DNA of 64,000 nucleotides from Mycolicibacterium sp. HK-90 (GTDB lineage Bacteria; Actinomycetota; Actinomycetes; Mycobacteriales; Mycobacteriaceae), in the NCBI RefSeq assembly GCF_030486405.1, contig NZ_CP129613.1, positions 4,836,001 through 4,900,000 of the forward strand, given 5' to 3'. Below the pieces are notes generated by a model. It made no database searches, was not told where the DNA came from, and was given only the letters and a program-made list of their open reading frames with translations. Below are positions 1-64,000 of this stretch, one piece after another. A program made the position numbers and the translations under genes. How positions within the stretch are numbered: position 1 is the first letter of the stretch; each line of letters opens with the position of its first letter.

Positions 1-90
1 TATCGATCCAAATCTTTCAAGGTGCAACGAACCGGCCGGGCGCTGCAGCATCGCCGTTGACCAGCCATGATGACCGCTCCGCGAATACCG

Positions 91-124
91 TCCGATAGCG
101 AATATTGACGCGCTATCGGATTTT
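91..124 (+). terminator. Intrinsic terminator of an upstream gene
   Basis: A perfect 10-bp inverted repeat (91-100 with 111-120, arm TCCGATAGCG) with a 10-nt loop is followed by TTTT at 121-124, as in a rho-independent terminator for a plus-strand gene entering from the left. One open frame stops at 58-60 and may be the 3' end of that gene, but it is too short to identify. Part of the arm recurs at about 144-152. Confidence 0.6.
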
Positions 125-204
125 GCATCCATATCACCGATTCTCGGATAGCGTCTGGCCGTCGGCCGGAGTGACCGACGTCACACCTCATCAAGGAGGC
201 ACCG

Positions 205-1398
205 TTGCGCCAAGCACTACGGCCCTACGTCACGGCCGGCATCGCGATAGCAGGGGCCGGCGTCATCGCCGTCACCCCGGTATCACCCTCCGTTCCCGAG
301 CCGGCGGTCGAGTTTTCGTCGATCCGGCTTTCGGGATCCGTGCAGACCCTCGATCTACCGGCCCCGGTCGACGTCGCCGCGAGCGCGATTCCGCCGGAAC
401 TCTCCCCTGCCGAGGCCTATCAGTACGTCGCCCAGTTGACGGCGGCCTTCGTGATGGACGCCATCGCCCCGATCGTCAGTAACCCGACGCCCATCGTCGA
501 TCAGGTGATCGCCAACCAACTCTGGTACGCGAACCTGCTGACGATGGGCGTCGTGACCGGGGCCAGCAACATCGTGTGGACCTTGTCGAACCTTCCCGAG
601 TACCTCAGCACGGCAGCGGCACAACTGATGGCCGGCGATCCGGAGGCAGCGATCATGACGCTGTGGAGTCGCACCCCGGTCGAACTCATCGCGGGTGTCG
701 CCCTTCCCCTGGTTCCGTCGTTCGCGATACCGGTGACCATCACCCAGAACCTGGCCAACGTCGTCGCCACCGTTCCAACCACCGTGCTGGAGCTGGGTTC
801 TGATGTTCTCTCGGCAGCGAACAACACCGTCGCCGCGACCGCGGCATCCGTCCGGAGCATCGCCGAAGCCGCGGCCTCGGGCGATCCGACCGCACTGGCG
901 AACGCGATTCTCGTCGCACCCGCCAGCATCGCCAGTGGCCTGCTCATCGGCGACATCGCCGAGGGCGGACACAACCCCGGGCTGATCAACGGCGTGCTCA
1001 AGCATCTGGTTCTGGCCCGCGAGACCATCGCCGAGGCTTTGGGCGCGCCACCGCGCGAGATCCCCGAGGCGCTGTCGAGTGCCGTTCCGCCGGCCAGCGC
1101 CCGGATCGCGACGCTGAATGAAAATGAAACGGACACTGTAACTCCCGCGGAAACCGACAACAGACCTGTTGCGCGGCCAGAAGAAAAGCCCACCCTCGTG
1201 CGCACCAGCGCGAAGGCTGTTCCAGGCAAGGCTGGGCTGACCGGAAAGCGCGGCAACGAGAAACCTGAGCTGGCAAGGTCGATCAGCAACCGAATCTCGG
1301 CCACGGTCAACAAGATCGGTGCAGACGTCAAGAAGGCGTTCACCAACTCTGATGAGGAGAGCTCCGGTGACAACACCGAATCAGGGGGTCGCGACTGA
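205..1398 (+). CDS. GjpA-like exported mycobacterial protein, copy 1
   Basis: This 397-residue protein has a short basic N-terminus (RQALRPYVTAG), a hydrophobic export segment at about residues 8-28, an Ala/Val/Thr-rich body without Cys, and a charged Lys/Glu-rich tail from about residue 305. The start is TTG, chosen because AAGGAGG at 193-199 lies 5 nt upstream. I recognise the family as mycobacterial proteins annotated as 'outer membrane porin GjpA', a name borrowed from a Gordonia porin. Porin activity is therefore a family label and not visible here. The next gene is a paralogue with the same N-terminal block. A hairpin terminator separates them, so they are probably separate transcripts. 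Confidence 0.75.
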   Translation: MRQALRPYVTAGIAIAGAGVIAVTPVSPSVPEPAVEFSSIRLSGSVQTLDLPAPVDVAASAIPPELSPAEAYQYVAQLTAAFVMDAIAPIVSNPTPIVDQVIANQLWYANLLTMGVVTGASNIVWTLSNLPEYLSTAAAQLMAGDPEAAIMTLWSRTPVELIAGVALPLVPSFAIPVTITQNLANVVATVPTTVLELGSDVLSAANNTVAATAASVRSIAEAAASGDPTALANAILVAPASIASGLLIGDIAEGGHNPGLINGVLKHLVLARETIAEALGAPPREIPEALSSAVPPASARIATLNENETDTVTPAETDNRPVARPEEKPTLVRTSAKAVPGKAGLTGKRGNEKPELARSISNRISATVNKIGADVKKAFTNSDEESSGDNTESGGRD

Positions 1399-1414
1399 GC
1401 TTCGTTATCCCGGC

Positions 1415-1460
1415 GATCGCCCCGTCCACCATGGGCGGGGCGATCCCTTTGCATTTTGAA
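1415..1460 (+). terminator. Intrinsic terminator after GjpA-like copy 1
   Basis: GATCGCCCCG at 1415-1424 pairs perfectly with CGGGGCGATC at 1436-1445 across an 11-nt loop, followed by a T-rich stretch (CCTTTGCATTTT). It lies 16 bp after the stop codon of the first GjpA-like gene. Confidence 0.7.
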
Positions 1461-1563
1461 TAATTCGAACGTCGCAAAGAATGTGAATGTTATTTTCCTG
1501 CGTCCCTTGTACGTTCACGCCGGTCAGCCATCCGGGCGGACCGCGGAATACAAGGAGAATGCA

Positions 1564-2649
1564 GTGCAACGTGCCTTACGGCCCTACGCGGCCGCGGGTG
1601 TAGCGCTGGCAACCGCCAGCGTCATCGCCGCCGCCCCGGCGATAAGTCCCCCAACCCAGATCCAATCGCACGCGGTGCAGATGACGGCGTTGGACAATCC
1701 CATCGAGGTCTTCACGCCGGTCTTCGACCAAGCCAATGCCCTGGTCCAACTCATGATCACGAACGAAACCGCCAACCCCGCACCACTGCTCAATGCGATC
1801 ATCGCCCGGGCAAATGCCGACGGCAAGACGCTCGGCGAGATCGGCGGCGGCCTGGCCGCCGCGGCGACAGCGGTCGCGACCAATCTGCCCCCGGCCCTTG
1901 AGAAGGCCGTCGAACGTTACGCTGCCGGCGATCTCGTCGGCGGCTACGACGCCGTCGTCCCGGCATTCATCGGGCCGTTCCTCGGCTTGTTCAACCAAGT
2001 TGTGAAGCTGCAGAACATGCTTTCCGCCGACGCCGGAGTGATGCAGGCGCTGGTCCGCCCACTGGTCTATCAGGTGGCGTGGAGTTTCGTGACGGTACCG
2101 GCCCTCGGATTCGCCAACATCGCACGTACCAGCCTCGTCGCCATCCAGGCGGTCGGGACGGCGATCGCCAGCGGCAACCCCGAGGCCGCCGCCAATGCCG
2201 TCCAACATGGCCTGGCCAACATCAGCTCCGCGATGGTGACGACCGCCGGCAGTGTCTACACGTCGGTCCAAGCCGCACGCACCCGTCTGGCCGCGCCGTT
2301 CAGAGCGGGCCTGCCCACGGCCGCCGCGACGGCCGAAAGCAACGCAACGATGGCTGCGGCGGAGGTGGAAAGCACCCCGGCGCCGGCACTGTCCGCTGCG
2401 CCCGAGGCCGACGAATCCTCAACGGCATCACCAGAAGAGACCCATGCCGTCGTCGTCAAGCCCAAGGCGAAACCCAGCACAAGGGCCGTCAGTCACACCG
2501 ACGCCCGCAAGGCGGCCACCAACACCGCACGCGACACGGCCAAGAACATCAGCGCCGGAATCAAGAAGGCGACCGACGGTCTGAAGAAGGCCGCCGAGAG
2601 CCTGGGCGGCAAGAAGGCCGAGAAGCCGAAGGCCGACTCCGACTCGTGA
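1564..2649 (+). CDS. GjpA-like exported mycobacterial protein, copy 2
   Basis: This is a 361-residue paralogue of the preceding gene with the same opening block (QRALRPYAAAGVALA), an Ala-rich hydrophobic body and a Lys-rich tail (KKATDGLKKAAESLGGKKAEK). I chose the GTG at 1564 because AAGGAG at 1552-1557 precedes it and because it lines up with the N-terminus of copy 1; the frame is open further upstream to 1456. It is likely exported and associated with the envelope. The GjpA-type porin label is a family name, not a demonstrated function. An IS30 element begins 14 bp after its stop codon, so its own terminator has probably been displaced. Confidence 0.75.
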   Translation: MQRALRPYAAAGVALATASVIAAAPAISPPTQIQSHAVQMTALDNPIEVFTPVFDQANALVQLMITNETANPAPLLNAIIARANADGKTLGEIGGGLAAAATAVATNLPPALEKAVERYAAGDLVGGYDAVVPAFIGPFLGLFNQVVKLQNMLSADAGVMQALVRPLVYQVAWSFVTVPALGFANIARTSLVAIQAVGTAIASGNPEAAANAVQHGLANISSAMVTTAGSVYTSVQAARTRLAAPFRAGLPTAAATAESNATMAAAEVESTPAPALSAAPEADESSTASPEETHAVVVKPKAKPSTRAVSHTDARKAATNTARDTAKNISAGIKKATDGLKKAAESLGGKKAEKPKADSDS

Positions 2650-2663
2650 TCACCCGGCCGTCG

Positions 2664-4047
2664 AGTGTGAAGTTGATGCGCGATCTCACCGGGCGGTTTC
2701 TAAGCGTCGATGCAACAGCAGCTGATTCTGATTGGAGTGAGCTGCTGTGCCACGTCCACCGTTGTCGTCTGTAGTTCGTGAATTCTGGTGTCATGTCAGC
2801 TGGGGTTGCAGCCCTGGCGAGGCCGCAGCGGCAATCGGCGTGTCGCGCACTACTGGAGTTAACTGGTTCGCCAACGCTGGCGGGGTGAATCCTCAACTGC
2901 GCACGCCCTCGGCGTCGGGACCTCGGCCGCGGCTGACGCTGGCTGACCGTATCCAGATCGAGGTGGGGGTCAACGCCAACGAGTCACTGAATTCGATTGG
3001 CAAGCGGCTGGGCCGGCCTGCCTCGACAATCAAGTACGAACTCGACACCAACGGTGTCAACCACAACGACGGACGCAAGTCCGGATATCGGCGCAAGGAG
3101 GCGTTCGGGGCGCGGCAGAGCGGCAAGAACGCACGAGTCCGCTACGACGCGATGGTGGCGCAGTCCCGCTCCGATGAGCGGGCGCGCCGCCCGCAACGGG
3201 GAAAGCTGGCATGCAATACCGCGTTGCACGATGAGGTGCAGGCCAGGCTGCTCGATGAGCACAGTCCCGAGCAGATCGCCAAGCGGTTACCGTTGGACTT
3301 TCCCGACGATGCGGAGATGCGGGTGTCCCCTGAGACCATCTATCGGTCAATCTACTTGCAGGGCAAGGGCAGTCTGCGCCGTGAGTTGCACACCTGCCTG
3401 CGTACCGGGCGGGCGCTGCGCCAGCCTCAACGACGCCCCGATGAGCGCCGCGGACGCATCCGCGACATGGTCAACATCAGCGAGCGCCCCGCCGAGGCCG
3501 CCGACCGCGCGATACCCGGGCACTGGGAGGGCGATCTCATCCTGGGCAGCACCGTTTCGGGGTCGGCGATCGGCACCGTCGTCGAACGGACCTCCCGCTT
3601 TGTGATGCTGCTGCATCTGCCCGACGGACACACCGCCGAAGCCGTTCAGGACGCGATCGTGGCCAAGATGGCTCAGCTGCCAGCGATCCTGCGCCGCACT
3701 CTGACCTGGGACCAGGGCAAGGAAATGGCCAACCACGCGGCCATCGCCAAGGCCGCCGAATTGGACATCTACTTCTGCGATCCACACTCTCCGTGGCAGC
3801 GCGGCACCAACGAGAACACCAACGGTCTGCTGCGCCAGTACTTTGCCAAAGGCGCCGACCTCTCGGTGTTTCCAGCCGACTACCTCGACTACGTTGCCGC
3901 CAAGCTCAATAACCGCCCACGCAAGACGCTGGGCTGGAAAACACCCGCCGAAACCCTCGACGCGCTACTGTCCAACCCGTTCAAACCACCCGCTGTTGCA
4001 TAGACGCCTTGAACCCAAGCCGCGAAATATCGCCAACTACTTCACAT
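2664..4047 (+). mobile_element. IS30-family insertion sequence, intact
   Basis: The ends are imperfect inverted repeats of about 55 bp. The inner 16 bp (2704-2719 and 3992-4007) match at 15 of 16 positions, and the outermost TGTGAAGT is repeated inverted at the right end. One indel separates the two arms, so the termini are uncertain by 1-2 bp. A possible 3-bp target duplication TCG lies at 2661-2663 and 4048-4050, in the size range expected for IS30 elements. A single intact transposase lies between the ends. The element sits between the second GjpA-like gene and typA, where the M. tuberculosis order is not preserved. It looks complete and potentially active. Confidence 0.8.
2747..4003 (+). 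CDS. IS30-family DDE transposase
   Basis: This 418-residue transposase has an N-terminal helix-turn-helix (about residues 22-45), a second DNA-binding HTH region (about 65-100) typical of IS30, and a C-terminal RNase H-fold catalytic core. The DDE triad is visible as Asp263 (HWEGDLI), Asp322 (TWDQGKE) and Glu356 (GTNENTNG). It starts at GTG 27 bp inside the left inverted repeat, and its stop codon lies within the right inverted repeat, as is common in compact IS elements. The length is normal and no frameshift is seen. It would catalyse cut-out and joining of the element. Confidence 0.9.
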   Translation: MPRPPLSSVVREFWCHVSWGCSPGEAAAAIGVSRTTGVNWFANAGGVNPQLRTPSASGPRPRLTLADRIQIEVGVNANESLNSIGKRLGRPASTIKYELDTNGVNHNDGRKSGYRRKEAFGARQSGKNARVRYDAMVAQSRSDERARRPQRGKLACNTALHDEVQARLLDEHSPEQIAKRLPLDFPDDAEMRVSPETIYRSIYLQGKGSLRRELHTCLRTGRALRQPQRRPDERRGRIRDMVNISERPAEAADRAIPGHWEGDLILGSTVSGSAIGTVVERTSRFVMLLHLPDGHTAEAVQDAIVAKMAQLPAILRRTLTWDQGKEMANHAAIAKAAELDIYFCDPHSPWQRGTNENTNGLLRQYFAKGADLSVFPADYLDYVAAKLNNRPRKTLGWKTPAETLDALLSNPFKPPAVA

Positions 4048-4157
4048 TCGGCGGCCGCGTGCCGTCGGCCGCTCGGCGGGGAGGCCGTTGAGACTGCGGT
4101 GAGGGTGCTGAGTACTCACACTTGTGTGCCCTGGCCGCAGAATCGACGCTCCCGAGG

Positions 4158-6059
4158 CTAGCCCCGTGCCTTGGCCCGCGCCTTCGCCCGCGCCCGCAGC
4201 GAGGCCGTCAGCTCCACCTTGCGCACGCGGACGACCTCGGGGGTCACCTCGACGCACTCGTCCTCCGCGCAGAACTCCATGGCCTGCTCGAGGCCCAGAT
4301 CCAGCGGCCGGGCCAGGGTCTCCATCACGTCGGCGGTCGACGACCGCATGTTCGTCAGCTTCTTCTCACGGGTGATGTTGATGTCGAGATCCTCGGCGCG
4401 CGGGTTGATACCCACCACCTGGCCCTCGTAGGTGTCCTCGCCCGGCTCGACGAAGAACTGCCCGCGATCGGCCAGCTGGATCATCGCGAACGGGGTGATC
4501 GAGCCGGACCGGTCGCTCACCAGCGAGCCGGTGTGACGGGCCCGGATCTCCCCGGCCCACGGCCGGTAGCCCTCGAACACCGCGTTGGCGATGCCGGTGC
4601 CGCGGGTTTCGGTGAGGAAGTCGGTGCGGAAACCGATCAGCCCGCGGCTGGGCACCACGAAGTCCATCCGGACCCACCCGGCGGCATGGTTGGTCATCTG
4701 CTCCATCCGGCCCTTGCGGTTGGCCATCAGCTGGGTGATGGCGCCCACGAACTCCTCCGGGCAGTCGATGGTCAGCTCTTCGAACGGCTCGTGCAGCTTG
4801 CCGTCGATGTTCTTGGTGACCACCTGCGGCTTGCCGACGGTCAGTTCGAAGCCTTCGCGGCGCATCTGCTCGACGAGGATGGCCAGCGCCAGCTCACCGC
4901 GGCCCTGCACCTCCCACGCGTCGGGGCGGCCGATGTCGACGACCCGGATCGACACGTTGCCGATCAACTCCGAATCGAGGCGGTTCTTGACCATGCGGGC
5001 GGTCAGCTTGTGCCCGGACACCCGGCCGGCCAGCGGCGAGGTGTTGGTGCCGATGGTGACCGAGATGGCGGGCTCATCGACCGTGATGCGCGGCAGGGCG
5101 TGTGCGTGCTCGGGATCGGCGAGGGTGTCGCCGATCATGATGTCGGGAATCCCGGCGACCGCCACGATGTCACCAGCCACCGCTTCCTCGGTCGGATTGC
5201 GATCGACGCCCTCGGTGGCCAGCAGCTCGGTGATCTTGGCATTGGTGATCACCGGCGCCCCGTCGACCTCACGCATCCACGCGACCTGCTGGCCCTTCTT
5301 GATCCGGCCGTTGTAGATGCGGATCAGCGCGAGGCGGCCCAGGAAGGCCGAGGCGTCGAGGTTGGTGACGAGCGCCTGCAGCGGGGCCTCGGGGTCACCC
5401 GACGGCGGCGGGATGTGCTCCATCAGCACGTCGAACAGCGGGTCCAGGTTCTCCCCGTCAGGGTTCTCGCCATTGGCGGGCTGCGTGGTCGACGCGATGC
5501 CGGCCCGGCCCGACGCGTACAGCGTGGGCAGATCCAGCGCCTTCTCGGCGGCGGCCTGGGCCTCGTCGTCGAGGTCGGAGGCAACGTCGAGCAGCAGGTC
5601 GTGGCTCTCCTCGACCACCTCGGCGATGCGGGCATCGGGGCGGTCGGTCTTGTTGACCACCAGGATCACGGGGAGATGTGCGGCCAGCGCCTTGCGCAGC
5701 ACGAACCGGGTCTGCGGCAGCGGGCCCTCGGAGGCGTCCACCAGCAGAACCACGCCGTCGACCATGGACAGGCCGCGCTCCACCTCGCCACCGAAATCGG
5801 CGTGACCAGGGGTGTCGATGACGTTGATCACCGTCATGGTGCCATCGGCGTGGTGCCGGTGCACCGCGGTGTTTTTCGCCAGGATGGTGATGCCCTTTTC
5901 CTTCTCCAGGTCACCGGAGTCCATCAGGCGCTCGACCGCGTCGTCGCCGCGGTGCGTCAAGGCACCCGACTGCCGCAGCATCGCGTCGACTAGGGTCGTC
6001 TTGCCATGGTCGACGTGGGCGACGATGGCGACATTGCGAAAGCTCGGGCGTGAATCCAC
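4158..6059 (-). CDS. typA: Ribosome-associated GTPase TypA/BipA
   Basis: This is a translational GTPase of the EF-G-like family that binds the 70S ribosome and supports ribosome assembly and stress adaptation. The G1 loop AHVDHGKTT is at residues 14-22, followed by [10 protein letters not shown] (G3) and NKTDRPDA (G4), then the beta-barrel and two EF-G-like domains and the basic TypA C-terminal domain. I place the start at GTG 6059 (633 residues), about five residues longer than my memory of the M. tuberculosis protein; an upstream GTG at 6092 is also in frame. It is followed on the same strand by no gene, and the IS30 element ends 110 bp beyond its stop. It is divergent from a small Cys/Lys-rich gene. 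Confidence 0.95.
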
Positions 6060-6115
6060 CCCGACATTCTCGCAGGCTGGCCGGTCGATCACGAAAACGA
6101 GAGAGCCCCGTCACG

Positions 6116-6283
6116 TTGAAATCCGCCAAGATCGCCGGCCTGAAGCCCAAGAAGAAGTGCTGTCGGAGCAAGCCGCGCTGCAAACGCTGCCCGCTGGTGC
6201 TGCACAAGGTGCGCAAGGCCGAACACAACGGTTTACGTGGCAAAGAACTGGACAAGGTCTTCAAACGGGCCAGGAAAGCGTAG
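6116..6283 (+). CDS. Small basic Cys-rich protein
   Basis: This 55-residue protein is dominated by Lys/Arg and contains a cysteine cluster (KKKCCRSKPRCKRCP) that could bind a metal or RNA. The favoured start is TTG 6116; the same frame is open back to an ATG at 6050, but that would overlap the typA start. It is divergent from typA and lies 63 bp upstream of a second small gene. I do not recognise a named family. The composition resembles small ribosome- or nucleic-acid-associated proteins, which is only inference. Confidence 0.55.
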   Translation: MKSAKIAGLKPKKKCCRSKPRCKRCPLVLHKVRKAEHNGLRGKELDKVFKRARKA

Positions 6284-6346
6284 GAATCGCGAGTACCGTT
6301 TCAGGTATCCGTCACGTTGCGATGGGCGTGCTTGGAGGTGCCAGTC

Positions 6347-6610
6347 ATGACGGTTTATGAAGCGCTCACGGTCGCCTTGATCATGGTGCTCGCGGCGGGG
6401 ACCACGGTGGCGATCTATGTGGGCATGGCCAACTGGATCGGTGCCTGTTACATGGTCCGGTGCAGTGAATGCCACCACCTCACCTTCGCGTCGGCAAACC
6501 AGCCGCAGGCATCCTGCGCGCACTGCCGCCACCCGATGCTGCTGCACCCGCTGTACGCGACGCAGCACCCGGGCCACGCGCGGGTGGTCAACGACCGGTT
6601 GCGGTACTAG
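6347..6610 (+). CDS. Small membrane protein with zinc-ribbon-like tail
   Basis: This 87-residue protein has one N-terminal transmembrane helix (about residues 6-28) and a cytosolic or extracytoplasmic tail with a CxxCHH...CxHC pattern (CSECHH and CAHCRH), which looks like a zinc ribbon. The ATG at 6347 has GGAGG at 6334-6338 at good spacing. Its 3' end overlaps the convergent flavoprotein gene by 4 bp. The function is unknown. Related short 'membrane plus zinc ribbon' proteins are usually hypothetical in mycobacteria. Confidence 0.65.
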   Translation: MTVYEALTVALIMVLAAGTTVAIYVGMANWIGACYMVRCSECHHLTFASANQPQASCAHCRHPMLLHPLYATQHPGHARVVNDRLRY

Positions 6611-7044
6611 CGCTCGGTGTTGCCCGTGTAGTGCGGCATCGCGTGGTCCCGGAGTTGCCGGCCGGTGACCTTCTCGGTGCGGATCCGCACGAAATGATCG
6701 CGCCGCCCCTCGGCCCACGGCTGCACGAACGTACCGGCGACCTCCACCTGCTCGTCCACGTCAGTGATCTGCTGCGCATGCCCGACGACCGTCACGCTCC
6801 AGCCGGTGTGTAGGTCGGCATCGAGTTCGTCGGCCTGGAACGCCACCACCTGATGGTCGATCGCCGCGGTCAGCTTGGGGCCACCGGCGACCCGGATCAC
6901 CACATCGTCGCGCCACACCCGGAAGTTGACCGGCTGCACGGCCGGCAACGCGTCCTCGGTGAACACCAATCGTCCGACGCGCACCCGCTCGAGCAGATCC
7001 AGGCACTGCCTGCGGGTGAGGACGCCGAGCTCCTGTCCCTTCAT
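6607..7044 (-). CDS. Pyridoxamine-5'-phosphate-oxidase-like flavoprotein (Rv3129-like)
   Basis: This 145-residue split-barrel protein of the PNPOx-like superfamily shows the N-terminal helix (RRQCLDLLERVRVGRLVF) followed by the FMN-binding strand (VQPVNFRVWRDDVVIRV). Such proteins bind FMN, haem or F420, and the substrate cannot be told from the sequence. GGAGG precedes the ATG. It lies 3 bp after tgs1 and is almost certainly co-transcribed with it. In M. tuberculosis the DosR-regulated Rv3129 sits next to tgs1 (Rv3130c), so this pair appears to be the same module placed beside nar genes. Assignment to Rv3129 is by family and neighbourhood. Confidence 0.8.
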   Translation of the reverse strand: MKGQELGVLTRRQCLDLLERVRVGRLVFTEDALPAVQPVNFRVWRDDVVIRVAGGPKLTAAIDHQVVAFQADELDADLHTGWSVTVVGHAQQITDVDEQVEVAGTFVQPWAEGRRDHFVRIRTEKVTGRQLRDHAMPHYTGNTER

Positions 7045-7047
7045 CGG

Positions 7048-8430
7048 TCAACCTCCCTGTACGAGTTGCAGAGTTCCCACCGGGGTGGAGCGCCAGTGCC
7101 CGACGCTGATCTCGACGAGACGGGCGATCGCGCGCTCGATGCCGCTCGCCAGCTCGTCCACGTCGGGGGACGCGTCATAGTCCCCGATGACGCCGAAGAC
7201 CAGGCGGTCGGCATAGCTCATGATCGCAATGCCGGTGCGCAGTTGCATGGCAAGTGGCGGAATCGGCAGAAGTCGGACGATCTCGCAGCCGAGGACGCGC
7301 AACCGCGCCCGCGGGCCGGGCACATTCGTGGCCACGGTGACGACGCCGCGCTGCGGCAGGCGGGTCAGCGCGCGCATCGTCCACGCCGTGAGCGGAAACG
7401 GAATCGCGTTCGCCGCCGACACCAGGAAGTTGCCCGCTTCACGCTGCCCACTGCCCTTGGCCCGGGTCAATCGCGAATGCACGGTGCGCAGCTGATGCAC
7501 CGGGTCGGCTTTGTCCACCGGGAGGAACGGCAACATCACCGACACGCGATTGCCGGTCCGGTCCCGGGAATCGGCGGACCGCACCGAAACCGGCACGAGG
7601 GTGCGCAACGCATCGTGCCGAGGTTTCTCGCCGCGCCGGATCAACAGATTGCGGAAACTGTCGGTGATCGCCGCCAGGGCAACATCATTCACGGTGACGC
7701 CGAACTCGCGGCATACGGTGTCGACGTCGTCCAACGACACCTCGCCGGTGGCGTAGCGCCTCATGCTGGTCACCGGACCCGTCAGGGAGGTTGCCGCCGC
7801 CGGACGCACCAGGCCGGTGATGATGTCGGCCGCGCCCAGGATGGCCTGCACCGCCGCGACGGGCAGCCCACTGGAGATGCGCCAGGCCTTGCCGATCCAA
7901 TCGGCAGGGATGAAACTCCCTGTGCTCTTTACCGTTTGGCCCACAGGCTGTCTCAGCGTTCCGCCGTCGTCACACAACCGGCTCAACATCCGAGACGCGG
8001 CGATCCCGTCGGCCATGCAGTGGTGGACTTTCAGCAGGATCGCCCACTGGTTGTTCTCCAGACCGTCGACGATCCAGCACTCCCACAGCGGCCGGTCCCG
8101 GTCGAGACGACGCTCCATGACGTCGGCCGCCCACCGCGACAGCGCCGCGTCGTCACCGGGGCGGGGCAGCGCGGCATACCGGATGTGATGTGCCGCATCG
8201 AAGTTCTGATCCTCCACCCATTGCGGCGCGCCGAGGTCAAGCGGCTGGGTATGCAGCAGTTGACGCAAACGAGGCACCGCCTGGACCCGTTCGGTCAGGC
8301 CCGCCGCCAGCGTGTCCCGCCGGGGCATCGGCCCGTCCAGCACGGCGATCGCGCCGATGGCCAGGCTGGCATGGCGGTCGGAGTCCTCGGCTTCCAGGAA
8401 CCCCGCGTCCAGGGCGGTCAACTGCTCCAT
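7048..8430 (-). CDS. tgs1: Triacylglycerol synthase, wax ester synthase/DGAT family
   Basis: It esterifies diacylglycerol with acyl-CoA to make storage triacylglycerol. The 460-residue protein carries the catalytic HHxxxDG motif as HHCMADG (His136, His137, Asp141). The opening (LTALDAGFLEAEDSDRHASLAIGA) closely follows my memory of M. tuberculosis Tgs1, the main hypoxia-induced TAG synthase. The start is ATG 8430, preceded by AGGG; the frame is open upstream to 8472. A DosR-like box lies 32 nt upstream of the start codon, and the flavoprotein gene follows after 3 bp. It lies directly downstream of narI on the same strand, 67 bp away, so some read-through from the nar operon is also possible. 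Confidence 0.85.
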   Translation of the reverse strand: MEQLTALDAGFLEAEDSDRHASLAIGAIAVLDGPMPRRDTLAAGLTERVQAVPRLRQLLHTQPLDLGAPQWVEDQNFDAAHHIRYAALPRPGDDAALSRWAADVMERRLDRDRPLWECWIVDGLENNQWAILLKVHHCMADGIAASRMLSRLCDDGGTLRQPVGQTVKSTGSFIPADWIGKAWRISSGLPVAAVQAILGAADIITGLVRPAAATSLTGPVTSMRRYATGEVSLDDVDTVCREFGVTVNDVALAAITDSFRNLLIRRGEKPRHDALRTLVPVSVRSADSRDRTGNRVSVMLPFLPVDKADPVHQLRTVHSRLTRAKGSGQREAGNFLVSAANAIPFPLTAWTMRALTRLPQRGVVTVATNVPGPRARLRVLGCEIVRLLPIPPLAMQLRTGIAIMSYADRLVFGVIGDYDASPDVDELASGIERAIARLVEISVGHWRSTPVGTLQLVQGG

Positions 8431-8462
8431 AGCCCTATCGTCCGCCTGACGCGCCTGGGCGG

Positions 8463-8482
8463 GGAGGGCCAAAGGTCCCCAG
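8463..8482 (-). promoter_or_regulatory. DosR-like box upstream of tgs1
   Basis: Read on the minus strand, the site is CTGGGGACCTTTGGCCCTCC. It has the GGGAC core, an AT-only centre and a GGCCC right half, close to the 20-bp DosR (DevR) consensus TTSGGGACTWWAGTCSSNAA. I count about 12 of 19 specified positions. It lies 16 bp beyond the narI stop and 32 nt before the tgs1 start codon, a sensible place for an activator site. The consensus is recalled, and binding is inferred. Confidence 0.6.
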
Positions 8483-8497
8483 TTGGAGCGTCGCCGC

Positions 8498-9226
8498 TCA
8501 CCAACCCCGGCGCTGCGGGTGTGATCCGATCAGCTCACCCTGTTTGGCCACATCGCGGCTGCGGTACACGACGTAGGGCCGGAACAGGTAGCCGATCGGG
8601 GCGCTGAACACGTGGACCAGCCGGGTGAACGGCCACAGGCAGAACAGCACCAGCGCGATGATGACGTGGATGTGGAAGTACAGCGGCGCCTGGACCATCA
8701 GGTCGCCCCGGGGCTGGAGAATCCAGATCGATCGGAACCAGGGCGATACGGTCTCTCGGTAATCGTGCTCGGCCCCTTCGGGCGTGACCCCGATCGCCGT
8801 GCAGGCGAAGCCGGCCACCATCGCGGCCACCAACACCAGGTACATCGTCTTGTCGTTGACGGTGGTGGCCATGAAGACCGGACCGGTGGCACGGCGCCGG
8901 TAGATGAGCAGCGCGATGCCGAGCAGGGCGGCGACGCCCGCGATGCCGCCCAGGATCACCGCCTGCAGGTGGTAGACGTGGTCGCTCATCACCAGGTCCA
9001 TCCACGATTCGGGGATGAACAGGCCGATGACGTGGCCGATGAACACCACCAGGATGCCGAAGTGGAACATCGGGCTGGCGATCCGCAGCAGCCTCGACTC
9101 GTAGAGCTGTGACGAGCGCGTCGTCCAACCGAACTTGTCGTAGCGATAGCGCCACCAGGTGCCGACGGCCACCACCGCCAGCGTCACGTACGGCACCACG
9201 TCCCAGAAGATCTCCCAGCCCGACAT
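8498..9226 (-). CDS. narI: Respiratory nitrate reductase gamma subunit (cytochrome b)
   Basis: This 242-residue membrane subunit carries two haems b and passes electrons from menaquinol to NarH. About five transmembrane helices are visible, with His residues in the helices (MFHFGILVVFIGHVIG; FHIHVIIALVLF) that would ligate haem. The ATG at 9226 overlaps the narJ stop by one base (TGATG). It is the last gene of narKGHJI and its end lies next to the DosR-like box of tgs1. Confidence 0.95.
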   Translation of the reverse strand: MSGWEIFWDVVPYVTLAVVAVGTWWRYRYDKFGWTTRSSQLYESRLLRIASPMFHFGILVVFIGHVIGLFIPESWMDLVMSDHVYHLQAVILGGIAGVAALLGIALLIYRRRATGPVFMATTVNDKTMYLVLVAAMVAGFACTAIGVTPEGAEHDYRETVSPWFRSIWILQPRGDLMVQAPLYFHIHVIIALVLFCLWPFTRLVHVFSAPIGYLFRPYVVYRSRDVAKQGELIGSHPQRRGW

Positions 9227-9903
9227 CAGAGCACCTCCTGAACCCGACGAGGCGGCACGGTCAGCTGAAATGGCTGCAACCCGACAGATTCGGCGGGCGG
9301 CCCGCACACCATCAGACGCGACACGTCGTCGACCGAGGTCAGGGACGGCAGGGTGGCGTCCACCGCCGCGACCACGGGCGCATACGGCGATCTCGCCTCG
9401 GCCAATGCGCGGGCCACCACGCCGATCGGCACCCGGTACTTGGCGAGGAGCCGGCGTCCAGCATCCGGGTCGACGGTGGCGGCGAACTCCAGCACCACCG
9501 GAAGGTGATCGGGCGCTTCACCTTTCGGGATCTCCACGCCGGCGGCGCGGTAGGTCTGGGTGAACTCCACCATGTCCGCACCGCGGTTCCGGGTGTCCCC
9601 CGACGTCCAGTAGGTCAGCAGCATGGTGCACCGCTTGTGCAGGTCGAAAGTCTCCACATACTCCTGCTGGAGTGCCATGGTGGGCCGAAGGCTCAGCCCG
9701 ACCACGGTTTCGCCGAGCAGCGCCCGGGCCTCACCGGTGACGTGGTCCAGCAGGCGGGCGGCGGTCTGTAGCCGATCCGCATGGCCGTCGTCCGGGTAGG
9801 CGAGCATCAGCGACGCCGCCTGCCACACCAGGCGGTCCTGCAGGGCGTTGTCCCGGGAGCGACGGGTCAGGCCGTTGTCGCGAGTTCGGTTGCGACGCTT
9901 CAT
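9226..9903 (-). CDS. narJ: Nitrate reductase assembly chaperone NarJ
   Basis: This 225-residue cytosolic chaperone of the NarJ/TorD family is needed for molybdenum cofactor insertion into NarG and is not part of the final enzyme. It shows the all-helical pattern and the conserved acidic/aromatic segment YVETFDLHKRCTMLLTYWTSGDTRNRG. I chose the ATG at 9903, which overlaps the narH stop as TGATG; a GTG sits one codon earlier. It is translationally coupled on both sides. Confidence 0.93.
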   Translation of the reverse strand: MKRRNRTRDNGLTRRSRDNALQDRLVWQAASLMLAYPDDGHADRLQTAARLLDHVTGEARALLGETVVGLSLRPTMALQQEYVETFDLHKRCTMLLTYWTSGDTRNRGADMVEFTQTYRAAGVEIPKGEAPDHLPVVLEFAATVDPDAGRRLLAKYRVPIGVVARALAEARSPYAPVVAAVDATLPSLTSVDDVSRLMVCGPPAESVGLQPFQLTVPPRRVQEVL

Positions 9904-11552
9904 CACTGATCACCTCCCGGGAACATGCCCGACGGAACGCCACGGCCATCCCAGTTGAGCAGGTTGACCCTCGATGGCCGTTCGGCGTTGGCGGCCATGC
10001 CGCCGGTGGTCTGCCGGTGCTGCAGCGCGTGGAAGGTCTCCACCGCCACCGGCACCGGCCCGCCGCTGGCTTCACCGAACGGACCCGACTCGTACATTCC
10101 GGGCCCGCCCTCGAACGACAGGGAGCACCCGGGCTCCTCGGTCCCGGGTATCCCCTCGGTGCTGTACGCGGTCGGAATGACGTAGCGCTCCTCATATTTC
10201 GCCAGCGCCAGCAGGCGATACATCTCGTACGTCTGCTCCTCGGTCATGCCGACCGCGGCGGGAATGCCCGGTTGGGTCTGCCGGCCGAGGTTGATGTCGC
10301 GCATGTAGGAGCGCATCGCGGCGAGACGGCGCAGCACGCCCTCGACGACGGCGGTGTCCCCCGCGGTGAACAACCCGGCCAGGTACTCGATCGGGATACG
10401 CAGGGCCTCAAGCGCACCGAACAGATTGCCGATGTCCTCGCCGTCATGCCCGTCGCGGCTGACCGCGTCGACCACCGGCGACAACGGCGGGATGTACCAC
10501 ACCATCGGCACCGTCCGGAACTCCGGATGCAGTGGCAGCGCAACACCATAGGTGTGGATGAGCTTGTACACCGGGGAACGTTGCGCGGCCTCGATCCACT
10601 CGTCGGAGATGCCCTCCGCGCGGGCCCCCGCGATCACTTCCGGATCGGTCGGGTCGAGCAGGATCTGCCGCTGCGCCTCGTAGAGATCCTTCTCATCCGG
10701 CACCGACGCGGCCTCCAGAACCTTGTCGACGTCGTAGAACACCAGACCGAGGTACCGCAGCCGGCCCACACAGGTCTCCGAGCACACCGTCGGCAGCCCG
10801 ACCTCGATCCGCGGGTAGCACAGCGTGCACTTCTCGGCCTTGCCGGTCTTGTGGTTGAAATACACCTTCTTGTAAGGGCATCCGGACACACACATGCGCC
10901 AACCGCGGCAGCGGTCCTGATCGACCAGCACGATGCCGTCCTCGGACCGCTTGTACATCGCGCCCGACGGGCAGGACGCCACACACGCCGGGTTCAGGCA
11001 GTGCTCGCAGATGCGGGGCAGATAGAACATGAACGTCTGCTCGAGTTCGAGCTTGATCTGCTCGCTGACCTGCTTGAGAATCGGATCCCCCGGCACGATC
11101 TCGGGCGATCCGGCCAGGTCGTCGTCCCAGTTCGCCGACCACGACACCTTCATAGGCTTGCCGGTGATCAGGCTGCGCGGCGGCGCCGTCGGGATGTGTT
11201 CGCCGAGCGGCGCCGTCGTCAGATTCTCGTAGTCGTAGGTCCACGGCTCGTAGTAGTCCTCGATGGACGGCAGCTTCGGGTTCGCGAAGATCCTGGCCAG
11301 CTTGGCGATCCGGCCACCGTCGCGCAGCCGCAGGCGGCCGCGACGGTCCAGCTTCCACCCGCCACGCCAGCGCTCCTGATCCTGATAGGTGCGCGGATAA
11401 CCCTGCCCCGGACGGGTTTCGACGTTGTTGAACCAGACATATTCGGTGCCGGCCCGGTTGGTCCAGGCCTGTTTGCAGGTCACCGAACACGTCTGACATC
11501 CGATGCACTTGTCGAGGTTCATCACCATCGCCATCTGGGCCATGACCTTCAC
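9903..11552 (-). CDS. narH: Respiratory nitrate reductase beta subunit (Fe-S)
   Basis: This 549-residue electron-transfer subunit has four cysteine clusters. They are visible as CIGCQTCSVTC (from residue 16), CEHCLNPACVASCP, CRGWRMCVSGCP and CTLCYP...CSETC. The third has Trp in place of one Cys, as expected for the NarH 3Fe-4S cluster. I place the start at GTG 11552, which overlaps the narG stop as GTGA; an ATG at 11543 is an alternative. It works with NarG and NarI at the inner face of the membrane. Confidence 0.95.
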   Translation of the reverse strand: MKVMAQMAMVMNLDKCIGCQTCSVTCKQAWTNRAGTEYVWFNNVETRPGQGYPRTYQDQERWRGGWKLDRRGRLRLRDGGRIAKLARIFANPKLPSIEDYYEPWTYDYENLTTAPLGEHIPTAPPRSLITGKPMKVSWSANWDDDLAGSPEIVPGDPILKQVSEQIKLELEQTFMFYLPRICEHCLNPACVASCPSGAMYKRSEDGIVLVDQDRCRGWRMCVSGCPYKKVYFNHKTGKAEKCTLCYPRIEVGLPTVCSETCVGRLRYLGLVFYDVDKVLEAASVPDEKDLYEAQRQILLDPTDPEVIAGARAEGISDEWIEAAQRSPVYKLIHTYGVALPLHPEFRTVPMVWYIPPLSPVVDAVSRDGHDGEDIGNLFGALEALRIPIEYLAGLFTAGDTAVVEGVLRRLAAMRSYMRDINLGRQTQPGIPAAVGMTEEQTYEMYRLLALAKYEERYVIPTAYSTEGIPGTEEPGCSLSFEGGPGMYESGPFGEASGGPVPVAVETFHALQHRQTTGGMAANAERPSRVNLLNWDGRGVPSGMFPGGDQ

Positions 11553-14500
11553 TGGTACTTCACCTCCTGAGAACGGCGGCGGACCACCGTCACCTCGTCG
11601 CGCTGATTTCCGGTGGGGCCGAGATAGTTGAAGGCGAACGAGTGCTGGGCATACCCGCCGGCCAGGTGGCTGGGCTTGACCAACAGCCGCGTCAGCGAAT
11701 TGTGGATCCCGCCACGGGTTCCCGTGGTCTCGCTCAGTGGCACGTCGATGGTGCGCTCCTGGGCGTGGTAGACGAACACCACGCCCTCGGGCATCCGGTG
11801 GCTGACCACGGCCCGGCACACCAACACCCCGTTGCGGTTCACCGCCTCGATCCAGTCGTTGTCGTTCACTTCGATCTTCGCGGCGTCGGCGGGGCTCATC
11901 CACATGGTCGGGCCACCCCGCGACAGCGACAGCATGAACAGGTTGTCCTGATATTCCGAGTGGATCGACCACTTGGAATGTGGCGTCAGATACCGCACGG
12001 TCAGGCCGATTCCGTCGCGCCCGAGTTTGGATTCACCGAACAACCGGGCCATGTCCAACGGCGGCCGGTAGATCGGCAACTGCTCGCCGAGTTCCTCCAG
12101 CCAGTCGTGGTCGACGTAGAAGTGCATGCGGCCGGTGAGAGTGTGGAAGGGCTTGAGCTCCTCGATGTTCACCGTGAACGGTGCGTACCGGCGGCCGCCG
12201 GTCTCACTGCCCGACCACTCCGGGCTGGTGATCACCGGCACCGGCCTGGCCTGCGTGTCGGCGTAGGTGATCCGGCGTTCCTCGTTACCGATGGCCAGGT
12301 GGATGAGCTTGCGGCCGGTGCGCCGTTCGAGTTCACGGAATCCTTCCACGGCCAGCCGGCCGTTGGAGGTACCCGACAGGGCCAGGATCACATCGGACAT
12401 TCGCTCGGCAGTGGTGATCGCCGGGCGACCCTGGCCCGCACCGGAATCCATCACCCCGAACTTCGCGGCGAGCTCGGCGACCTCCTGCTCCGGATGCGTG
12501 GTGACGCCCTTGGTGGTCAACCCCAGGCTCTCCACGAGCGGGCCCAGGGTGGACCACTTGTCCGCGATCGCGGTGTAGTCGCGTTCCACCACCACCAGCG
12601 GGCCCATCGTCTTGCCCGGCACCGGCGTCTCCCCGGTGGTCCGCCAATCGTGTTCGGTGCCACCCGGATAGGCCATCGCGCCCGGGGTGTCGTGTTGCAG
12701 CGTGCCCATCACCACGTCGGTGCGGGTGCCGAGGTGCCGGCCGGCCAGCGCACTGAAGGTCCGAGCGATCGCACCGAAAGCCTCGAAGTCCGACCGTGTT
12801 TCCCACGGCGGGTCGACGGCCGGGCTGAAGGCGTGGATGTACGGGTGCATATCCGTGCTCGACAGGTCGGCCTTCTCGTACCAGGTCGCCGCGGGCAGCA
12901 CCACATCGGAGAGCAGCGTCGTCGACGTCATCCGGAAGTCGATCGACATCAGCAGGTCGAGCTTGCCCTCGGGGATGTCGTCGGTCCAGGCCACGTCATT
13001 GGGCCGCAGGCCCTCGGCGGTGGGCTCGGCCTGCACATTGGACGTCGTGCCCAGCAGGTGTCGCAGGAAGTACTCATTGCCCTTGCTGGACGAACCCAGC
13101 AGATTCGCCCGCCAGACATTGAGCACGCGTGGCCAGTTGGCCGGGTTGTCCGGATCGGTGACCGCGAGTTTCAGCCCGCCTGCAGCCAATTGCTCGGCCA
13201 CATAGTCCGGCACCTCCCGCCCGGCGGCCTTGGCCTCGTCGGCCACGTCGAGACTGGACCGGTCGAACTGGGGGTAGAACGGCGTCCACCCCATGGCCAC
13301 CGCGGAAGCCATCACATCCATGGTGTGCTTGTCACGGAACCGGCCCCGTCCCACCGGACTGGACAGCGCGTCGGCGCGGTACCCGTCGTAGCGCCACTGG
13401 TCGGTGTGGGCGTACCAGTACGACGTCCCGGCCATCTGCCGCGGCGGGCGCGACCAGTCGGTACCCATCGCCATCGCGGCCCATCCGGTGACCGGCCGGC
13501 ACTTCTCCTGGCCCACATAATGCGCCCAGCCGCCGCCGTTGCGGCCCATCGAGCCGGTGAGCAACAGCAGCGCCAGCACGGCCCGGTAGGTGGCGTCGCC
13601 GTGGAACCACTGGCAGATGCCTGCGCCCATGATGATCATCGACCGGCCACCGGATTCCTCGGCGTTGCGGGCGAATTCACGCGCCACCCGGATCGCCTGG
13701 GCGGCGGATACCCCGGTGATCTGCTCCTGCCAGGCCGGGGTGTACGGCCGGCTGGCGTCGTCGTAACCGGTGGGCCAGTCGCCGGGTAGATCCGGCCGGT
13801 GCACGCCGTACTGGGCCAGCATCAGGTCGAACACCGTGCACACCAGGTGTTCCCCGACCCGTCGTACCGGCACACCGCGCTTAAGGGTCGCGCCGCTGCC
13901 GTCGATGGTGTCGAATCGCGGCAGGGTGATCTCGGCGGTCTCGAAGATGTCGCCCAACACGGTCAGCGCGGGGACCAGGTCTTCCAGGTCGAGGTTCCAC
14001 TTGCCGAGGCCGTCGTTGCCGTAGCGGAATCCCAGTGAGCCCTGCGGTACTGCGACACTGTTGCTCGCCCCGTCGAGCAGCACGGGCTTGAACGCCGCGT
14101 TTTCCTGTTCCGCTGTCGCCCCGCCGAGGTCGGCCGCGGTGAGGTTCTTCCCCGGGACCAGCACGCCGTCGCGCTCTTCGAGCTTGACCAGGAACGGGAG
14201 ATCGGTGAACTTGCGGACGTAGTCGACGAAGTAGGGAACCCGGTTCTGCACGAAGCACTGGTCGAGGATGACGTGGCCCATCGCCATCGCCAGCGCACCG
14301 TCGGTGCCGGCCGCGCACGGCATCCACTCGTCGGCGAACTTGGTGTTGTCGGCGTAATCCGGGCTGACCGTGACCACTTTGGTGCCCCGGTAGCGAACCT
14401 CGGCCATCCAGTGCGCATCGGGGGTACGGGTGACGGGGACGTTGGAGCCCCACATCATCAGATACGACGCGTCCCACCAGTCGCCGGATTCCGGCACGTC

Positions 14501-15235
14501 GGTCTGGTCCCCGAACACCTGCGGGGACGCCACCGGAAGGTCGGCGTACCAGTCGTAGAACGACGTCATCACCCCGCCGAGGAGCTCGACGAACCGCGAC
14601 CCCGCGGCGAACGACACCATCGACATCGCCGGGATCGGCGAGAAACCGGCCACCCGGTCCGGACCGTAGGTCTTGATCGTGTGCACATGCGCGGCCGCGA
14701 TCATCTCGGTGGCCTCGGCCCACCCCACGCGGACCAGACCGCCCTTGCCGCGGGCCCGGTGATAACGCCTGCGGCGCTCGGGGTCGCTCTGAATGTCGGC
14801 CCACGCCAACACCGGATCCTTCAGCCGCGCCTTGGCCTCCCGGTACATCTCGACCAGCACGCCGCGGGCGTACGGGTAGCGCACCCGCGTCGGCGAGTAG
14901 GTGTACCAGGAGAACGCTGCCCCGCGCGGGCAACCCCGCGGCTCGTACTCGGGACGATCCGGGCCGACCGAGGGATAGTCGGTCTCCTGGGTCTCCCACG
15001 TGATGATCCCGTCCTTGACGTAGATCTTCCAGGAACACGATCCGGTGCAGTTCACCCCGTGCGTGGACCGCACCACCTTGTCGTGACTCCAGCGGTCGCG
15101 GTAGAACACATCGCCCTGACGGCCGCCCTGCCGGGTGACCGTCCGGAGGTCGCCGGAGAACTCGCCCGCGGTGAAGAACCGGCCGCTGCGCTCCAGCAAC
15201 TCCTCGATCGATCCGCCGATGTGGGGCTTGGTCAT
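11549..15235 (-). CDS. narG: Respiratory nitrate reductase alpha subunit (Mo-bisMGD)
   Basis: This 1228-residue catalytic subunit reduces nitrate to nitrite. The N-terminal FS0 cluster motif is His59-x3-Cys63-x3-Cys67 with Cys102 (EPRGCPRG). The molybdenum-site region WGSNVPVTRTPDAHW is conserved, including the Asp expected to bind Mo. The length matches the family (about 1230). The ATG overlaps the narK stop by 4 bp (ATGA). No twin-arginine signal is present, in agreement with a cytoplasmic-facing enzyme. The whole nar set is intact. Confidence 0.97.
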   Translation of the reverse strand: MTKPHIGGSIEELLERSGRFFTAGEFSGDLRTVTRQGGRQGDVFYRDRWSHDKVVRSTHGVNCTGSCSWKIYVKDGIITWETQETDYPSVGPDRPEYEPRGCPRGAAFSWYTYSPTRVRYPYARGVLVEMYREAKARLKDPVLAWADIQSDPERRRRYHRARGKGGLVRVGWAEATEMIAAAHVHTIKTYGPDRVAGFSPIPAMSMVSFAAGSRFVELLGGVMTSFYDWYADLPVASPQVFGDQTDVPESGDWWDASYLMMWGSNVPVTRTPDAHWMAEVRYRGTKVVTVSPDYADNTKFADEWMPCAAGTDGALAMAMGHVILDQCFVQNRVPYFVDYVRKFTDLPFLVKLEERDGVLVPGKNLTAADLGGATAEQENAAFKPVLLDGASNSVAVPQGSLGFRYGNDGLGKWNLDLEDLVPALTVLGDIFETAEITLPRFDTIDGSGATLKRGVPVRRVGEHLVCTVFDLMLAQYGVHRPDLPGDWPTGYDDASRPYTPAWQEQITGVSAAQAIRVAREFARNAEESGGRSMIIMGAGICQWFHGDATYRAVLALLLLTGSMGRNGGGWAHYVGQEKCRPVTGWAAMAMGTDWSRPPRQMAGTSYWYAHTDQWRYDGYRADALSSPVGRGRFRDKHTMDVMASAVAMGWTPFYPQFDRSSLDVADEAKAAGREVPDYVAEQLAAGGLKLAVTDPDNPANWPRVLNVWRANLLGSSSKGNEYFLRHLLGTTSNVQAEPTAEGLRPNDVAWTDDIPEGKLDLLMSIDFRMTSTTLLSDVVLPAATWYEKADLSSTDMHPYIHAFSPAVDPPWETRSDFEAFGAIARTFSALAGRHLGTRTDVVMGTLQHDTPGAMAYPGGTEHDWRTTGETPVPGKTMGPLVVVERDYTAIADKWSTLGPLVESLGLTTKGVTTHPEQEVAELAAKFGVMDSGAGQGRPAITTAERMSDVILALSGTSNGRLAVEGFRELERRTGRKLIHLAIGNEERRITYADTQARPVPVITSPEWSGSETGGRRYAPFTVNIEELKPFHTLTGRMHFYVDHDWLEELGEQLPIYRPPLDMARLFGESKLGRDGIGLTVRYLTPHSKWSIHSEYQDNLFMLSLSRGGPTMWMSPADAAKIEVNDNDWIEAVNRNGVLVCRAVVSHRMPEGVVFVYHAQERTIDVPLSETTGTRGGIHNSLTRLLVKPSHLAGGYAQHSFAFNYLGPTGNQRDEVTVVRRRSQEVKYQ

Positions 15236-16452
15236 TGACGCGCCTCCTTGGCCTGCTGAGGTTCATGGGCATGTAGTCGCAGCGCGGTGTAGCCGAACGC
15301 CACCAGCGCCGTCGCCACCAGCAGCAGGAGCCCGACCGTGTAGTCGTGGTCGACGGAGTCGTACGTCGCTCCCATCACCAGCGGCGGGAAGTAGCCGCCC
15401 AAACCGCCTGCAGCGGCCACGATCCCGGTGACCGACCCGACTTCCTTCGCGGGTGACCGCCGGGCGACCCACGCGAACACACCACCGGTGCCGATACCGA
15501 GGAAGATCGCCAGCGCGATGAACGTCGAGGCCGACCACACATCCGGCGGCGGCTGGAACACCGCGATGAAGGCGAGAACGGCGGTGCCGGCGAAGGACGT
15601 GAGTACCACGTACTTGGGTGGGACGCGGTCCGACAGCGCGCCGCCGATGGGCCGGGCCAGCACTGCGGCCAATGCGAATCCCGCTGTACGGCTACCGGCT
15701 TCGACCGAGGAGAATTCGTACACATTCTTGATATAGGTGGGCAGGTAATTGCTGAACGCCACGAACCCGCCGAACACCACCGCGTACAGGAATGACATCT
15801 CCCAAGTCACGGGAAGCTTCAGCGCCGATTTGAGTTTGGGCACCACCGGATCGGTGTTCGGCTGGAACACCGGTGAATTGCGCATCACCACCAGGCACAG
15901 CACCGCGGTCAACGCCAGGGCGACCGCGATGATCACGTGGGTGGGGAACAAACCGAACCACCGGACGAATCTCGGCGTGAAGAACGCCGACAAGGCGGTA
16001 CCGACCATGCCCATACCGAACACACCGGTCGCGTATCCGCGGCGGGAAGCGTCGTACCAGTTGTTGGCGAACGGAATTCCGACGGCGAAGATCGTGCCCG
16101 CGATGCCCAGAAAGAACCCACAGACCAACAACATTGGGTACGACCTGGCCTCGCCGGCCGCCCCGACCGCCAACACGGGCACGATCGAGGCCAACGTCAC
16201 CGCGAGGAACATCGTGCGGCCGCCGTACCTGTCGGTCAGCGCACCGACGGCTATCCGGCCGAGCGATCCGACGAGTATCGGAGTGGCGACGAGCATCGAT
16301 GCCTGGGTGCTGCTGAGCTTCATGTCGCCGGCGTAGGTGGTCGACAGCGGGCCGATCATGTTCCAGGCCCAGAAATTGATGGCCGAGACCCAGGTGGCCA
16401 GGACGAGATTCACGCTCTGACCCGGGAGTGGCGCGTTAGCCGTGCTCACCAC
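15232..16452 (-). CDS. narK: Nitrate/nitrite transporter NarK
   Basis: This 406-residue major facilitator has about 12 transmembrane helices. It shows the NarK-type first helix (VNLVLATWVSAINFWAWNMIGPLS), the MFS loop motif GALTDRYGGR and the glycine-rich nitrate signature GFFLGIAGTIFAVGIPFANNWY. It supplies nitrate to NarGHI or exports nitrite. It is the first gene of the coupled narKGHJI operon; its stop overlaps the narG start. The start is one of two consecutive GTG codons at 16452 with no strong Shine-Dalgarno sequence. In M. tuberculosis narK2 lies elsewhere, so the fusion with narGHJI is a genus-level difference. Confidence 0.95.
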   Translation of the reverse strand: MVSTANAPLPGQSVNLVLATWVSAINFWAWNMIGPLSTTYAGDMKLSSTQASMLVATPILVGSLGRIAVGALTDRYGGRTMFLAVTLASIVPVLAVGAAGEARSYPMLLVCGFFLGIAGTIFAVGIPFANNWYDASRRGYATGVFGMGMVGTALSAFFTPRFVRWFGLFPTHVIIAVALALTAVLCLVVMRNSPVFQPNTDPVVPKLKSALKLPVTWEMSFLYAVVFGGFVAFSNYLPTYIKNVYEFSSVEAGSRTAGFALAAVLARPIGGALSDRVPPKYVVLTSFAGTAVLAFIAVFQPPPDVWSASTFIALAIFLGIGTGGVFAWVARRSPAKEVGSVTGIVAAAGGLGGYFPPLVMGATYDSVDHDYTVGLLLLVATALVAFGYTALRLHAHEPQQAKEARQ

Positions 16453-16813
16453 AACAGCAAAACATCATGTTCCTGCGGTCGCGTCATTTTGCCGGAAACG
16501 TTGCAGGCAGTTTCATGGAAACGTAATCCGCAACATGGATATGCCGAAATTAATCCTTTTGCGCCCCAACAGTTAACTCCGGCTACGACAGCAATTACTT
16601 CACGGATACGACAGCAGCACCTTCACCCGTCCCCACGCGGGCGCGGCGGGAAAGTCTCTCTCGTTCAATCCGTACGCCAGCGGCGCGCGAGGAAGAACTC
16701 GACGAGCCAGATCTGGATCAGTTTGCGGGATTCGCGAACCGATGGGGCCGAATGCCAGCACACCTCGCCAGATGAACTGCAGCAACCGCGTGCGAGGGAC
16801 GCTGATCCGGACG
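16453..16813 (-). other. Upstream region of the nar operon
   Basis: This 361-bp gap holds the presumed narK promoter and no convincing gene. Visible structure: GGAAACG occurs twice as a direct repeat (16494-16500 and 16517-16523), and GTTTC at 16510-16514 makes an inverted repeat with the first copy (GAAAC-N10-GTTTC). These could be regulator sites for nitrate or nitrogen control. I see no good DosR box here. Confidence 0.4.
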
Positions 16814-17218
16814 CTAGTCCAGCGGAGCACCGTCACGCAGCGCCTCGGCCAGGTCGGTGAGCCAGGCCCGATCTGCCGGTACCCATGGCAGGTCATCGAG
16901 CTCGTCGACGTTCACCCACCGCAGCGCCCGGTGGTCGTGTGGTTGCGGGCTGCCCGCCGTCAGCGTGACGCGATAGGCGCGCAGGATCATGCCCGAGTTC
17001 AGTGCGACATCCGCCCCGAGTCGGGCGCCCACAGTCACCTCGACGCCCAGTTCCTCGCGCAGTTCCCGCACGAGCGCGTCGGCGTCGCCTTCGTCGGCGG
17101 CCACCTTGCCGCCGGGCAGCTCCCACAGCCCGGCCAGCTCCGGCGGCCGCTGCCGCTGGGCCACCAACAGCCGATCCGCCGAGAACAGGGCACCGGCCAC
17201 GACGATCTGTTCTTCCAT
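16814..17218 (-). CDS. mutT2: Nudix hydrolase MutT2
   Basis: This 134-residue Nudix pyrophosphohydrolase probably cleans dCTP or 8-oxo-dGTP-type nucleotides. The Nudix box is complete as Gly37-x5-Glu43-x7-Arg51-Glu52-Leu-x-Glu-Glu-Leu-Gly. The sequence around it ([24 protein letters not shown]) follows my memory of M. tuberculosis MutT2 (Rv1160). I use the ATG at 17218, which gives the expected length. The start codon is 3 nt from a perfect palindrome shared with the divergent pterin dehydratase gene. Confidence 0.9.
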
Positions 17219-17221
17219 CGC

Positions 17222-17243
17222 GCCCGACGGTATACCGTCGGGC
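17222..17243. promoter_or_regulatory. Perfect 22-bp palindrome between two divergent start codons
   Basis: The 11-bp half GCCCGACGGTA is followed at once by its exact reverse complement. The gap between the mutT2 ATG (17218) and the dehydratase ATG (17246) is only 27 bp, and the palindrome fills 22 of them, leaving 3 nt and 2 nt to the two start codons. TATACC at the centre reads the same way on both strands and could serve as overlapping -10 elements. It may be an operator or a 5' hairpin on both messages. Confidence 0.7.
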
Positions 17244-17245
17244 AT

Positions 17246-17539
17246 ATGGCCGTGTTATCGAACGATCAGGTCGACGCCGCACTGCCCGATCTGCCGGGCT
17301 GGGAGCGCGCGGCGGGCGCCCTGCGCAGATCCACCAAGTTCCCGACGTTCCTCGACGGCATCGACGCGGTGCGCCGCGTAGCCGAGTTCGCCGAGGAGAA
17401 AGACCACCATCCGGATATCGACATCCGCTGGCGCACAGTCACATTCGCCTTGGTGACGCATTCCGCCGGCGGGATCACCGAGAAGGACATCCAGATGGCG
17501 AAGGAGATCAACCGGATTCTGTCCGACCAGCCCGGCTAG
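17246..17539 (+). CDS. 4a-hydroxytetrahydrobiopterin dehydratase (pterin carbinolamine dehydratase)
   Basis: This 97-residue protein has the PCD/DCoH signature EKDHHP...W...H...D (His54, His55, Pro56, Trp62, His72, Asp81), the residues that bind and dehydrate the carbinolamine. It matches the small gene known in M. tuberculosis as Rv1159A. The ATG at 17246 leaves a 2-nt distance to the palindrome. Its 3' end overlaps the convergent pimE gene by 32 bp. No pterin-dependent hydroxylase is encoded nearby, so its physiological role is unclear from context. Confidence 0.88.
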
Positions 17540-18713
17540 ACGCGATCCACGCCAGCGTCGCCAGCGTGGCGACGATGTAGACCAGCCCGGCCCAGGCCAG
17601 ATACCAGGGCCGGCCGATCACCCAGATCGTCGGCTGGGCGAAGCTGAGCAGCCAAGGCACCCCGATCAGCGTCAGGCCCAGCCAGCCCCAGCCCAGGACC
17701 CGGGCGCCCACCCGGTCGGCCAACGGCCCGTGCAGCAGCCAGATCATCAACGGGATCAGCCAGACCCAGTGGTGCGTCCACGAAATCGGTGAGAGCAGCA
17801 ACCCGAACAGGCTGACGATCACGATCGCGCCCAGCCGGTCGGCGCTGCCGCCGATGGCCCGCCAGGCCAGCACGGCGACGACCGCCGTGACGGCGATGCC
17901 GAGCAGCACGGCCGGGCCGTATCCGGCGTCATGGCCGAGGATTCGCGAGATCCCGCCGCGCCACGACTGGTTGAACGACGTCCCGATCGGCCCGATGCGA
18001 TCGGCGTCGCCGAGCAACTCGGTGAAGTAGCGGCGGGCCTGATCCCCGATCACCAGCGCCGATACCGCGACCGTCCCGAAGAACACCACCGCCGAGAACA
18101 CCGCGGTGCCCCAACGGCGGGCACCGACGAAATAGAGCCCCGAGACCGCCGGCGTGAGTTTGACCCCCGCGGCCAGACCGACCAGCAGGCCCGACAGCCA
18201 CCAGCGGTTGCTGTACACGGCGTAGAGCACCGCCAGCACCAGCACGACGTTGACCTGTCCGTAGTCGAATGTGCTGCGCAGCGGTTCGGTCCAGATGCCG
18301 ACGGCCGTCCACAGTATCGCGACACGCCGGTCGTCCTGACCCAGCAGCCGTTGACTGATCCGCACCACGCCGTACAGCGCGGCGATGATGCCGATCTGCC
18401 AGCAGAACGCCACCAGCCCGAACGGCAACAGATGCAACGGGTAGAACACCACCGCGGCGAACGGCGGATAGGTGAAAGGCAGTGGGAAATCCGGTGTCTG
18501 GTCGGCGTAGACGTAGTCATACAGCGCGCCCGGGCCGTCGAGCGTGGCGGCGCCGCCGACATAGACGTGCAGGTCGACGAAGTTGGCGCCGTTGGGAACC
18601 AGGTACGTCCAAGCCAGCCGCGCCGCAATGCTGAGGACCAGCAACATCGGCGCCAGACGGTAGAGCCGCGCGGTTGCTGAGACTGAGGTGGCCGGTTCGG
18701 TGTTAACGGACAC
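17508..18713 (-). CDS. pimE: Polyprenol-phosphate-mannose-dependent mannosyltransferase PimE
   Basis: This GT87-family integral membrane glycosyltransferase adds an alpha-1,2-mannose to phosphatidylinositol tetramannoside (AcPIM4 to AcPIM5) on the outer side of the membrane. About ten transmembrane helices are visible. The first extracytoplasmic loop has the conserved acidic residue ([14 protein letters not shown]). Placement next to mutT2 and the pterin dehydratase matches M. tuberculosis Rv1159. I place the start at GTG 18713 (401 residues); the frame stays open to 18869, but those residues are low-complexity and not conserved-looking. Confidence 0.88.
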
Positions 18714-18996
18714 GACTTTAGCGACCCGCTTCTGGTGTCCCGTCGCACGGTTTGTATGCCCGGCATTCGGCGGGCCCGGGCCGTTTGTATGCCGGGTGTT
18801 TGTGGCGCCGGCATGTGTCGGTGCGGGCGCCGGCGACACGCGGGCCGGCGGCCACCGCATCACGCGCAAGGCACTGCGCGATAACGAAATCAGTCACTGC
18901 AGTAACGGTTGAATAACCGCCACACGTGTCACTTGAGTACCACCAGTAACTCGATAGTTTCGTGCTCAGTCGTTCAAGCAACCGATTGGGAGAACC

Positions 18997-19647
18997 ATGA
19001 TCTTCACCTGGAAAGCACTTGCCACCAGCATGATCGCGGCTGCCGGCGCAGTCCCGGTCGCGTTGGCACTCAGCGCCACAGCGAACGCCGAACCGGTGCC
19101 TCCGGCCCCGGCGATCCCCGGCGCGCCGAACCTGCCGATAGTCAACCAACTCGCCGGCGTGCCTGCGGCCGCGCCGCAGCTGCTGCAGGGCGTGAGCTCG
19201 GCGTTGACCGGCACCCCCGCCGCCGCACCAGCACCTGCCCCGGGCGCCACCGCATCGGTGACGCTGCCGCAGGCGCCCACGGCCGTCTCACCGGCAGCCG
19301 CCAACGCACCTCTGGGATCGCTGGTGCCCGGATTGCCGGCCACCCCTGCCGCCGCCCCGGCCGCAGTGGCTCCGACCGCCCCGGCCACCGGCCCCGCATC
19401 GCTGATCCCCTCGGCCGAGCTGACGATCCCACAGGTGCCCGGGATGCCGATCCCGCTGCCCCAGAAGGTGAACATCCCGGGTGACCTGGCCTCGCTGGCT
19501 CCGGTCGCGGCTCAAACGGCTCTGCCTGCCACGGCCCCGGCGGCCGCAGCGGCCCCGGCAGTGGCAGCTCCCGCGGCTACGGCTCCCGTCGGCGCGAACC
19601 CGGGTGTCGCAGCATTGGCCCCGCTGCTGACCGCCGGCCTGCCCTGA
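18997..19647 (+). CDS. Exported Ala/Pro-rich protein (Rv1158c-like)
   Basis: This 216-residue protein has a clear signal peptide ending near ALSATANAE (cleavage about residue 31), followed by a low-complexity Ala/Pro/Val mature region without Cys. The ATG is preceded by a GGGAG-type site in a leader (GATTGGGAGAACC) that is nearly repeated before the next gene. The position beside pimE matches M. tuberculosis Rv1158c. It is probably secreted or wall-associated, and the function is unknown. The 283 bp between it and pimE hold repeated TTTGTATGCC segments and no gene. Confidence 0.8.
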   Translation: MIFTWKALATSMIAAAGAVPVALALSATANAEPVPPAPAIPGAPNLPIVNQLAGVPAAAPQLLQGVSSALTGTPAAAPAPAPGATASVTLPQAPTAVSPAAANAPLGSLVPGLPATPAAAPAAVAPTAPATGPASLIPSAELTIPQVPGMPIPLPQKVNIPGDLASLAPVAAQTALPATAPAAAAAPAVAAPAATAPVGANPGVAALAPLLTAGLP

Positions 19648-19688
19648 TCCACGAACTGGTCTGACCGCCCGAAACGATTGGGAAAGCC

Positions 19689-20714
19689 ATGTCACCGCGT
19701 AAGTCCCTGAAGACGATGTTCGGCACCGCCGCGGCAATCGGGTCCACCACCCTGTTGTTGTTCAGCAGCGCCGTCGCCAATGCCGATCCGGCACCGCTGC
19801 CGATCGACAATGTGCAGGCGCCCGGCCTGCCGGCGATGGAGAACCTCAGCCCGATCATCCAGCAGGCCGCGGCCGACCCGGGTGGCGCGGTGCAGCTGTT
19901 GATGGCAGCCGCGCAGGCCTTCGCCGCGAACAAGTCGGAGACGGCTGAATCCCGCAACGTCGCAACGGCGGTCAACCATTTCGCGTCCCAGCCCGTCGCC
20001 GCACCCGAGCACATCCCTGCTGCGGGCGCGGGCATCGACGCGCATCTGCCCGCGGGTGTCGACCCGGCCCATGCGGCCGGGCCGGCCCCCGAGGCACTGC
20101 CCGCCCCGGCACCTACGCCCGAGGCGGCACCGGCTCCGGCCCCGGCGCCCGAGGCCGCAACACCCCCGCCGGCCCCGGCACCCGCGGCCGAGATCGCACC
20201 CGCGGCCGCGACGGTCCCGGCCCCGGCACCCGAGGCACCCCCCGCGCCTGCGCCCGCCCCCGAGGCGGCTGCGGCCGGCGCCCCGGCCCCTGACTTCGGG
20301 CCGAACGCGCCGACGACGCAGGACTTCATGTACCCGTCGATCAGCAACGGGTGCCTGAAGGACGGCGGAAACGTTCTGGCGACGGCGATCTCAGTGGCCG
20401 GCCCGGCCACGATCCCGCTGCCCGGCCCCAAGCCCGGTCAGACCGCCTACGTGTTCACCGCGATCGGCACCCCGGGTCCGGCCGCCGAACAGAAGCTTCC
20501 GCTCAACGCCACGTGGGTGAACCTGACCACCGGCAAGTCCGGCAGCGTGACACTGCAGCCGCGCTCGGACATCAACCCCGAAGGTCCGACCACGCTGACC
20601 GCGATCGCCGACACCGGCTCCGGCAGCATCATGACGACGATCTTCGGCCAGGTCACCACGACCGAAAAGCAGTGCCAGTTCATGCCCACCATCGGATCCA
20701 CGGTGGTGCCCTGA
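19689..20714 (+). CDS. Exported Ala/Pro-rich protein (Rv1157c-like)
   Basis: This 341-residue protein has a signal peptide (about residues 1-31, ending SSAVANADP), a long Ala/Pro/Glu repeat region (about residues 125-200, units such as PAPAPEA), and a C-terminal globular domain of about 130 residues with two Cys (SISNGCLKDGG...TEKQCQFMP) that could form a disulfide. It lies 41 bp after its partner with a near-identical leader (GATTGGGAAAGCC), so the two are likely co-expressed. A strong terminator follows. It corresponds by position to Rv1157c; the function is unknown. Confidence 0.8.
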   Translation: MSPRKSLKTMFGTAAAIGSTTLLLFSSAVANADPAPLPIDNVQAPGLPAMENLSPIIQQAAADPGGAVQLLMAAAQAFAANKSETAESRNVATAVNHFASQPVAAPEHIPAAGAGIDAHLPAGVDPAHAAGPAPEALPAPAPTPEAAPAPAPAPEAATPPPAPAPAAEIAPAAATVPAPAPEAPPAPAPAPEAAAAGAPAPDFGPNAPTTQDFMYPSISNGCLKDGGNVLATAISVAGPATIPLPGPKPGQTAYVFTAIGTPGPAAEQKLPLNATWVNLTTGKSGSVTLQPRSDINPEGPTTLTAIADTGSGSIMTTIFGQVTTTEKQCQFMPTIGSTVVP

Positions 20715-20738
20715 CCACACCATATGAATGGGGAAACG

Positions 20739-20784
20739 AAATTCCCGGTCGCTGGCCTCATGGCCTGCGACCGGGAATTTTGTA
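20739..20784 (+). terminator. Strong intrinsic terminator
   Basis: AAATTCCCGGTCGC (20739-20752) pairs perfectly over 14 bp with 20767-20780, and a smaller GGCC/GGCC helix sits inside the loop. TTTTG follows. It ends the two-gene Ala/Pro-rich unit. Confidence 0.85.
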
Positions 20785-20823
20785 TAGGGCTGTTTTGGTC
20801 TGTACTGGGCTGAAAGCTGCGGC

Positions 20824-20973
20824 CTAGTAAGCCATGAAGAGGATCATTTCCCGGTCGTACTCGCGGCCGGGGTGCTGCTGGGCCAGGTGCGCCTGGGCCT
20901 TCTCGACGAGGTCGTCCTCATCGGTGCCGCTGATCGCTTCGCCACACGGGCAGTTCAGATGTGTCTTCGCCAT
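20824..20973 (-). CDS. Small DUF1059-like protein
   Basis: This 49-residue protein reads MAKTHLNCPCGEAISG, then TDEDDLVEKAQAHLAQQHPG and a conserved tail ending MILFMAY. The CxC at residues 8-10 and the acidic helix followed by QAHLAQQHPG resemble DUF1059, a family of tiny metal-binding-like proteins. It is on the strand opposite the Ala/Pro-rich genes, beyond their terminator, and 46 bp downstream of the HhH-GPD gene, with which it may be transcribed. The function is unknown. Confidence 0.7.
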   Translation of the reverse strand: MAKTHLNCPCGEAISGTDEDDLVEKAQAHLAQQHPGREYDREMILFMAY

Positions 20974-21019
20974 ATGTTCACCATTGCATAGGTATCCCAG
21001 GTTTCAACCCCGAGTCTGC

Positions 21020-21604
21020 TCAAGACTTGGCCTTGGCTTCCTTCGCCGCGGCCTTCATCTGCTTCTTGTACGTGCGCACCTTCTGCAGTGACCCGGGATC
21101 GACCACATCGGCCACCGACATGTACGAGCCGGCCTTGCCGTAATCCCCCGCCGCCTCACGCCAGCCCGCCGGCGTCACGCCATATTGCTTTCCCAACAGC
21201 GCCAAGAAGATCCGGGCCTTCTGATCGCCGAACCCGGGCAGTCGCTTGAGCCGGCGCAGCACCTCTTTGCCGTTCGGATCGCCGGCGGTCCACAGCGCCG
21301 TCACGTCGCCGTCGTATTCGTCGACGACCGCCCGTGCGAGGTCTTGTACCCGCTTGGACATCGACCCCGGGAACCGGTGAATGGCCGGCGTCACCGCACA
21401 CAACGCGGCGAACTTCTCGGGATCGTATTCGGCGATCTGGACGGCGTCGACGCCGCCGATACGGTCGGCGATCTTCTTCGGCCCGGCGAATGCGACCTCC
21501 ATCGGGATCTGCTGATCAAGCATCATCCCGACCAGCAAGGCGAACGGGTTGTCCTCCAGCAACGCGTCGGCGGCCGGGTCTTGAACAAGCTGCAGTTTTC
21601 CCAC
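21020..21604 (-). CDS. HhH-GPD-type base excision DNA repair protein
   Basis: This 194-residue protein starts KLQLVQDPAADALLEDNPFALLVGMMLDQQIPME, typical of the actinobacterial HhH-GPD group, and carries a helix-hairpin-helix segment (RLKRLPGFGDQKARIFLALLGKQYG). The final Lys-rich tail could bind DNA. No Fe-S cysteine cluster is present. The family resembles DNA glycosylases, but the base it would excise is not known. It matches M. tuberculosis Rv1156 by length and position. Confidence 0.82.
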   Translation of the reverse strand: MGKLQLVQDPAADALLEDNPFALLVGMMLDQQIPMEVAFAGPKKIADRIGGVDAVQIAEYDPEKFAALCAVTPAIHRFPGSMSKRVQDLARAVVDEYDGDVTALWTAGDPNGKEVLRRLKRLPGFGDQKARIFLALLGKQYGVTPAGWREAAGDYGKAGSYMSVADVVDPGSLQKVRTYKKQMKAAAKEAKAKS

Positions 21605-21734
21605 GCCGCCAGTTTAGGACGCCGGGATCCCGGATCGACCGTCGTCGCAGGAGTCACAGGGTTTTGACGCTTGCGTCGGCGAAGTGTGCGAGTGTGTACG
21701 CGATAACCGGTGGATATGCCCATAGGAGATGGAC

Positions 21735-22031
21735 ATGCGTCGTGTGGTTGCTCCCCTCATCGCGGCGGTCGTAGCCGCTATTGCCTTGGCCGCCACCGCC
21801 AATGCGATCCCCGACCAGGGCACGCCGGAATTCGACACCTACATGCAAGGGCTGGAGCGCAACGGCTTCCACCTGAATCCCGACACCGCGTGGCGGGTGG
21901 CCCACCAGGCGTGCCAGGGCGGCATACCGGGATACATCAGTTGGGAGCTGGCTGCGCAGGGCGTGTTCGGCCCAGGTTCGGAACAGCGGGTGTACGACGT
22001 GGCCAGAAAGTATGCCTGCCCCGTTCAATAG
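21735..22031 (+). CDS. Secreted DUF732-type protein
   Basis: This 98-residue protein has a signal peptide (RRVVAPLIAAVVAAIALAATANA), after which a compact DUF732-like domain contains two Cys (HQACQGG and KYACPVQ) likely to form a disulfide. I chose the ATG at 21735, since AGGAG at 21724-21728 would be too close to the ATG at 21729. DUF732 proteins are numerous in mycobacteria and of unknown function. It lies just before the LytS-type kinase gene on the same strand. Confidence 0.8.
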   Translation: MRRVVAPLIAAVVAAIALAATANAIPDQGTPEFDTYMQGLERNGFHLNPDTAWRVAHQACQGGIPGYISWELAAQGVFGPGSEQRVYDVARKYACPVQ

Positions 22032-22080
22032 GTGAGCTAGCTGCGGGTTCGCCGCGGCGCCATCTAAGGTTGGCCGCACG

Positions 22081-23280
22081 ATGTCCGGCGAAGTTGCTAT
22101 AGCGCTGGCCCTGGCGCTGATGCTGGCGGCGGTCGCCGCCGTCGTCGTGGTGCGTACCCGAAAAGTGGTGGCCACCCCCACCGAACGGGCCGTGCACGCC
22201 GCGCTGCACACCGCCGCGCAGGCCGCCCGCGCGCTCCGCCAGGGTCTCGACACCGAGTCCGCACAGACCGCGGCCCCCTATCTCCGCGAGCTCACCGGCA
22301 CCGCGGGGCTGGCCCTGTTCGACGAGGACGCGGCCCTCCTGGCCCGCGATCACGACGACGAGGCGATCTGGCAGTCCGACACCGCCGACGTCTGCGCCGA
22401 CACCGCCCGGGAGTCGATCAGTGCCGGGCGACGCGTGCTGCGCACCGCGCGGTCGACGGCGGTGGTGGCCCAGCCCCTGCTGACCGAGGGCGGCGAGGTG
22501 CTCGGCGCGCTGGTGGTGCTGGCACCGGCCAGCCCGGGCCCGGGCATGCTCGGCGCGGTCGGCGAGGTGGCCCGTTATGCCGCCAGCCAGATCGAGCTGG
22601 CCGAGCTCGACGCGTCACGCGCCCGGCTGGACCGGGCCGAGGTGCTGGCCCTGCGCGCCCAGATCAGCCCGCATTTCATCTACAACGCGCTCAATACCAT
22701 CGCGTCGTTCGTGCGTACCGATCCCGACCGGGCCCGCGAATTGATCCTGGAGTTCGCCGACTTCACCCGTTACTCGTTCCGCGCGGCCGGGCAGTACACC
22801 ACGCTGGCCGACGAGCTGCGCAACATCGACCGCTACCTCACCCTCGAGCGGGCTCGGTTCGGGAGCAATCTCCGGGTGCGGCTGCAGGTGGCCCCCGAGG
22901 TGCTCAACGTCGTGGTGCCGTTCCTGGCACTGCAGCCCCTGGTGGAGAACGCGGTGCGGCACGGGCTGGCCGGGCAGGGCGGCGGGTCGGTCGAGATCGT
23001 GGCGCGCGACGCGGGTGCCGAATGCGTGATCACCGTCGAGGACGACGGCGCAGGCATGGATCCCGACACCCTGCGGGCCGGGCCCGGCGACGCACTGGCC
23101 GACCGGACCGGCGAATCCGCCCATGTCGGGCTGACCAATGTGGACCATCGGCTGCGCGCGGCCTTCGGCAACGACTACGGTCTGGTGGTCGAGACAGCTG
23201 TCGGCGCGGGCACCAAAGTGGTGATGCGCGTACCGAAGTTCCGTTCGGGGGTACGAGCCAGCGGAGGTGCGTTCGCGTGA
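22081..23280 (+). CDS. LytS/YehU-family sensor histidine kinase
   Basis: This 399-residue kinase has one N-terminal transmembrane helix (about residues 4-24), a GAF-like sensor region (about 60-175), the His-kinase box RAQISPHFIYNALN with phospho-acceptor His198, and an HATPase domain (QPLVENAVRHG; DDGAGMD). This is the LytS/YehU/BtsS class that phosphorylates LytTR regulators. It differs from the E. coli members in having only one membrane helix. Its stop overlaps the response regulator start by 4 bp. TAAGGT at 22065-22070 could be its -10 box. Confidence 0.9.
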   Translation: MSGEVAIALALALMLAAVAAVVVVRTRKVVATPTERAVHAALHTAAQAARALRQGLDTESAQTAAPYLRELTGTAGLALFDEDAALLARDHDDEAIWQSDTADVCADTARESISAGRRVLRTARSTAVVAQPLLTEGGEVLGALVVLAPASPGPGMLGAVGEVARYAASQIELAELDASRARLDRAEVLALRAQISPHFIYNALNTIASFVRTDPDRARELILEFADFTRYSFRAAGQYTTLADELRNIDRYLTLERARFGSNLRVRLQVAPEVLNVVVPFLALQPLVENAVRHGLAGQGGGSVEIVARDAGAECVITVEDDGAGMDPDTLRAGPGDALADRTGESAHVGLTNVDHRLRAAFGNDYGLVVETAVGAGTKVVMRVPKFRSGVRASGGAFA

Positions 23281-24065
23281 GTGCAGGCCTGACGGTGCTC
23301 GCCGTCGACGACGAGGCACCCGCGCTCGACGAGCTGGCCTACCTGTTGGGCCGGCATGCCGATGTCGGCCACGTGCACACCGCGTCCGACGCCACCTCGG
23401 CCCTGCGCGAACTCAACCAGCACGCGATCGACGCGGTGTTCCTCGACATCAACATGCCCGGCCTGTCGGGAATCGAATTGGCCGGAGTGCTCGCCAATTA
23501 CGCCAACCGCCCGGCCGTGGTGTTCGTGACCGCCCACGAGGACAAGGCGGTGGCGGCCTTCGACGTGGGTGCCGTCGACTATCTGCTCAAACCGATCCGG
23601 CAGGACCGGCTCGACGAAGCGGTGCGCCGGGTGGCCGCGGGTACTCAGGCCACCCCTGCCGCGGCTGCCGCCCAGGAGGACCAGGACTCCGACGTCATTC
23701 CCGCCGAGCTGGGCGGCATCACCCACCTGGTGCCCCGCGACAGCATCGGCTGGGTCGAGGCCGAGGGCGACTATGCCCGGCTGCATTCGGCCACCGGTGC
23801 ACACCTGGTCCGAATCCCGTTGAGCACCTTGGAGACCCGCTGGCGCGATCACGGCTTCCAGCGCATCCACCGGTCCTACCTGGTGTCGCTGCGCCAGGTG
23901 ACCGGGCTGCGCACGGCCGACGGCGCGGTCCTGGTGCGGCTACGCGCCAACGGCACCTCGCCGGCCGTGGAGCTGCCGGTGAGCCGACGTCAGGCCCGCG
24001 AGCTACGCGACCGGCTGGTCCGGGATCCGATGCGCAATCTCAAGCCTGCGGGCAGCGATGAGTGA
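23277..24065 (+). CDS. LytTR-family response regulator
   Basis: This 262-residue regulator has an N-terminal receiver domain with phospho-acceptor Asp57 (DAVFLDINMPG), the acidic pair Asp11-Asp12 and the conserved Lys (YLLKPI). Its C-terminal LytTR DNA-binding domain runs from about residue 150 to 250 (WVEAEGDYARLH; FQRIHRSYLVSL). The start is GTG 23277 within GTGA, after GGAGG. It is the partner of the LytS kinase and probably controls the flanking symporter genes; a candidate LytTR operator lies at 26170-26198. Confidence 0.92.
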   Translation: MSAGLTVLAVDDEAPALDELAYLLGRHADVGHVHTASDATSALRELNQHAIDAVFLDINMPGLSGIELAGVLANYANRPAVVFVTAHEDKAVAAFDVGAVDYLLKPIRQDRLDEAVRRVAAGTQATPAAAAAQEDQDSDVIPAELGGITHLVPRDSIGWVEAEGDYARLHSATGAHLVRIPLSTLETRWRDHGFQRIHRSYLVSLRQVTGLRTADGAVLVRLRANGTSPAVELPVSRRQARELRDRLVRDPMRNLKPAGSDE

Positions 24066-24432
24066 TCGGCCCACACCGCAGCGCCAACGCGTGGTGCTGG
24101 CCCACCGCCGCGGCGCCCGCATGGTGCGCACCCGCATCGAGGTGGCCGAGCAGACGCAGGTGGGCGACGCCCTGGTGCGCGGCCTGGTGCGGACCCAACT
24201 CGGCCTCGCACTGCGCCTCGCCGCGGTGATGATCACGATCGTGGTGTCACTGGTCCTGCTCAACGCCCTCATGCCGAATCTCGCCGCGCTCAGCGTGTTC
24301 GGGATCCGGCTGAACTGGCTTATCCTGGCCGGGCTGCTGTATCCACTGCTGTACGGCGTGGGGCGGCTGTATGTGCGGCTGGCCGAACAGGGCGAGCGGG
24401 ACTTCGTCCAGGTCGTCGACAGCGAACCATGA
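24058..24432 (+). CDS. Small two-helix membrane protein paired with symporter
   Basis: This 124-residue protein has a basic N-terminus of about 50 residues and two transmembrane helices (about residues 50-72 and 82-103). It overlaps the regulator gene by 8 bp and the symporter start by 4 bp. The layout mirrors the DUF485 gene placed before acetate symporter genes (yjcH before actP in E. coli), and a second DUF485-like gene occurs before the second symporter here. Sequence similarity to DUF485 is weak to my eye, so the family is inferred from topology and position. Confidence 0.7.
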   Translation: MSDRPTPQRQRVVLAHRRGARMVRTRIEVAEQTQVGDALVRGLVRTQLGLALRLAAVMITIVVSLVLLNALMPNLAALSVFGIRLNWLILAGLLYPLLYGVGRLYVRLAEQGERDFVQVVDSEP

Positions 24433-26159
24433 CCGGAGCACCGCTCACCGCCGCCGCCCTGCTGGCCGCCGTGGTGGCCACGATCGCCATCGGCGCCTAC
24501 GGAGTCCGGTTGTCACGCACCACCTCCGACTTCCTGGTGGCCTCGCGCAGCATCGGGCCGCAGTGGAACGCTGCCGCGATCTCGGGCGAATACCTCTCGG
24601 CCGCCTCGTTTCTCGGGGTGGCCGGGCTGATCGCGAAATACGGGGCCGACGCGCTGTGGTACCCGGTCGGTTTCACCGCGGGCTACCTGGGAGTGCTGTT
24701 GTTCGTGGCGGCACCGCTGCGCCGCTCGGGCGCCTACACCGTCCCCGACTTCGCCGAGTTCCGGCTCGGCTCGGTGGCGCTGCGCAAGGTCGCCATGCTC
24801 GTCGTCGTGGTGATCTGCCTGTTCTATCTGGCACCGCAGTATCAGGGCGCCGGTCTGGCCCTGAAAACGCTTCTGGGCGTTCCGGTCTGGATCGGCCCGA
24901 TACTCGTTGCCACGATCGTCATCACCAGCGTGGTGGCCGGCGGCATGCGGTCGATCACGTTCGTGCAGGCCTTCCAGTACTGGCTCAAACTCACCGCGAT
25001 CGCCATCCCGGCCCTGGCGCTGCTCGGCCTGTTCGTCAACGACCGTGGCGAATTGGGCGGCCCGCTGCCACCGACCGTGCAGCAGCAGACCACCGTGCAG
25101 ATCGAGACCGACGTGGTGGTGCAGGTCATCGAGCCGGCCGGGATCAGCGTGACCGGCGACCTGGACGGTCGTCACGTCGAGTCCACCCGGATCACCGCGC
25201 CCGGGCAGCACACCTTCGGTGCGGGCACCACGCTGACCCTGGCCGCCGGGGCCGCCACCCCCGTGGTGGCCGGCACCCCGGGCACGGGCAGCGAGTGGAT
25301 CGCTTCCGGTGGCGGCCTGGGCGGCGGACATCCGCTCTACCAGGTGTTGTCGATCATCGTCGCGACGTTCCTTGGCACGATGGGTCTGCCGCACGTGCTG
25401 GTCCGGTTCTACACCAACCCGGACGGGCGGGATGCCCGGCGTACCGCGCTGGCCGTGGTCGCACTGCTGTCGGTGTTCTATTTCTTCCCCATCCTGCTCG
25501 GGGTGTTCTCCCGGTTGTACGTCCCGCAACTGCTGATCACCGGAACCGCCGACGCCGCAGTGCTTCTGGCACCGGGAGCGGCCGTGGGCGGCATCGGTGG
25601 CCAGCTGCTGGCCGCCCTCGTCGCCGCCGGTGCCATCGCGGCGTTCCTGGCCACCTCCTCGGGTCTGCTGGTCAGCATCGCCGGTGCGCTGGCCACCGAT
25701 GTGTTGCGCGGCCGGGTCCGGGATTTCCGGATCGCCGCGCTCGTCGGCGGGCTGATCCCGATTCCCCTGTCGCTGATGGTGTCCGGACTGGAGTTGTCCC
25801 GCAGCGTCGGGCTGGCGTTCGCCGTCGCGGCGTCCACCCTGTGCCCGCTGCTGGTGCTCGGCATCTGGTGGCGCCGTCTGACGGTGGCCGGTGCGATGTG
25901 CGGTCTCGTGGTGGGCGGCTGCGTGTGCGGCGGCGCCGTGCTGGTGGCCATCACCGGCGGGGTGGACGACGCCGCGCTCGGGGGGTGGCCCGCGGTGATG
26001 GTGGGTTACCCCGCGGCGGTCAGCGTGCCGATCGCGTTCCTCACCATGGTCGTGGTCAGCCTGTTCACCCGGCCCTCCCCCGGCATCGCCCAGATCTTCG
26101 CGCGCATGCACGTGCCGGAACGCCTGGGTCTGGGCGTCGAGCGGGTGCCCGCGGGCTGA
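24429..26159 (+). CDS. Sodium:solute symporter, acetate/monocarboxylate type (first copy)
   Basis: This 576-residue SSS-family transporter has about 13 transmembrane helices and the family signatures GEYLSAASFLGVAGLI and GTMGLPHVLVRFYTNP. It is most like ActP/MctC-type cation:monocarboxylate symporters. An unusual insertion of roughly 90 polar residues (about 200-295, Gln/Thr/Val-rich) lies between helices and would face the outside; the second symporter lacks most of it. The gene ends the LytS-LytTR operon, which suggests that substrate sensing controls uptake. The substrate (acetate, pyruvate or lactate) cannot be decided from sequence. Confidence 0.88.
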   Translation: MTGAPLTAAALLAAVVATIAIGAYGVRLSRTTSDFLVASRSIGPQWNAAAISGEYLSAASFLGVAGLIAKYGADALWYPVGFTAGYLGVLLFVAAPLRRSGAYTVPDFAEFRLGSVALRKVAMLVVVVICLFYLAPQYQGAGLALKTLLGVPVWIGPILVATIVITSVVAGGMRSITFVQAFQYWLKLTAIAIPALALLGLFVNDRGELGGPLPPTVQQQTTVQIETDVVVQVIEPAGISVTGDLDGRHVESTRITAPGQHTFGAGTTLTLAAGAATPVVAGTPGTGSEWIASGGGLGGGHPLYQVLSIIVATFLGTMGLPHVLVRFYTNPDGRDARRTALAVVALLSVFYFFPILLGVFSRLYVPQLLITGTADAAVLLAPGAAVGGIGGQLLAALVAAGAIAAFLATSSGLLVSIAGALATDVLRGRVRDFRIAALVGGLIPIPLSLMVSGLELSRSVGLAFAVAASTLCPLLVLGIWWRRLTVAGAMCGLVVGGCVCGGAVLVAITGGVDDAALGGWPAVMVGYPAAVSVPIAFLTMVVVSLFTRPSPGIAQIFARMHVPERLGLGVERVPAG

Positions 26160-26169
26160 CTGCCCGCTC

Positions 26170-26198
26170 ACCGCTCAGCCCCCTCGACCGACCGTTCA
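26170..26198 (+). promoter_or_regulatory. Candidate LytTR operator: two direct repeats with 13-bp spacer
   Basis: ACCGCTCA (26170-26177) and ACCGTTCA (26191-26198) are separated by exactly 13 bp. As I recall, the E. coli LytTR regulator YehT/BtsR binds two direct repeats of ACC(G/A)CT(C/T)A separated by 13 bp. The first repeat fits exactly and the second has one mismatch. A further exact ACCGCTCA lies at 26277-26284, and the next gene starts at 26308. The site therefore probably lets the upstream LytTR regulator control the second symporter pair. Confidence 0.6.
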
Positions 26199-26307
26199 GC
26201 GCAGCGACGGCCGAATTCGGCGTATCGATCTCAATAGCACCCCCGTGTGACCCAGCTCTCAATTAGGTTCAGGCGAACCGCTCACCGTCAACTGTCAGGA
26301 GTCACCG

Positions 26308-26655
26308 GTGCCCGAAACCGACCTTCCCGCGAGGGTTGCCCCCACCGGGGAGCAGTTCCTCGCCGCGCAGGCCAGTCCCGAATTTCAGGAACTGCGTACC
26401 AGACTGCGCCGCTTCGTCTTTCCGATGACGGCGTTCTTTCTGCTGTGGTACGCCTTGTACGTCGCGCTCGGTGCGTTCGCCCACGAGTTCATGGCGATCC
26501 GGGTGTTCGGAAACATCAACGTCGGCCTGCTGATCGGGCTCGGCCAGTTCATCACCACGTTCGTGATCACCGGCCTGTACGTGCGTTTCGCCAACAAGGA
26601 ACTCGACCCGCGGGCCTCCGCCATCCGTGAAGAACTGGAAGGTGAGACCCGATGA
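26308..26655 (+). CDS. DUF485 family membrane protein
   Basis: This 115-residue protein of the YjcH/DUF485 type has two transmembrane helices (about residues 34-55 and 70-92) and the typical motifs RRFVFPMTAFFLLWYALYV and VGLLIGLGQFITTFVITGLYV. It starts at GTG with AGGAG 6 nt upstream. It overlaps the following symporter start by 4 bp. In other bacteria this gene is co-transcribed with an acetate symporter; its exact role is not established. Confidence 0.9.
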   Translation: MPETDLPARVAPTGEQFLAAQASPEFQELRTRLRRFVFPMTAFFLLWYALYVALGAFAHEFMAIRVFGNINVGLLIGLGQFITTFVITGLYVRFANKELDPRASAIREELEGETR

Positions 26656-28283
26656 CCGTCACCACCCTCGCCGCCGAGACGGTCGGTAACCCCGCCGCCA
26701 ACATCGGCATCTTCAGCCTGTTCGTCGTGGTCACGATGATCGTGGTGATCAAGGCCAGCAAGCGAAATGCCACCGCCGACGAGTTCTTCACCGGTGGCCG
26801 CGGGTTCTCCGGCCCGCAGAACGGCATCGCCATCGCCGGCGACTATCTGTCGGCAGCCAGCTTCCTCGGCATTGCCGGAGCCATCGCGGTGTACGGCTAC
26901 GACGGCTTCCTGTACTCCATCGGCTTCCTGGTGGCCTGGCTGGTGGCGCTGCTACTGGTGGCCGAATTGCTGCGCAACACAGGCAAATTCACCATGGCCG
27001 ACGTGCTGAGCTTCCGGCTCAAACAGCGCCCGGTCCGACTGGCCGCGGCCACCTCCACGCTGACGGTGTCCCTGTTCTACCTGCTGGCCCAGATGGCCGG
27101 CGCCGGCGGCCTGGTCGCGCTGCTGCTCGACGTCAACAGCAAGGCCGGGCAGTCGATCGTGATCGCCGTCGTCGGCATCCTGATGATCGTTTACGTGCTG
27201 GTCGGCGGCATGAAGGGCACCACCTGGGTGCAGATCATCAAGGCGGTGCTGCTGATCGCCGGTGCCGCACTGATGACCGTGATGGTGCTGAGCAAGTTCG
27301 GGCTGAACTTCTCCGAGATCCTCGGATCGGCGCAGTCGGCAATCTCCGGATCGACCACCACGGGTGTCTCTGGCCGCGACGTGCTGGCCCCGGGCGCGCA
27401 GTACGGCGGCTCGCTGACCTCGCAGATCAACTTCATCTCGCTGGCGCTGGCGCTGGTGCTGGGCACCGCGGGCCTGCCTCACGTGCTGATGCGGTTCTAC
27501 ACCGTGCCGACCGCCAAAGAGGCGCGTCGTTCGGTGGTGTGGGCGATCGCGCTGATCGGCGCCTTCTACCTGTTCACACTGGTGCTCGGCTACGGCGCTG
27601 CCGCGCTCGTCGGCCCGGACCGCATCCTGGGCGCGGCCGGCGGGGTGAACTCGGCGGCTCCGCTGCTGGCCTTCGAACTCGGCGGGGTGATCCTGCTCGG
27701 CGTCATCTCGGCGGTGGCCTTCGCGACCATCCTGGCGGTGGTCGCCGGCCTGACGATCACCGCGTCGGCGTCGTTCGCCCACGACATCTACGCCTCGGTG
27801 CTCAAGTCCCACAAGGTGACCGAGGACGAGCAGGTGCGGGTTTCGCGCATCACCGCGGTCGTCTTGGGTGTGTTCGCAATCGGGCTCGGCATCCTGGCCA
27901 ACGGTCAGAACGTGGCGTTCCTGGTGGCGCTGGCGTTCGCGGTGGCCGCCGCGGCCAACCTGCCGACGATCCTGTACTCGCTGTACTGGAAACGGTTCAA
28001 CACCCGCGGTGCCCTGTGGAGCATGTACGGCGGCCTGATCTCGACCATCGTCCTGATCGTGTTCTCTCCCGCGGTATCGGGCAGCAAGACCGCGATGATC
28101 CCCGGCGCGGACTTCGCGTACTTCCCGCTGGCCAACCCGGGCATCGTGTCCATCCCGCTCGCGTTCGCCCTCGGCATCATCGGCACGCTCACCTCTCCGG
28201 ACACCGGGGACGCCGAGCTCAACGCCGAGATGGAGGTGCGGTCGCTGACCGGGGTCGGCGCCGAGAAGGCGGTCGCGCACTGA
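26652..28283 (+). CDS. Cation/acetate-type symporter (second copy)
   Basis: This 543-residue SSS-family protein has about 13 transmembrane helices, the opening GDYLSAASFLGIAGAIAVYGYDGFLY and the conserved GTAGLPHVLMRFYTVP. It is closer to canonical ActP-type acetate symporters than the first copy and lacks most of its long outer insertion. It follows the DUF485 gene with a 4-bp overlap. It is probably regulated by the LytS-LytTR pair through the repeats at 26170-26198. A T-less hairpin follows 17 bp after the stop. Confidence 0.92.
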   Translation: MTVTTLAAETVGNPAANIGIFSLFVVVTMIVVIKASKRNATADEFFTGGRGFSGPQNGIAIAGDYLSAASFLGIAGAIAVYGYDGFLYSIGFLVAWLVALLLVAELLRNTGKFTMADVLSFRLKQRPVRLAAATSTLTVSLFYLLAQMAGAGGLVALLLDVNSKAGQSIVIAVVGILMIVYVLVGGMKGTTWVQIIKAVLLIAGAALMTVMVLSKFGLNFSEILGSAQSAISGSTTTGVSGRDVLAPGAQYGGSLTSQINFISLALALVLGTAGLPHVLMRFYTVPTAKEARRSVVWAIALIGAFYLFTLVLGYGAAALVGPDRILGAAGGVNSAAPLLAFELGGVILLGVISAVAFATILAVVAGLTITASASFAHDIYASVLKSHKVTEDEQVRVSRITAVVLGVFAIGLGILANGQNVAFLVALAFAVAAAANLPTILYSLYWKRFNTRGALWSMYGGLISTIVLIVFSPAVSGSKTAMIPGADFAYFPLANPGIVSIPLAFALGIIGTLTSPDTGDAELNAEMEVRSLTGVGAEKAVAH

Positions 28284-28300
28284 CGCTTCCCCTCTCCAAT

Positions 28301-28346
28301 GTCACGCTGGAGTGGCGCTGCAGCCCGCCAGCCACTCCAGCGTGAC
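28301..28346 (+). terminator. Long perfect hairpin without T-tract
   Basis: The 16-bp arms (28301-28316, GTCACGCTGGAGTGGC, with 28331-28346) are perfectly complementary around a 14-nt loop, 17 bp after the second symporter stop. No run of T follows. It is probably a mycobacterial-type terminator or a dispersed intergenic palindrome. Confidence 0.6.
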
Positions 28347-28420
28347 GCTCGGCGCCCGGGGCCGAAGTTGAGTGCTTTTACCTAAGGGCCGCGCCGCCGC
28401 GGGGACATAGCGTTCTTGCC

Positions 28421-29773
28421 ATGACACTTGCTGCCGATCCAGCCGCCGAGAAGGCCCGCGTAACGGGGCTGTTCCCGACACCTGCCGAAGTCGAGGCGCA
28501 GACCCCGGCCGACCGGGACCGGGCGATCGATGTCATCCGGATCGTCTCGCTCGTCGGTGTGGTGTTCGGCCATACCGTCATGGCCACCAGCACGATCCGC
28601 GACGACGTGTTCATCTGGAGCAACCTGCTCACCACATCCGTGGTGTTTCAGGCGCTGACCTGGGTGTTCCAGATCATGCCGCTGTTCTTCTTCGCCGGCG
28701 TCGCCGCCTCGGTGCAGTCGTGGCGGCCCGGCGCTTCCTGGGGCGGCTGGCTGCTGAAGCGGTGCACGCGGTTGTACCGGCCGGTGTTCTACTACCTGGC
28801 GTTCTGGACGGTCGCCCTGGCGGTGTTGCGGTTCGTGCTGCCGGAGCACGTCTACGAACCCATTGCCGGCATTTCGATCCAGCTGCTGTGGTTCCTGGGC
28901 GCCTACGTCCTCGTGCTCGCGGCGGTGCCGCTGCTGGCCCGCATCACCACCACCGCACAGGTGGCCGGCGCCGTCGTCGGCACCTACGCGTGCATCGCGG
29001 CTGTCGACGCGATCCGGATCAACATGGACGGCTACGCCTCGCTCGGTTATCTCAACACCGTGGTGTGGCTGATCCCCGGCGTGTTCGGGGTGGCATACCG
29101 CCGGAACCTGCTGTCCAGCGGCGCCGCACTCAAGATCGGTACCGGCATGCTGGGCATCAACCTGGTGCTGCTGTATTTCGGCCCCTACGAGCTCAGCCTG
29201 GTCGGCATCGAGACCCAGCAGCTGAAGAACATGACGCCGCCGTCGCTGTTGCTGGCCGGGCACGCAATCATGATGTGCGCGTTCGCGATTGCTGCCGCTC
29301 CCGCCATCAACCGGTGGGCACAGCGACCGCGGGTGTGGTGGCTCACCGCGATCGGCAATTCCGGCGCGATGACGCTGTACCTGTGGCACATGCCGCTGTT
29401 GCTCGGCATGCACCTGGTGTTCGACCACCTCGGCCTGGACCGTTACGACCCGGCCTCTCCGGGCTTCGTCGCGCTGTCGGTGCTGCAGCTGGCGTTGATG
29501 GCCGGCCTCGTCGCGATGGCGTTCATCGCGCTGCGACCGCTGGAGAACGACCCGCTGCCGCTGTGGGACGGCGGTGTGGTGAAGCAGACCGGTATCCGCA
29601 GCGCCGTCGTCGGTGCGCTGCTGTGTGTGGCCGGCGCGGCCACGCTCACCTCGGTGGCCTGGGGCCTGAAGGACCAGGGCGTCTACTGCGTGGCGGTGAT
29701 GCTGGTGGCACTTGTCGCGGCCCGCGCACTGGCGTCTACGCGCATGCCTGAGCAACGCGATCGAGTCGAGTGA
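28421..29773 (+). CDS. Membrane acyltransferase, acyltransferase-3 family
   Basis: This 450-residue protein has about ten to eleven transmembrane helices. It begins with a cytosolic arm and then IDVIRIVSLVGVVFGHT, the first helix of the OafA/YrhL family with the conserved Arg and His. FFFAGVAASVQS and TLYLWHMPLLLGMHL are also typical. These enzymes acylate sugars, lipids or antibiotics using acyl-CoA from the cytosol; the acceptor is not evident here. The gene stands alone. Its 3' end overlaps the convergent AbiEi-like gene by 38 bp. Confidence 0.85.
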   Translation: MTLAADPAAEKARVTGLFPTPAEVEAQTPADRDRAIDVIRIVSLVGVVFGHTVMATSTIRDDVFIWSNLLTTSVVFQALTWVFQIMPLFFFAGVAASVQSWRPGASWGGWLLKRCTRLYRPVFYYLAFWTVALAVLRFVLPEHVYEPIAGISIQLLWFLGAYVLVLAAVPLLARITTTAQVAGAVVGTYACIAAVDAIRINMDGYASLGYLNTVVWLIPGVFGVAYRRNLLSSGAALKIGTGMLGINLVLLYFGPYELSLVGIETQQLKNMTPPSLLLAGHAIMMCAFAIAAAPAINRWAQRPRVWWLTAIGNSGAMTLYLWHMPLLLGMHLVFDHLGLDRYDPASPGFVALSVLQLALMAGLVAMAFIALRPLENDPLPLWDGGVVKQTGIRSAVVGALLCVAGAATLTSVAWGLKDQGVYCVAVMLVALVAARALASTRMPEQRDRVE

Positions 29774-30683
29774 ACCCGCACTCCGGCCCGCACGGGCGAC
29801 CGGATACACCGATCCCGTGCCTCTGCAATACCTCAGCGATCTTGCCCGCCGTCTGACAGGGCCGATCGAAAACCTGCCCGTAGGACAGCCTGACGGTCGA
29901 ACGGCCATCGACCGCGGCATCCAAGTCCCGCTCGAAGTCCGCATCCCGACGGCTCGCCGAGTCGTGAAACAACCGGCCGTCGAGTTCGACCACGAGCCGG
30001 TCACCGTATTCGGCGTCGCGATAGCAGACGCCGACGGATGACTTCGACGGCTTCTGACGTGCGGCTCGTGGCAAACCGTGCGGGCGCTCGACCCGAACAA
30101 GATAGCCATGTTCAAGGACCGAACAGGTACCTTCGGCGATGTCGACGAGCACTGCCCGCAACCAGCGGCGCCGCCGCATCCGACTGCGAGAATCGAGGGT
30201 TTGCAGCAGCCGCCGCGCAGTGGTGCGCCGAGATTGGCAGGCGTTCGCGAGGACGGCAATGACGTCCAGACCCGACGCGGCACGGCAGGCGACGTCGAGT
30301 GCGGCTTCCTCGTACCGCATCCGCGGCGGGCCGACGTTCCACAACACCCGCTCCTCCAGGTGTGCGACACGGTGAATGCGGACTCCAGCCGGTTCGGCCC
30401 ATGTCGACCGCTGCCGCGCCACGGCGACATGGATCGGCGACCCTTCATCGCCCAGCGCCGACTCAAGGCACAGCGCCGCCGGAGCTGCGTAAAGCACTGC
30501 AGCCCAGGCCCGTTGCGACCACGTCAACGGGCCGGTGTGATCGACATACACGCCCGCATGCACGGGCGCCCACTCGTTTCGCCTGAGCAACCGCCGAATC
30601 TGATGCTCTGGTAGACCCGCATCCAAGGCCTGCCGGCGCGAGATCACCCCGCTCTGCTGCCGAAGAACCTCGCCTACATCCAC
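29736..30683 (-). CDS. AbiEi-antitoxin-like/DUF559 endonuclease-like protein
   Basis: This 315-residue protein has an N-terminal winged-helix AbiEi-type segment (LRQQSGVISRRQALDAGLPEHQIRRLLRRNEW) and a C-terminal part with the DUF559/Vsr-like core (DRLVVELDGRLFHDS...RRDADFERDLDAAV), where Glu and Asp residues could form a nuclease site. In actinobacteria such proteins occur singly and often; no AbiEii-type toxin is adjacent. The start is GTG 30683 without a clear Shine-Dalgarno sequence. Its role, whether defence, repair or regulation, is unknown. Confidence 0.7.
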   Translation of the reverse strand: MDVGEVLRQQSGVISRRQALDAGLPEHQIRRLLRRNEWAPVHAGVYVDHTGPLTWSQRAWAAVLYAAPAALCLESALGDEGSPIHVAVARQRSTWAEPAGVRIHRVAHLEERVLWNVGPPRMRYEEAALDVACRAASGLDVIAVLANACQSRRTTARRLLQTLDSRSRMRRRRWLRAVLVDIAEGTCSVLEHGYLVRVERPHGLPRAARQKPSKSSVGVCYRDAEYGDRLVVELDGRLFHDSASRRDADFERDLDAAVDGRSTVRLSYGQVFDRPCQTAGKIAEVLQRHGIGVSGRPCGPECGFTRLDRVAQACA

Positions 30684-30752
30684 CGCATCGATGTTCGCTG
30701 ACCGGCGCGACGGTCACCAGTGCAATTCAGCGGCCTGTGGATAACCCTCTAC

Positions 30753-30791
30753 GCGGCGAATTGCTGCTTGATACTGACTGCAATTCGCCGC
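30753..30791 (-). terminator. Hairpin terminator after the DUF5302 gene
   Basis: A perfect 12-bp inverted repeat (30753-30764, GCGGCGAATTGC, with 30780-30791) has a 15-nt loop and no T-tract. On the minus strand it lies 24 bp after the DUF5302 stop codon. Confidence 0.5.
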
Positions 30792-30815
30792 ATAGCTGAG
30801 CCCGGGGTAGCCGGT

Positions 30816-30986
30816 TTACCCGCTCTTACGGCGGAATTCGCGCCGGTTCTCGACCGGGCCGTGAGCCCGGGGTTGGTTGCGGCCGCCGTCCTTGTGCGCA
30901 GCGCCTCCCGACGACTGCGCCTTCTTGCGCTCCAGGGCTTCCCGGAATTTGCGCTTGTTGTCGTCTTCCGGTTTGTCGTCAGCCAT
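30816..30986 (-). CDS. Small charged DUF5302 protein
   Basis: This 56-residue protein is very hydrophilic, with the pattern DKPEDDNKRKFREALERKKAQSSGGAAHKDG and a basic tail ending FRRKSG. This is the DUF5302 pattern seen throughout actinobacteria. It is likely cytosolic and largely disordered; the function is unknown. It lies downstream of the Rv1155-like gene on the same strand after a 42-bp gap. Confidence 0.75.
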   Translation of the reverse strand: MADDKPEDDNKRKFREALERKKAQSSGGAAHKDGGRNQPRAHGPVENRREFRRKSG

Positions 30987-31028
30987 ACGCGGCAGCGTAG
31001 CGCGACAGCACCGCAAACGTCATGAGGT

Positions 31029-32337
<1,309 letters not shown>

Positions 32338-32356
32338 CCCGGGCTACGCTTCAGCC

Positions 32357-32872
32357 ATGACCCGCTATGTCGCGTTCCTGCGGGGCGTCAACGTCGGAGG
32401 CGTCAACCTCAAGATGGCCGACGTGGCGAAAGCCCTGGAGGCAGCCGGGTTCACCGAGGTGCGCACCATCCTGGCGAGCGGAAATGTCTTGCTGGAGAGC
32501 ACTTCCAACGCCAAGAAGGTACGCAGCACGGCCGAAAAGGCCCTGCGGGACGCGTTCGGTTACGAGGCCTGGGTGTTGGTGTACGACCTGCCCACACTCA
32601 AGAAGGTCTCCGCCGGCTACCCGTTCGAGCGCGAGGTCGACGGCCACCATTCCTACGTCACGTTCGTCAGCGACGAGGACCTGCTCGACGAGCTGGCCGC
32701 CCTTGAGCCGGGGAAGCAGGAGAAGATCGAGCGCGGTCACGGCGTGCTCTATTGGCAGGTGCCCCGCGCCGCGACACTGGACAGTGCGATCGGCAAGACC
32801 ATGGGCAAGAAGCGCTACAAGTCCGCTACCACCACCCGGAACCTGCGCACGCTGGAAAAAGTGCTGCGCTGA
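32357..32872 (+). CDS. DUF1697 family protein
   Basis: This 171-residue protein shows the DUF1697 pattern from the start (MTRYVAFLRGVNVGGVNLKMADV; FTEVRTILASGNVLLES) and ends with KRYKSATTTRNLRTLEKVL. These are cytosolic proteins of unknown function found widely in bacteria. It lies 19 bp after the first methyltransferase and may share its transcript. Confidence 0.85.
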   Translation: MTRYVAFLRGVNVGGVNLKMADVAKALEAAGFTEVRTILASGNVLLESTSNAKKVRSTAEKALRDAFGYEAWVLVYDLPTLKKVSAGYPFEREVDGHHSYVTFVSDEDLLDELAALEPGKQEKIERGHGVLYWQVPRAATLDSAIGKTMGKKRYKSATTTRNLRTLEKVLR

Positions 32873-32888
32873 GGCGGAGCCCCAAGGA

Positions 32889-33668
32889 TCACGACTCCCG
32901 CATCCACCCCAGGCCGTCACTGGTGCCCGCGGCCGGACGGTACTCACAGCCCACCCAACCGTCGAAGCCGGTCGCGTCGATGACCGCGAGTAGATGCTCG
33001 AGCGCCAACTCGCCGCTGTCCGGTTCATGCCGGTCGGGAACACCGGCAATCTGCAGGTGCCCGACCCGACCGGTCGGAATGTCCGACCGCAGCCGGACAG
33101 TCACGTCGCCCTCGGTGATCTGGCAGTGGTAGAGATCGAGCTGCACCTTGAGGTTGGGCGCCCCGATCGCGTTCACGATCTCGTGCGCCTCGTCCTGCAG
33201 GCTCAACAGGTAGCCGGGCATGTCGCGCTGGTTGATCGGTTCGATCATCACGTCGACGCCGGGGCCGGCGGCCTGCTCGGCCGCCCAGGCGAGGTTGGCT
33301 CGGTACAGCTCCAACCGGCTCGCGGGGTCGGCACCCGACGGTAGGAGGCCGGCCATCACATGTATCCGCGCGCAACCCAGGGTCTCGGCATAGGTCAGGG
33401 CATGCCGGAACCCCGCACGGAACTCGGCCTCGCGGCCGGGAATCGAGGCGGTGCCGCGCTCCCCGGCGCCGAAATCCCCCGGCGGCGCGTTGAACAGCAC
33501 CTGACGCAGGCTGTTGGCGTCGAGCAGCCGGCGCAGTTGCTCGGCCGGATACTCGTACGGGAAGAGGCACTCCACCGCCGCGAAACCGTCGGCCGCTGCG
33601 GCGGCGAACCGGTCGGGAAAGGCATGTTCGGCGTACATCATCGAGAGATTGGCCGCGAAGCGTGGCAC
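32889..33668 (-). CDS. Hydroxypyruvate isomerase-like sugar isomerase (TIM barrel)
   Basis: This 259-residue protein of the Hyi/OtnI group of the xylose isomerase-like TIM barrels shows [31 protein letters not shown], the metal-binding [15 protein letters not shown] (Glu), VQLDLYHCQ (Asp, His) and a C-terminal [10 protein letters not shown] (Glu). It would isomerise a small hydroxy-acid or tetronate-type substrate. The GTG at 33668 has a good site (AAGGAG) upstream. No glyoxylate or tetronate pathway genes are adjacent, so the substrate is open. Confidence 0.83.
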
Positions 33669-33755
33669 GGCGGACTCCTTCCAGCTGAACCGACCTGCTG
33701 TTGACGCCATCTTTGCGCGTACGGTCGAGGCCGCCGCAGTACCCCCGGCCTTCGG

Positions 33756-33761
33756 TACATT
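33756..33761 (+). promoter_or_regulatory. Leaderless promoter of methyltransferase copy 2
   Basis: TACATT fits the TANNNT -10 box. Counting 7 nt places the transcription start at 33768, one base before the ATG at 33769. Confidence 0.5.
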
Positions 33762-33768
33762 CGTGCCA

Positions 33769-34602
33769 ATGACAGATCCTTCAGGCAAAGTGAACGGCAG
33801 CGCACTGACCGGCGTCTCGGAGACCGCGCTGATGACCTTGCAGGTCCGCGCGCACGAGGCCCGTCGCGCCGACGGCCTGATCGATGATCCGATGGCGATC
33901 CAACTGGTCGACTCGATCGACTTCGACTTCGCCAAGTTCGGCTACACCCGCCGCCAGGACATGGCGCTGCGGGCAAAGTTGTTCGACCGGATGACCGGCA
34001 ATTACCTCCGCGGCCATCCGCGGGCCACGGTGGTGGCCTTGGCCGAGGGCCTGCAGACCAGCTTCTATCGCCTGGACGCCGCCGACTTTGGACATGAGTT
34101 CCGTTGGCTGTCGGTCGATCTGGAGCCGATGATCGAGGTCCGCAACCAGCTGCTGCCGAAGCCGGACCGCGTCACCCAGTGCGCCCAGTCGGCGCTGGAC
34201 TTCAGCTGGATGGATCACGTCGACACCGCCGACGGCGTCTTCATCACCGCCGAAGGCCTGCTGATGTACCTGCAACCCGACGAGGCCATGTCGCTGATCC
34301 GCGCCTGCGCGCAACGCTTTCCGGGTGGGCAGATGATGTTCGACCTGCCGCCGGCGTTCTTCGCGTTCCTCACCCGCAAGGGAATGCCGACCTCGAGGCG
34401 CTACCGCGTGCCGCCGATGCCGTTCTCTCTCACCCCGGCGGAGGTGGCCGATCTGGTCAACACCGTCCCCGGCGTCCGTACCGTGCGAGATCTGCCGATG
34501 CCGCAGGGCCGCGGCATGGTGCTGAACGCCCTGGTGCGGGCGCAGCACCTGCCGATCTTCGACTCCGTCCGTCCGCTGGTGGTGTTGCTCGAGTTCGGCT
34601 AG
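33769..34602 (+). CDS. LCM-family SAM-dependent methyltransferase, copy 2
   Basis: This 277-residue paralogue of the gene at 31504 shares [46 protein letters not shown] and [10 protein letters not shown]. The two copies are clearly homologous but differ in the C-terminal substrate half. The start is ATG 33769; a GTG two codons earlier is possible. It is divergent from the isomerase gene and overlaps the convergent monooxygenase gene by 4 bp. The methyl acceptor is unknown. Confidence 0.85.
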
Positions 34603-36122
34603 ACCGCCGAATCAGCCGTCACCCCAGCCGCTTCCGCCCGGGTCTCGCCCGCGAGGGACGACTCGAACTTGAGGTTCGCATCGACCACCGGACCGTTGCG
34701 CAGCAGCGCCGTGTCGTAGGTGTAGTTCATCGACATCACCCACGGCCCGTCGAGGCCCTGACGGGGAATCTCGTCCGCCGACCGCTGAACGTAACCGGCC
34801 GCGAAGTCCAGCAGCGGCAGGGTCTCCATGCCCGGGTCGGCGATCGGCCGCACCGTGTCGTACCCATGAGCGTCCAGGTAGCCGAGCATCCGGCAGAAGT
34901 GCTCGCACAACAGCCCGACCTTGAGGGTCCACGACGAGTTGGTGTAGCCGAAGGCGAACACGAAGTTGGGCACGCCGGAGAGCATCATGCCCTTGTAGGC
35001 CACGGTCTTCGGTAGGTCCACCGGCTCACCATCCACGGTGAGCGTCATGCCGCCGAACAACTGGACGTTCAAACCGGTTGCGGTGACGATGATGTCGGCG
35101 TCCAGTTCACGGCCGGACTCCAGCAGGATGCCGTTCTCGGTGAACGTCGCGATGCGGTCGGTGACCACGGATGCGCTGCCGTCGCCGAGCACGGCGAACA
35201 GATCGCCGTCGGGTACCGCGCACAGCCGCTGGTCCCACGGGTTGTAGCGAGGGCTGAAATGCTCGTCGACCGGATATCCGTCGGGCAGCCTGCGGGCGTT
35301 GAACCACCGGATCACCGCCCGAGCGGCCCGCGGGTACTTCTGGCAGAAGGTGTAGACGCCGCGCTGTTTGAGGATGTTCTTGCGCCGGGTCAGGGCGTAG
35401 CCCCGCTCGTCACCGAGCAGCCGCTTGGCGGTGTTGGCGAACGAATCCTTGGCAGGCACCGGCATCACGTAGGTCGGTGACCGCTGCAGCATGGTGACAT
35501 GGGCGGCCGTGCCGGCCATCGCCGGGATGAGCGTGACGGCGGTGGCGCCACTGCCGATCACGACGACCTTCTTGCCCGCGTAGTCGAGGTCTTCGGGCCA
35601 GTGCTGCGGGTGCACGATCGTGCCGGTGAACCGGTCTGCGCCGTCGAAGTGCGGGGTGTACCCCTGGTCGTAGCGGTAATACCCGCCACCGCAGAACAGC
35701 CAGTTGGCCGTGAGCTGGATCAGCTCCGGATCCTCTCCGGCGTCGCCGGCCCGCTCGATGTCCACGGTCCAGGCGGCCCGCGCGGAATCCCAGGCCGCAC
35801 CGAGCACCTTGTGGTGGAACCGGATGTGGGCGTCGATGCCGTTCTCCGACACCGTCTCACGCAGGTACGCCAGGATCTTGTCCGCGGTGGCGATGGCATG
35901 CTCGTCGCGCCACGGCTTGAACTCGTAGCCGAACGTGTGCAGGTCGGAGTCCGACCGGATGCCGGGATAGCGGAACAGGTCCCACGTGCCGCCGGTGGCT
36001 CCGCGGGCCTCCAGGATCGCGTAGCTGCGGCCCGGCTGTTCACGTTGCAGGTAGTAGGCGGCACCGATGCCGGAAATGCCGGCGCCGATGATCAGTACGT
36101 CGACGTGTTCGGTGTGGTTCAT
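34599..36122 (-). CDS. FAD-dependent Baeyer-Villiger-type monooxygenase (EthA/MymA-like)
   Basis: This 507-residue flavoprotein has an N-terminal FAD site (GAGISGIGAAYYL), an NADPH site (VVVIGSGATAVTL) and the Baeyer-Villiger fingerprint FTGTIVHPQHWP near residue 165. GGTWDLFRYPGIRSDSD and NPWDQRLCAVP are shared with mycobacterial EthA and MymA. It would oxygenate ketones or sulfur compounds; the natural substrate is unknown. It is divergent from a PucR-type regulator, echoing the ethA-ethR and mymA-virS arrangements. A DosR-like box and a 25-bp palindrome lie between the two genes. Confidence 0.88.
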   Translation of the reverse strand: MNHTEHVDVLIIGAGISGIGAAYYLQREQPGRSYAILEARGATGGTWDLFRYPGIRSDSDLHTFGYEFKPWRDEHAIATADKILAYLRETVSENGIDAHIRFHHKVLGAAWDSARAAWTVDIERAGDAGEDPELIQLTANWLFCGGGYYRYDQGYTPHFDGADRFTGTIVHPQHWPEDLDYAGKKVVVIGSGATAVTLIPAMAGTAAHVTMLQRSPTYVMPVPAKDSFANTAKRLLGDERGYALTRRKNILKQRGVYTFCQKYPRAARAVIRWFNARRLPDGYPVDEHFSPRYNPWDQRLCAVPDGDLFAVLGDGSASVVTDRIATFTENGILLESGRELDADIIVTATGLNVQLFGGMTLTVDGEPVDLPKTVAYKGMMLSGVPNFVFAFGYTNSSWTLKVGLLCEHFCRMLGYLDAHGYDTVRPIADPGMETLPLLDFAAGYVQRSADEIPRQGLDGPWVMSMNYTYDTALLRNGPVVDANLKFESSLAGETRAEAAGVTADSAV

Positions 36123-36153
36123 GTCTCAATGGTCGCGGGCGCGCGACCGACAC

Positions 36154-36173
36154 CCAAGGTCAATAGTCCCCAA
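36154..36173 (-). promoter_or_regulatory. DosR-like box upstream of the monooxygenase
   Basis: Read on the minus strand the site is TTGGGGACTATTGACCTTGG. It agrees with the DosR consensus at positions 1-11 and at 13, 15 and 16, about 14 of 19 specified positions. It ends 31 nt before the monooxygenase start codon, the same distance as the box before tgs1. The TATTGA inside it could alternatively be a -10 element. Confidence 0.4.
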
Positions 36174-36182
36174 TATCGCCGA

Positions 36183-36207
36183 CCTGTGGTGCACTTTGCA
36201 CCACAGG
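36183..36207. promoter_or_regulatory. Palindromic operator between monooxygenase and PucR gene
   Basis: Perfect 11-bp arms (CCTGTGGTGCA at 36183-36193 and its complement at 36197-36207) flank a CTT spacer. The palindrome covers the expected -35 region of the leaderless PucR promoter, so it is likely an autoregulatory operator that also serves the divergent monooxygenase. Confidence 0.65.
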
Positions 36208-36209
36208 AT

Positions 36210-36215
36210 TACGCT
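36210..36215 (+). promoter_or_regulatory. Leaderless promoter of the PucR-type gene
   Basis: TACGCT fits the TANNNT -10 box. Its last base is 7 nt before the ATG at 36222, so transcription is predicted to begin at the A of the start codon. Confidence 0.6.
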
Positions 36216-36221
36216 GGTGCG

Positions 36222-37442
36222 ATGGCGTGGCAGCCACCGTCACCACGGGTACGGGACCTCATCCGGCAATGCGCACAGCTCGTCGTCAACCCCCGCCAGG
36301 ACTGGCTCGACGAATTCGACACCGCGGTCCTGGCGGCCAGCCCGGAAATCTCGTCCGACCCCGAACTCGCCGCCGCCATCGTCCGCAGCAACCACGCCAA
36401 CCTGTTCTTCTGGGGCACCGCGAACGTACGGGATCCGGGCGCCCCGGTACCGCCGAACACCGGACCCGAGCCCCTGAGGATCGCGCGCGAACTGGTGCGC
36501 CGTGGCGCCAACACGTTCCCGCTCGACGCGTACCGGGTCGGTGAAGGCGTGGCATGGCGCCGGCTCATGGAGATCGCCTTCGGCCTCACCTCCGACCCGG
36601 CCGAACTGCACGAGATGCTCGACGTCTGCTCACGGTCCGTCAGCGACTTCGTCGACGCCACCCTGGCCGGCATCGCCGCCCAGATCGAACTGGAGCGCGA
36701 CGAGCTCACCCGCGGCTCCCATGCCGAGCGCCGCGAGACCGTCGCGCTGCTGCTCGAGGGCGCCCCGATCCCACGTCAGCGCGCCGAGGCGCGGCTCGGC
36801 TACGCGTTGACCGGTACCCACACCGCGGCGGTGATCTGGAGTGAGGACTCCGAGGCCGACCTGTCCGGGCTGGACCGGGCCGCCGAGGCCTTCGGTCGGG
36901 CCTGCGGCGACCCGCGGCCGCTCAGCGTGCAGGCCAGCAGTGCCACCCGCTGGGTATGGGCGACGGGTTCTCCCACCGGATTCAGCGCACTCGACAACGC
37001 CACCGAATCGTTCAACGGTGTCCGGATCGCGATCGGGCCCGCGGCTGACGGTCTGGATGGCTTCCGGCGCAGTCATTTCGACGCGATCACCACCCAACAG
37101 ATGATGGCGCGGCTTCACTCCCCGCAACAGATCGCACAGTTCAGCGACATCGAACTGGTCGCGCTGATCACCGCTGAACCCGATCGCGCCGCCGAGTTCG
37201 TCAACCACCACCTCGGCGAGTTCGAAGCCGCCGATCACGAGTTGCGGGAAACGGTACGGGTATTCGTCAACGAGCAGTGCAACGCGTCACGCGCAGCCGC
37301 GACGCTCTATCTGCACCGCAACACCCTGCTGCGCCGGTTGGCGCGGGCCGACGAGCTCCTGCCCCGCCCGTTGGCCGAAAGCAGTGTTGCGGTTGCCGTC
37401 GCGCTGGATGTGCTGCGCTGGTACGGCAACCGACCCGGGTGA
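36222..37442 (+). CDS. PucR/CdaR-family transcriptional regulator
   Basis: This 406-residue regulator has an N-terminal sensor region, a central CdaR GGDEF-like domain (about residues 170-290) and the C-terminal PucR HTH ([26 protein letters not shown]). It is the likely controller of the divergent flavin monooxygenase through the palindrome at 36183-36207. The start is ATG 36222, predicted leaderless. The ligand is unknown. Confidence 0.85.
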
Positions 37443-37483
37443 TCCCGGCGGACGCGGTCAGTCGAACACACCGGTCGAGCCGA

Positions 37484-37849
37484 TCATTCGAAAGCGGTGT
37501 CCAGATAACGCAAGGCGTCGGACTTGCCGATCCCGAGCGCGCGGGCCGTCTCGGCGAACGAATGCGCGGCCGCGGCCATCGCCGCATCCGCCGGGTCGGC
37601 CCGGGCCACGAAGGTCCCGTACCGACCTCGCGTCTCCAACACGCCCGCCGTCTCCAGCTCGCGATAAGCCCGGGCCACGGTGTTCACCGCCAACCCGACC
37701 TTGCCCGCCAGCTCACGGACCGTGGGCAGACGCGTGCCCGGCGCAAGCCGCCCCTGCCGTATTCCATCGATGATCTGGATCCTCAGCTGATCGAACAGCG
37801 GCTTTTCCGCGCCCGGATCAACCAGGACCCAATCCCCCAACTCGGCCAC
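37484..37849 (-). CDS. Short GntR-family regulator (YtrA type)
   Basis: This 121-residue protein has a winged helix-turn-helix ([50 protein letters not shown]) and only a short C-terminal helix region, the layout of the YtrA subfamily, which usually controls transporters or drug response. The start is GTG 37849. It is divergent from the sirtuin gene with 36 bp between starts. The order omt-GntR-sirtuin matches Rv1153c-Rv1152-Rv1151c. Confidence 0.85.
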
Positions 37850-37873
37850 GTGCCCAGTATCACCCAAACCGAC

Positions 37874-37879
37874 TACGTT
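37874..37879 (+). promoter_or_regulatory. Leaderless promoter of the sirtuin gene
   Basis: TACGTT fits TANNNT, and its last base is 7 nt before the GTG at 37886, so the message probably begins with the start codon itself. Confidence 0.6.
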
Positions 37880-37885
37880 GGTGAG

Positions 37886-38599
37886 GTGCAAGTGACTGTC
37901 CTGAGCGGTGCCGGAATCTCGGCGGAGAGCGGTGTGCCGACGTTCCGCGACGTCGAGACGGGTCTGTGGGCCAAGGTCGACCCCTACGAAATTTCCAGTA
38001 TCGAGGGCTGGCACCGGCACCCCGAGAAGGTGTGGGCCTGGTACCTCTGGCGGCATTACATGATGTCCCACGTGGAGCCCAACGACGGGCATCGGGCCGT
38101 GGCCGCCTGGCAGGATTACGCCGACGTCCACGTCATCACCCAGAACGTCGACAACCTGCACGAGCGGGCCGGCAGCACCAACGTCTACCACTTGCACGGC
38201 AGCTTGTTCGAGTTCCGTTGTGATGCTTGTGGTTCCAGGTTCGAGGGCGACCTGCCCGCGATGCCGGAGCCGGTCGAGACCATCGAACCGCCGGTCTGTC
38301 CGTGCGGCGGCCTGATCCGGCCCAGCGTGGTCTGGTTCGGCGAGCCGCTGCCCGACGATGCCTGGCAACGGTCCGTGGTGGCGGTCAGCAGCGCCGACGT
38401 GGTGATCGTCGTAGGCACCAGTTCGATCGTCTATCCGGCCGCGGGCCTGCCCGAGGCCGCTCTGGCCGCGGGCACCGTGGTGATCGAGGTGAATCCGGAG
38501 CGCACCCCACTGTCCGACGCCGCAACGGTCTCGTTGCGCGAGACCGCCGCCACCGCGCTGCCGAATCTGCTGCAGCGGTTGCCCGCCCTGCTCGGTTAG
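37886..38599 (+). CDS. NAD-dependent protein deacylase (sirtuin, class III)
   Basis: This 237-residue sirtuin shows the NAD motifs [11 protein letters not shown] and [12 protein letters not shown], the catalytic His in HLHGS, and four zinc-binding Cys (CDAC and CPC...). Tyr53 and Arg56 (WYLWR) form the YxxR motif of SIRT5/CobB-type enzymes that remove succinyl and malonyl groups as well as acetyl. The length equals my memory of M. tuberculosis Rv1151c. The GTG start gives this length; the gene is predicted to be leaderless. It overlaps the convergent methyltransferase gene by 4 bp. Confidence 0.92.
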
Positions 38600-39231
38600 G
38601 CGGGCCGGACCGCGCGTCCGATCGCGAACTCCGTCACCGGCAGCGGCACCCAGGCCGGCATGGCCAGTTCATGGCGGGTGTCGGCGACCTGGAATCCACT
38701 GTCGACTATGGTCTGCTCGGTGTGCCGATGGGTGTGGCAGTTGCCGAACAGCCGCGGCCACACGGTGGCGTCGGCGACGCGTTGCATCCTGGCCCGCCAC
38801 CCGCTACCGGCCACATGCTCCAGGTACCGCAACTCCCCGCCGGGGCGCAGCAACGAGAACAGCTGGCGCAGAACATCATCCGGCTGCTCGATCGAGCACA
38901 GCACCAACGAGCAGACCACCGCGTCGAACGGTTCGGCGCTGCTGAACTTCTCCGCGGTGTCACTGGTGACGGTGACCGGCACCGGGGCGTGAGCGGCGGC
39001 GGCGCGCGCCACCTCGGCCAGGTGACGCTCGGGCTCGATGGCGACCACCTCGGTCACCGTCGACGGATAGAACGCGAAGTTGGTCCCGGTCCCGGCGCCG
39101 ATCTCGAGCACCCGTCCACTGAGCCCGGTGAGGTTGTCGCCCCGGAGCCGGCGCAACGCCTGCGGTTCCGAACTCGACAACGTCTTCCACACCCGGGCGA
39201 AGAACGGGTTGTCCACGGTCTTGTCTGTCAT
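38596..39231 (-). CDS. Class I SAM-dependent methyltransferase (Rv1147-like)
   Basis: This 211-residue methyltransferase has motif [27 protein letters not shown] and the [22 protein letters not shown] region. The [14 protein letters not shown] segment recalls phospholipid or small-lipid methyltransferases. The ATG at 39231 overlaps the TetR gene stop (ATGA). It belongs to the mmpL-tetR-methyltransferase unit and may act on the cargo of that transporter, which is inference. Confidence 0.85.
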
Positions 39232-39947
39232 GGTTCTTGCCCTCCGTCGGCGAGTTCCTTGTCGAATCCACTGGCGAATCCCTGCAATCGGGCGACCATC
39301 TCGAGTGGCTCGAGATCGGTTCCGATGATCCCCGACACGATCTGCCCCGTACAGACCGCCCGCAGCACCCGGTCGGTGAACTCCTCGACGTCTCCCCAGG
39401 GCAGATACGGTTTGGAGATCAGGATGGCCGCCACGCCGTGCGCCGCCGTCCACAGTTCCAGCGCCATCATCGTGGCGTCCCCGGGTGGGTAGATCCCCTC
39501 GTCCATCAAGGCGAGCACCGCGGTGCGCATGTGCTGGAACGCCGAGCTGTTGAGCGCGGTGTCGACGTCGCTTCCCGGCCTGCCCTCGCCCATGGTGGCC
39601 AACCGATACAACTCCGGAGTGCGCCGGGCGAAATTCACGTAGGCATGGCCCTGCGCCCGCAGCACCTCGATCGTGGACGGCTGATCCGCCGCGACCCGCT
39701 GCATCTCGTCGTCGAGCTTCTCGAAGTACCGCGAGCACACCGCGTCCAGCAACGCGTCCTTGTCGGCGAAGTGCAGGTAGATCGACGGCGGAGTGACCCC
39801 TACCCGCTGGGCCACCGACCGGATCGACACCGCCTTGGCATGTCCGGTCTCCAGCAGCAATTCGGTTGTGACGTCCAGGATCTGATCGCGCAACAGCTCA
39901 CCGGAACCACGTGGGGCCCGGCGCCGCTTGTGGGGGTGGATCACCAC
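39228..39947 (-). CDS. TetR-family regulator in the mmpL operon
   Basis: This protein of about 239 residues has an N-terminal HTH (AVSIRSVAQRVGVTPPSIYLHFADKDALLDAV) and an all-helical C-terminal domain (TetR_C WHG-like). The start is uncertain among GTG codons at 39956, 39947 and 39944; I use 39947, just past the mmpL stop. As part of the transporter operon it probably represses its own promoter; the repeat at 42295-42314 is a candidate operator. Confidence 0.85.
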   Translation of the reverse strand: MVIHPHKRRRAPRGSGELLRDQILDVTTELLLETGHAKAVSIRSVAQRVGVTPPSIYLHFADKDALLDAVCSRYFEKLDDEMQRVAADQPSTIEVLRAQGHAYVNFARRTPELYRLATMGEGRPGSDVDTALNSSAFQHMRTAVLALMDEGIYPPGDATMMALELWTAAHGVAAILISKPYLPWGDVEEFTDRVLRAVCTGQIVSGIIGTDLEPLEMVARLQGFASGFDKELADGGQEP

Positions 39948-39948
39948 G

Positions 39949-42267
39949 CTAACCACCGTCCGGCACACCGGCGCCGGCCCGTTCCCGCTTGCCCCCGCCC
40001 TCGGGAGCATCACCTGACTCGGTAGGGTCCGGCTCGCCGCGACCTGCCTCACTGATCCCGAATCGCCGGTGCAGGCGCGCCAGTGGCGCCGGAGCCCACC
40101 AGTTCCACTGGCCCATCAGGTGCATGAAGGCCGGCACCAGGAGCATGCGCACCAGCGTGGCGTCGACCAGCACCGCCAACGTCAGGCCGAGCCCGAACAT
40201 CCGCATGAAGGCCACCTGGGCGGCGATCAGCGCGGCGAACGAGATCGACATGAGCAGCGCCGCCGCCGTCACCACCCGGCCGGTGCGGGCCAGTCCGAGA
40301 GCGACGCTCTCGTCGTTCCGTTCACGCGGGGACAGCGCAGGGTCGCCGCCGGACTGCAGCCAGTACTCCCGGATCCGGGACACCAGGAACACCTCGTAGT
40401 CCATCGACAAGCCGAATGCGATGCAGAACAACAACACCGGCAGGTTGGCCACCAACGTGCCGGTGGACGTGGTGCCGAGCGCACCGAGGTGGCCGTCCTG
40501 GAAGATCCACACCAGGGCGCCGAACGCCGCCGACAGCGACAACACGTTGAGCACCAACGCTTTCAGCGGGAGCACCACGCTACCGGTGAGCAGGAACAGC
40601 AGCACGAAGGTGATGGCGGCGATGATGCCGAGCACCAGCGGCAGCCGGGAGGTGATGGCCTGCGAGCTGTCCCGGTTCACCTGCGCGATGCCGGTGAACT
40701 GCACCTTGGCCGGCGCGGGCACCGCATGCAGCGCGTCGAGCTGGGCTTCGGAGGCGTCGCTGAACAGCGGTACGTCACTGCCGACGGTGAGATAGGCGCT
40801 GCCGTCGGCTATTCCGGTTCCCGAGGTCGGCGGGCCGACCCGGCGGCCGTCGACGAACGTGCCGCCGGGCGCGGACACCGACACCCCGTCGGCGGCCCGG
40901 GACAGGTCACCCGCGTAGCGGTCGATGTCCGCGGGTGGCAGCCCGGTCACGTCGGGCAGCACCACGGTGACGGCGGTCGAGGAATCGACGGCGAAATCGT
41001 TTCGCAGCTCATCGCCGAGCTGGCGGGCCGACGCCGAGGACGGCAGGACGCGGTCGTCGGGGAAGCCCCACTTGATGCCGAGGAACGGTGCGCCGAGCAC
41101 CAGGAGCAATGCGATGACCGCGACCCCGATCGGCAGAGAACGGCGCATGACGCGTTTGGTCATGCGGTACCAGAAGGTCTGCTCGACGGGCTTGCGCACC
41201 GGCTCGGGCCGGCCCAGCACGCGGCGGAGGAACCGGCGCACGTCATAGGCGTCGAGGCGGTCACCCAACAACGCGATCGCGGCAGGCGCCACCACGATGG
41301 CCGCGAACGCCGCCAGCGCAACCACGGCGATTCCCGCGTAGGCGAACGACTTCAGGAAGTACATCGGGAACAGCACCATTGCCACCATCGACAGCGCCAC
41401 CGTCATCGCCGAGAACAGCACGGTGCGTCCGGCCGTGACCATGGTGCGCGTCAACGCGCGGTCCGGTGCGACCCCGTCGGCCAGTTCGTCGCGGTAGCGG
41501 CTGACGATCAGCAGGGTGTAGTCGATGGCCAGCGCCAAGCCCATGGCGACCGTGAGGTTGAGCGCGAAGATCGAGACGTCGGTGACCATGGTGAAGCCGC
41601 GCAACACGGCCAGGGAGCCGAGGATCGCGAAGCCACCGACCGCGAGCGGCAACGCCGCGGCGAGCAATCCGCCGAACACCCAGACCAGCACGACAAAGCT
41701 GAGCGGAATCGCGATGGATTCCATCATCAGCAGGTCACGTTCGCTCTGCCCGTTGATCTGGACGTAGATCATCACCTCCCCGCCGGCCCGAACGGTCACG
41801 CCGTCCCGGTCGTGCACGAGTCGATCGGTGAGTTCCTCGGCGTGTTTCTGTGCGCCGCTCTCCCCGCCGGTGATCCCGGCCAAGATGAGCCCGGTCTTGC
41901 CGTCCTTGCTGATCAGCGTGGCTGCCGCGGGCGCCGGAAGGGTCCAGGCCGAACTGACCTCGGTCACGTACGGCGAGGCCTTGAGTTCAGCGGCGATGTC
42001 GGTTCCGACGGCCTTGGCCGCCGGACTGTCCGCCCCGGCCGCCTCGTCGGTGACACTGATGACCAACTGCATGTCACCGCGGTCGAACTTGTCCGAAAGC
42101 AGTTGGGTGGCCTGCGCCGATTCCGATGTGGGGTCCTGGAATCCGCCGGCCGAGAGACTGTTTGCCACCGGGATCCCGAAGATCCCCGCAGCCACCATCA
42201 CCAATGCGGCGACCACGAGGACACGTCGTGGTGCGGCGATGGCCAGATGGGCGATTCGGTGCAGCAC
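39949..42267 (-). CDS. MmpL-family RND transporter (MmpL13-like), intact
   Basis: This 772-residue transporter has about 12 transmembrane helices in the RND arrangement, two large outer loops (about residues 40-170 and 400-520) and the MmpL signature NLTVAMGLALAIDYTLLIVSRYRDEL with the proton-relay Asp-Tyr pair, repeated as FCIAFGLSMDYEVFLVSRIREYW. By position it corresponds to mmpL13, which I recall being split into mmpL13a and mmpL13b in M. tuberculosis; here it is a single frame. The start is GTG with AAGGA upstream. It probably exports a lipid or drug-like molecule. Confidence 0.88.
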   Translation of the reverse strand: MLHRIAHLAIAAPRRVLVVAALVMVAAGIFGIPVANSLSAGGFQDPTSESAQATQLLSDKFDRGDMQLVISVTDEAAGADSPAAKAVGTDIAAELKASPYVTEVSSAWTLPAPAAATLISKDGKTGLILAGITGGESGAQKHAEELTDRLVHDRDGVTVRAGGEVMIYVQINGQSERDLLMMESIAIPLSFVVLVWVFGGLLAAALPLAVGGFAILGSLAVLRGFTMVTDVSIFALNLTVAMGLALAIDYTLLIVSRYRDELADGVAPDRALTRTMVTAGRTVLFSAMTVALSMVAMVLFPMYFLKSFAYAGIAVVALAAFAAIVVAPAAIALLGDRLDAYDVRRFLRRVLGRPEPVRKPVEQTFWYRMTKRVMRRSLPIGVAVIALLLVLGAPFLGIKWGFPDDRVLPSSASARQLGDELRNDFAVDSSTAVTVVLPDVTGLPPADIDRYAGDLSRAADGVSVSAPGGTFVDGRRVGPPTSGTGIADGSAYLTVGSDVPLFSDASEAQLDALHAVPAPAKVQFTGIAQVNRDSSQAITSRLPLVLGIIAAITFVLLFLLTGSVVLPLKALVLNVLSLSAAFGALVWIFQDGHLGALGTTSTGTLVANLPVLLFCIAFGLSMDYEVFLVSRIREYWLQSGGDPALSPRERNDESVALGLARTGRVVTAAALLMSISFAALIAAQVAFMRMFGLGLTLAVLVDATLVRMLLVPAFMHLMGQWNWWAPAPLARLHRRFGISEAGRGEPDPTESGDAPEGGGKRERAGAGVPDGG

Positions 42268-42294
42268 GTGGTGTCCTTCCGCGGGGTGAGTACC

Positions 42295-42314
42295 ACCGTT
42301 AAGTTAACAACGGT
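42295..42314. promoter_or_regulatory. Candidate TetR operator upstream of mmpL
   Basis: ACCGTT (42295-42300) and AACGGT (42309-42314) form a 6-bp inverted repeat around an 8-bp AT-rich centre that itself contains GTTAAC. It lies 28 bp upstream of the mmpL start, where a repressor would block the promoter. The likely ligand-responsive protein is the TetR encoded in the same operon. Confidence 0.5.
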
Positions 42315-42439
42315 AAGTTTCCGACGTCAACGCGGGTCCCCGCTCTGAAAACGGGTGCCGGCGCCGAACGGTTCACCTGATCGAAGGACCGCGCGGCGGG
42401 CAGCGATGATTTCTGCGGCCCGCGGGCGTCTAATCGGGC

Positions 42440-42973
42440 ATGACGAACACCATCGACGCCGAGCAGACGACCGGCATGACCGATACCGGGCTGCTCATCC
42501 TGCGTATCGCCGTCGGCGCGACCATGCTGCAGGCCGGGTTGATCAAGGCCTTCGACTTCGGCACCGCCGTCGGGTTCATGGAATCCAGCGGCTGGCGGCT
42601 ACCTGGGTTCGCGGCCTTCATGGTGACCGCGGCCGAAACCCTGGGCGGTATCGGCCTACTCCTCGGCGTACTCACGCCGCTGGCCGCCTGCGCCGTGATC
42701 GGGGCGATGGTCGACGCCTGGGCCGTCAACGTGTCGGCCGACGCCTTCTGGTCGCAGCCGTTCAACGTTCCGTTCCTGGCCGCATTCGGCGCGGCGACCC
42801 TTCTTTTCACCGGCGCCGGAGCACTCTCGATCGATCACCGGGCATTCGGCCGGTCCCGTGTCTCGGCCAGGGCCGCGGTGGGGCTTGTGGCGCTCGGGGT
42901 GATCGCGGCGGTGGTGACCTGGATCGCGCTCAGCGGCACCAACCCGATCCACCTCACAAAGCCGATGGTCTGA
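42440..42973 (+). CDS. DoxX-family membrane protein
   Basis: This 177-residue protein has four transmembrane helices with the DoxX pattern (LLILRIAVGATMLQAGLIKAFDF; FMVTAAETLGGIGLLLGVLTPLAA). DoxX proteins are linked to redox stress in mycobacteria, but the biochemical role is not settled. It is divergent from the mmpL operon. About 245 bp of apparently non-coding sequence follows it before a short gene. Confidence 0.82.
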   Translation: MTNTIDAEQTTGMTDTGLLILRIAVGATMLQAGLIKAFDFGTAVGFMESSGWRLPGFAAFMVTAAETLGGIGLLLGVLTPLAACAVIGAMVDAWAVNVSADAFWSQPFNVPFLAAFGAATLLFTGAGALSIDHRAFGRSRVSARAAVGLVALGVIAAVVTWIALSGTNPIHLTKPMV

Positions 42974-43205
42974 GACCGTTTTCGCGCTTGGTGGCCGGCT
43001 CGTCGATTTCTACCCCTGGGCTGTGACCAGCGCGTTCAAACGACCCTGCGGTAGAAAGCGGCGGGCCGCGGCGCAGCCGGGCAACACCCACGCCGCACCA
43101 ACGACGCCACGGCCGCCTCGAGGGCTACTGGCCAGAAACCTACCCAAAAGTAGGATTGCCACCATTTTCCGAACCGTGACTCAAAGATTCCTTAATGGTG
43201 ACCCA

Positions 43206-43211
43206 TACGCT
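43206..43211 (+). promoter_or_regulatory. Leaderless promoter of the 43-codon gene
   Basis: TACGCT fits TANNNT; 7 nt further lies position 43218, one base before the ATG at 43219. Confidence 0.55.
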
Positions 43212-43218
43212 CAGTGTC

Positions 43219-43350
43219 ATGTGGATCGACGACACCAGTGCCGATGTCATCAAGGTTGACTTCGAAGCTCTCTACCACGGCGATGTCCTGGTCGAGGGGG
43301 AAACCTCAGAGCAGTTCGACGACTTCCAAGAGCTGCCCACCGCAGTATGA
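43219..43350 (+). CDS. Short acidic protein of unknown function
   Basis: This 43-residue open frame reads MWIDDTSADVIKVDFEALYH, continues GDVLVEGETSEQFDD and ends LPTAV. It is strongly acidic with amphipathic character. Three things support it as a real gene: a TANNNT -10 box at leaderless distance, codon use like the neighbours, and a perfect terminator that begins at the base after the stop codon. I recall similar short acidic frames in mycobacteria, but I do not know a function. Confidence 0.65.
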   Translation: MWIDDTSADVIKVDFEALYHGDVLVEGETSEQFDDFQELPTAV

Positions 43351-43380
43351 GAAAACGCGCGCCTCGCGGCGCGCGTTTTC
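43351..43380 (+). terminator. Intrinsic terminator after the 43-codon gene
   Basis: GAAAACGCGCGC (43351-43362) pairs perfectly with 43369-43380 around a 6-nt loop. The GC-rich stem is flanked by AAAA and TTTT, so it can work in both directions; it lies 47 bp beyond the end of the convergent nitronate monooxygenase-like gene. Confidence 0.85.
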
Positions 43381-43427
43381 CGTCTTGAGTTTGCCGGTGA
43401 CTTTGCCCCGGCATGGCAGTCCTCGCG

Positions 43428-45205
<1,778 letters not shown>

Positions 45206-45268
45206 GTACCGCATTCCTTTCCAGCCGGCAGGTGCCGACCCACTGATGTGGTTGAACCAAACGGTGAA

Positions 45269-46360
45269 CTAAACCCAGTCCCGCAGAACGGCTTCGGTGT
45301 CGGCGCCGCGGTCACGCGGCGGCGTGGGCACGGACAGGGTGCTGCGCGAGAAGCGTGGCGCCGGCATCGGCTGCAGGTTGCCCTCGTCGTCAAAGAACGT
45401 GTCGCGCTCGGCGATGTGCGGTTCGGTGAGGACCTCGGCGAACGACAGCACCGGCGTCGCACAGGCATCGGTGCCGGCGAACACCTTGGCCCAGTGGTCG
45501 CGGTCGTGCCCGGCGAACGCCTGGGTGAAGGCCTCACGCAGCTCAGGCCAGCGGGCCATGTCGTTCTGGGCGGGCAAGTCTGCATCGTCGAGCCCGAGCC
45601 CCTTGAGCAGCTCGGCGTAGAACTGCGGCTCGATCGCGCCGATGGCCATGTACTTGCCGTCCGCGGTCTCGTAGGTGTCGTAGTAGGGCGCCCCGGTGTC
45701 GAGCATGTTGGTGCCGCGCTCGTCGGACCACATGCCGTTGGCGCGGAAGCCCCACATCATCTGCATCAGCACCGACGACCCGTCGACCATGGCCGCGTCG
45801 ATCACCTGGCCCTTGCCCGAGGTCTGCCGCTCGAACAGCGCCGACAGGATGCCGACGAGCAGGAACATCGACCCACCGCCGAAATCACCGGCCAGGTTCA
45901 GCGGCGGCACGGGCCGCTCGCCCTTGCGGCCGACCGCGTGCAGCAGGCCGTTGAGCGAGATGTAGTTGATGTCGTGGCCGGCCTGCAGGGCACGCGGCCC
46001 CTCCTGGCCCCAGCCCGTCATCCGGGCGTAGATCAGCCGGTCGTTGATCTTCGCGCAGTCCTCGGGTCCCAGGCCCAGCCGCTCGGTGACGCCCGGCCGG
46101 TAACCCTCGACCAGCACATCGGCCTTGCTGATCAGCTTGAGCACGAGCTCGCGGCCCTCGTCGCTCTTGAGATCCGCCGCCACCGAGCGGCGGTTGCGCA
46201 GCATCGAATCCCGGTCACCGGCGGGCACTCCCCCGCCGCGGCCCGGCCGTTCGACGCGCACCACGTCGGCACCCAGATCGCCGAGGATCATCGCCGCGTG
46301 CGGGCCCGGGCCGATACCGGCCAACTCCACAACGCGCAACCCTTGCAGTGGTCCTGCCAT
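45269..46360 (-). CDS. mcr: Alpha-methylacyl-CoA racemase
   Basis: This 363-residue family III CoA-transferase-fold enzyme interconverts 2R- and 2S-methylacyl-CoA for beta-oxidation of branched or sterol side chains. The residues equivalent to the known M. tuberculosis MCR active site (His126, Asp156, Glu241) appear as His129 (QAGHDINY), Asp159 (NLAGDFGGG) and Glu244 (GAIEPQFY), a constant shift of three. It heads the run mcr-SDR-nitronate monooxygenase and is divergent from an enoyl-CoA hydratase gene. Confidence 0.93.
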
Positions 46361-46494
46361 GCTTCATCGCCCCTTCGCGTGTTGGCCGCTGTTGACCGGT
46401 GACATAGCTTACTTGTATAACCTTCTCGATCGGTATGGCCATAACCGGCCCCACCCGAACCGGGCCAGGAGCCCGCCAGACCTAAGGTGCAGAG

Positions 46495-47298
46495 ATGACC
46501 GTGACCCGCGCATACCCCGACGTCAAAGATGTGTCCGTGTCCGTTGAGGACGGTGTGCTTTCGGTGACGCTCAATCGACCCGACAGCCTCAATTCGCTCA
46601 CCCAGGGCATGCTCGTCGCGATCGCCGACGCCATGGATCTGGCTGCCACCGACCCCGAGGTGCGCGCGGTGCGGCTCGGCGGGGCGGGCCGTGGCTTCAG
46701 CTCGGGCGCCGGCATCAGTGAGGAAGACCAGAACGCCGAGAGCCACGACGCCGAAGGCGTGCTCGACGCGGCCAACCGCGCCGTCGCCTCCATCGTGGCG
46801 CTGCCGAAACCGGTCGTGGCCGTGGTGCAGGGGCCCGCCGCCGGTGTCGGGGTATCGCTCGCGCTGGCGTGCGATGTGGTTCTCGCCTCCGAGTCGGCCT
46901 TCTTCCTGCTGGCCTTCACCAAGATCGGCTTGATGCCCGACGGCGGCGCTTCGGCCCTCGTCGCCGCGAACGTCGGCCGGATCCGGGCCATGCGCCTGGC
47001 CCTGCTGGCCGAGCGGTTGACCGCCGCCGAGGCCTACGACTGGGGTCTGATCAGTGGCGTGTACCCCGCCGACGAGTTCGACGCCGCGGTCGACAAGGTC
47101 ATCGGCAAGTTGCGGTCCGGCCCGGCTGTCGCGCTGCGTGAGACCAAGCAGGCCGTCAACGCGGCCACCCTCACCGAGCTCGAAGGGGCCTTCGCCCGCG
47201 AACGCAAGGGCCAGCTGCAACTGCTGGTGTCCAACGACTTCCGCGAGGGCACCAAGGCCTTCCAGCAGAACCGCCGCCCGGAGTTCACCGACTCCTGA
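46495..47298 (+). CDS. Enoyl-CoA hydratase/isomerase family protein (EchA10/11-like)
   Basis: This 267-residue crotonase-fold protein shows SVTLNRPDSLNSLTQGM, the oxyanion-hole segments GRGFSSGAGISEED and GPAAGVGVSLALACD, and FTKIGLMPDGG. The first of the two catalytic Glu positions of hydratases is not occupied, and the PDGG pattern resembles PaaG-type isomerases, so isomerase activity is at least as likely as hydration. It is divergent from mcr. M. tuberculosis has echA10 and echA11 at this place; which one it matches is not clear. Confidence 0.85.
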   Translation: MTVTRAYPDVKDVSVSVEDGVLSVTLNRPDSLNSLTQGMLVAIADAMDLAATDPEVRAVRLGGAGRGFSSGAGISEEDQNAESHDAEGVLDAANRAVASIVALPKPVVAVVQGPAAGVGVSLALACDVVLASESAFFLLAFTKIGLMPDGGASALVAANVGRIRAMRLALLAERLTAAEAYDWGLISGVYPADEFDAAVDKVIGKLRSGPAVALRETKQAVNAATLTELEGAFARERKGQLQLLVSNDFREGTKAFQQNRRPEFTDS

Positions 47299-47301
47299 AA
47301 A

Positions 47302-47454
47302 CTACTGCTGCACCGGCGCGAAGACGACGCAGGCCAGCAGGATGAACGCGGTCACTGCGATGCGCCCACAGATTGCCCGCAGGCAGCTCGACCGTCGCCG
47401 AAATTCGTTGGACTCAACCGGCCCCCGGTAGGCACCATCGAATGTTGTGAGCAT
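47302..47454 (-). CDS. Possible 50-residue single-helix membrane protein
   Basis: This open frame starts at an ATG that shares the palindrome GCATGC with the ATG of the divergent MFS gene, and ends 3 bp from the EchA stop. It has a basic middle (EFRRRSSCLRAICGR) and a C-terminal hydrophobic helix (IAVTAFILLACVVFAPV). No ribosome-binding site is visible. It could be a real tail-anchored peptide or chance coding. Confidence 0.3.
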   Translation of the reverse strand: MLTTFDGAYRGPVESNEFRRRSSCLRAICGRIAVTAFILLACVVFAPVQQ

Positions 47455-48733
47455 GCAACACGGCATCGAGACGCCGGTCCGCGAGACCGGCGGTTGGCGT
47501 GTGCTCGCCCCCTTCCGCATCCGCGAATACCGGCTGCTCATCGCCGCGGTGACGTTGTCGATCTTCGCCGAAGGCATGTGGTCGGTGGTGATGGCGCTGC
47601 AGGTCATCGCGATCGACAACGATCCGACCTCGCTGTCCCTGGTGGCCACCTGCCTCGGTGTCGGCCTGGTGGCGTTCGTCCTCGTCGGCGGAATCGCCGC
47701 CGACCGGATCAATCAGCGCACGATCATCATCGCGGTGGAGACGGTCAATCTCGTGACGGTCTCGGTGGTCGCGCTGCTGGGTCTGCTCGACGCGCTCAAG
47801 GTCTGGCACATGGCTGTTGCCGCAGGACTTCTCGGCATCGCCGCGGCGTTCTTCTTCCCGGCCTACAGCGCGATCCTGCCGCGCATCCTGCCACCCGAGC
47901 AGCTGTTGGCAGCCAACGGCGTCGAGGGCGTGGTGCGTCCGGTGTTCCAGCGTTCGGTCGGTCCGGCGGTGGCGGGCATGGTGATCGCCGCGACCTTCCC
48001 CTCCGTCGGCGCGGTGGTGGTCGCCGTGTTGTTCGGCCTCGGCCTGATCCTGCTGGTGACCACCCGGCCTGCGACCAATTCGGTTGCCGCGCCGGAGGAT
48101 GCCGAACGGCCGCATGTGTTGCGCGATCTTCGTGACGGTTTCGCGTTCATGGTGCGCACCCCGTGGCTGCTGTGGACGTTGCTGTTCGCCAGCATGTTCG
48201 TGCTCGTCGTTCTCGGGCCCATCGAGGTGCTGCTGCCGTTCATCGCCCAAGACCGGTTCGCCGACGGCGCCCGGGCCTACGGATTCATCCTGGCGTTCTT
48301 CGGATTCGGCAGCGCCCTGGGCGCGTTGACGGTGTCCTCGCGCCGGATGCCGCGTCGTTACCTGACCACGATGATGCTGATGTGGGGACTGGGCTCGGTC
48401 CCACTGGTGATCGTGGGCAGCACCTCGTCATTCCCGTTGATGGCGGCCGCGACGTTCTGCGTCGGCGTCACCGACGGTGCGGGGATGGTCATCTGGGGAA
48501 CGCTGCTGCAGCGCCGGGTGCCGACGGAGATGCTGGGCCGGGTCTCAAGCCTGGACTTCTTCGTGTCGCTGGCCTTCATGCCGCTCTCGTTCGCGATTGT
48601 CGGCCCGTTGTCGAAGGTGGTCTCGATGGAGTCCATCTTCCTGGTGGCCGGGCTGTTGCCCGCGCTGCTGGCCGTGGTGGCCGTCAGCGCCGCCCGGATG
48701 CCCCGCGACGAGCTGGCGCATCCTCTGCGCTAG
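47453..48733 (+). CDS. MFS transporter (Tap/MFS_3-like)
   Basis: This 426-residue protein has about 12 transmembrane helices, beginning RIREYRLLIAAVTLSIFAEGMWSVVMALQVIAI, with the loop motif GGIAADRINQRT. The type is the drug or siderophore exporter branch (MFS_3). No Shine-Dalgarno sequence precedes the ATG at 47453 or the GTG at 47447, so the message may be leaderless. It overlaps the convergent TetR gene by 4 bp. The substrate is unknown. Confidence 0.85.
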   Translation: MQHGIETPVRETGGWRVLAPFRIREYRLLIAAVTLSIFAEGMWSVVMALQVIAIDNDPTSLSLVATCLGVGLVAFVLVGGIAADRINQRTIIIAVETVNLVTVSVVALLGLLDALKVWHMAVAAGLLGIAAAFFFPAYSAILPRILPPEQLLAANGVEGVVRPVFQRSVGPAVAGMVIAATFPSVGAVVVAVLFGLGLILLVTTRPATNSVAAPEDAERPHVLRDLRDGFAFMVRTPWLLWTLLFASMFVLVVLGPIEVLLPFIAQDRFADGARAYGFILAFFGFGSALGALTVSSRRMPRRYLTTMMLMWGLGSVPLVIVGSTSSFPLMAAATFCVGVTDGAGMVIWGTLLQRRVPTEMLGRVSSLDFFVSLAFMPLSFAIVGPLSKVVSMESIFLVAGLLPALLAVVAVSAARMPRDELAHPLR

Positions 48734-49326
48734 GCGAACACTCCGGCCACGGCTGCCGCGATCGCGGCATCAACCGCACGATGCGCGTCGGCAACCGTGA
48801 GAGCCTTTGTGCTGGTGAGGAATTGGTAGTAGAGCGGCGCGGAGACCTGCCGGATGACCGCGGCAGCATCGGCCCCGGAGGGCACCTCGCCCCGCGCTTC
48901 CGCGTCGACCACACAACCGGCCCACTCCGCGATCCGCCGGTCGTAGAACACCTGCAGCGCGTTCGCGGTGTGGTCGTTGCAAGTGGCCGCCGCGATGACG
49001 GCCTTGAACAGCCGGCCTTGACGCGGATCGTTCAGGGTGCGGCGTACCAGAGTGGCATTGGCGCGCAGATCACCGCGCAGCGAGCCGGTATCGGCCCTCG
49101 GCAGTGATCGCTCGGCCATGTCGCCCAACAGGTCGGCGACCAACGCCGGCACCGAACCCCACCGGCGGTACACCGTCGACTTTCCGACGCCCGCCCGCTC
49201 GGCCACGGCCGTCAACTCCAAGCCTTCCAACCCGGACTCGATCAGCAGGTCCTCGGTCGCGCGCAGCACCGCGTCGCGCACCGCCGCAGTGCGTCCGCCG
49301 GGTCGTTCGGTTGCCACCCGAAACAT
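48730..49326 (-). CDS. TetR-family regulator divergent from aldo/keto reductase
   Basis: This 198-residue repressor has the HTH LELTAVAERAGVGKSTVYRRWGSVPALVADLL and a TetR_C domain with helical repeats. It begins with MFRVATERPGGRT at ATG 49326. It is divergent from the aldo/keto reductase gene. The 69-bp gap carries two 24-bp direct repeats that are probably its operators. It therefore likely regulates itself and the reductase. Confidence 0.88.
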   Translation of the reverse strand: MFRVATERPGGRTAAVRDAVLRATEDLLIESGLEGLELTAVAERAGVGKSTVYRRWGSVPALVADLLGDMAERSLPRADTGSLRGDLRANATLVRRTLNDPRQGRLFKAVIAAATCNDHTANALQVFYDRRIAEWAGCVVDAEARGEVPSGADAAAVIRQVSAPLYYQFLTSTKALTVADAHRAVDAAIAAAVAGVFA

Positions 49327-49385
49327 CTTAATAGGAATACCGTCCCGTTAGTGTAGCGTTCCTTATCGGGAACATAGTCTCGTTA
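49327..49385. promoter_or_regulatory. Tandem 24-bp direct repeats, candidate TetR operators
   Basis: Repeat 1 (49327-49350) and repeat 2 (49362-49385) match at 17 of 24 positions with pattern CTTA...GGAA.A..GTC.CGTTA and a 35-bp period. They fill the gap between the TetR and reductase start codons. The second touches the AAGGAG site of the reductase, so binding would block it directly. Confidence 0.6.
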
Positions 49386-49395
49386 AGGAGTGAGA

Positions 49396-50433
49396 ATGGA
49401 ATATCGCAGGGTTGGCGACTCTGACCTCATGGTCTCCGATTTGAGCTTCGGTGCAGCGACTTTCGGCGGATCAGGCGAGTTCTTCGGCGCCTGGGGTGAC
49501 ACCGGCGTGGACCAGGCACGGGCCATGGTGGATCTGTGCCTCGAGGCCGGCATCACCCTGTTCGACACCGCCGACGTGTATCCCGACGGCGGCTCGGAAG
49601 AGGTGCTCGGCGCGGCGCTGCGCGGGCGTCGTGACGACGTGCTGATCTCCACGAAGGCCGCGCTGCCCACCGCACCCGACGACTGGGGAACCTCACCCGC
49701 GCGACTGATGCGGGCGGTGGAATCCGCGCTGACACGTCTGAAGACCGACCGGATCGACCTGTTTCAACTGCATGCCTATGACGCGCACACCCCGATCGAG
49801 GACGTACTGCAGACCCTCGACACCCTCGTCGAGCAGGGCAAGGTGCGCTACACCGGAGTGTCGAACTTCTCCGGCTGGCAGCTGATGAAATCGCTGAATG
49901 CCGCCGAAAAGCACCACCGCCCAAGATATGTGGCACACCAGGTGTACTACTCGCTGATCGGGCGCGACTACGAATGGGAGCTCATGCCGCTCGCCGTGAG
50001 CGAAGGGGTGGGCGCACTGGTGTGGAGCCCGCTCGGCTGGGGCAGGCTCACCGGAAAGATCGGCCGCGGCCGGCCGCTCCCGGAACGCAGCCGGCTGCAT
50101 GCCACCGCGGACGCCGGGCCACCGGTCGACGACGACCTGCTCTACGCGGTCATCGACGAGCTCGACGCGATCGCCGGCGAAACCGGAAGAACCGTCCCGC
50201 AAGTCGCGCTCAACTGGCTGCTGCGCAGGCCGACGGTCTCGTCGGTCATCATCGGGGCCCGTGACGAGCGACAGTTGCGGGACAACCTCGGCGCGGTGGG
50301 GTGGGCGTTGGACGCGGACCAGATCGCGCGACTGGACGCGGCGAGCACCCGGGAAGCGCCGTATCCCTACTTCCCGTACTTCCGCCAGGACGGGTTCGCC
50401 AAACTCAATCCGCCTCTCGGTGCAGCCCGGTGA
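49396..50433 (+). CDS. Aldo/keto reductase
   Basis: This 345-residue (alpha/beta)8 NADPH-dependent reductase shows GITLFDTADVYPDGGSEEVLG (catalytic Asp and Tyr), ISTKAA (Lys), FQLHAYD (His) and the C-terminal NADP site SSVIIGARDERQLRDNLGA. It reduces aldehydes or ketones. I chose the ATG at 49396, 5 nt after AAGGAG. It is likely controlled by the divergent TetR. It overlaps the convergent carbonic-anhydrase-like gene by 29 bp. Confidence 0.9.
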   Translation: MEYRRVGDSDLMVSDLSFGAATFGGSGEFFGAWGDTGVDQARAMVDLCLEAGITLFDTADVYPDGGSEEVLGAALRGRRDDVLISTKAALPTAPDDWGTSPARLMRAVESALTRLKTDRIDLFQLHAYDAHTPIEDVLQTLDTLVEQGKVRYTGVSNFSGWQLMKSLNAAEKHHRPRYVAHQVYYSLIGRDYEWELMPLAVSEGVGALVWSPLGWGRLTGKIGRGRPLPERSRLHATADAGPPVDDDLLYAVIDELDAIAGETGRTVPQVALNWLLRRPTVSSVIIGARDERQLRDNLGAVGWALDADQIARLDAASTREAPYPYFPYFRQDGFAKLNPPLGAAR

Positions 50434-50926
50434 GGTGCGTGTAGGCCGCGGCGTTGAGCTGGTTGTGGCCGACCTCGTCGTCGCTGAGTTCCCGTCGTAC
50501 CTTCGCCGGGACTCCGGCCACCAGTGACCGCGGCGGCACCACCATGCCCTGCGGCACCACCGCACCGGCAGCCACCAGAGACCCGGCACCGATCACCGCA
50601 CCGTTGAGCACCACCGCACCCATCCCGACCAGGCTGTCCTGCTCGACAGTGCAGCCGTGCAGCACCACGTTGTGGCCCACCGTCACCCCGGTCGCGATGC
50701 GGCACGGGAACCCTGGGTCGACGTGCACCGTCACGCCGTCCTGAATGTTGCTGCCTTCCCCAACCTCGATGGGCTCCACCTCGGCGCGCAGTGTGGCGCC
50801 ATACCAGACGCTGGCGCCGGCGGCCAGCGAAACCTGGCCGATCACACTGGCATTGGGGGCGACCCAGGCGTCGGGATCGATCTGCGGAGTGTGACCGGCG
50901 ACGGTAACGATCAGGGGCTCAGACAT
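50405..50926 (-). CDS. Gamma-carbonic-anhydrase-like protein
   Basis: This 173-residue left-handed beta-helix protein has hexapeptide repeats (ASVIGQVSLAAGASVWYGATLRAE) and metal-binding His residues (VTVHVD; TVGHNVVLHG), the pattern of gamma-class carbonic anhydrases such as YrdA/PaaY. It would bind zinc or iron as a trimer; many family members show little or no CO2 hydration. It stands alone, convergent to the aldo/keto reductase gene. Confidence 0.88.
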   Translation of the reverse strand: MSEPLIVTVAGHTPQIDPDAWVAPNASVIGQVSLAAGASVWYGATLRAEVEPIEVGEGSNIQDGVTVHVDPGFPCRIATGVTVGHNVVLHGCTVEQDSLVGMGAVVLNGAVIGAGSLVAAGAVVPQGMVVPPRSLVAGVPAKVRRELSDDEVGHNQLNAAAYTHLTGLHREAD

Positions 50927-50956
50927 CCGGTCATGGTAAAGGGCCGACCGGCGACC

Positions 50957-51955
50957 TCACGCGCCCTGGTAGACCTTGCGGTAGCTCGACGGGGACATGC
51001 CGACCCCGCGGCGCAGATGGTGGCGCAGGTTGCCCGCCGTGCCCAGACCGGACCGGCGGGCCACCTCGTCGACGGACAGATCGCCGGATTCCAGGAGTTC
51101 GCGGGCCCGGTCGAGCCGTCGGCTGCGGATCCAGGCGCCGGGAGCCTGTCCGGTCTCCTCACGGAAGCGACGGTTGAACGTCCGGGCGCTCATGTGCGCG
51201 TGGTCGGCCAGCCGGGTCACGGTGAGGTCTTCGTCGAGGTGCGCGAGCGCCCAGTCGCGCGTGGTGGCGGTCGAGGCGTGGTCGGTGACGGCGAATCCGT
51301 GATCGATGAACTGCGCCTGTCCACCTTCGCGCCACGGCGGCACCACGCAGTAGCGAGCCACCGCGTTGGCGACCTGAGCCCCGTGGTCGGAACGAATGAT
51401 GTGCAGACACAAGTCGATTCCGGCAGCCAGGCCCGCCGAGGTCAGCACGTCGCCGTCATCGACGAACAGGATGTCCTCGTCGAGGCGGACGCCGGGGTGC
51501 ATCCGGCGCATGTCCGCGGCGAAGCGCCAATGCGTGGTGGCCGGCCGGCCCTCCAACAGGCCCGCCGCGGCCAGCACGAAGGCCCCGGTGCAGATCGACA
51601 CCAGCCGGGCGCCGGGACGGATCCGCGACAGCGCCGCCGCCACGTCAGGGCCCAGCACACCGTCGGCCCGCGCCGGGGCGTACCTGGTACCCGGGATCAC
51701 CACGGTGTCGGCCGATTCCAGCGCCTCGGGCCCGGCGGTGGGCACCATCGCGAACCCGGTCGTCGACGGCACCGGCTCAGTGGTGAGCCCACAGGTCACG
51801 ACGTCGTAGAGCGGATCGCCCGCGGTGTCGGTCGCATTGGAGAACAGCAGCGGCGCGATGGTGGCGTCGAAGCCGACCACCGGCGCCAGCAGCAGGACGG
51901 CGACGCGGTGCACGACGGCCAGTGTGGCACGTTTTTGATGATTGATGTCGTTCAT
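50957..51955 (-). CDS. GlxA-type AraC regulator with DJ-1/PfpI domain
   Basis: This regulator of about 332 residues has an N-terminal DJ-1/PfpI-like domain (VAVLLLAPVVGFDATIAPLLFS; ICTGAFVLAAAGLLEGRPATTHW, with the conserved Cys) and a C-terminal double HTH (VTRLADHAHMSARTFNRRFREETGQAPGAWI). It is probably a ligand-sensing activator of the divergent MFS gene. Start options are ATG 51955 and GTG 51913; the ATG overlaps the MFS start codon on the other strand. Confidence 0.85.
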   Translation of the reverse strand: MNDINHQKRATLAVVHRVAVLLLAPVVGFDATIAPLLFSNATDTAGDPLYDVVTCGLTTEPVPSTTGFAMVPTAGPEALESADTVVIPGTRYAPARADGVLGPDVAAALSRIRPGARLVSICTGAFVLAAAGLLEGRPATTHWRFAADMRRMHPGVRLDEDILFVDDGDVLTSAGLAAGIDLCLHIIRSDHGAQVANAVARYCVVPPWREGGQAQFIDHGFAVTDHASTATTRDWALAHLDEDLTVTRLADHAHMSARTFNRRFREETGQAPGAWIRSRRLDRARELLESGDLSVDEVARRSGLGTAGNLRHHLRRGVGMSPSSYRKVYQGA

Positions 51956-53294
51956 GCCACTGGTACGCACTCCCGTCGTCGGCAACAGTGATCGGGTGAC
52001 ACTCGCCGCCAACCCGACGCGCTTCCGTATCCACTGGGCCTGGGTGGTCGCCGCGGTGAGTTTCGTGGCGATCCTGGGGGCAGCCGGGTTCCGCTCGATC
52101 CCGGGCGTGATGATGAACCCGCTGCACGACGAGTTCGGCTGGTCGCACGGCACGGTCGGGCTGGCGATGTCGGTCAACATGATGTTGTACGGCCTCACCG
52201 CACCGTTCGCCGCGGCGCTCATGGACCGCTTCGGGGTCCGTCCCGTGCTGACCGTCTCGTTGTTGCTGATCGCCACCGGCTCCGCGTGCAGCATCGCGAT
52301 GACGGCCAGCTGGCAGCTGGTGCTGCTGTGGGGCGTGCTGGTCGGTATCGGCACCGGGTCGATCTCGATGGGATTCGTGGCGACCATCGCGACGCGCTGG
52401 TTCGACCAACGCCGCGGGCTGGTCACCGGCGTGCTCACCGCCGCCAGCGCCACCGGGCAGCTGCTGTTCCTTCCAGTGGTTGCGGCCGTCACCACCCAGC
52501 ACGGGTGGCGCTGGGCCTCGATGATCGTCGCGGCCGCCTCGCTGGCCGTCGTCCCCCTCGTCGCGCTGTTCATGCGCAACCGTCCCGCCGACCTGGGTTT
52601 GGCTCCCTACGGGGCCACTGCGCTCGCCCCCGGTGCCCCGGTGCCGGCGGGTGGCTTCAGCGCGGCATTCGACGGTCTGCGCATCGGTGCCCGCACCCGG
52701 GTGTTCTGGCTGCTCGCCGGCAGCTTTGCGATCTGCGGGATGACCACCAACGGTCTGATCGCCACGCATTTCATCCCGGCCGCCAACGACCATGGCATGC
52801 CCACCACCGTCGCTGCGGGTCTGCTCGCCACCATCGGGATCCTCGACGTCGTCGGCACGGTGTTCTCCGGATGGCTGACCGACCGCGTGGACCCTCGACT
52901 ACTGCTGCTCATCTATTACGTGGGCCGCGGCTTGTCGCTGCTGCTGTTGCCGTCTCTGCTTTCCCGACGCGCCGAACCGAGCACCTGGGTGTTCGTGATC
53001 TTCTACGGCCTGGACTGGGTGGCCACCGTGCCGCCGACCATCGTGCTGTGCCGGGAGTACTTCGGAGACCGCTCGCCGGTGGTGTTCGGCTGGGTGTTCG
53101 CCTCCCACCAGGTGGGCGCCGCGATCGCCGCGGCGGGCGCGGGCTGGTTACGCGATCTGAACGGCAACTACGACCTGGCCTTCCAACTGGCCGCCGGGCT
53201 GTGCATGGTCGCTGCCGCACTCTGCCTCAGCATTAGAAAAGCCCAGGTCACACGGCCAGAATCGATCCAAGCGGACTCTTCGGCTTTGCCGTAA
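51954..53294 (+). CDS. MFS transporter (monocarboxylate/oxalate-formate-like)
   Basis: This protein of about 446 residues has about 12 transmembrane helices. It shows MMNPLHDEFGWSHGTVGLAMSVNMMLYGLTAPFAAALMDRFGVRP, the pattern of MCT/oxalate-formate-type MFS proteins. The start may be ATG 51954 or GTG 51996. Its divergent partner, a GlxA-type regulator, likely controls it. The substrate is unknown. Confidence 0.82.
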   Translation: MPLVRTPVVGNSDRVTLAANPTRFRIHWAWVVAAVSFVAILGAAGFRSIPGVMMNPLHDEFGWSHGTVGLAMSVNMMLYGLTAPFAAALMDRFGVRPVLTVSLLLIATGSACSIAMTASWQLVLLWGVLVGIGTGSISMGFVATIATRWFDQRRGLVTGVLTAASATGQLLFLPVVAAVTTQHGWRWASMIVAAASLAVVPLVALFMRNRPADLGLAPYGATALAPGAPVPAGGFSAAFDGLRIGARTRVFWLLAGSFAICGMTTNGLIATHFIPAANDHGMPTTVAAGLLATIGILDVVGTVFSGWLTDRVDPRLLLLIYYVGRGLSLLLLPSLLSRRAEPSTWVFVIFYGLDWVATVPPTIVLCREYFGDRSPVVFGWVFASHQVGAAIAAAGAGWLRDLNGNYDLAFQLAAGLCMVAAALCLSIRKAQVTRPESIQADSSALP

Positions 53295-53450
53295 CCGCTT
53301 CGTAGCCCTTACCATCCGATGCGGCGCCGCGGGGAACGCCGAGTCGGTGGTGCTCGCGGTCGCTAGCCATGGGTCGCGCGGAGAACCGCGTAACGCGTCA
53401 CCGGCAGCCGACGAATAATGGCTAGGCATGAGCGGGAGGAAAACCCACCG

Positions 53451-54161
53451 ATGAAGACTCGCACCACGAAACTGGGCTTCGCTGCAGCCGTCGCCGCACT
53501 CACGGCGTCGCTGCCGTTGGCGGTCACCGCCCATGCAGACCCGGCGCCGACGACGACCGCGGCCCCGGTGGTGGAGATCCCAGACCCGCACGGCTCGGGC
53601 TGCGACAAGTTCAAGGCGGCGAACCCGGAGTGGAAGAGCCTCGCCGATCTGCCGGCTGGCAAGGTGCTGGCCAGCATCCCGGACATCAGCACGTTCAACG
53701 CCGCGATCTCCGGTGGGCTGAACCCGGAGGTCAACATCGTGCCGGTGCTCGACAACGGCCCGTACGTGATCTTCGCGCCGACCAATGACGCCTTCGCCGC
53801 CATGGAGCCGGGCAAGCTCGACGCGCTCAAGGCCGATGCGGCCGCACTGACCAGCCTGGACTACTACCACGCCTTCCTCGGCCTGCTCGGCCCCGATGAC
53901 GTGAAGGGCCAGCGGCCGACCCAGCAGGGCGCCGAGGTCAAGGTGACCGGCAAGGGCGGCGACATCAAGGTCAACGACGTCGCCAAGCTCGTCTGCGGCC
54001 CGATCCAGGCCCAGAATGCCCGGATCTACCTGATCGACACCGTGCTGGATCCGAACACCCCGCCGGACGCCCTGGTGCCGACGGTCTCGGGCACCAGCAC
54101 CACGACGACCACCAGCAAGGCCCCCGAGCCCACCCCGGCCGCCGACGCGCCGATCGGCTGA
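53451..54161 (+). CDS. Secreted fasciclin (FAS1) domain protein
   Basis: This 236-residue protein has a signal peptide (FAAAVAALTASLPLAVTAHADP), a FAS1 domain (about residues 60-200; PYVIFAPTNDAFAAMEPGKLDAL, YYHAFLGLL, IYLIDTVLDP) and a Thr/Pro-rich tail (STTTTTSKAPEPTPAADAP) likely to be extended or glycosylated. Mycobacterial MPT70/MPT83 belong to this domain family. GGGAGGA precedes the ATG. A strong bidirectional terminator follows. Confidence 0.9.
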   Translation: MKTRTTKLGFAAAVAALTASLPLAVTAHADPAPTTTAAPVVEIPDPHGSGCDKFKAANPEWKSLADLPAGKVLASIPDISTFNAAISGGLNPEVNIVPVLDNGPYVIFAPTNDAFAAMEPGKLDALKADAAALTSLDYYHAFLGLLGPDDVKGQRPTQQGAEVKVTGKGGDIKVNDVAKLVCGPIQAQNARIYLIDTVLDPNTPPDALVPTVSGTSTTTTTSKAPEPTPAADAPIG

Positions 54162-54171
54162 TCTTTTCCGC

Positions 54172-54219
54172 AGACATGAAAACCGCCCCTTTCACGTGAA
54201 AGGGGCGGTTTTCATGTCT
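54172..54219. terminator. Perfect 48-bp palindromic bidirectional terminator
   Basis: Twenty-four-base arms (54172-54195 and 54196-54219) are exactly complementary with no spacer. The core is AACCGCCCCTTTCAC flanked by AAAA and TTTT. It sits between the convergent fasciclin gene (stop 54161) and acyl-CoA dehydrogenase gene (stop 54231) and can end both transcripts. Confidence 0.9.
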
Positions 54220-54230
54220 TGCCGGCGTGA

Positions 54231-55373
54231 CTACACGCCCAGCTCCCGGCCGATGATCTCCTTCATGATCTCGGTGGTGCCACCGAAGATCGTCTGGATC
54301 CGCCCGTCGACGTAGGCCCGCGCGACGCGGTACTCCATCATGTAGCCGTAGCCCCCATGCAGCTGCACACACTGGTCGACGACCTTCTTGGCCACCTCGG
54401 TGGCCCACCACTTGGCCTTGGCCGCCTCGACCGCGGTCAGCTCACCGTCGACGACGCCCTGCAGGCAGCGGTCGAGGTAGTTCTCGGTGACCTCCAGCTC
54501 GGTCTCCATCTCGGCGAGCAGGAACCGGTTGTGCTGGAAGTTGCCGATCGACTGGCCGAAGGCCTTGCGGTCCTTGGCATATTGCAGCGTCTCCTGGAAG
54601 ACCGCGCGGGCACCGTAGATCGCCGAGATGGCGATCCCGAGCCGCTCCGAGGGCAGGTTGGTCATCAGGTGGTAGAAACCGCGACCCTCCTTGCCGAGCA
54701 GGTTGGCATTCGGCACGCGCACGTTCTCGAAGTGCAGCTCGGAGGTGTCCTGGCTGTGCAGGCCCATCTTGTCGAGCTTGCGGCCGCGCGTGAAGCCCTC
54801 CATGCCCCGCTCCACCACGAACAGCGTGAAGCCCTTGTGGCCGGCCTCGGGGTCGGTGCGGGCCACCACGACACACAGATCGCAGTTGATGCCCGACGAG
54901 ATGAAGGTCTTGGAGCCGTTGATGATCCAGTCGTCACCGTCGCGCACCGCCGAGGTGCGGATGCCGGCCAGGTCGCTGCCCGCGCCCGGCTCGGTCATCG
55001 CGATCGCGATGATCAGTTCACCGTTGGTGATGCCGGGCATCCAGCGCTTCTTCTGCTCGTCGTTGGCCAGCTCCTTGAAGTACGGGCCGACGACGTCGTT
55101 GTGCAGGCTCAGCGCCGGGCCGTGTACGCCGGCCTTGGCGATCTCCTCGTCGATGATGGCGTTGAAGCGGAAGTCATCCGAGCCGCCGCCACCGAACTCC
55201 TCGGGCATGTTGAAACCGATGAGCCCGTATTTTCCTGCGGCCGTGTACGCCGACCGGTCGACGATGCGCTCGGTCTCCCACTTCTCGGCGTTCGGCACGA
55301 GCTCGCGCTCGATGTACTCCTTGACCGTCTCGCGGAACGCCTCGTGTTCGGCGGTGTAGATCTGTCGCTTCAT
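54231..55373 (-). CDS. Acyl-CoA dehydrogenase
   Basis: This 380-residue FAD enzyme shows the ACAD signatures AIAMTEPGAGSDLAGIRTSAV and QCVQLHGGYGYMMEYRVARAYVDGRIQTIFGGTTEIMKEII. It introduces the alpha-beta double bond in acyl-CoA. It lies 3 bp after the enoyl-CoA hydratase gene in a thiolase-hydratase-dehydrogenase operon, so together these supply a nearly complete beta-oxidation set. The chain-length or ring substrate is unknown. Confidence 0.93.
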   Translation of the reverse strand: MKRQIYTAEHEAFRETVKEYIERELVPNAEKWETERIVDRSAYTAAGKYGLIGFNMPEEFGGGGSDDFRFNAIIDEEIAKAGVHGPALSLHNDVVGPYFKELANDEQKKRWMPGITNGELIIAIAMTEPGAGSDLAGIRTSAVRDGDDWIINGSKTFISSGINCDLCVVVARTDPEAGHKGFTLFVVERGMEGFTRGRKLDKMGLHSQDTSELHFENVRVPNANLLGKEGRGFYHLMTNLPSERLGIAISAIYGARAVFQETLQYAKDRKAFGQSIGNFQHNRFLLAEMETELEVTENYLDRCLQGVVDGELTAVEAAKAKWWATEVAKKVVDQCVQLHGGYGYMMEYRVARAYVDGRIQTIFGGTTEIMKEIIGRELGV

Positions 55374-55376
55374 GAC

Positions 55377-56177
55377 TTACTTTGCCTTCCAAACGGGCTC
55401 GCGCTTCTGGGCGAAGGCCAGCGGCCCTTCCTTGGCGTCCTCGGTCTGCAGCAGGGTGCTGAACTCGCGGTTGGTGCGCTTCCAGCCGTCCTTGTCGCCG
55501 GTGACGACGCCCTCGTCGACGCCGTAGGCGACGCGCTTGCTGGCCTGCACGGCCAGCGGGGCGTTGCCCGTGATCCGCTCGGCCAGCTTGAGCGCCGCGT
55601 CCACGACCGTGCCGTCGGGCACCACCTGGTTGATCAGGCCCCACTTGAGTGCGTCGGCCGCCGACATCGGTTCACCGGTGAACAGCAGCTCGTTCGCCAC
55701 CTTGCGCGGCAACTGTTCGGCGATGCGGAACACGCCACCGGCACCGGCGATCAGGCCCCGCTTCACCTCGGGCAGACCGAACTTGGCGTTCTCCTCGGCG
55801 ACGATCAGGTCACTGGCCAGGGCCAGCTCGGTGCCCCCGCCCAACGCGGTGCCGTTGACCGCGGCGATCGTCGGCTTGTCGATGAAATGGCTGACGTAGC
55901 CGGCGAATCCGTATTCCGGGTGCTCGGGGTGGAAGAGGTTCTCGCCCCGCGAGATCGCCTTCAGGTCGGCACCGGCGCAGAACGACTTGTCGCCCGATCC
56001 GGTGATGACCACGGCCCGGATCTCCGGGTCATTCTGGGCCTGCTCCAATGCGTCACCGACGGCGAGGCTCACCGATCCGTTGATGGCGTTGCGCGCCTCG
56101 GGCCGGTTGATCGTGATGAGCAGGACGTTGCCGCGCTTCTCTACGAGAGCGCCGGGCTGGGTGTCGGTTTCGGTCAC
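55377..56177 (-). CDS. Enoyl-CoA hydratase
   Basis: This 266-residue crotonase-fold protein has both catalytic Glu segments (NGTALGGGTELALASD and NAKFGLPEVKRGL) and oxyanion-hole residues (DKSFCAGADLKAI), so hydratase activity is expected. The start is GTG 56177, overlapping the thiolase stop (GTGA). It is the middle gene of the operon. Confidence 0.92.
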   Translation of the reverse strand: MTETDTQPGALVEKRGNVLLITINRPEARNAINGSVSLAVGDALEQAQNDPEIRAVVITGSGDKSFCAGADLKAISRGENLFHPEHPEYGFAGYVSHFIDKPTIAAVNGTALGGGTELALASDLIVAEENAKFGLPEVKRGLIAGAGGVFRIAEQLPRKVANELLFTGEPMSAADALKWGLINQVVPDGTVVDAALKLAERITGNAPLAVQASKRVAYGVDEGVVTGDKDGWKRTNREFSTLLQTEDAKEGPLAFAQKREPVWKAK

Positions 56178-57334
56178 AGGAGCTCCAGAATGGTCGCGTT
56201 GGCCTGGCCGCCACCCTCGCACATGGTCTGCAGGCCGTACTGAATGTTGTTGTCGCGCATGTGGTACAGCAGCGTGGTCAGGATGCGGGCACCGGAACCG
56301 CCCAGCGGGTGGCCGAGCGCGATCGCACCGCCGTTGGGGTTCAGCCGCTCCTCGTCGGCGCCGATGTCCTTGAGCCAGGCCATCGGAACCGGGGCGAAGG
56401 CCTCGTTGACCTCGAAGGCACCGATCTGGTCGACGCTCAGGCCCGACTTGGCCAGCGCCTTCTGGGTGGCCGGGATCGGCGCGGTCAGCATGATGACCGG
56501 GTCGGCGCCGGCGAGCACCGCGGTGTGCACCTTGGCAAGCGGCTTGAGCCCCAGGTCTTTGGCCTTCTCCGCCGACATGATCAGCAGCGCGGCCGACCCG
56601 TCGGAGATCTGGCTGGAGTTACCGGCGTGGATCACGCCGTCCTCCTTGAAGGCGGGCTTGATGGCGGCCATGGACTCGACCGTGCCGCCACGGCGGATGC
56701 CACCGTCTTCCAGGACTGTGCTGTCGTTGCCGTCCGCATCCTTAACTCTGATCCCGACGATCTGGTCCTTGAACGCACCCGAATCCTGTGCGGCAGCGGC
56801 CTTCTCGTGCGACCGCAGGGAGAATTCGTCGAGCTGGGTCCGGGACAGGCCCCACTGCTCGGCGATCATCTCGGCGCCGACGCCCTGGTTCGGGGTCTTG
56901 TGGTCGTAACGCTCCCGGAAGGCCTCGGGGTACGGGTGGCCACCGTTGGCCAGCGACGAGCCCATCGGGGTGCGCGACATCGACTCGACGCCACCGGCGA
57001 CCACGACGTCGTAGTGGCCGGCGACCACACCGGCGACGGCGAAGTGCAGCGACTGCTGGCTGGAACCGCACTGGCGGTCGACGGTCACACCGGGCACGGT
57101 CTCGGGCCAGCCGGCGGTCAGCACGGCGGTGCGGGCGATGTCGAGTGCCTGCTCGCCGGCCTGCATGACGCAGCCCCAGATGACGTCGTCGACGAGGGCG
57201 GGGTCGATCCCGGCGCGCTGCACCAGACCGTTGAGCACCTGGGCCGACAGGTCTGTCGGGTGCACACCCGAGAGGGCGCCGTTGCGCTTCCCGACGGGCG
57301 AGCGGACAGCCTCGACGATGACGGCTTCAGCCAT
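56174..57334 (-). CDS. Acetyl-CoA acetyltransferase/3-ketoacyl-CoA thiolase
   Basis: This 386-residue thiolase has nucleophile Cys89 (VDRQCGSSQQS), VNEAFAPVPMAW, the catalytic His in GGAIALGHPLGGSGAR and the second Cys in TMCEGGGQANA. It performs the last step of beta-oxidation. AAAGGAG lies before the ATG. It is the first gene of the operon and divergent from a FadR-like regulator whose candidate operator lies 70 bp upstream. Confidence 0.93.
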   Translation of the reverse strand: MAEAVIVEAVRSPVGKRNGALSGVHPTDLSAQVLNGLVQRAGIDPALVDDVIWGCVMQAGEQALDIARTAVLTAGWPETVPGVTVDRQCGSSQQSLHFAVAGVVAGHYDVVVAGGVESMSRTPMGSSLANGGHPYPEAFRERYDHKTPNQGVGAEMIAEQWGLSRTQLDEFSLRSHEKAAAAQDSGAFKDQIVGIRVKDADGNDSTVLEDGGIRRGGTVESMAAIKPAFKEDGVIHAGNSSQISDGSAALLIMSAEKAKDLGLKPLAKVHTAVLAGADPVIMLTAPIPATQKALAKSGLSVDQIGAFEVNEAFAPVPMAWLKDIGADEERLNPNGGAIALGHPLGGSGARILTTLLYHMRDNNIQYGLQTMCEGGGQANATILELL

Positions 57335-57404
57335 GACTTCTCCTTTGAAGGGTGGGTGGCGCTACCCCAGTTGGACCCGATGGGGCGCTCGAGGTGAAAA
57401 TAAC

Positions 57405-57433
57405 CCAGTAGGTTTACTAGGTCAACCTACTGG
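57405..57433. promoter_or_regulatory. Candidate FadR/GntR operator
   Basis: CCAGTAGGTT (57405-57414) and AACCTACTGG (57424-57433) are perfect 10-bp arms around a 9-bp centre. The site lies between the thiolase operon and the divergent GntR gene, near the expected -35 of the operon. A related GGTTTACT element recurs at 57473-57480. Confidence 0.6.
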
Positions 57434-57538
57434 TTGGTAGACGCCGATGTTCCGTTCCGGCGATGTTCAGATGGTTTACTGAGTTGTACAGCTGGCCATC
57501 CGGCCGGCATCGACCTTGTCCTCCTGGGAGTGTGTCTG

Positions 57539-58330
57539 GTGGCTCGAACCACACCACTGGCGCCGATGATCGGCCCTGACGCGATCGCACCGCAGGCGCC
57601 GGTCCGTTCCCCGAAGACCGCCGAGCTCGTCGCCGGCACGCTGCGGCGCATGGTCGTCGACGGCCAGCTCAAAGAGGGCGACTTCCTGCCCAACGAAGCC
57701 GAGCTCATGGAGCATTTCGGGGTCAGCAGGCCCACGCTGCGCGAGGCCGTGCGCGTGCTGGAATCCGAGCGCCTGGTCGAGGTGCGGCGTGGTTCGCGCA
57801 CCGGCGCCCGGGTCCGGGTGCCGGGCCCCGAGATCGTCGCCCGCCCCGCCGGGCTGCTGCTGGAGCTTTCCGGTGCCGATATCGCCGACCTTCTGGTCGG
57901 CCGTGCCGCGATCGAGCCCATGGCCGCCCGCCTGCTGGCCGAGAAGGGCGACGAGGCGGCGTTCGCCGAACTGGAGCGCATGCTCGACGAGCACATCCCG
58001 AACGACCACCAGTCGGACCGGCTGGCCGAGACCACCGGTGACTTCCACCGCCGGGTGGTCGAACTGTCGGGCAACGCCACGCTGGGCATCATCGCCGGCA
58101 TGCTGCACGAGATCACCGTGCGCCACCACGCGTTCCTGTTCAAGGAGCGCCGGCCGGTTTCCAAGACCGACTTCGACAAGCTGATGCGGTCCTACCGCAA
58201 GCTGATTCAGCTCGTCCGCTCCGGCGACGGTGATGCCGCCGAGGCGCACTGGCGCAAGCATCTCGACACCGCGCGGATCCTGATGCTGCAGGACATCGAG
58301 AGCGTCAAGGTCCGCGACGTCATGCGCTAG
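57539..58330 (+). CDS. FadR-type GntR regulator
   Basis: This 263-residue regulator has an N-terminal winged helix (LVAGTLRRMVVDGQLKEGDFLPNEAELMEHFGVSRPTLREAVRVLESERLV) and a C-terminal FCD ligand domain with metal-binding-type residues (Asp and His in TTGDFHRRVVEL and HWRKHLDTARIL). It probably senses an acyl-CoA or acid and controls the divergent beta-oxidation operon. I chose GTG 57539 with GGGAG upstream. It overlaps the convergent hypothetical gene by 4 bp. Confidence 0.87.
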   Translation: MARTTPLAPMIGPDAIAPQAPVRSPKTAELVAGTLRRMVVDGQLKEGDFLPNEAELMEHFGVSRPTLREAVRVLESERLVEVRRGSRTGARVRVPGPEIVARPAGLLLELSGADIADLLVGRAAIEPMAARLLAEKGDEAAFAELERMLDEHIPNDHQSDRLAETTGDFHRRVVELSGNATLGIIAGMLHEITVRHHAFLFKERRPVSKTDFDKLMRSYRKLIQLVRSGDGDAAEAHWRKHLDTARILMLQDIESVKVRDVMR

Positions 58331-58710
58331 TCCGGCCATACCGCCAACCGCGCCTCGGTATCCCGCCAACCATCCGCCGTCTTCCACCGCATCGGCAGCA
58401 GCCGGTAGCGCCAGCTGCCGGCCGGGCCGCGCGGCCCCACATGGTCGACCGTGATCGAGATCAGGTCCGCATCAAGCTTTTTGGCGTGCGTCTCCAAATA
58501 CACGCCGGCTTCGTCGTCGCGCTCGGACATCAGCTCCCCGAACAGCAACCGTGGGCCCGGAGCGCGATGAAGCAGCACACACTGCGCCCGCTCCGGGCAA
58601 TGACCGGCCCGGACAGTGGCGTGACACTGCGTGTCGACACTGCCCAGGTCGCTCATCAACCGCCCGGCTTCATCGACCCATACCGCGATCGGTTCAGGTG
58701 GTGGCGTCAT
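58327..58710 (-). CDS. Hypothetical protein downstream of the membrane protein gene
   Basis: This 127-residue soluble protein of unrecognised family has conserved-looking segments WRYRLLPMRWKT and LLFGELMSERDDEAG and two Cys. It overlaps the 3' end of the upstream membrane protein gene by 17 bp on the same strand, so the two are translationally coupled. The start could also be ATG 58722. No function is proposed. Confidence 0.55.
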   Translation of the reverse strand: MTPPPEPIAVWVDEAGRLMSDLGSVDTQCHATVRAGHCPERAQCVLLHRAPGPRLLFGELMSERDDEAGVYLETHAKKLDADLISITVDHVGPRGPAGSWRYRLLPMRWKTADGWRDTEARLAVWPD

Positions 58711-60427
58711 CTCGCTGGACATGGACCGGCAGCTCATCGTCCCAGGGTTGGCGCGTCACCATGTCGGCCACGTTGACGTAGCCCCGCTCGAATTCCCCGG
58801 TGGCCGCGTCGACGAGCCGGTACTGCTGGGTCTGACGCTGGATCGGCTGCGCGTCGAGCATGACGATCCGCACCTCCCCCGGCTCGAACTGGCACCGCTT
58901 CTGCAGAGCGGCCACGAGCTGCTCGTTGCTCATGTGCCCGTCGCCGAAGTTCCAGCCGATGGCCGTGGAGACGATGCGCTCGCCGTCGGTCAGCACGTAG
59001 TCGTCCTCGTTCTGGCCGGCCATCGCCCGGTGTGCCAGTGTGAACAGGGCCCGGCCGTGAGAGTTGAAGCCGCGGAAGGCATATCCCATGTACAGGTACA
59101 TCTGGGCGACCTCCGGGCTGCCGTAGTACCGCTCCATCTGGGCGGCCGGCATGCTGGCGATCGCGACGATGTTCTTCTCGATCTTCTCCGCGGCCGACGG
59201 CTTGACGCACCACAGCGAGGTGTCCCAGTTGCCGGCGTAGTAACGCATGCCGGGCAGGAAGGAGATCTTGCGCGGGAACAGGTTTCCCAGCACCACGGTG
59301 CCGGCGACCACCGCGAACAGCACGATCGGCCACGGGCTGCCCAGATCCTCCAGGCCCACATCGGCGTGCCCGACGAACAGCGCCAGCACCGAGAACATCA
59401 TGAAGACGTTCCACTCCAGCGGCACGCCCATCGGGATCGAGCTCAGGATGCCGAAGTGGAATACCAGCATGACGAACGCCGCGATCGCCGTCGGCCAGCC
59501 CCCGTGGGAGAAGAACAGCACCAGCGGAACCAGACCCTCGATGGCCGTGGAGAAATGTGCCACGAAACGTGACGGCCGGCCCGGCCGGAGATCATCCGGG
59601 AAGTGCTCGAAGAACTTGCGTTTGATGAACCGCGGCCGGAACACCGGGTTGTTGCTCATCATCGTCGAGATGACGAACGGGAAGTGCTTGGTGAGCTTGG
59701 AGGCGGCCGCGCCGATCCAGATCGTCAGGCAGATCAGCTTGGCCGCGATGACGATGTCGGCGCCGCTGAACAGGAAGCAGACCGCGAGCGATCCGTACAC
59801 CTCGCCGCGGGCGGCCAGGAAGATCACCTTGTCGCGCAGACCGGCCACGGCGAGCAGGCCGACGATCGCAGCGGTCTGCCACACCGGGAGCACCCCGATC
59901 TGGCTGCCGAGCTCCGGGATGGGCCCGGTGCCTTGCGAGGCCAGTGCCACCACCAGCATCACCAGCAGCGCTCCGTACAGCACGACGTCGACGACGCCGC
60001 GGCTGTCCCCCTTGGTCAGCGGCACCCGGTTCGGCCAGGGTGGCAGCCGAATCGTCTTGGGCCGCAACCAGTACAGGATCGAGCCCATGGGCGGGAAGAA
60101 CCGGTTGTTGAGCGGGCCGAAGCCGCAGCCGAGGCCGACGACCTCGAACAGCATCGTGTAGAACACGACCTTCTGGTAGACGATCGGCTCGGCGTACCAG
60201 GACGCGACGTTGGTGAATCCGTCGACACCGTCGGTGGTCAGCGCGATCAACCAGGCGCCGAGGATGTACGCCGCGATCTTGACGACGTAGAACAGGTGCA
60301 GCGCCACCGGAGTACCGAAACCGACTTCGGCCCAGTGCCGCGCCATCGGCCGGATCTTCTCGGCGCGAGTGCCCTTGCTCCACTCCTCGAAGTCGATCTG
60401 GGGAGATTCCTGTTTGAGAAAACCCAT
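58694..60427 (-). CDS. Polytopic membrane protein, probably DUF3556 family
   Basis: This 577-residue protein has a soluble N-terminal arm (EEWSKGTRAEKIRPMARHWAEVGFGTP), about eight to ten transmembrane helices up to residue 395, and a soluble C-terminal domain of about 170 residues (GMRYYAGNWDTSLWCVKP; RYYGSPEVAQMYLYMGYAFRGFNSHGRALF). I associate this layout with DUF3556, a mycobacterial membrane protein family of unknown function. The LRPGRPSRF and NRFFPPMGSI loops are conserved-looking. It is translated together with the following hypothetical protein. Confidence 0.7.
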   Translation of the reverse strand: MGFLKQESPQIDFEEWSKGTRAEKIRPMARHWAEVGFGTPVALHLFYVVKIAAYILGAWLIALTTDGVDGFTNVASWYAEPIVYQKVVFYTMLFEVVGLGCGFGPLNNRFFPPMGSILYWLRPKTIRLPPWPNRVPLTKGDSRGVVDVVLYGALLVMLVVALASQGTGPIPELGSQIGVLPVWQTAAIVGLLAVAGLRDKVIFLAARGEVYGSLAVCFLFSGADIVIAAKLICLTIWIGAAASKLTKHFPFVISTMMSNNPVFRPRFIKRKFFEHFPDDLRPGRPSRFVAHFSTAIEGLVPLVLFFSHGGWPTAIAAFVMLVFHFGILSSIPMGVPLEWNVFMMFSVLALFVGHADVGLEDLGSPWPIVLFAVVAGTVVLGNLFPRKISFLPGMRYYAGNWDTSLWCVKPSAAEKIEKNIVAIASMPAAQMERYYGSPEVAQMYLYMGYAFRGFNSHGRALFTLAHRAMAGQNEDDYVLTDGERIVSTAIGWNFGDGHMSNEQLVAALQKRCQFEPGEVRIVMLDAQPIQRQTQQYRLVDAATGEFERGYVNVADMVTRQPWDDELPVHVQRDDATT

Positions 60428-60469
60428 GCCGGTCAGATTAGAACGTGTTCTAGTCGGACCTCACGCGAA

Positions 60470-60519
60470 CAGACGCAAACTCGCACAAATCGACCCGGAT
60501 ATGTGCGAGTTTGCGTCTG
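60470..60519 (-). terminator. Perfect 18-bp hairpin, probable terminator or dispersed repeat
   Basis: CAGACGCAAACTCGCACA (60470-60487) is perfectly complementary to 60502-60519 around a 14-nt loop, 15 bp after the stop of the DoxX gene on the minus strand. There is no T-tract. I recall similar 'GTGCGAGTTTGCGTCTG' hairpins in many mycobacterial intergenic regions. Confidence 0.6.
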
Positions 60520-60534
60520 CTCGGCGGGGAAAAT

Positions 60535-61056
60535 CTAGGACTTGACCGGCGGGCGGTAGAAGATCGCCAGCTGGCCGATTCCCCCGGCCAGGCCCAGCAC
60601 CACCGCGATCGCCAGCCCGTACCAGCCGTGCAGCAGGTCGTAGAAGCCGCAATTGGAGAACAACAGGTGATCCAGGCTGTAGCGGCCGGCGCCGGTCCCG
60701 GCAATCGCCACCGCGGCCACCGCCAGGATCAGGTTGTACTCCCAGCCCTCCTTGACGATGAAGAAGCCGTTGGCCCGGTGCACGGTCCAGGCCGCCACCA
60801 GCATCAGCGCCACGAACCCGGCGGCCGGCACCGGCGTCAGCAGGCCCAGGGCCAGGCCGAGACCGGCGGCGATCTCGGTGCTGGCCGCGACCCGGGCATG
60901 GAACAGGCCCGGCTTCATGCCGATGCTGTCGAACCATCCCGCGGTGCCGGGGATCCGCCCGCCGCCGAAGAACTTGTTGTAACCGTGGGCGGCCATGGTC
61001 AGGCCGAGCACCACGCGCAGGAGCAGGATCGCAGCGTCGTAAGCAGAGGAAGCCAT
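60535..61056 (-). CDS. DoxX-family membrane protein
   Basis: This 173-residue protein has four transmembrane helices; the first contains LLLRVVLGLTMAAHGYNKFFGG, typical of DoxX. ATG 61056 is preceded by TACATT at leaderless distance. It lies 22 bp downstream of the short-chain dehydrogenase on the same strand. The role is unknown; redox-related membrane complexes are reported for other mycobacterial DoxX proteins. Confidence 0.83.
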   Translation of the reverse strand: MASSAYDAAILLLRVVLGLTMAAHGYNKFFGGGRIPGTAGWFDSIGMKPGLFHARVAASTEIAAGLGLALGLLTPVPAAGFVALMLVAAWTVHRANGFFIVKEGWEYNLILAVAAVAIAGTGAGRYSLDHLLFSNCGFYDLLHGWYGLAIAVVLGLAGGIGQLAIFYRPPVKS

Positions 61057-61063
61057 GTAACAG

Positions 61064-61069
61064 AATGTA
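61064..61069 (-). promoter_or_regulatory. Leaderless promoter of the DoxX gene
   Basis: On the minus strand TACATT (61069-61064) is a TANNNT box. The predicted transcription start is 61057, one base before the ATG at 61056. It lies in the 22-bp gap to the upstream dehydrogenase gene, so it is an internal promoter. Confidence 0.5.
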
Positions 61070-61078
61070 GGACATCTG

Positions 61079-61843
61079 TTAAGCCGCCGCCCAGCCCCCA
61101 TCCACACTGAGGATCACCCCGTGGATGTTGCCGGCGTCGTCACCGGCCAGGAATGCGACCGCCGCGGCGACCTCTTCCGGGGTGCTCATCCGTCTGGACG
61201 GGATACGGGCCAGAACCGGTCCGATTTCGTCGGCCACGTCGGCCGCCCGTTCCGTCGCGATCGGCCCGGGAGCCACCGCGTTCACCCGCACCCCGTGCGG
61301 ACCGTACTCGACCGCCCACGACTTGGTCAGTGAATGCGCGGCCGCCTTGGTCGACGAGTACAGCGCCGAGCGGTCTCCGCCGATCAGCCCGGTGATCGAC
61401 CCGACGTTGACCACCGCGCCATGGCCACGCTCGGCCATCGCGGGCGCCAGCGCACCGGTCAGCAGGAAGGGCGCGATCACGTTGGTCTGATACGACTCCA
61501 GCAGCGCCTGCTCGGAGACCTCACCGGTGGGTTCAGGCATTCCCCACACCCCGGCGTTGTTGACCAGGATGTCGATCTGCCCGCCGGCGGCTTCAACAGC
61601 CTGCTGCGCGAGCCGGTGCACCTCGGCACCGCCGGCACCGAGATCGGCGCCGACGAACTCGGCCCGCCCTCCGGCAGCGCGGATCTCGGCGACGACGGTA
61701 TCGCCGCGTTCCTTGTTTCGGCCGCTGACGACGACGAGGGCGCCCTCGTCCGCCAGGGCCTTGGCGATGGCGACGCCGAGGCCGCCGGTAGATCCTGTGA
61801 CAAGTGCTGTGCGGCCGTGCAGGCGCGTAGTGTTTGGACTCAT
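61079..61843 (-). CDS. Short-chain dehydrogenase/reductase under TetR control
   Basis: This 254-residue SDR has ALVTGSTGGLGVAIAKALADEG (NADP site), VNNAGVWG and the catalytic Ser and YxxxK (GSITGLIGGDRSALYSSTKAA). It ends in the classical VDGGWAAA tail of the tetrameric SDR group. The start is ATG 61843, embedded in a palindromic operator. It is divergent from a TetR gene that has a matching operator on its own start codon. The substrate is unknown. Confidence 0.9.
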   Translation of the reverse strand: MSPNTTRLHGRTALVTGSTGGLGVAIAKALADEGALVVVSGRNKERGDTVVAEIRAAGGRAEFVGADLGAGGAEVHRLAQQAVEAAGGQIDILVNNAGVWGMPEPTGEVSEQALLESYQTNVIAPFLLTGALAPAMAERGHGAVVNVGSITGLIGGDRSALYSSTKAAAHSLTKSWAVEYGPHGVRVNAVAPGPIATERAADVADEIGPVLARIPSRRMSTPEEVAAAVAFLAGDDAGNIHGVILSVDGGWAAA

Positions 61844-61884
61844 GAGTCCAGGTATAGGCCGATAAAAATGGACCTGCAAGTCCA
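61835..61884. promoter_or_regulatory. Pair of TetR operators covering both start codons
   Basis: TGGACTCATGAGTCCA at 61835-61850 is a perfect palindrome spanning the dehydrogenase ATG. TGGACCTGCAAGTCCA at 61869-61884 is the same motif (TGGAC-N6-GTCCA) and includes the TetR start codon region. Their centres are 34 bp apart. TATA in the middle (61854-61857) reads on both strands as a -10 candidate, so one repressor could shut off both genes. Confidence 0.75.
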
Positions 61885-62470
61885 GAAACTGACGGCGAAG
61901 GGCGAGGCCACCAGGCGCCGCATCATCGAGGGCGCCGCGGCGGTGATCCGTACCAACGGCGTGGCCGCCACCACGCTCGACGACATCCGCGCCCACACCC
62001 AGACCTCCAAGAGTCAGCTCTTCCACTACTTCCCCGACGGCAAGGACCAGCTGCTGCTCGCGGTCGCCGAGCGCGAGGCGCAGATGGTGCTGGAGGATCA
62101 ACAGCCATATCTGGGTGAGCTGACCTCGTGGGCCGCCTGGCAACGCTGGCGTGACGCGGTGGTCGAGCGCTACCGCAGGCAGGGCCAGAGCTGCCCGTTG
62201 AGCCTGTTGATGTCGGAGATCGGACGCACCACCCCCGGCGCCCAGGCGGTCACCAAAGCCCTGCTGCGCCAGTGGCACGACGAGATCGCCGCCGGGATCC
62301 GGCACATGCAGTCGCAGGGCAAGATCGCCACCGATCTGGACGCCGACCGGGTCGGTGCTGCACTGCTGGCCGGAATCCAGGGCGGCGTCAGCGTGATGCT
62401 GGCATCGGGCGACCTGAGCTATCTCGAGTCCGCGCTGGACGTCGGAATCGCGATGCTGCGCCGCGGTTAG
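61868..62470 (+). CDS. TetR-family regulator
   Basis: This 200-residue repressor has the HTH ATTLDDIRAHTQTSKSQLFHYFPDGKDQLLLAV (TetR_N) and a helical ligand domain; PLSLLMSEIGRTTPGAQAVTKALL resembles the LmrA/YxaF-type C-terminal domain. ATG 61868 overlaps the second operator. It probably represses itself and the divergent dehydrogenase. It overlaps the convergent WS/DGAT-like gene by 4 bp. Confidence 0.88.
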   Translation: MDLQVQKLTAKGEATRRRIIEGAAAVIRTNGVAATTLDDIRAHTQTSKSQLFHYFPDGKDQLLLAVAEREAQMVLEDQQPYLGELTSWAAWQRWRDAVVERYRRQGQSCPLSLLMSEIGRTTPGAQAVTKALLRQWHDEIAAGIRHMQSQGKIATDLDADRVGAALLAGIQGGVSVMLASGDLSYLESALDVGIAMLRRG

Positions 62471-63723
62471 CCGCCGAGCTCGGCCTCCAGGCGGGCCACA
62501 TACGCGTCGATGTCGCCGACCGCCGACTGCGCGGCGTGCACACTGACGGCCACGGTCTCGCCGATGCCGTGCACGCCGTGGGTCAGGCCCATCATGAGCG
62601 AGAGCGACGGGTATCCGGCGGTCACCACCACCCCGGCAGTTCCGAACCGCAGGTCGGCGGCTCCTCGGTTGACGCTGGACACCACCGTGTTGCCGGTTAC
62701 CGTCGGGGCGCGCACTGTCGGATCGAATTGCGCCACCCCCCAACGCAACAACGGTGCGGGGGTCGCCGCGAACGCCCGGCCGCCCGCGACCATCCCCGGA
62801 TGCGCCGCCCGCCGGCGTCGGTCGGCGAAGTCGGCCGCGATGCGCGAGATGCGTTCGTCGCCGGCCAATTCGGGATACAGGCCGATGCCGACGTTGCCGA
62901 AATGGTTGTGGGCGAGCCGCTCCCCCGCCTTGGCCATCGGCACCTCGGCGCCGAGTTCGGCGGTATCGTCGCCGAACTCACGCAGGTGCGCGCCCAACGC
63001 CGAGGAGACGGCTGCCAGCACCCCGATGGTCACGGTCGGGCCGGGTATCTGGCAGCGACGCCGGATGATCGTGCGGATCCAGCGTCGTCCCGCCGGTTCG
63101 GTGTTGCTGTGCATCACCGGGCGCGACGGCGCCTGGGCCGGCACCGCGCCGGATTCGGTGTCGCGCATCAGATCGCGGTGAGTACGGGCAGCCTGCACCG
63201 CACGCCATGGCAACCGGGCCGGCGCAAACCGCTGCGACGGCACCGGGACGATCTCACCGGGCCGGCCGAACAGCCAGGCGGCCAGCGCCGAGGCCCGGGT
63301 GCCGTCGGCAAGGGCATGCGAGACCTGGAGCACCGCGACGGTACCGGGACCGGTTTCGGCACCGGGAACCCCGCGGACCCGGGCGAACACGTGCAGACGC
63401 CACGGAGCGACGGTGGCGTCGAGCTGGTGATCGGCCAGCCCGGCAACGGCGTCCAGACACTCGTTCCAGTCGAGTTCGCCGTCGTATCTGGCGAACTGGT
63501 CGTCACCCACCGGCCGCGGCGCCCAGGCCGGATAGGTCAGCCGGCAGTCGTCGCGAACCCGCACGCCCAGATCCGGGCAGCGTTGCGCGCGGCCGCGGAC
63601 CTCGGCTGTCGCGGCATCCAGGTCGGCGGCCACACCGTCGAATCCGTAGAGCAGGAACTGATCGTTGGGAAGTTTGGCCGACATCCACCAGTTCTGGGCA
63701 TCGATTGCGGCCAGCCGGCGCAC
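62467..63723 (-). CDS. WS/DGAT-like acyltransferase-fold protein with altered motif
   Basis: This 418-residue protein has the two-domain wax ester synthase/DGAT-like layout: the N-terminal region LAAIDAQNWWMSAKLPNDQFLLYGFDG, the motif VSHALADGTRA near residue 135, and a C-terminal DUF1298-like part (TVVSSVNRGAADLRF). The canonical HHxxxDG reads SHxxxDG, that is, the first His is Ser while the usual catalytic second His and Asp-Gly remain. Activity is therefore plausible but not certain. The GTG start is at 63723. It is 3 bp downstream of a hydrolase gene, so the two are probably one operon. Confidence 0.75.
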   Translation of the reverse strand: MRRLAAIDAQNWWMSAKLPNDQFLLYGFDGVAADLDAATAEVRGRAQRCPDLGVRVRDDCRLTYPAWAPRPVGDDQFARYDGELDWNECLDAVAGLADHQLDATVAPWRLHVFARVRGVPGAETGPGTVAVLQVSHALADGTRASALAAWLFGRPGEIVPVPSQRFAPARLPWRAVQAARTHRDLMRDTESGAVPAQAPSRPVMHSNTEPAGRRWIRTIIRRRCQIPGPTVTIGVLAAVSSALGAHLREFGDDTAELGAEVPMAKAGERLAHNHFGNVGIGLYPELAGDERISRIAADFADRRRRAAHPGMVAGGRAFAATPAPLLRWGVAQFDPTVRAPTVTGNTVVSSVNRGAADLRFGTAGVVVTAGYPSLSLMMGLTHGVHGIGETVAVSVHAAQSAVGDIDAYVARLEAELGG

Positions 63724-63726
63724 CGG

Positions 63727-64000
63727 TCAGCTCCTCCCGGGGCTACCGACGAAATCGACGATGTGCTTCGCGACCACGTCCGGCTGCTCGAGCTGCAGGA
63801 AGTGACCGGCATGCTCGACGATGTTCACCGCGCTGTCCGGCGGCAGCACCTTCTGCACCCAATGGGCGTAATCCGGTGTCGCGCAGCCGTCGTCGGTGCC
63901 GTGCAGATACAGCGTCGGCACCACCGGCGCAGACAACCAGTACTGGTGCAACTCGGCGTACTGCGGCGGCGGCTTGGTGAGCCGGATCGTGGCCCGGTAG
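63727..64000 (-). CDS. Alpha/beta hydrolase, C-terminal part (5' end outside window)
   Basis: The frame is open to the window edge; about 90 C-terminal residues are seen. They include VVPTLYLHGTDDGCATPDYAH, the strand and Asp of an alpha/beta hydrolase, and VEHAGHFLQLEQPDVVAKHIVDFV with the catalytic His. It is likely an esterase, lipase or epoxide-hydrolase-like enzyme. It lies 3 bp before the WS/DGAT-like gene, suggesting linked lipid chemistry. It cannot be classified further from this fragment. Confidence 0.8.
   Translation of the reverse strand, partial: YRATIRLTKPPPQYAELHQYWLSAPVVPTLYLHGTDDGCATPDYAHWVQKVLPPDSAVNIVEHAGHFLQLEQPDVVAKHIVDFVGSPGRS

Follow-up and report, generated by a model that had tools for sequence, protein, structure and literature searches.

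A predicted acetate-scavenging regulon of Actinomycetota under a BtsSR-like two-component system

Judged from sequence comparisons around a locus of Mycolicibacterium sp. HK-90, a two-component system resembling BtsSR quite probably runs a regulon of Actinomycetota for the scavenging of acetate or other short-chain monocarboxylates. By its recurrence across genomes, the set formed by the kinase (K), the response regulator (R), a small membrane protein (d) and a symporter (S) is a conserved unit. R comes with one kind of predicted operator, a direct repeat of ACCGYTCR whose halves are 13 bp apart; a DUF485 protein (D) together with a transporter (M) is its predicted direct target, and the predicted regulon appears to comprise the uptake and activation of short-chain monocarboxylates, chiefly acetate. 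A so far unnamed actinobacterial two-component system is here assigned a function, an operator and a regulon, all of them predicted, and the comparison suggests that an operator of the BtsR type can be recognised far outside Gammaproteobacteria. We recognised no published description of the system in the open-licence literature; SCO1220 of S. coelicolor is tabulated among orphan LytTR regulators, with no name given, in one source (PMC9739842), and figures merely as a probed promoter in the available text of an ArgR study (PMC3293853).

Genes and proteins of the locus

The window, by which we mean the whole 64,000-nt stretch of DNA that was analysed, carries the six genes in the order and on the strand given by the first-pass annotation (all coordinates are window positions, + strand): K (22081..23280, 399 aa), R (23277..24065, 262 aa, GTG start), d (24058..24432, 124 aa), S (24429..26159, 576 aa), D (26308..26655, 115 aa, GTG start) and M (26652..28283, 543 aa). 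The end-to-end overlaps that it had described for the first four genes (K/R 4 bp, R/d 8 bp, d/S 4 bp) and for the last two (D/M 4 bp) are likewise present. Behind M lies a perfect 16-nt inverted repeat with a 14-nt loop (28301..28346), a possible terminator of the D-M operon, which is absent from the list of our terminator scan, whose loop limit was 8.

K, a sensor histidine kinase analysed by Pfam scan, AlphaFold and Foldseek, consists of one N-terminal membrane helix, a GAF-fold domain (about residues 33-184), a His_kinase domain (186-263; PF06580, 83.2 bits) and HATPase_c (45.5 bits). The AlphaFold model of residues 1-185 (pLDDT 93.8) has a helix at 2-27 and then the helix and strand order of the GAF type, and Foldseek with the model of K retrieved GAF domains, including that of CodY; the GAF domain is recognised by fold only, Pfam giving no GAF match. 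Pfam found no match in K (E<=0.01) to 5TMR-LYT, the membrane input domain which all LytS-like kinases are said to carry in the available text of PMC10653868. We have therefore dropped LytS, the original label, as a name for K as a whole: it is valid for the catalytic part, and in place of a 7TM receptor of the LytS/BtsS type K has one helix and the GAF domain. R, with a receiver and a LytTR DNA-binding domain, is the sole LytTR protein found in the genome of the window; its best NCBIfam model is BtsR (NF008677), whose cut-off of 246 bits it does not reach (150.9 bits) although it has the domains of that family.

The protein d does have the two helices for which it had been named, and is additionally a divergent DUF485 relative (20.8 bits in Pfam, below the cut-off of 28); it accompanies R and S in 49 of 56 loci, and in 71 of 80 in a second set of named loci. 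S is an SSS/SLC5 symporter (PF00474) that lies over none of the curated NCBIfam cut-offs, those of the VC_2705 and ActP models included: VC_2705 (TIGR03648) is its best curated family, with 237.5 bits versus a cut-off of 320.75, and the ActP models score lower still. Its AlphaFold model (pLDDT 80.9) has structural matches to SGLT, NIS, CHT1 and SiaT. Its beta-rich insert, on the extracytoplasmic side at about residues 210-285, was considered as a sensor part and set aside because the stretch aligned to residues 198-312 of the window S is just 38-48 aa long in 11 of the 52 S proteins that were aligned. The core is that of a conserved SLC5 protein, with residues of the AAFLSTSSGL type in the helix that bears the sodium site in relatives; such a core argues that S is probably transport-competent. 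D is a DUF485 small membrane protein (PF04341, 126.2 bits). M passes the cut-off of the MctC model NF058657 (904.7 bits, cut-off 670) and is, by this model, an MctC-type monocarboxylate transporter, with acetate, propionate and pyruvate as predicted substrates, these being the ones given for MctC in the available text of PMC7918813.

The candidate operator and its predicted targets

The first-pass annotation had proposed that intergenic repeats let R control another symporter operon, transcribed separately from its own; as far as sequence goes this is borne out, in that the site ahead of D-M is conserved and tracks R. The repeats amount to just one direct repeat, composed of the half-sites ACCGCTCA (26170..26177) and ACCGTTCA (26191..26198; in extended form GACCGTTCAGCGCA), 21 bp start to start. 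The arrangement ACCGCTCA-N13-ACCGTTCA is built like the E. coli BtsR site, for which the available text of PMC4847170 gives, in a yjiY oligonucleotide, direct repeats of ACC[GA]CT[CT]A spaced by 13 bp. The site of the window and those of its relatives agree with this pattern, although in many relatives the fifth base is T instead of C or the eighth G instead of A. A repeat finder returned only another 10-nt pair. A hexamer resembling a -10 element, TAGGTT (26264..26269), lies 65 bp past the second half-site and has lookalikes, by eye, in some relatives; it is a pattern match, which we regard as tentative because a sigma-70 consensus scan found no promoter.

In 1.04 Mb of simulated sequence there were two pairs at least as good as this one (15 of 16 positions), and the exact pattern ACCRYTYR-N13-ACCRYTYR has two matches in the 6.49-Mb genome of the window, the second in an open reading frame of 343 aa, versus four for a backwards control. 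On its own the repeat therefore does not exceed chance expectation at the scale of the genome, whereas its conservation at the same place in different species does. Two other sites of this genome with one mismatch (L200, L201) were rejected, as they fall within open reading frames. The 11 D-M sites in the window's family served to train our site matrix and are therefore not independent of it; all 11 R-bearing loci sampled from that family (the window and L032-L041) have the site before D, 133-215 bp ahead of the D match, as the top-scoring site of the whole locus. Among 80 named loci (p<=0.02) it was found before D in 36 of 45 that could be tested, before d in 1 of 70 and before K in 3 of 73; the nine without a site before D are all of the Pseudonocardiaceae type. 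Micromonosporaceae D-M operons situated apart from R have it in 15 of 15 cases, D-M operons of genomes without R in 1 of 20 (the exception being L107), and in the window's genus it is present at D-M in 5/5 R-bearing versus 0/5 R-lacking genomes. No site before D was seen in the R-bearing loci L068, L074 and L081-L086, and L125, L126, L128 and L129 (two in G004, one in G086 and the second copy in G083) have none either. The siteless L081-L083 carry the same family label as Micromonosporaceae.

Genome-wide, with at most one mismatch allowed, the operator pattern has 123 matches in 79 R-bearing genomes versus 45 for the backwards control, and 28 versus 37 in 71 genomes without R. From the matches listed we picked 36 site-bearing stretches by hand, favouring perfect and recurring sites: 12 contain a monocarboxylate gene or D-M, four a whiB-like gene, one K, and 19 nothing recognisably related. 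The site at K (L198 of G086, one mismatch) counts against the notion that R never acts on its own unit. The whiB-like gene occurs as a possible target in four genomes of one family, f14 (L180, L181, L183, L184; Pfam-checked in L180). Many of the sampled genomes are relatives, so that such counts overstate the number of independent events. The system itself was found from Mycolicibacterium to Streptomyces, Nocardia and Micromonospora, across Actinomycetota, and is missing from 9 of 14 sampled genomes of the window's own genus; the circuit is thus not, as first supposed, a mycobacterial one. The linked arrangement in related genomes, whose absence had been named as refuting the proposal, was looked for and is present.

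Nor does the circuit look self-contained at its locus, since acs, about 1 Mb away in the genome of the window, is a predicted target. The site precedes acs in 10 of the 11 R-bearing members of the window's family at p<=0.035, the window genome included (8 of 11 at p<=0.005), and in none of the nine members without R; in the exception, G060, an acs piece directly follows D-M, and weak sites are those of G034 (10.8) and G130 (9.2). Elsewhere acs adjoins the locus (L295, L322, L333, L355), as does satP-acs in L356. The operator also stands before satP-acs in four genomes in which M was not found (G049, G128, G100, G019), before acs in G023, before DUF3311-mctP in five Micromonosporaceae genomes, before malate synthase A-glcD in G098 and G139, and before cstA in G021. 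As a control, regions before the icl and malate synthase domains in the window's family (the latter stretch including coding sequence) gave 1/30 and 1/20, together 2/50 at p<=0.02, which we take as chance, and both genes were dropped as targets in that family. L193 was discarded as a malate synthase stretch, having no such match. Nor was cstA retained as a target in general: of the 18 genomes having this gene, G021 alone has a clear site, and the match in G081 (17.4) lies 55 bp ahead of the domain match, probably inside the gene.

Signal, substrate and alternative readings

In the mechanism that we envisage, K, with its one-helix anchor and cytoplasmic GAF domain, would phosphorylate R when the acid is available; phosphorylated R would bind the repeat and activate both the DUF485-MctC importer and acetyl-CoA synthetase, so that uptake and activation rise together. 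More tentatively, d and S might act upstream of this switch, as a basal importer delivering the ligand or as a transporter signalling to K. S occurs in 76 of 79 R-bearing genomes versus 1 of 71 without R, and its own upstream region rarely has the site; hence S, the symporter beside R, does not look like a second target but like part of the sensing module. The d gene overlaps R or directly adjoins it at most loci; the sequence ahead of d is then coding sequence of R, and the missing site says little there.

A plainer reading, in which the GAF domain of K detects a metabolite inside the cell while S and d are just a co-transcribed uptake system without a sensing role, has a nearly even chance of being right. 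It is favoured by the confidently modelled GAF fold of K, several of whose structural matches bind small ligands, by the conserved SLC5 core with which S probably transports, and by the SLC5 domain of CbrA, reported as non-essential for signal perception in the available text of PMC9100948. It accounts less well for the near confinement of S to genomes with R (76 of 77), whereas M occurs without R in 32 of 105 genomes, and for the Micromonosporaceae, where no operator precedes d in 13 of 13 cases and R and S are 1.3 to 17 kb apart in 12. Somewhat doubtful, in our estimate, is the idea that K, d and S make up a single receptor, equivalent to the SLC5 sensor kinases of Proteobacteria but split, with the symporter as a separate subunit: S would bind or move acetate and, with d, set the activity of the one-helix GAF kinase, reporting the outside supply and so turning on MctC and acs. 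By Pfam, K has no SSF domain and S no kinase domain, so that neither is an SLC5-kinase fusion; the 120 best of 7999 scored relatives of S have PF00474 only, and the 120 best of 8000 scored relatives of K have no SSF. M. smegmatis has a relative of K with 85% identity. A composite of S and K, sought as proof of contact, was thus not found among these, and as all of them are close relatives its absence says little.

It is unlikely that the regulon serves primarily pyruvate, as in E. coli BtsSR and PyrSR, with the acetate genes secondary: the proximity of R to the BtsR model, the BtsR-like operator and the sites at cstA in G021 and at mctP in Micromonosporaceae would suit such a role, but among family members with R the site is at acs in nearly all and clearly at cstA in just one of nine having it, satP-acs replaces mctC in four genomes, and K is devoid of the membrane domain where BtsS binds pyruvate. 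A short-chain acid had been the substrate proposed at the outset, and the assignment of M to MctC, together with the same site at acs, supports this and points primarily to acetate. In Corynebacterium, other acetate regulators act on mctC and acs. That a protein of this kind, e.g. of the RamA, RamB or GlxR type, binds the repeat and that its link with R is phylogenetic coincidence seems very improbable even if LytTR family sites have no general consensus (PMC4847170, in the available text), since within a single genus the site comes and goes with R at two genes that are not linked, R-bearing genomes alone show more matches to the pattern than to its control, and the direct-repeat architecture is that of LytTR sites.

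Comparison with known systems

M lies over the curated MctC cut-off and, like mctC of Corynebacterium glutamicum, is preceded by a DUF485 gene. The mctC gene of C. glutamicum is regulated by RamA/RamB, whereas here the predicted operator is that of R. LytTR-type control of a pyruvate carrier is the feature shared with LytST-PftAB of Bacillus subtilis and LytSR-lrgAB of staphylococci; PftAB is under LytST control, and to our knowledge that scheme, unlike ours, includes neither an SSS transporter nor acs. PftAB is described in the literature as a pyruvate carrier.

With BtsS/BtsR (YehU/YehT)-btsT (yjiY) of E. coli the system has in common a regulator nearest to the BtsR model, the control (here predicted) of a small-acid importer and direct repeats of ACC[GA]CT[CT]A separated by 13 bp. 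It differs in that K is without the 5TMR-LYT pyruvate receptor, in that the importer is of the SSS (MctC) rather than the CstA type, and in that a transporter lies within the regulatory operon, with acs as a predicted co-target. The CrbS/CrbR (MxtR/ErdR) and RpuS/RpuR systems of Proteobacteria also have an acetate/pyruvate regulon with acs, actP or mctP and an SLC5 protein tied to a sensor kinase, and the control of acs and an SSS importer typical of SLC5/STAC kinases has a predicted parallel here in the conserved operator before acs and mctC. There, the SLC5 protein is fused through STAC to a hybrid kinase and the regulator is of the LuxR type, whereas here S is a separate gene and the regulator belongs to LytTR. 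S can thus be deleted separately with K untouched, unlike the fused CbrA or CrbS, and the system offers a natural test of the role of SLC5 proteins in signalling.

Gene order and spread of the locus

The window occupies positions 4836001–4900000 of contig 1 in a 6.49-Mb genome, and the six genes of the first-pass annotation, with their overlaps, are borne out by the gene coordinates: a sensor histidine kinase (K), a LytTR response regulator (R), a divergent DUF485 relative (d), a first SSS/SLC5 symporter (S), a DUF485 protein (D) and an MctC-type transporter (M). Pfam detects PF06580 and HATPase_c and nothing else in K, receiver and LytTR domains in R, a sub-threshold DUF485 match in d, a DUF485 match in D, and the SSF domain in both S and M. 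M exceeds the curated MctC cut-off (904.7 vs 670 bits). S reaches no curated family cut-off; its nearest proteins among the matches listed come from the Mycolicibacterium fortuitum group (e.g. M. houstonense, M. farcinogenes, M. boenickei). The best curated model for R is BtsR, with a score under its cut-off. No LytTR protein besides R was found in this genome, and R is therefore the obvious owner of any LytTR operator there. Downstream of M lies a gene for an acyltransferase-3 family membrane protein (window 28421-29773, + strand).

The search covered 150 genomes from the order, counting the window's own, with thresholds of >150 bits for R and E<=1e-30 for S. R was found in 79 and S in 77, both together in 76 (Fisher p 6e-38, a statistic that ignores kinship); R occurs without S in G004, G033 and G147, and S without R only in G096, an incomplete assembly. 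M (E<=1e-120) is present in 105 genomes, 73 with R and 32 without, and these counts indicate that S is tied to R whereas M is not. Within the window's genus R is present in 5 of 14 genomes. The neighbourhoods read for 56 of the strong R matches contain K in 55 cases, S in 54, d in 49, and D and M in 40 each; the linked arrangement, which the first-pass annotation proposed to seek in related genomes, is thus present there. In the named collection at least 595 stretches matched, at least 516 of them relatives. Of the best 80, partly from the same genomes as the 56 neighbourhoods (e.g. L327, L043) and several of them ending at contig ends, 76 have K, 71 have d, 71 have S, 46 have D and 41 have M. 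Named Streptomyces loci are arranged as R-d-S-K. We consider the predicted circuit real and widespread. The literature searched yielded no name for this two-component system.

Many genomes of family f14, which from likeness to named loci we guess to be Pseudonocardiaceae, have two strong R matches (e.g. G083, G144, G104, G118), and G144 and G083 each carry two separate R-S loci. L285, a contig that bears the label of an Acidobacteria bin, has all of K-R-d-S-D-M in that order, with the operator and an R 71% identical; it is probably a misbinned actinobacterial contig.

The predicted operator and the regulator

The S-D gaps of relatives contain a direct repeat of ACCGYTCR, with the two starts 21 bp apart, which we take as the predicted R site (operator); the initial pattern drew on both the known BtsR motif and the window sequence. 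In the 11 loci of the window's family (f1, sampled with 11 genomes that carry R and 9 that lack it) the repeat lies 133–215 bp before the D match, and a repeat at that score is absent elsewhere in the locus; simulated sequence gave 2 such pairs per 1.04 Mb. In four loci of family f16 (L053, L054, L057, L061), a guess at Blastococcus-like from likeness to named loci, the two strongest halves stand at a distance of 42 bp, and a weaker one lies between them.

A matrix built from the 11 sites was run on the 400 bp that precede D. All p values compare single regions with shuffles, with no correction for multiple testing, and they come from genomes that are related to one another. In the window's genus the operator precedes D in 5/5 R-bearing vs 0/5 R-lacking genomes (Fisher 0.008). 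All 15 Micromonosporaceae with D-M apart from R score 10–25 (p<=0.005 vs shuffles); family f15 was taken as Micromonosporaceae from contigs shared with the named collection (contig 24 of G063 as L315, Micromonospora pattaloongensis; contig 110 of G112 as L328, Micromonospora sp.). A score >6 occurs in one of 20 R-lacking genomes (L107 in G101, 18.7), and this sole site may be left over from an R since lost, or may have arisen by chance. The matrix scan found no operator before D in L081-L083 (f15, with D-M beside K), and it is absent from four further R-bearing cases (both M copies of G004, G086, and the second M copy of G083); L127, with too short an upstream stretch, was left out of the count. 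Among the 80 named loci the operator precedes D in 36 of the 45 that could be scanned there, and all nine without it are of Pseudonocardiaceae type. Loci of this type mostly combine R and S with a D that has no recognisable operator before it, although one Pseudonocardia locus (L350) carries it.

Upstream of d and K the named loci have the operator in 1/70 and 3/73 cases, near the 2% expected, and no site precedes d in 13/13 Micromonosporaceae, in 12 of which R and S are 1.3–17 kb apart. Autoregulation is nevertheless possible in places, since in G086 an operator with one mismatch stands ahead of K (L198). At the whole-genome level, CCGYTCRNCG-N11-CCGYTCRNCGCA was sought with at most one mismatch. 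The 79 genomes with R gave 123 matches vs 45 for the backwards control, the 71 without R 28 vs 37. In our view the operator marks the circuit well enough to predict a regulon.

Further predicted targets

Upstream regions of acetyl-CoA synthetase (acs, TIGR02188) were scanned in 20 genomes of the window's family. A site is found in 10/11 R-bearing genomes (p<=0.035, scores 9–30) and 0/9 R-lacking ones (rank test p 0.001; within the window's genus p 0.0005); in the window genome (acs at C1:5896464-5898347) it lies 156 bp before the match and scores 23.4. In G060 the region scanned is that of a ligase with a lower score; this genome has part of an acs gene directly behind D-M, at a contig end (C18:149954). 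A second ligase, whose nearest model is propionate-CoA ligase with a score under the cut-off, has an upstream site (p<=0.02) in 4/6 R-bearing genomes, strongest in G081, and in 0/4 R-lacking ones. Control loci of the family reached p<=0.02 in 1/30 (icl) and 1/20 (malate synthase).

Four genomes without a match for M (G049, G128, G100, G019) have the operator after S, followed by satP and acs; five Micromonosporaceae genomes have a perfect operator followed by a DUF3311 gene and MctP (769.6 vs a cut-off of 625 bits in L187, the one tested). In G098 and G139 the operator precedes genes for malate synthase A and for an oxidase resembling GlcD (under the GlcD cut-offs), and in G021 a CstA gene. 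Of 36 stretches fetched for a site, 24 lack a monocarboxylate gene or D-M. What the predicted targets named here share is a role in taking up and activating acetate and related small acids. In four f14 genomes (L180, L181, L183, L184) a perfect operator-like repeat lies before a whiB-type gene (Pfam for L180 only). Two mycobacterial loci (L281, L283) have an acs-like gene in the reverse orientation at about 4.7 kb, ~2 kb before K.

Kinase, first symporter and known systems

Residues 1-185 of K, modelled by AlphaFold from 41 sequences (pLDDT 93.8), form a helix (2-27), two further helices and then strands and helices arranged as in a GAF domain. Foldseek matched GAF domains, including CodY and that of a sensor kinase, and also other folds, e.g. 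MglB. By this model and these GAF matches, no large extracytoplasmic or multi-helix receptor is evident in K. The label "LytS kinase" holds for the catalytic part, which is of LytS type, but not for the input domain: 5TMR-LYT, which in the account of PMC10653868 is present in all LytS-like kinases, is absent from K, and by that account K is not a LytS-like kinase. A C-x4-C motif (e.g. CDRVDCPVRG) occurs in the GAF region of 9 of 15 printed K homologues (L304, L308, L312, L316, L320, L325, L329, L333, L338), mycobacterial, Nocardia and Rhodococcus homologues and the window K not being among the carriers; it is possibly metal or redox related.

S has the SSS fold (AlphaFold model and structure matches) and a conserved core, and is 31% identical to M; we saw nothing to mark S as a dead transporter. 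A beta-rich extracytoplasmic insert, modelled with good confidence (window 25056-25283, residues about 210-285), is missing from 11/52 aligned S proteins. Three features separate S from the predicted target transporters: it co-occurs with R, whereas M is also found without R; in the window genome its gene overlaps the run formed by K, R and d; and the operator is missing from its own unit where that unit stands apart. For these reasons S could be a part of the sensor or a basal supplier of ligand. SLC5 domains have a precedent in sensing in the SLC5/STAC kinases CrbS, CbrA and RpuS, as described in PMC7918813 and PMC9100948; but the latter also points to evidence that CbrA does not need its SLC5 domain for signal perception, and we therefore put forward the sensor-subunit reading only tentatively, as rather doubtful.

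The E. coli BtsR (YehT) site oligonucleotide in Table 1 of PMC4847170 consists of ACCGCTTA, 13 bases and ACCACTCA, and on that listing its half-site and spacing appear identical to those of the predicted operator. In terms of its predicted parts, the circuit is a variant among LytTR-type small-acid systems, with a transporter where a receptor is expected.
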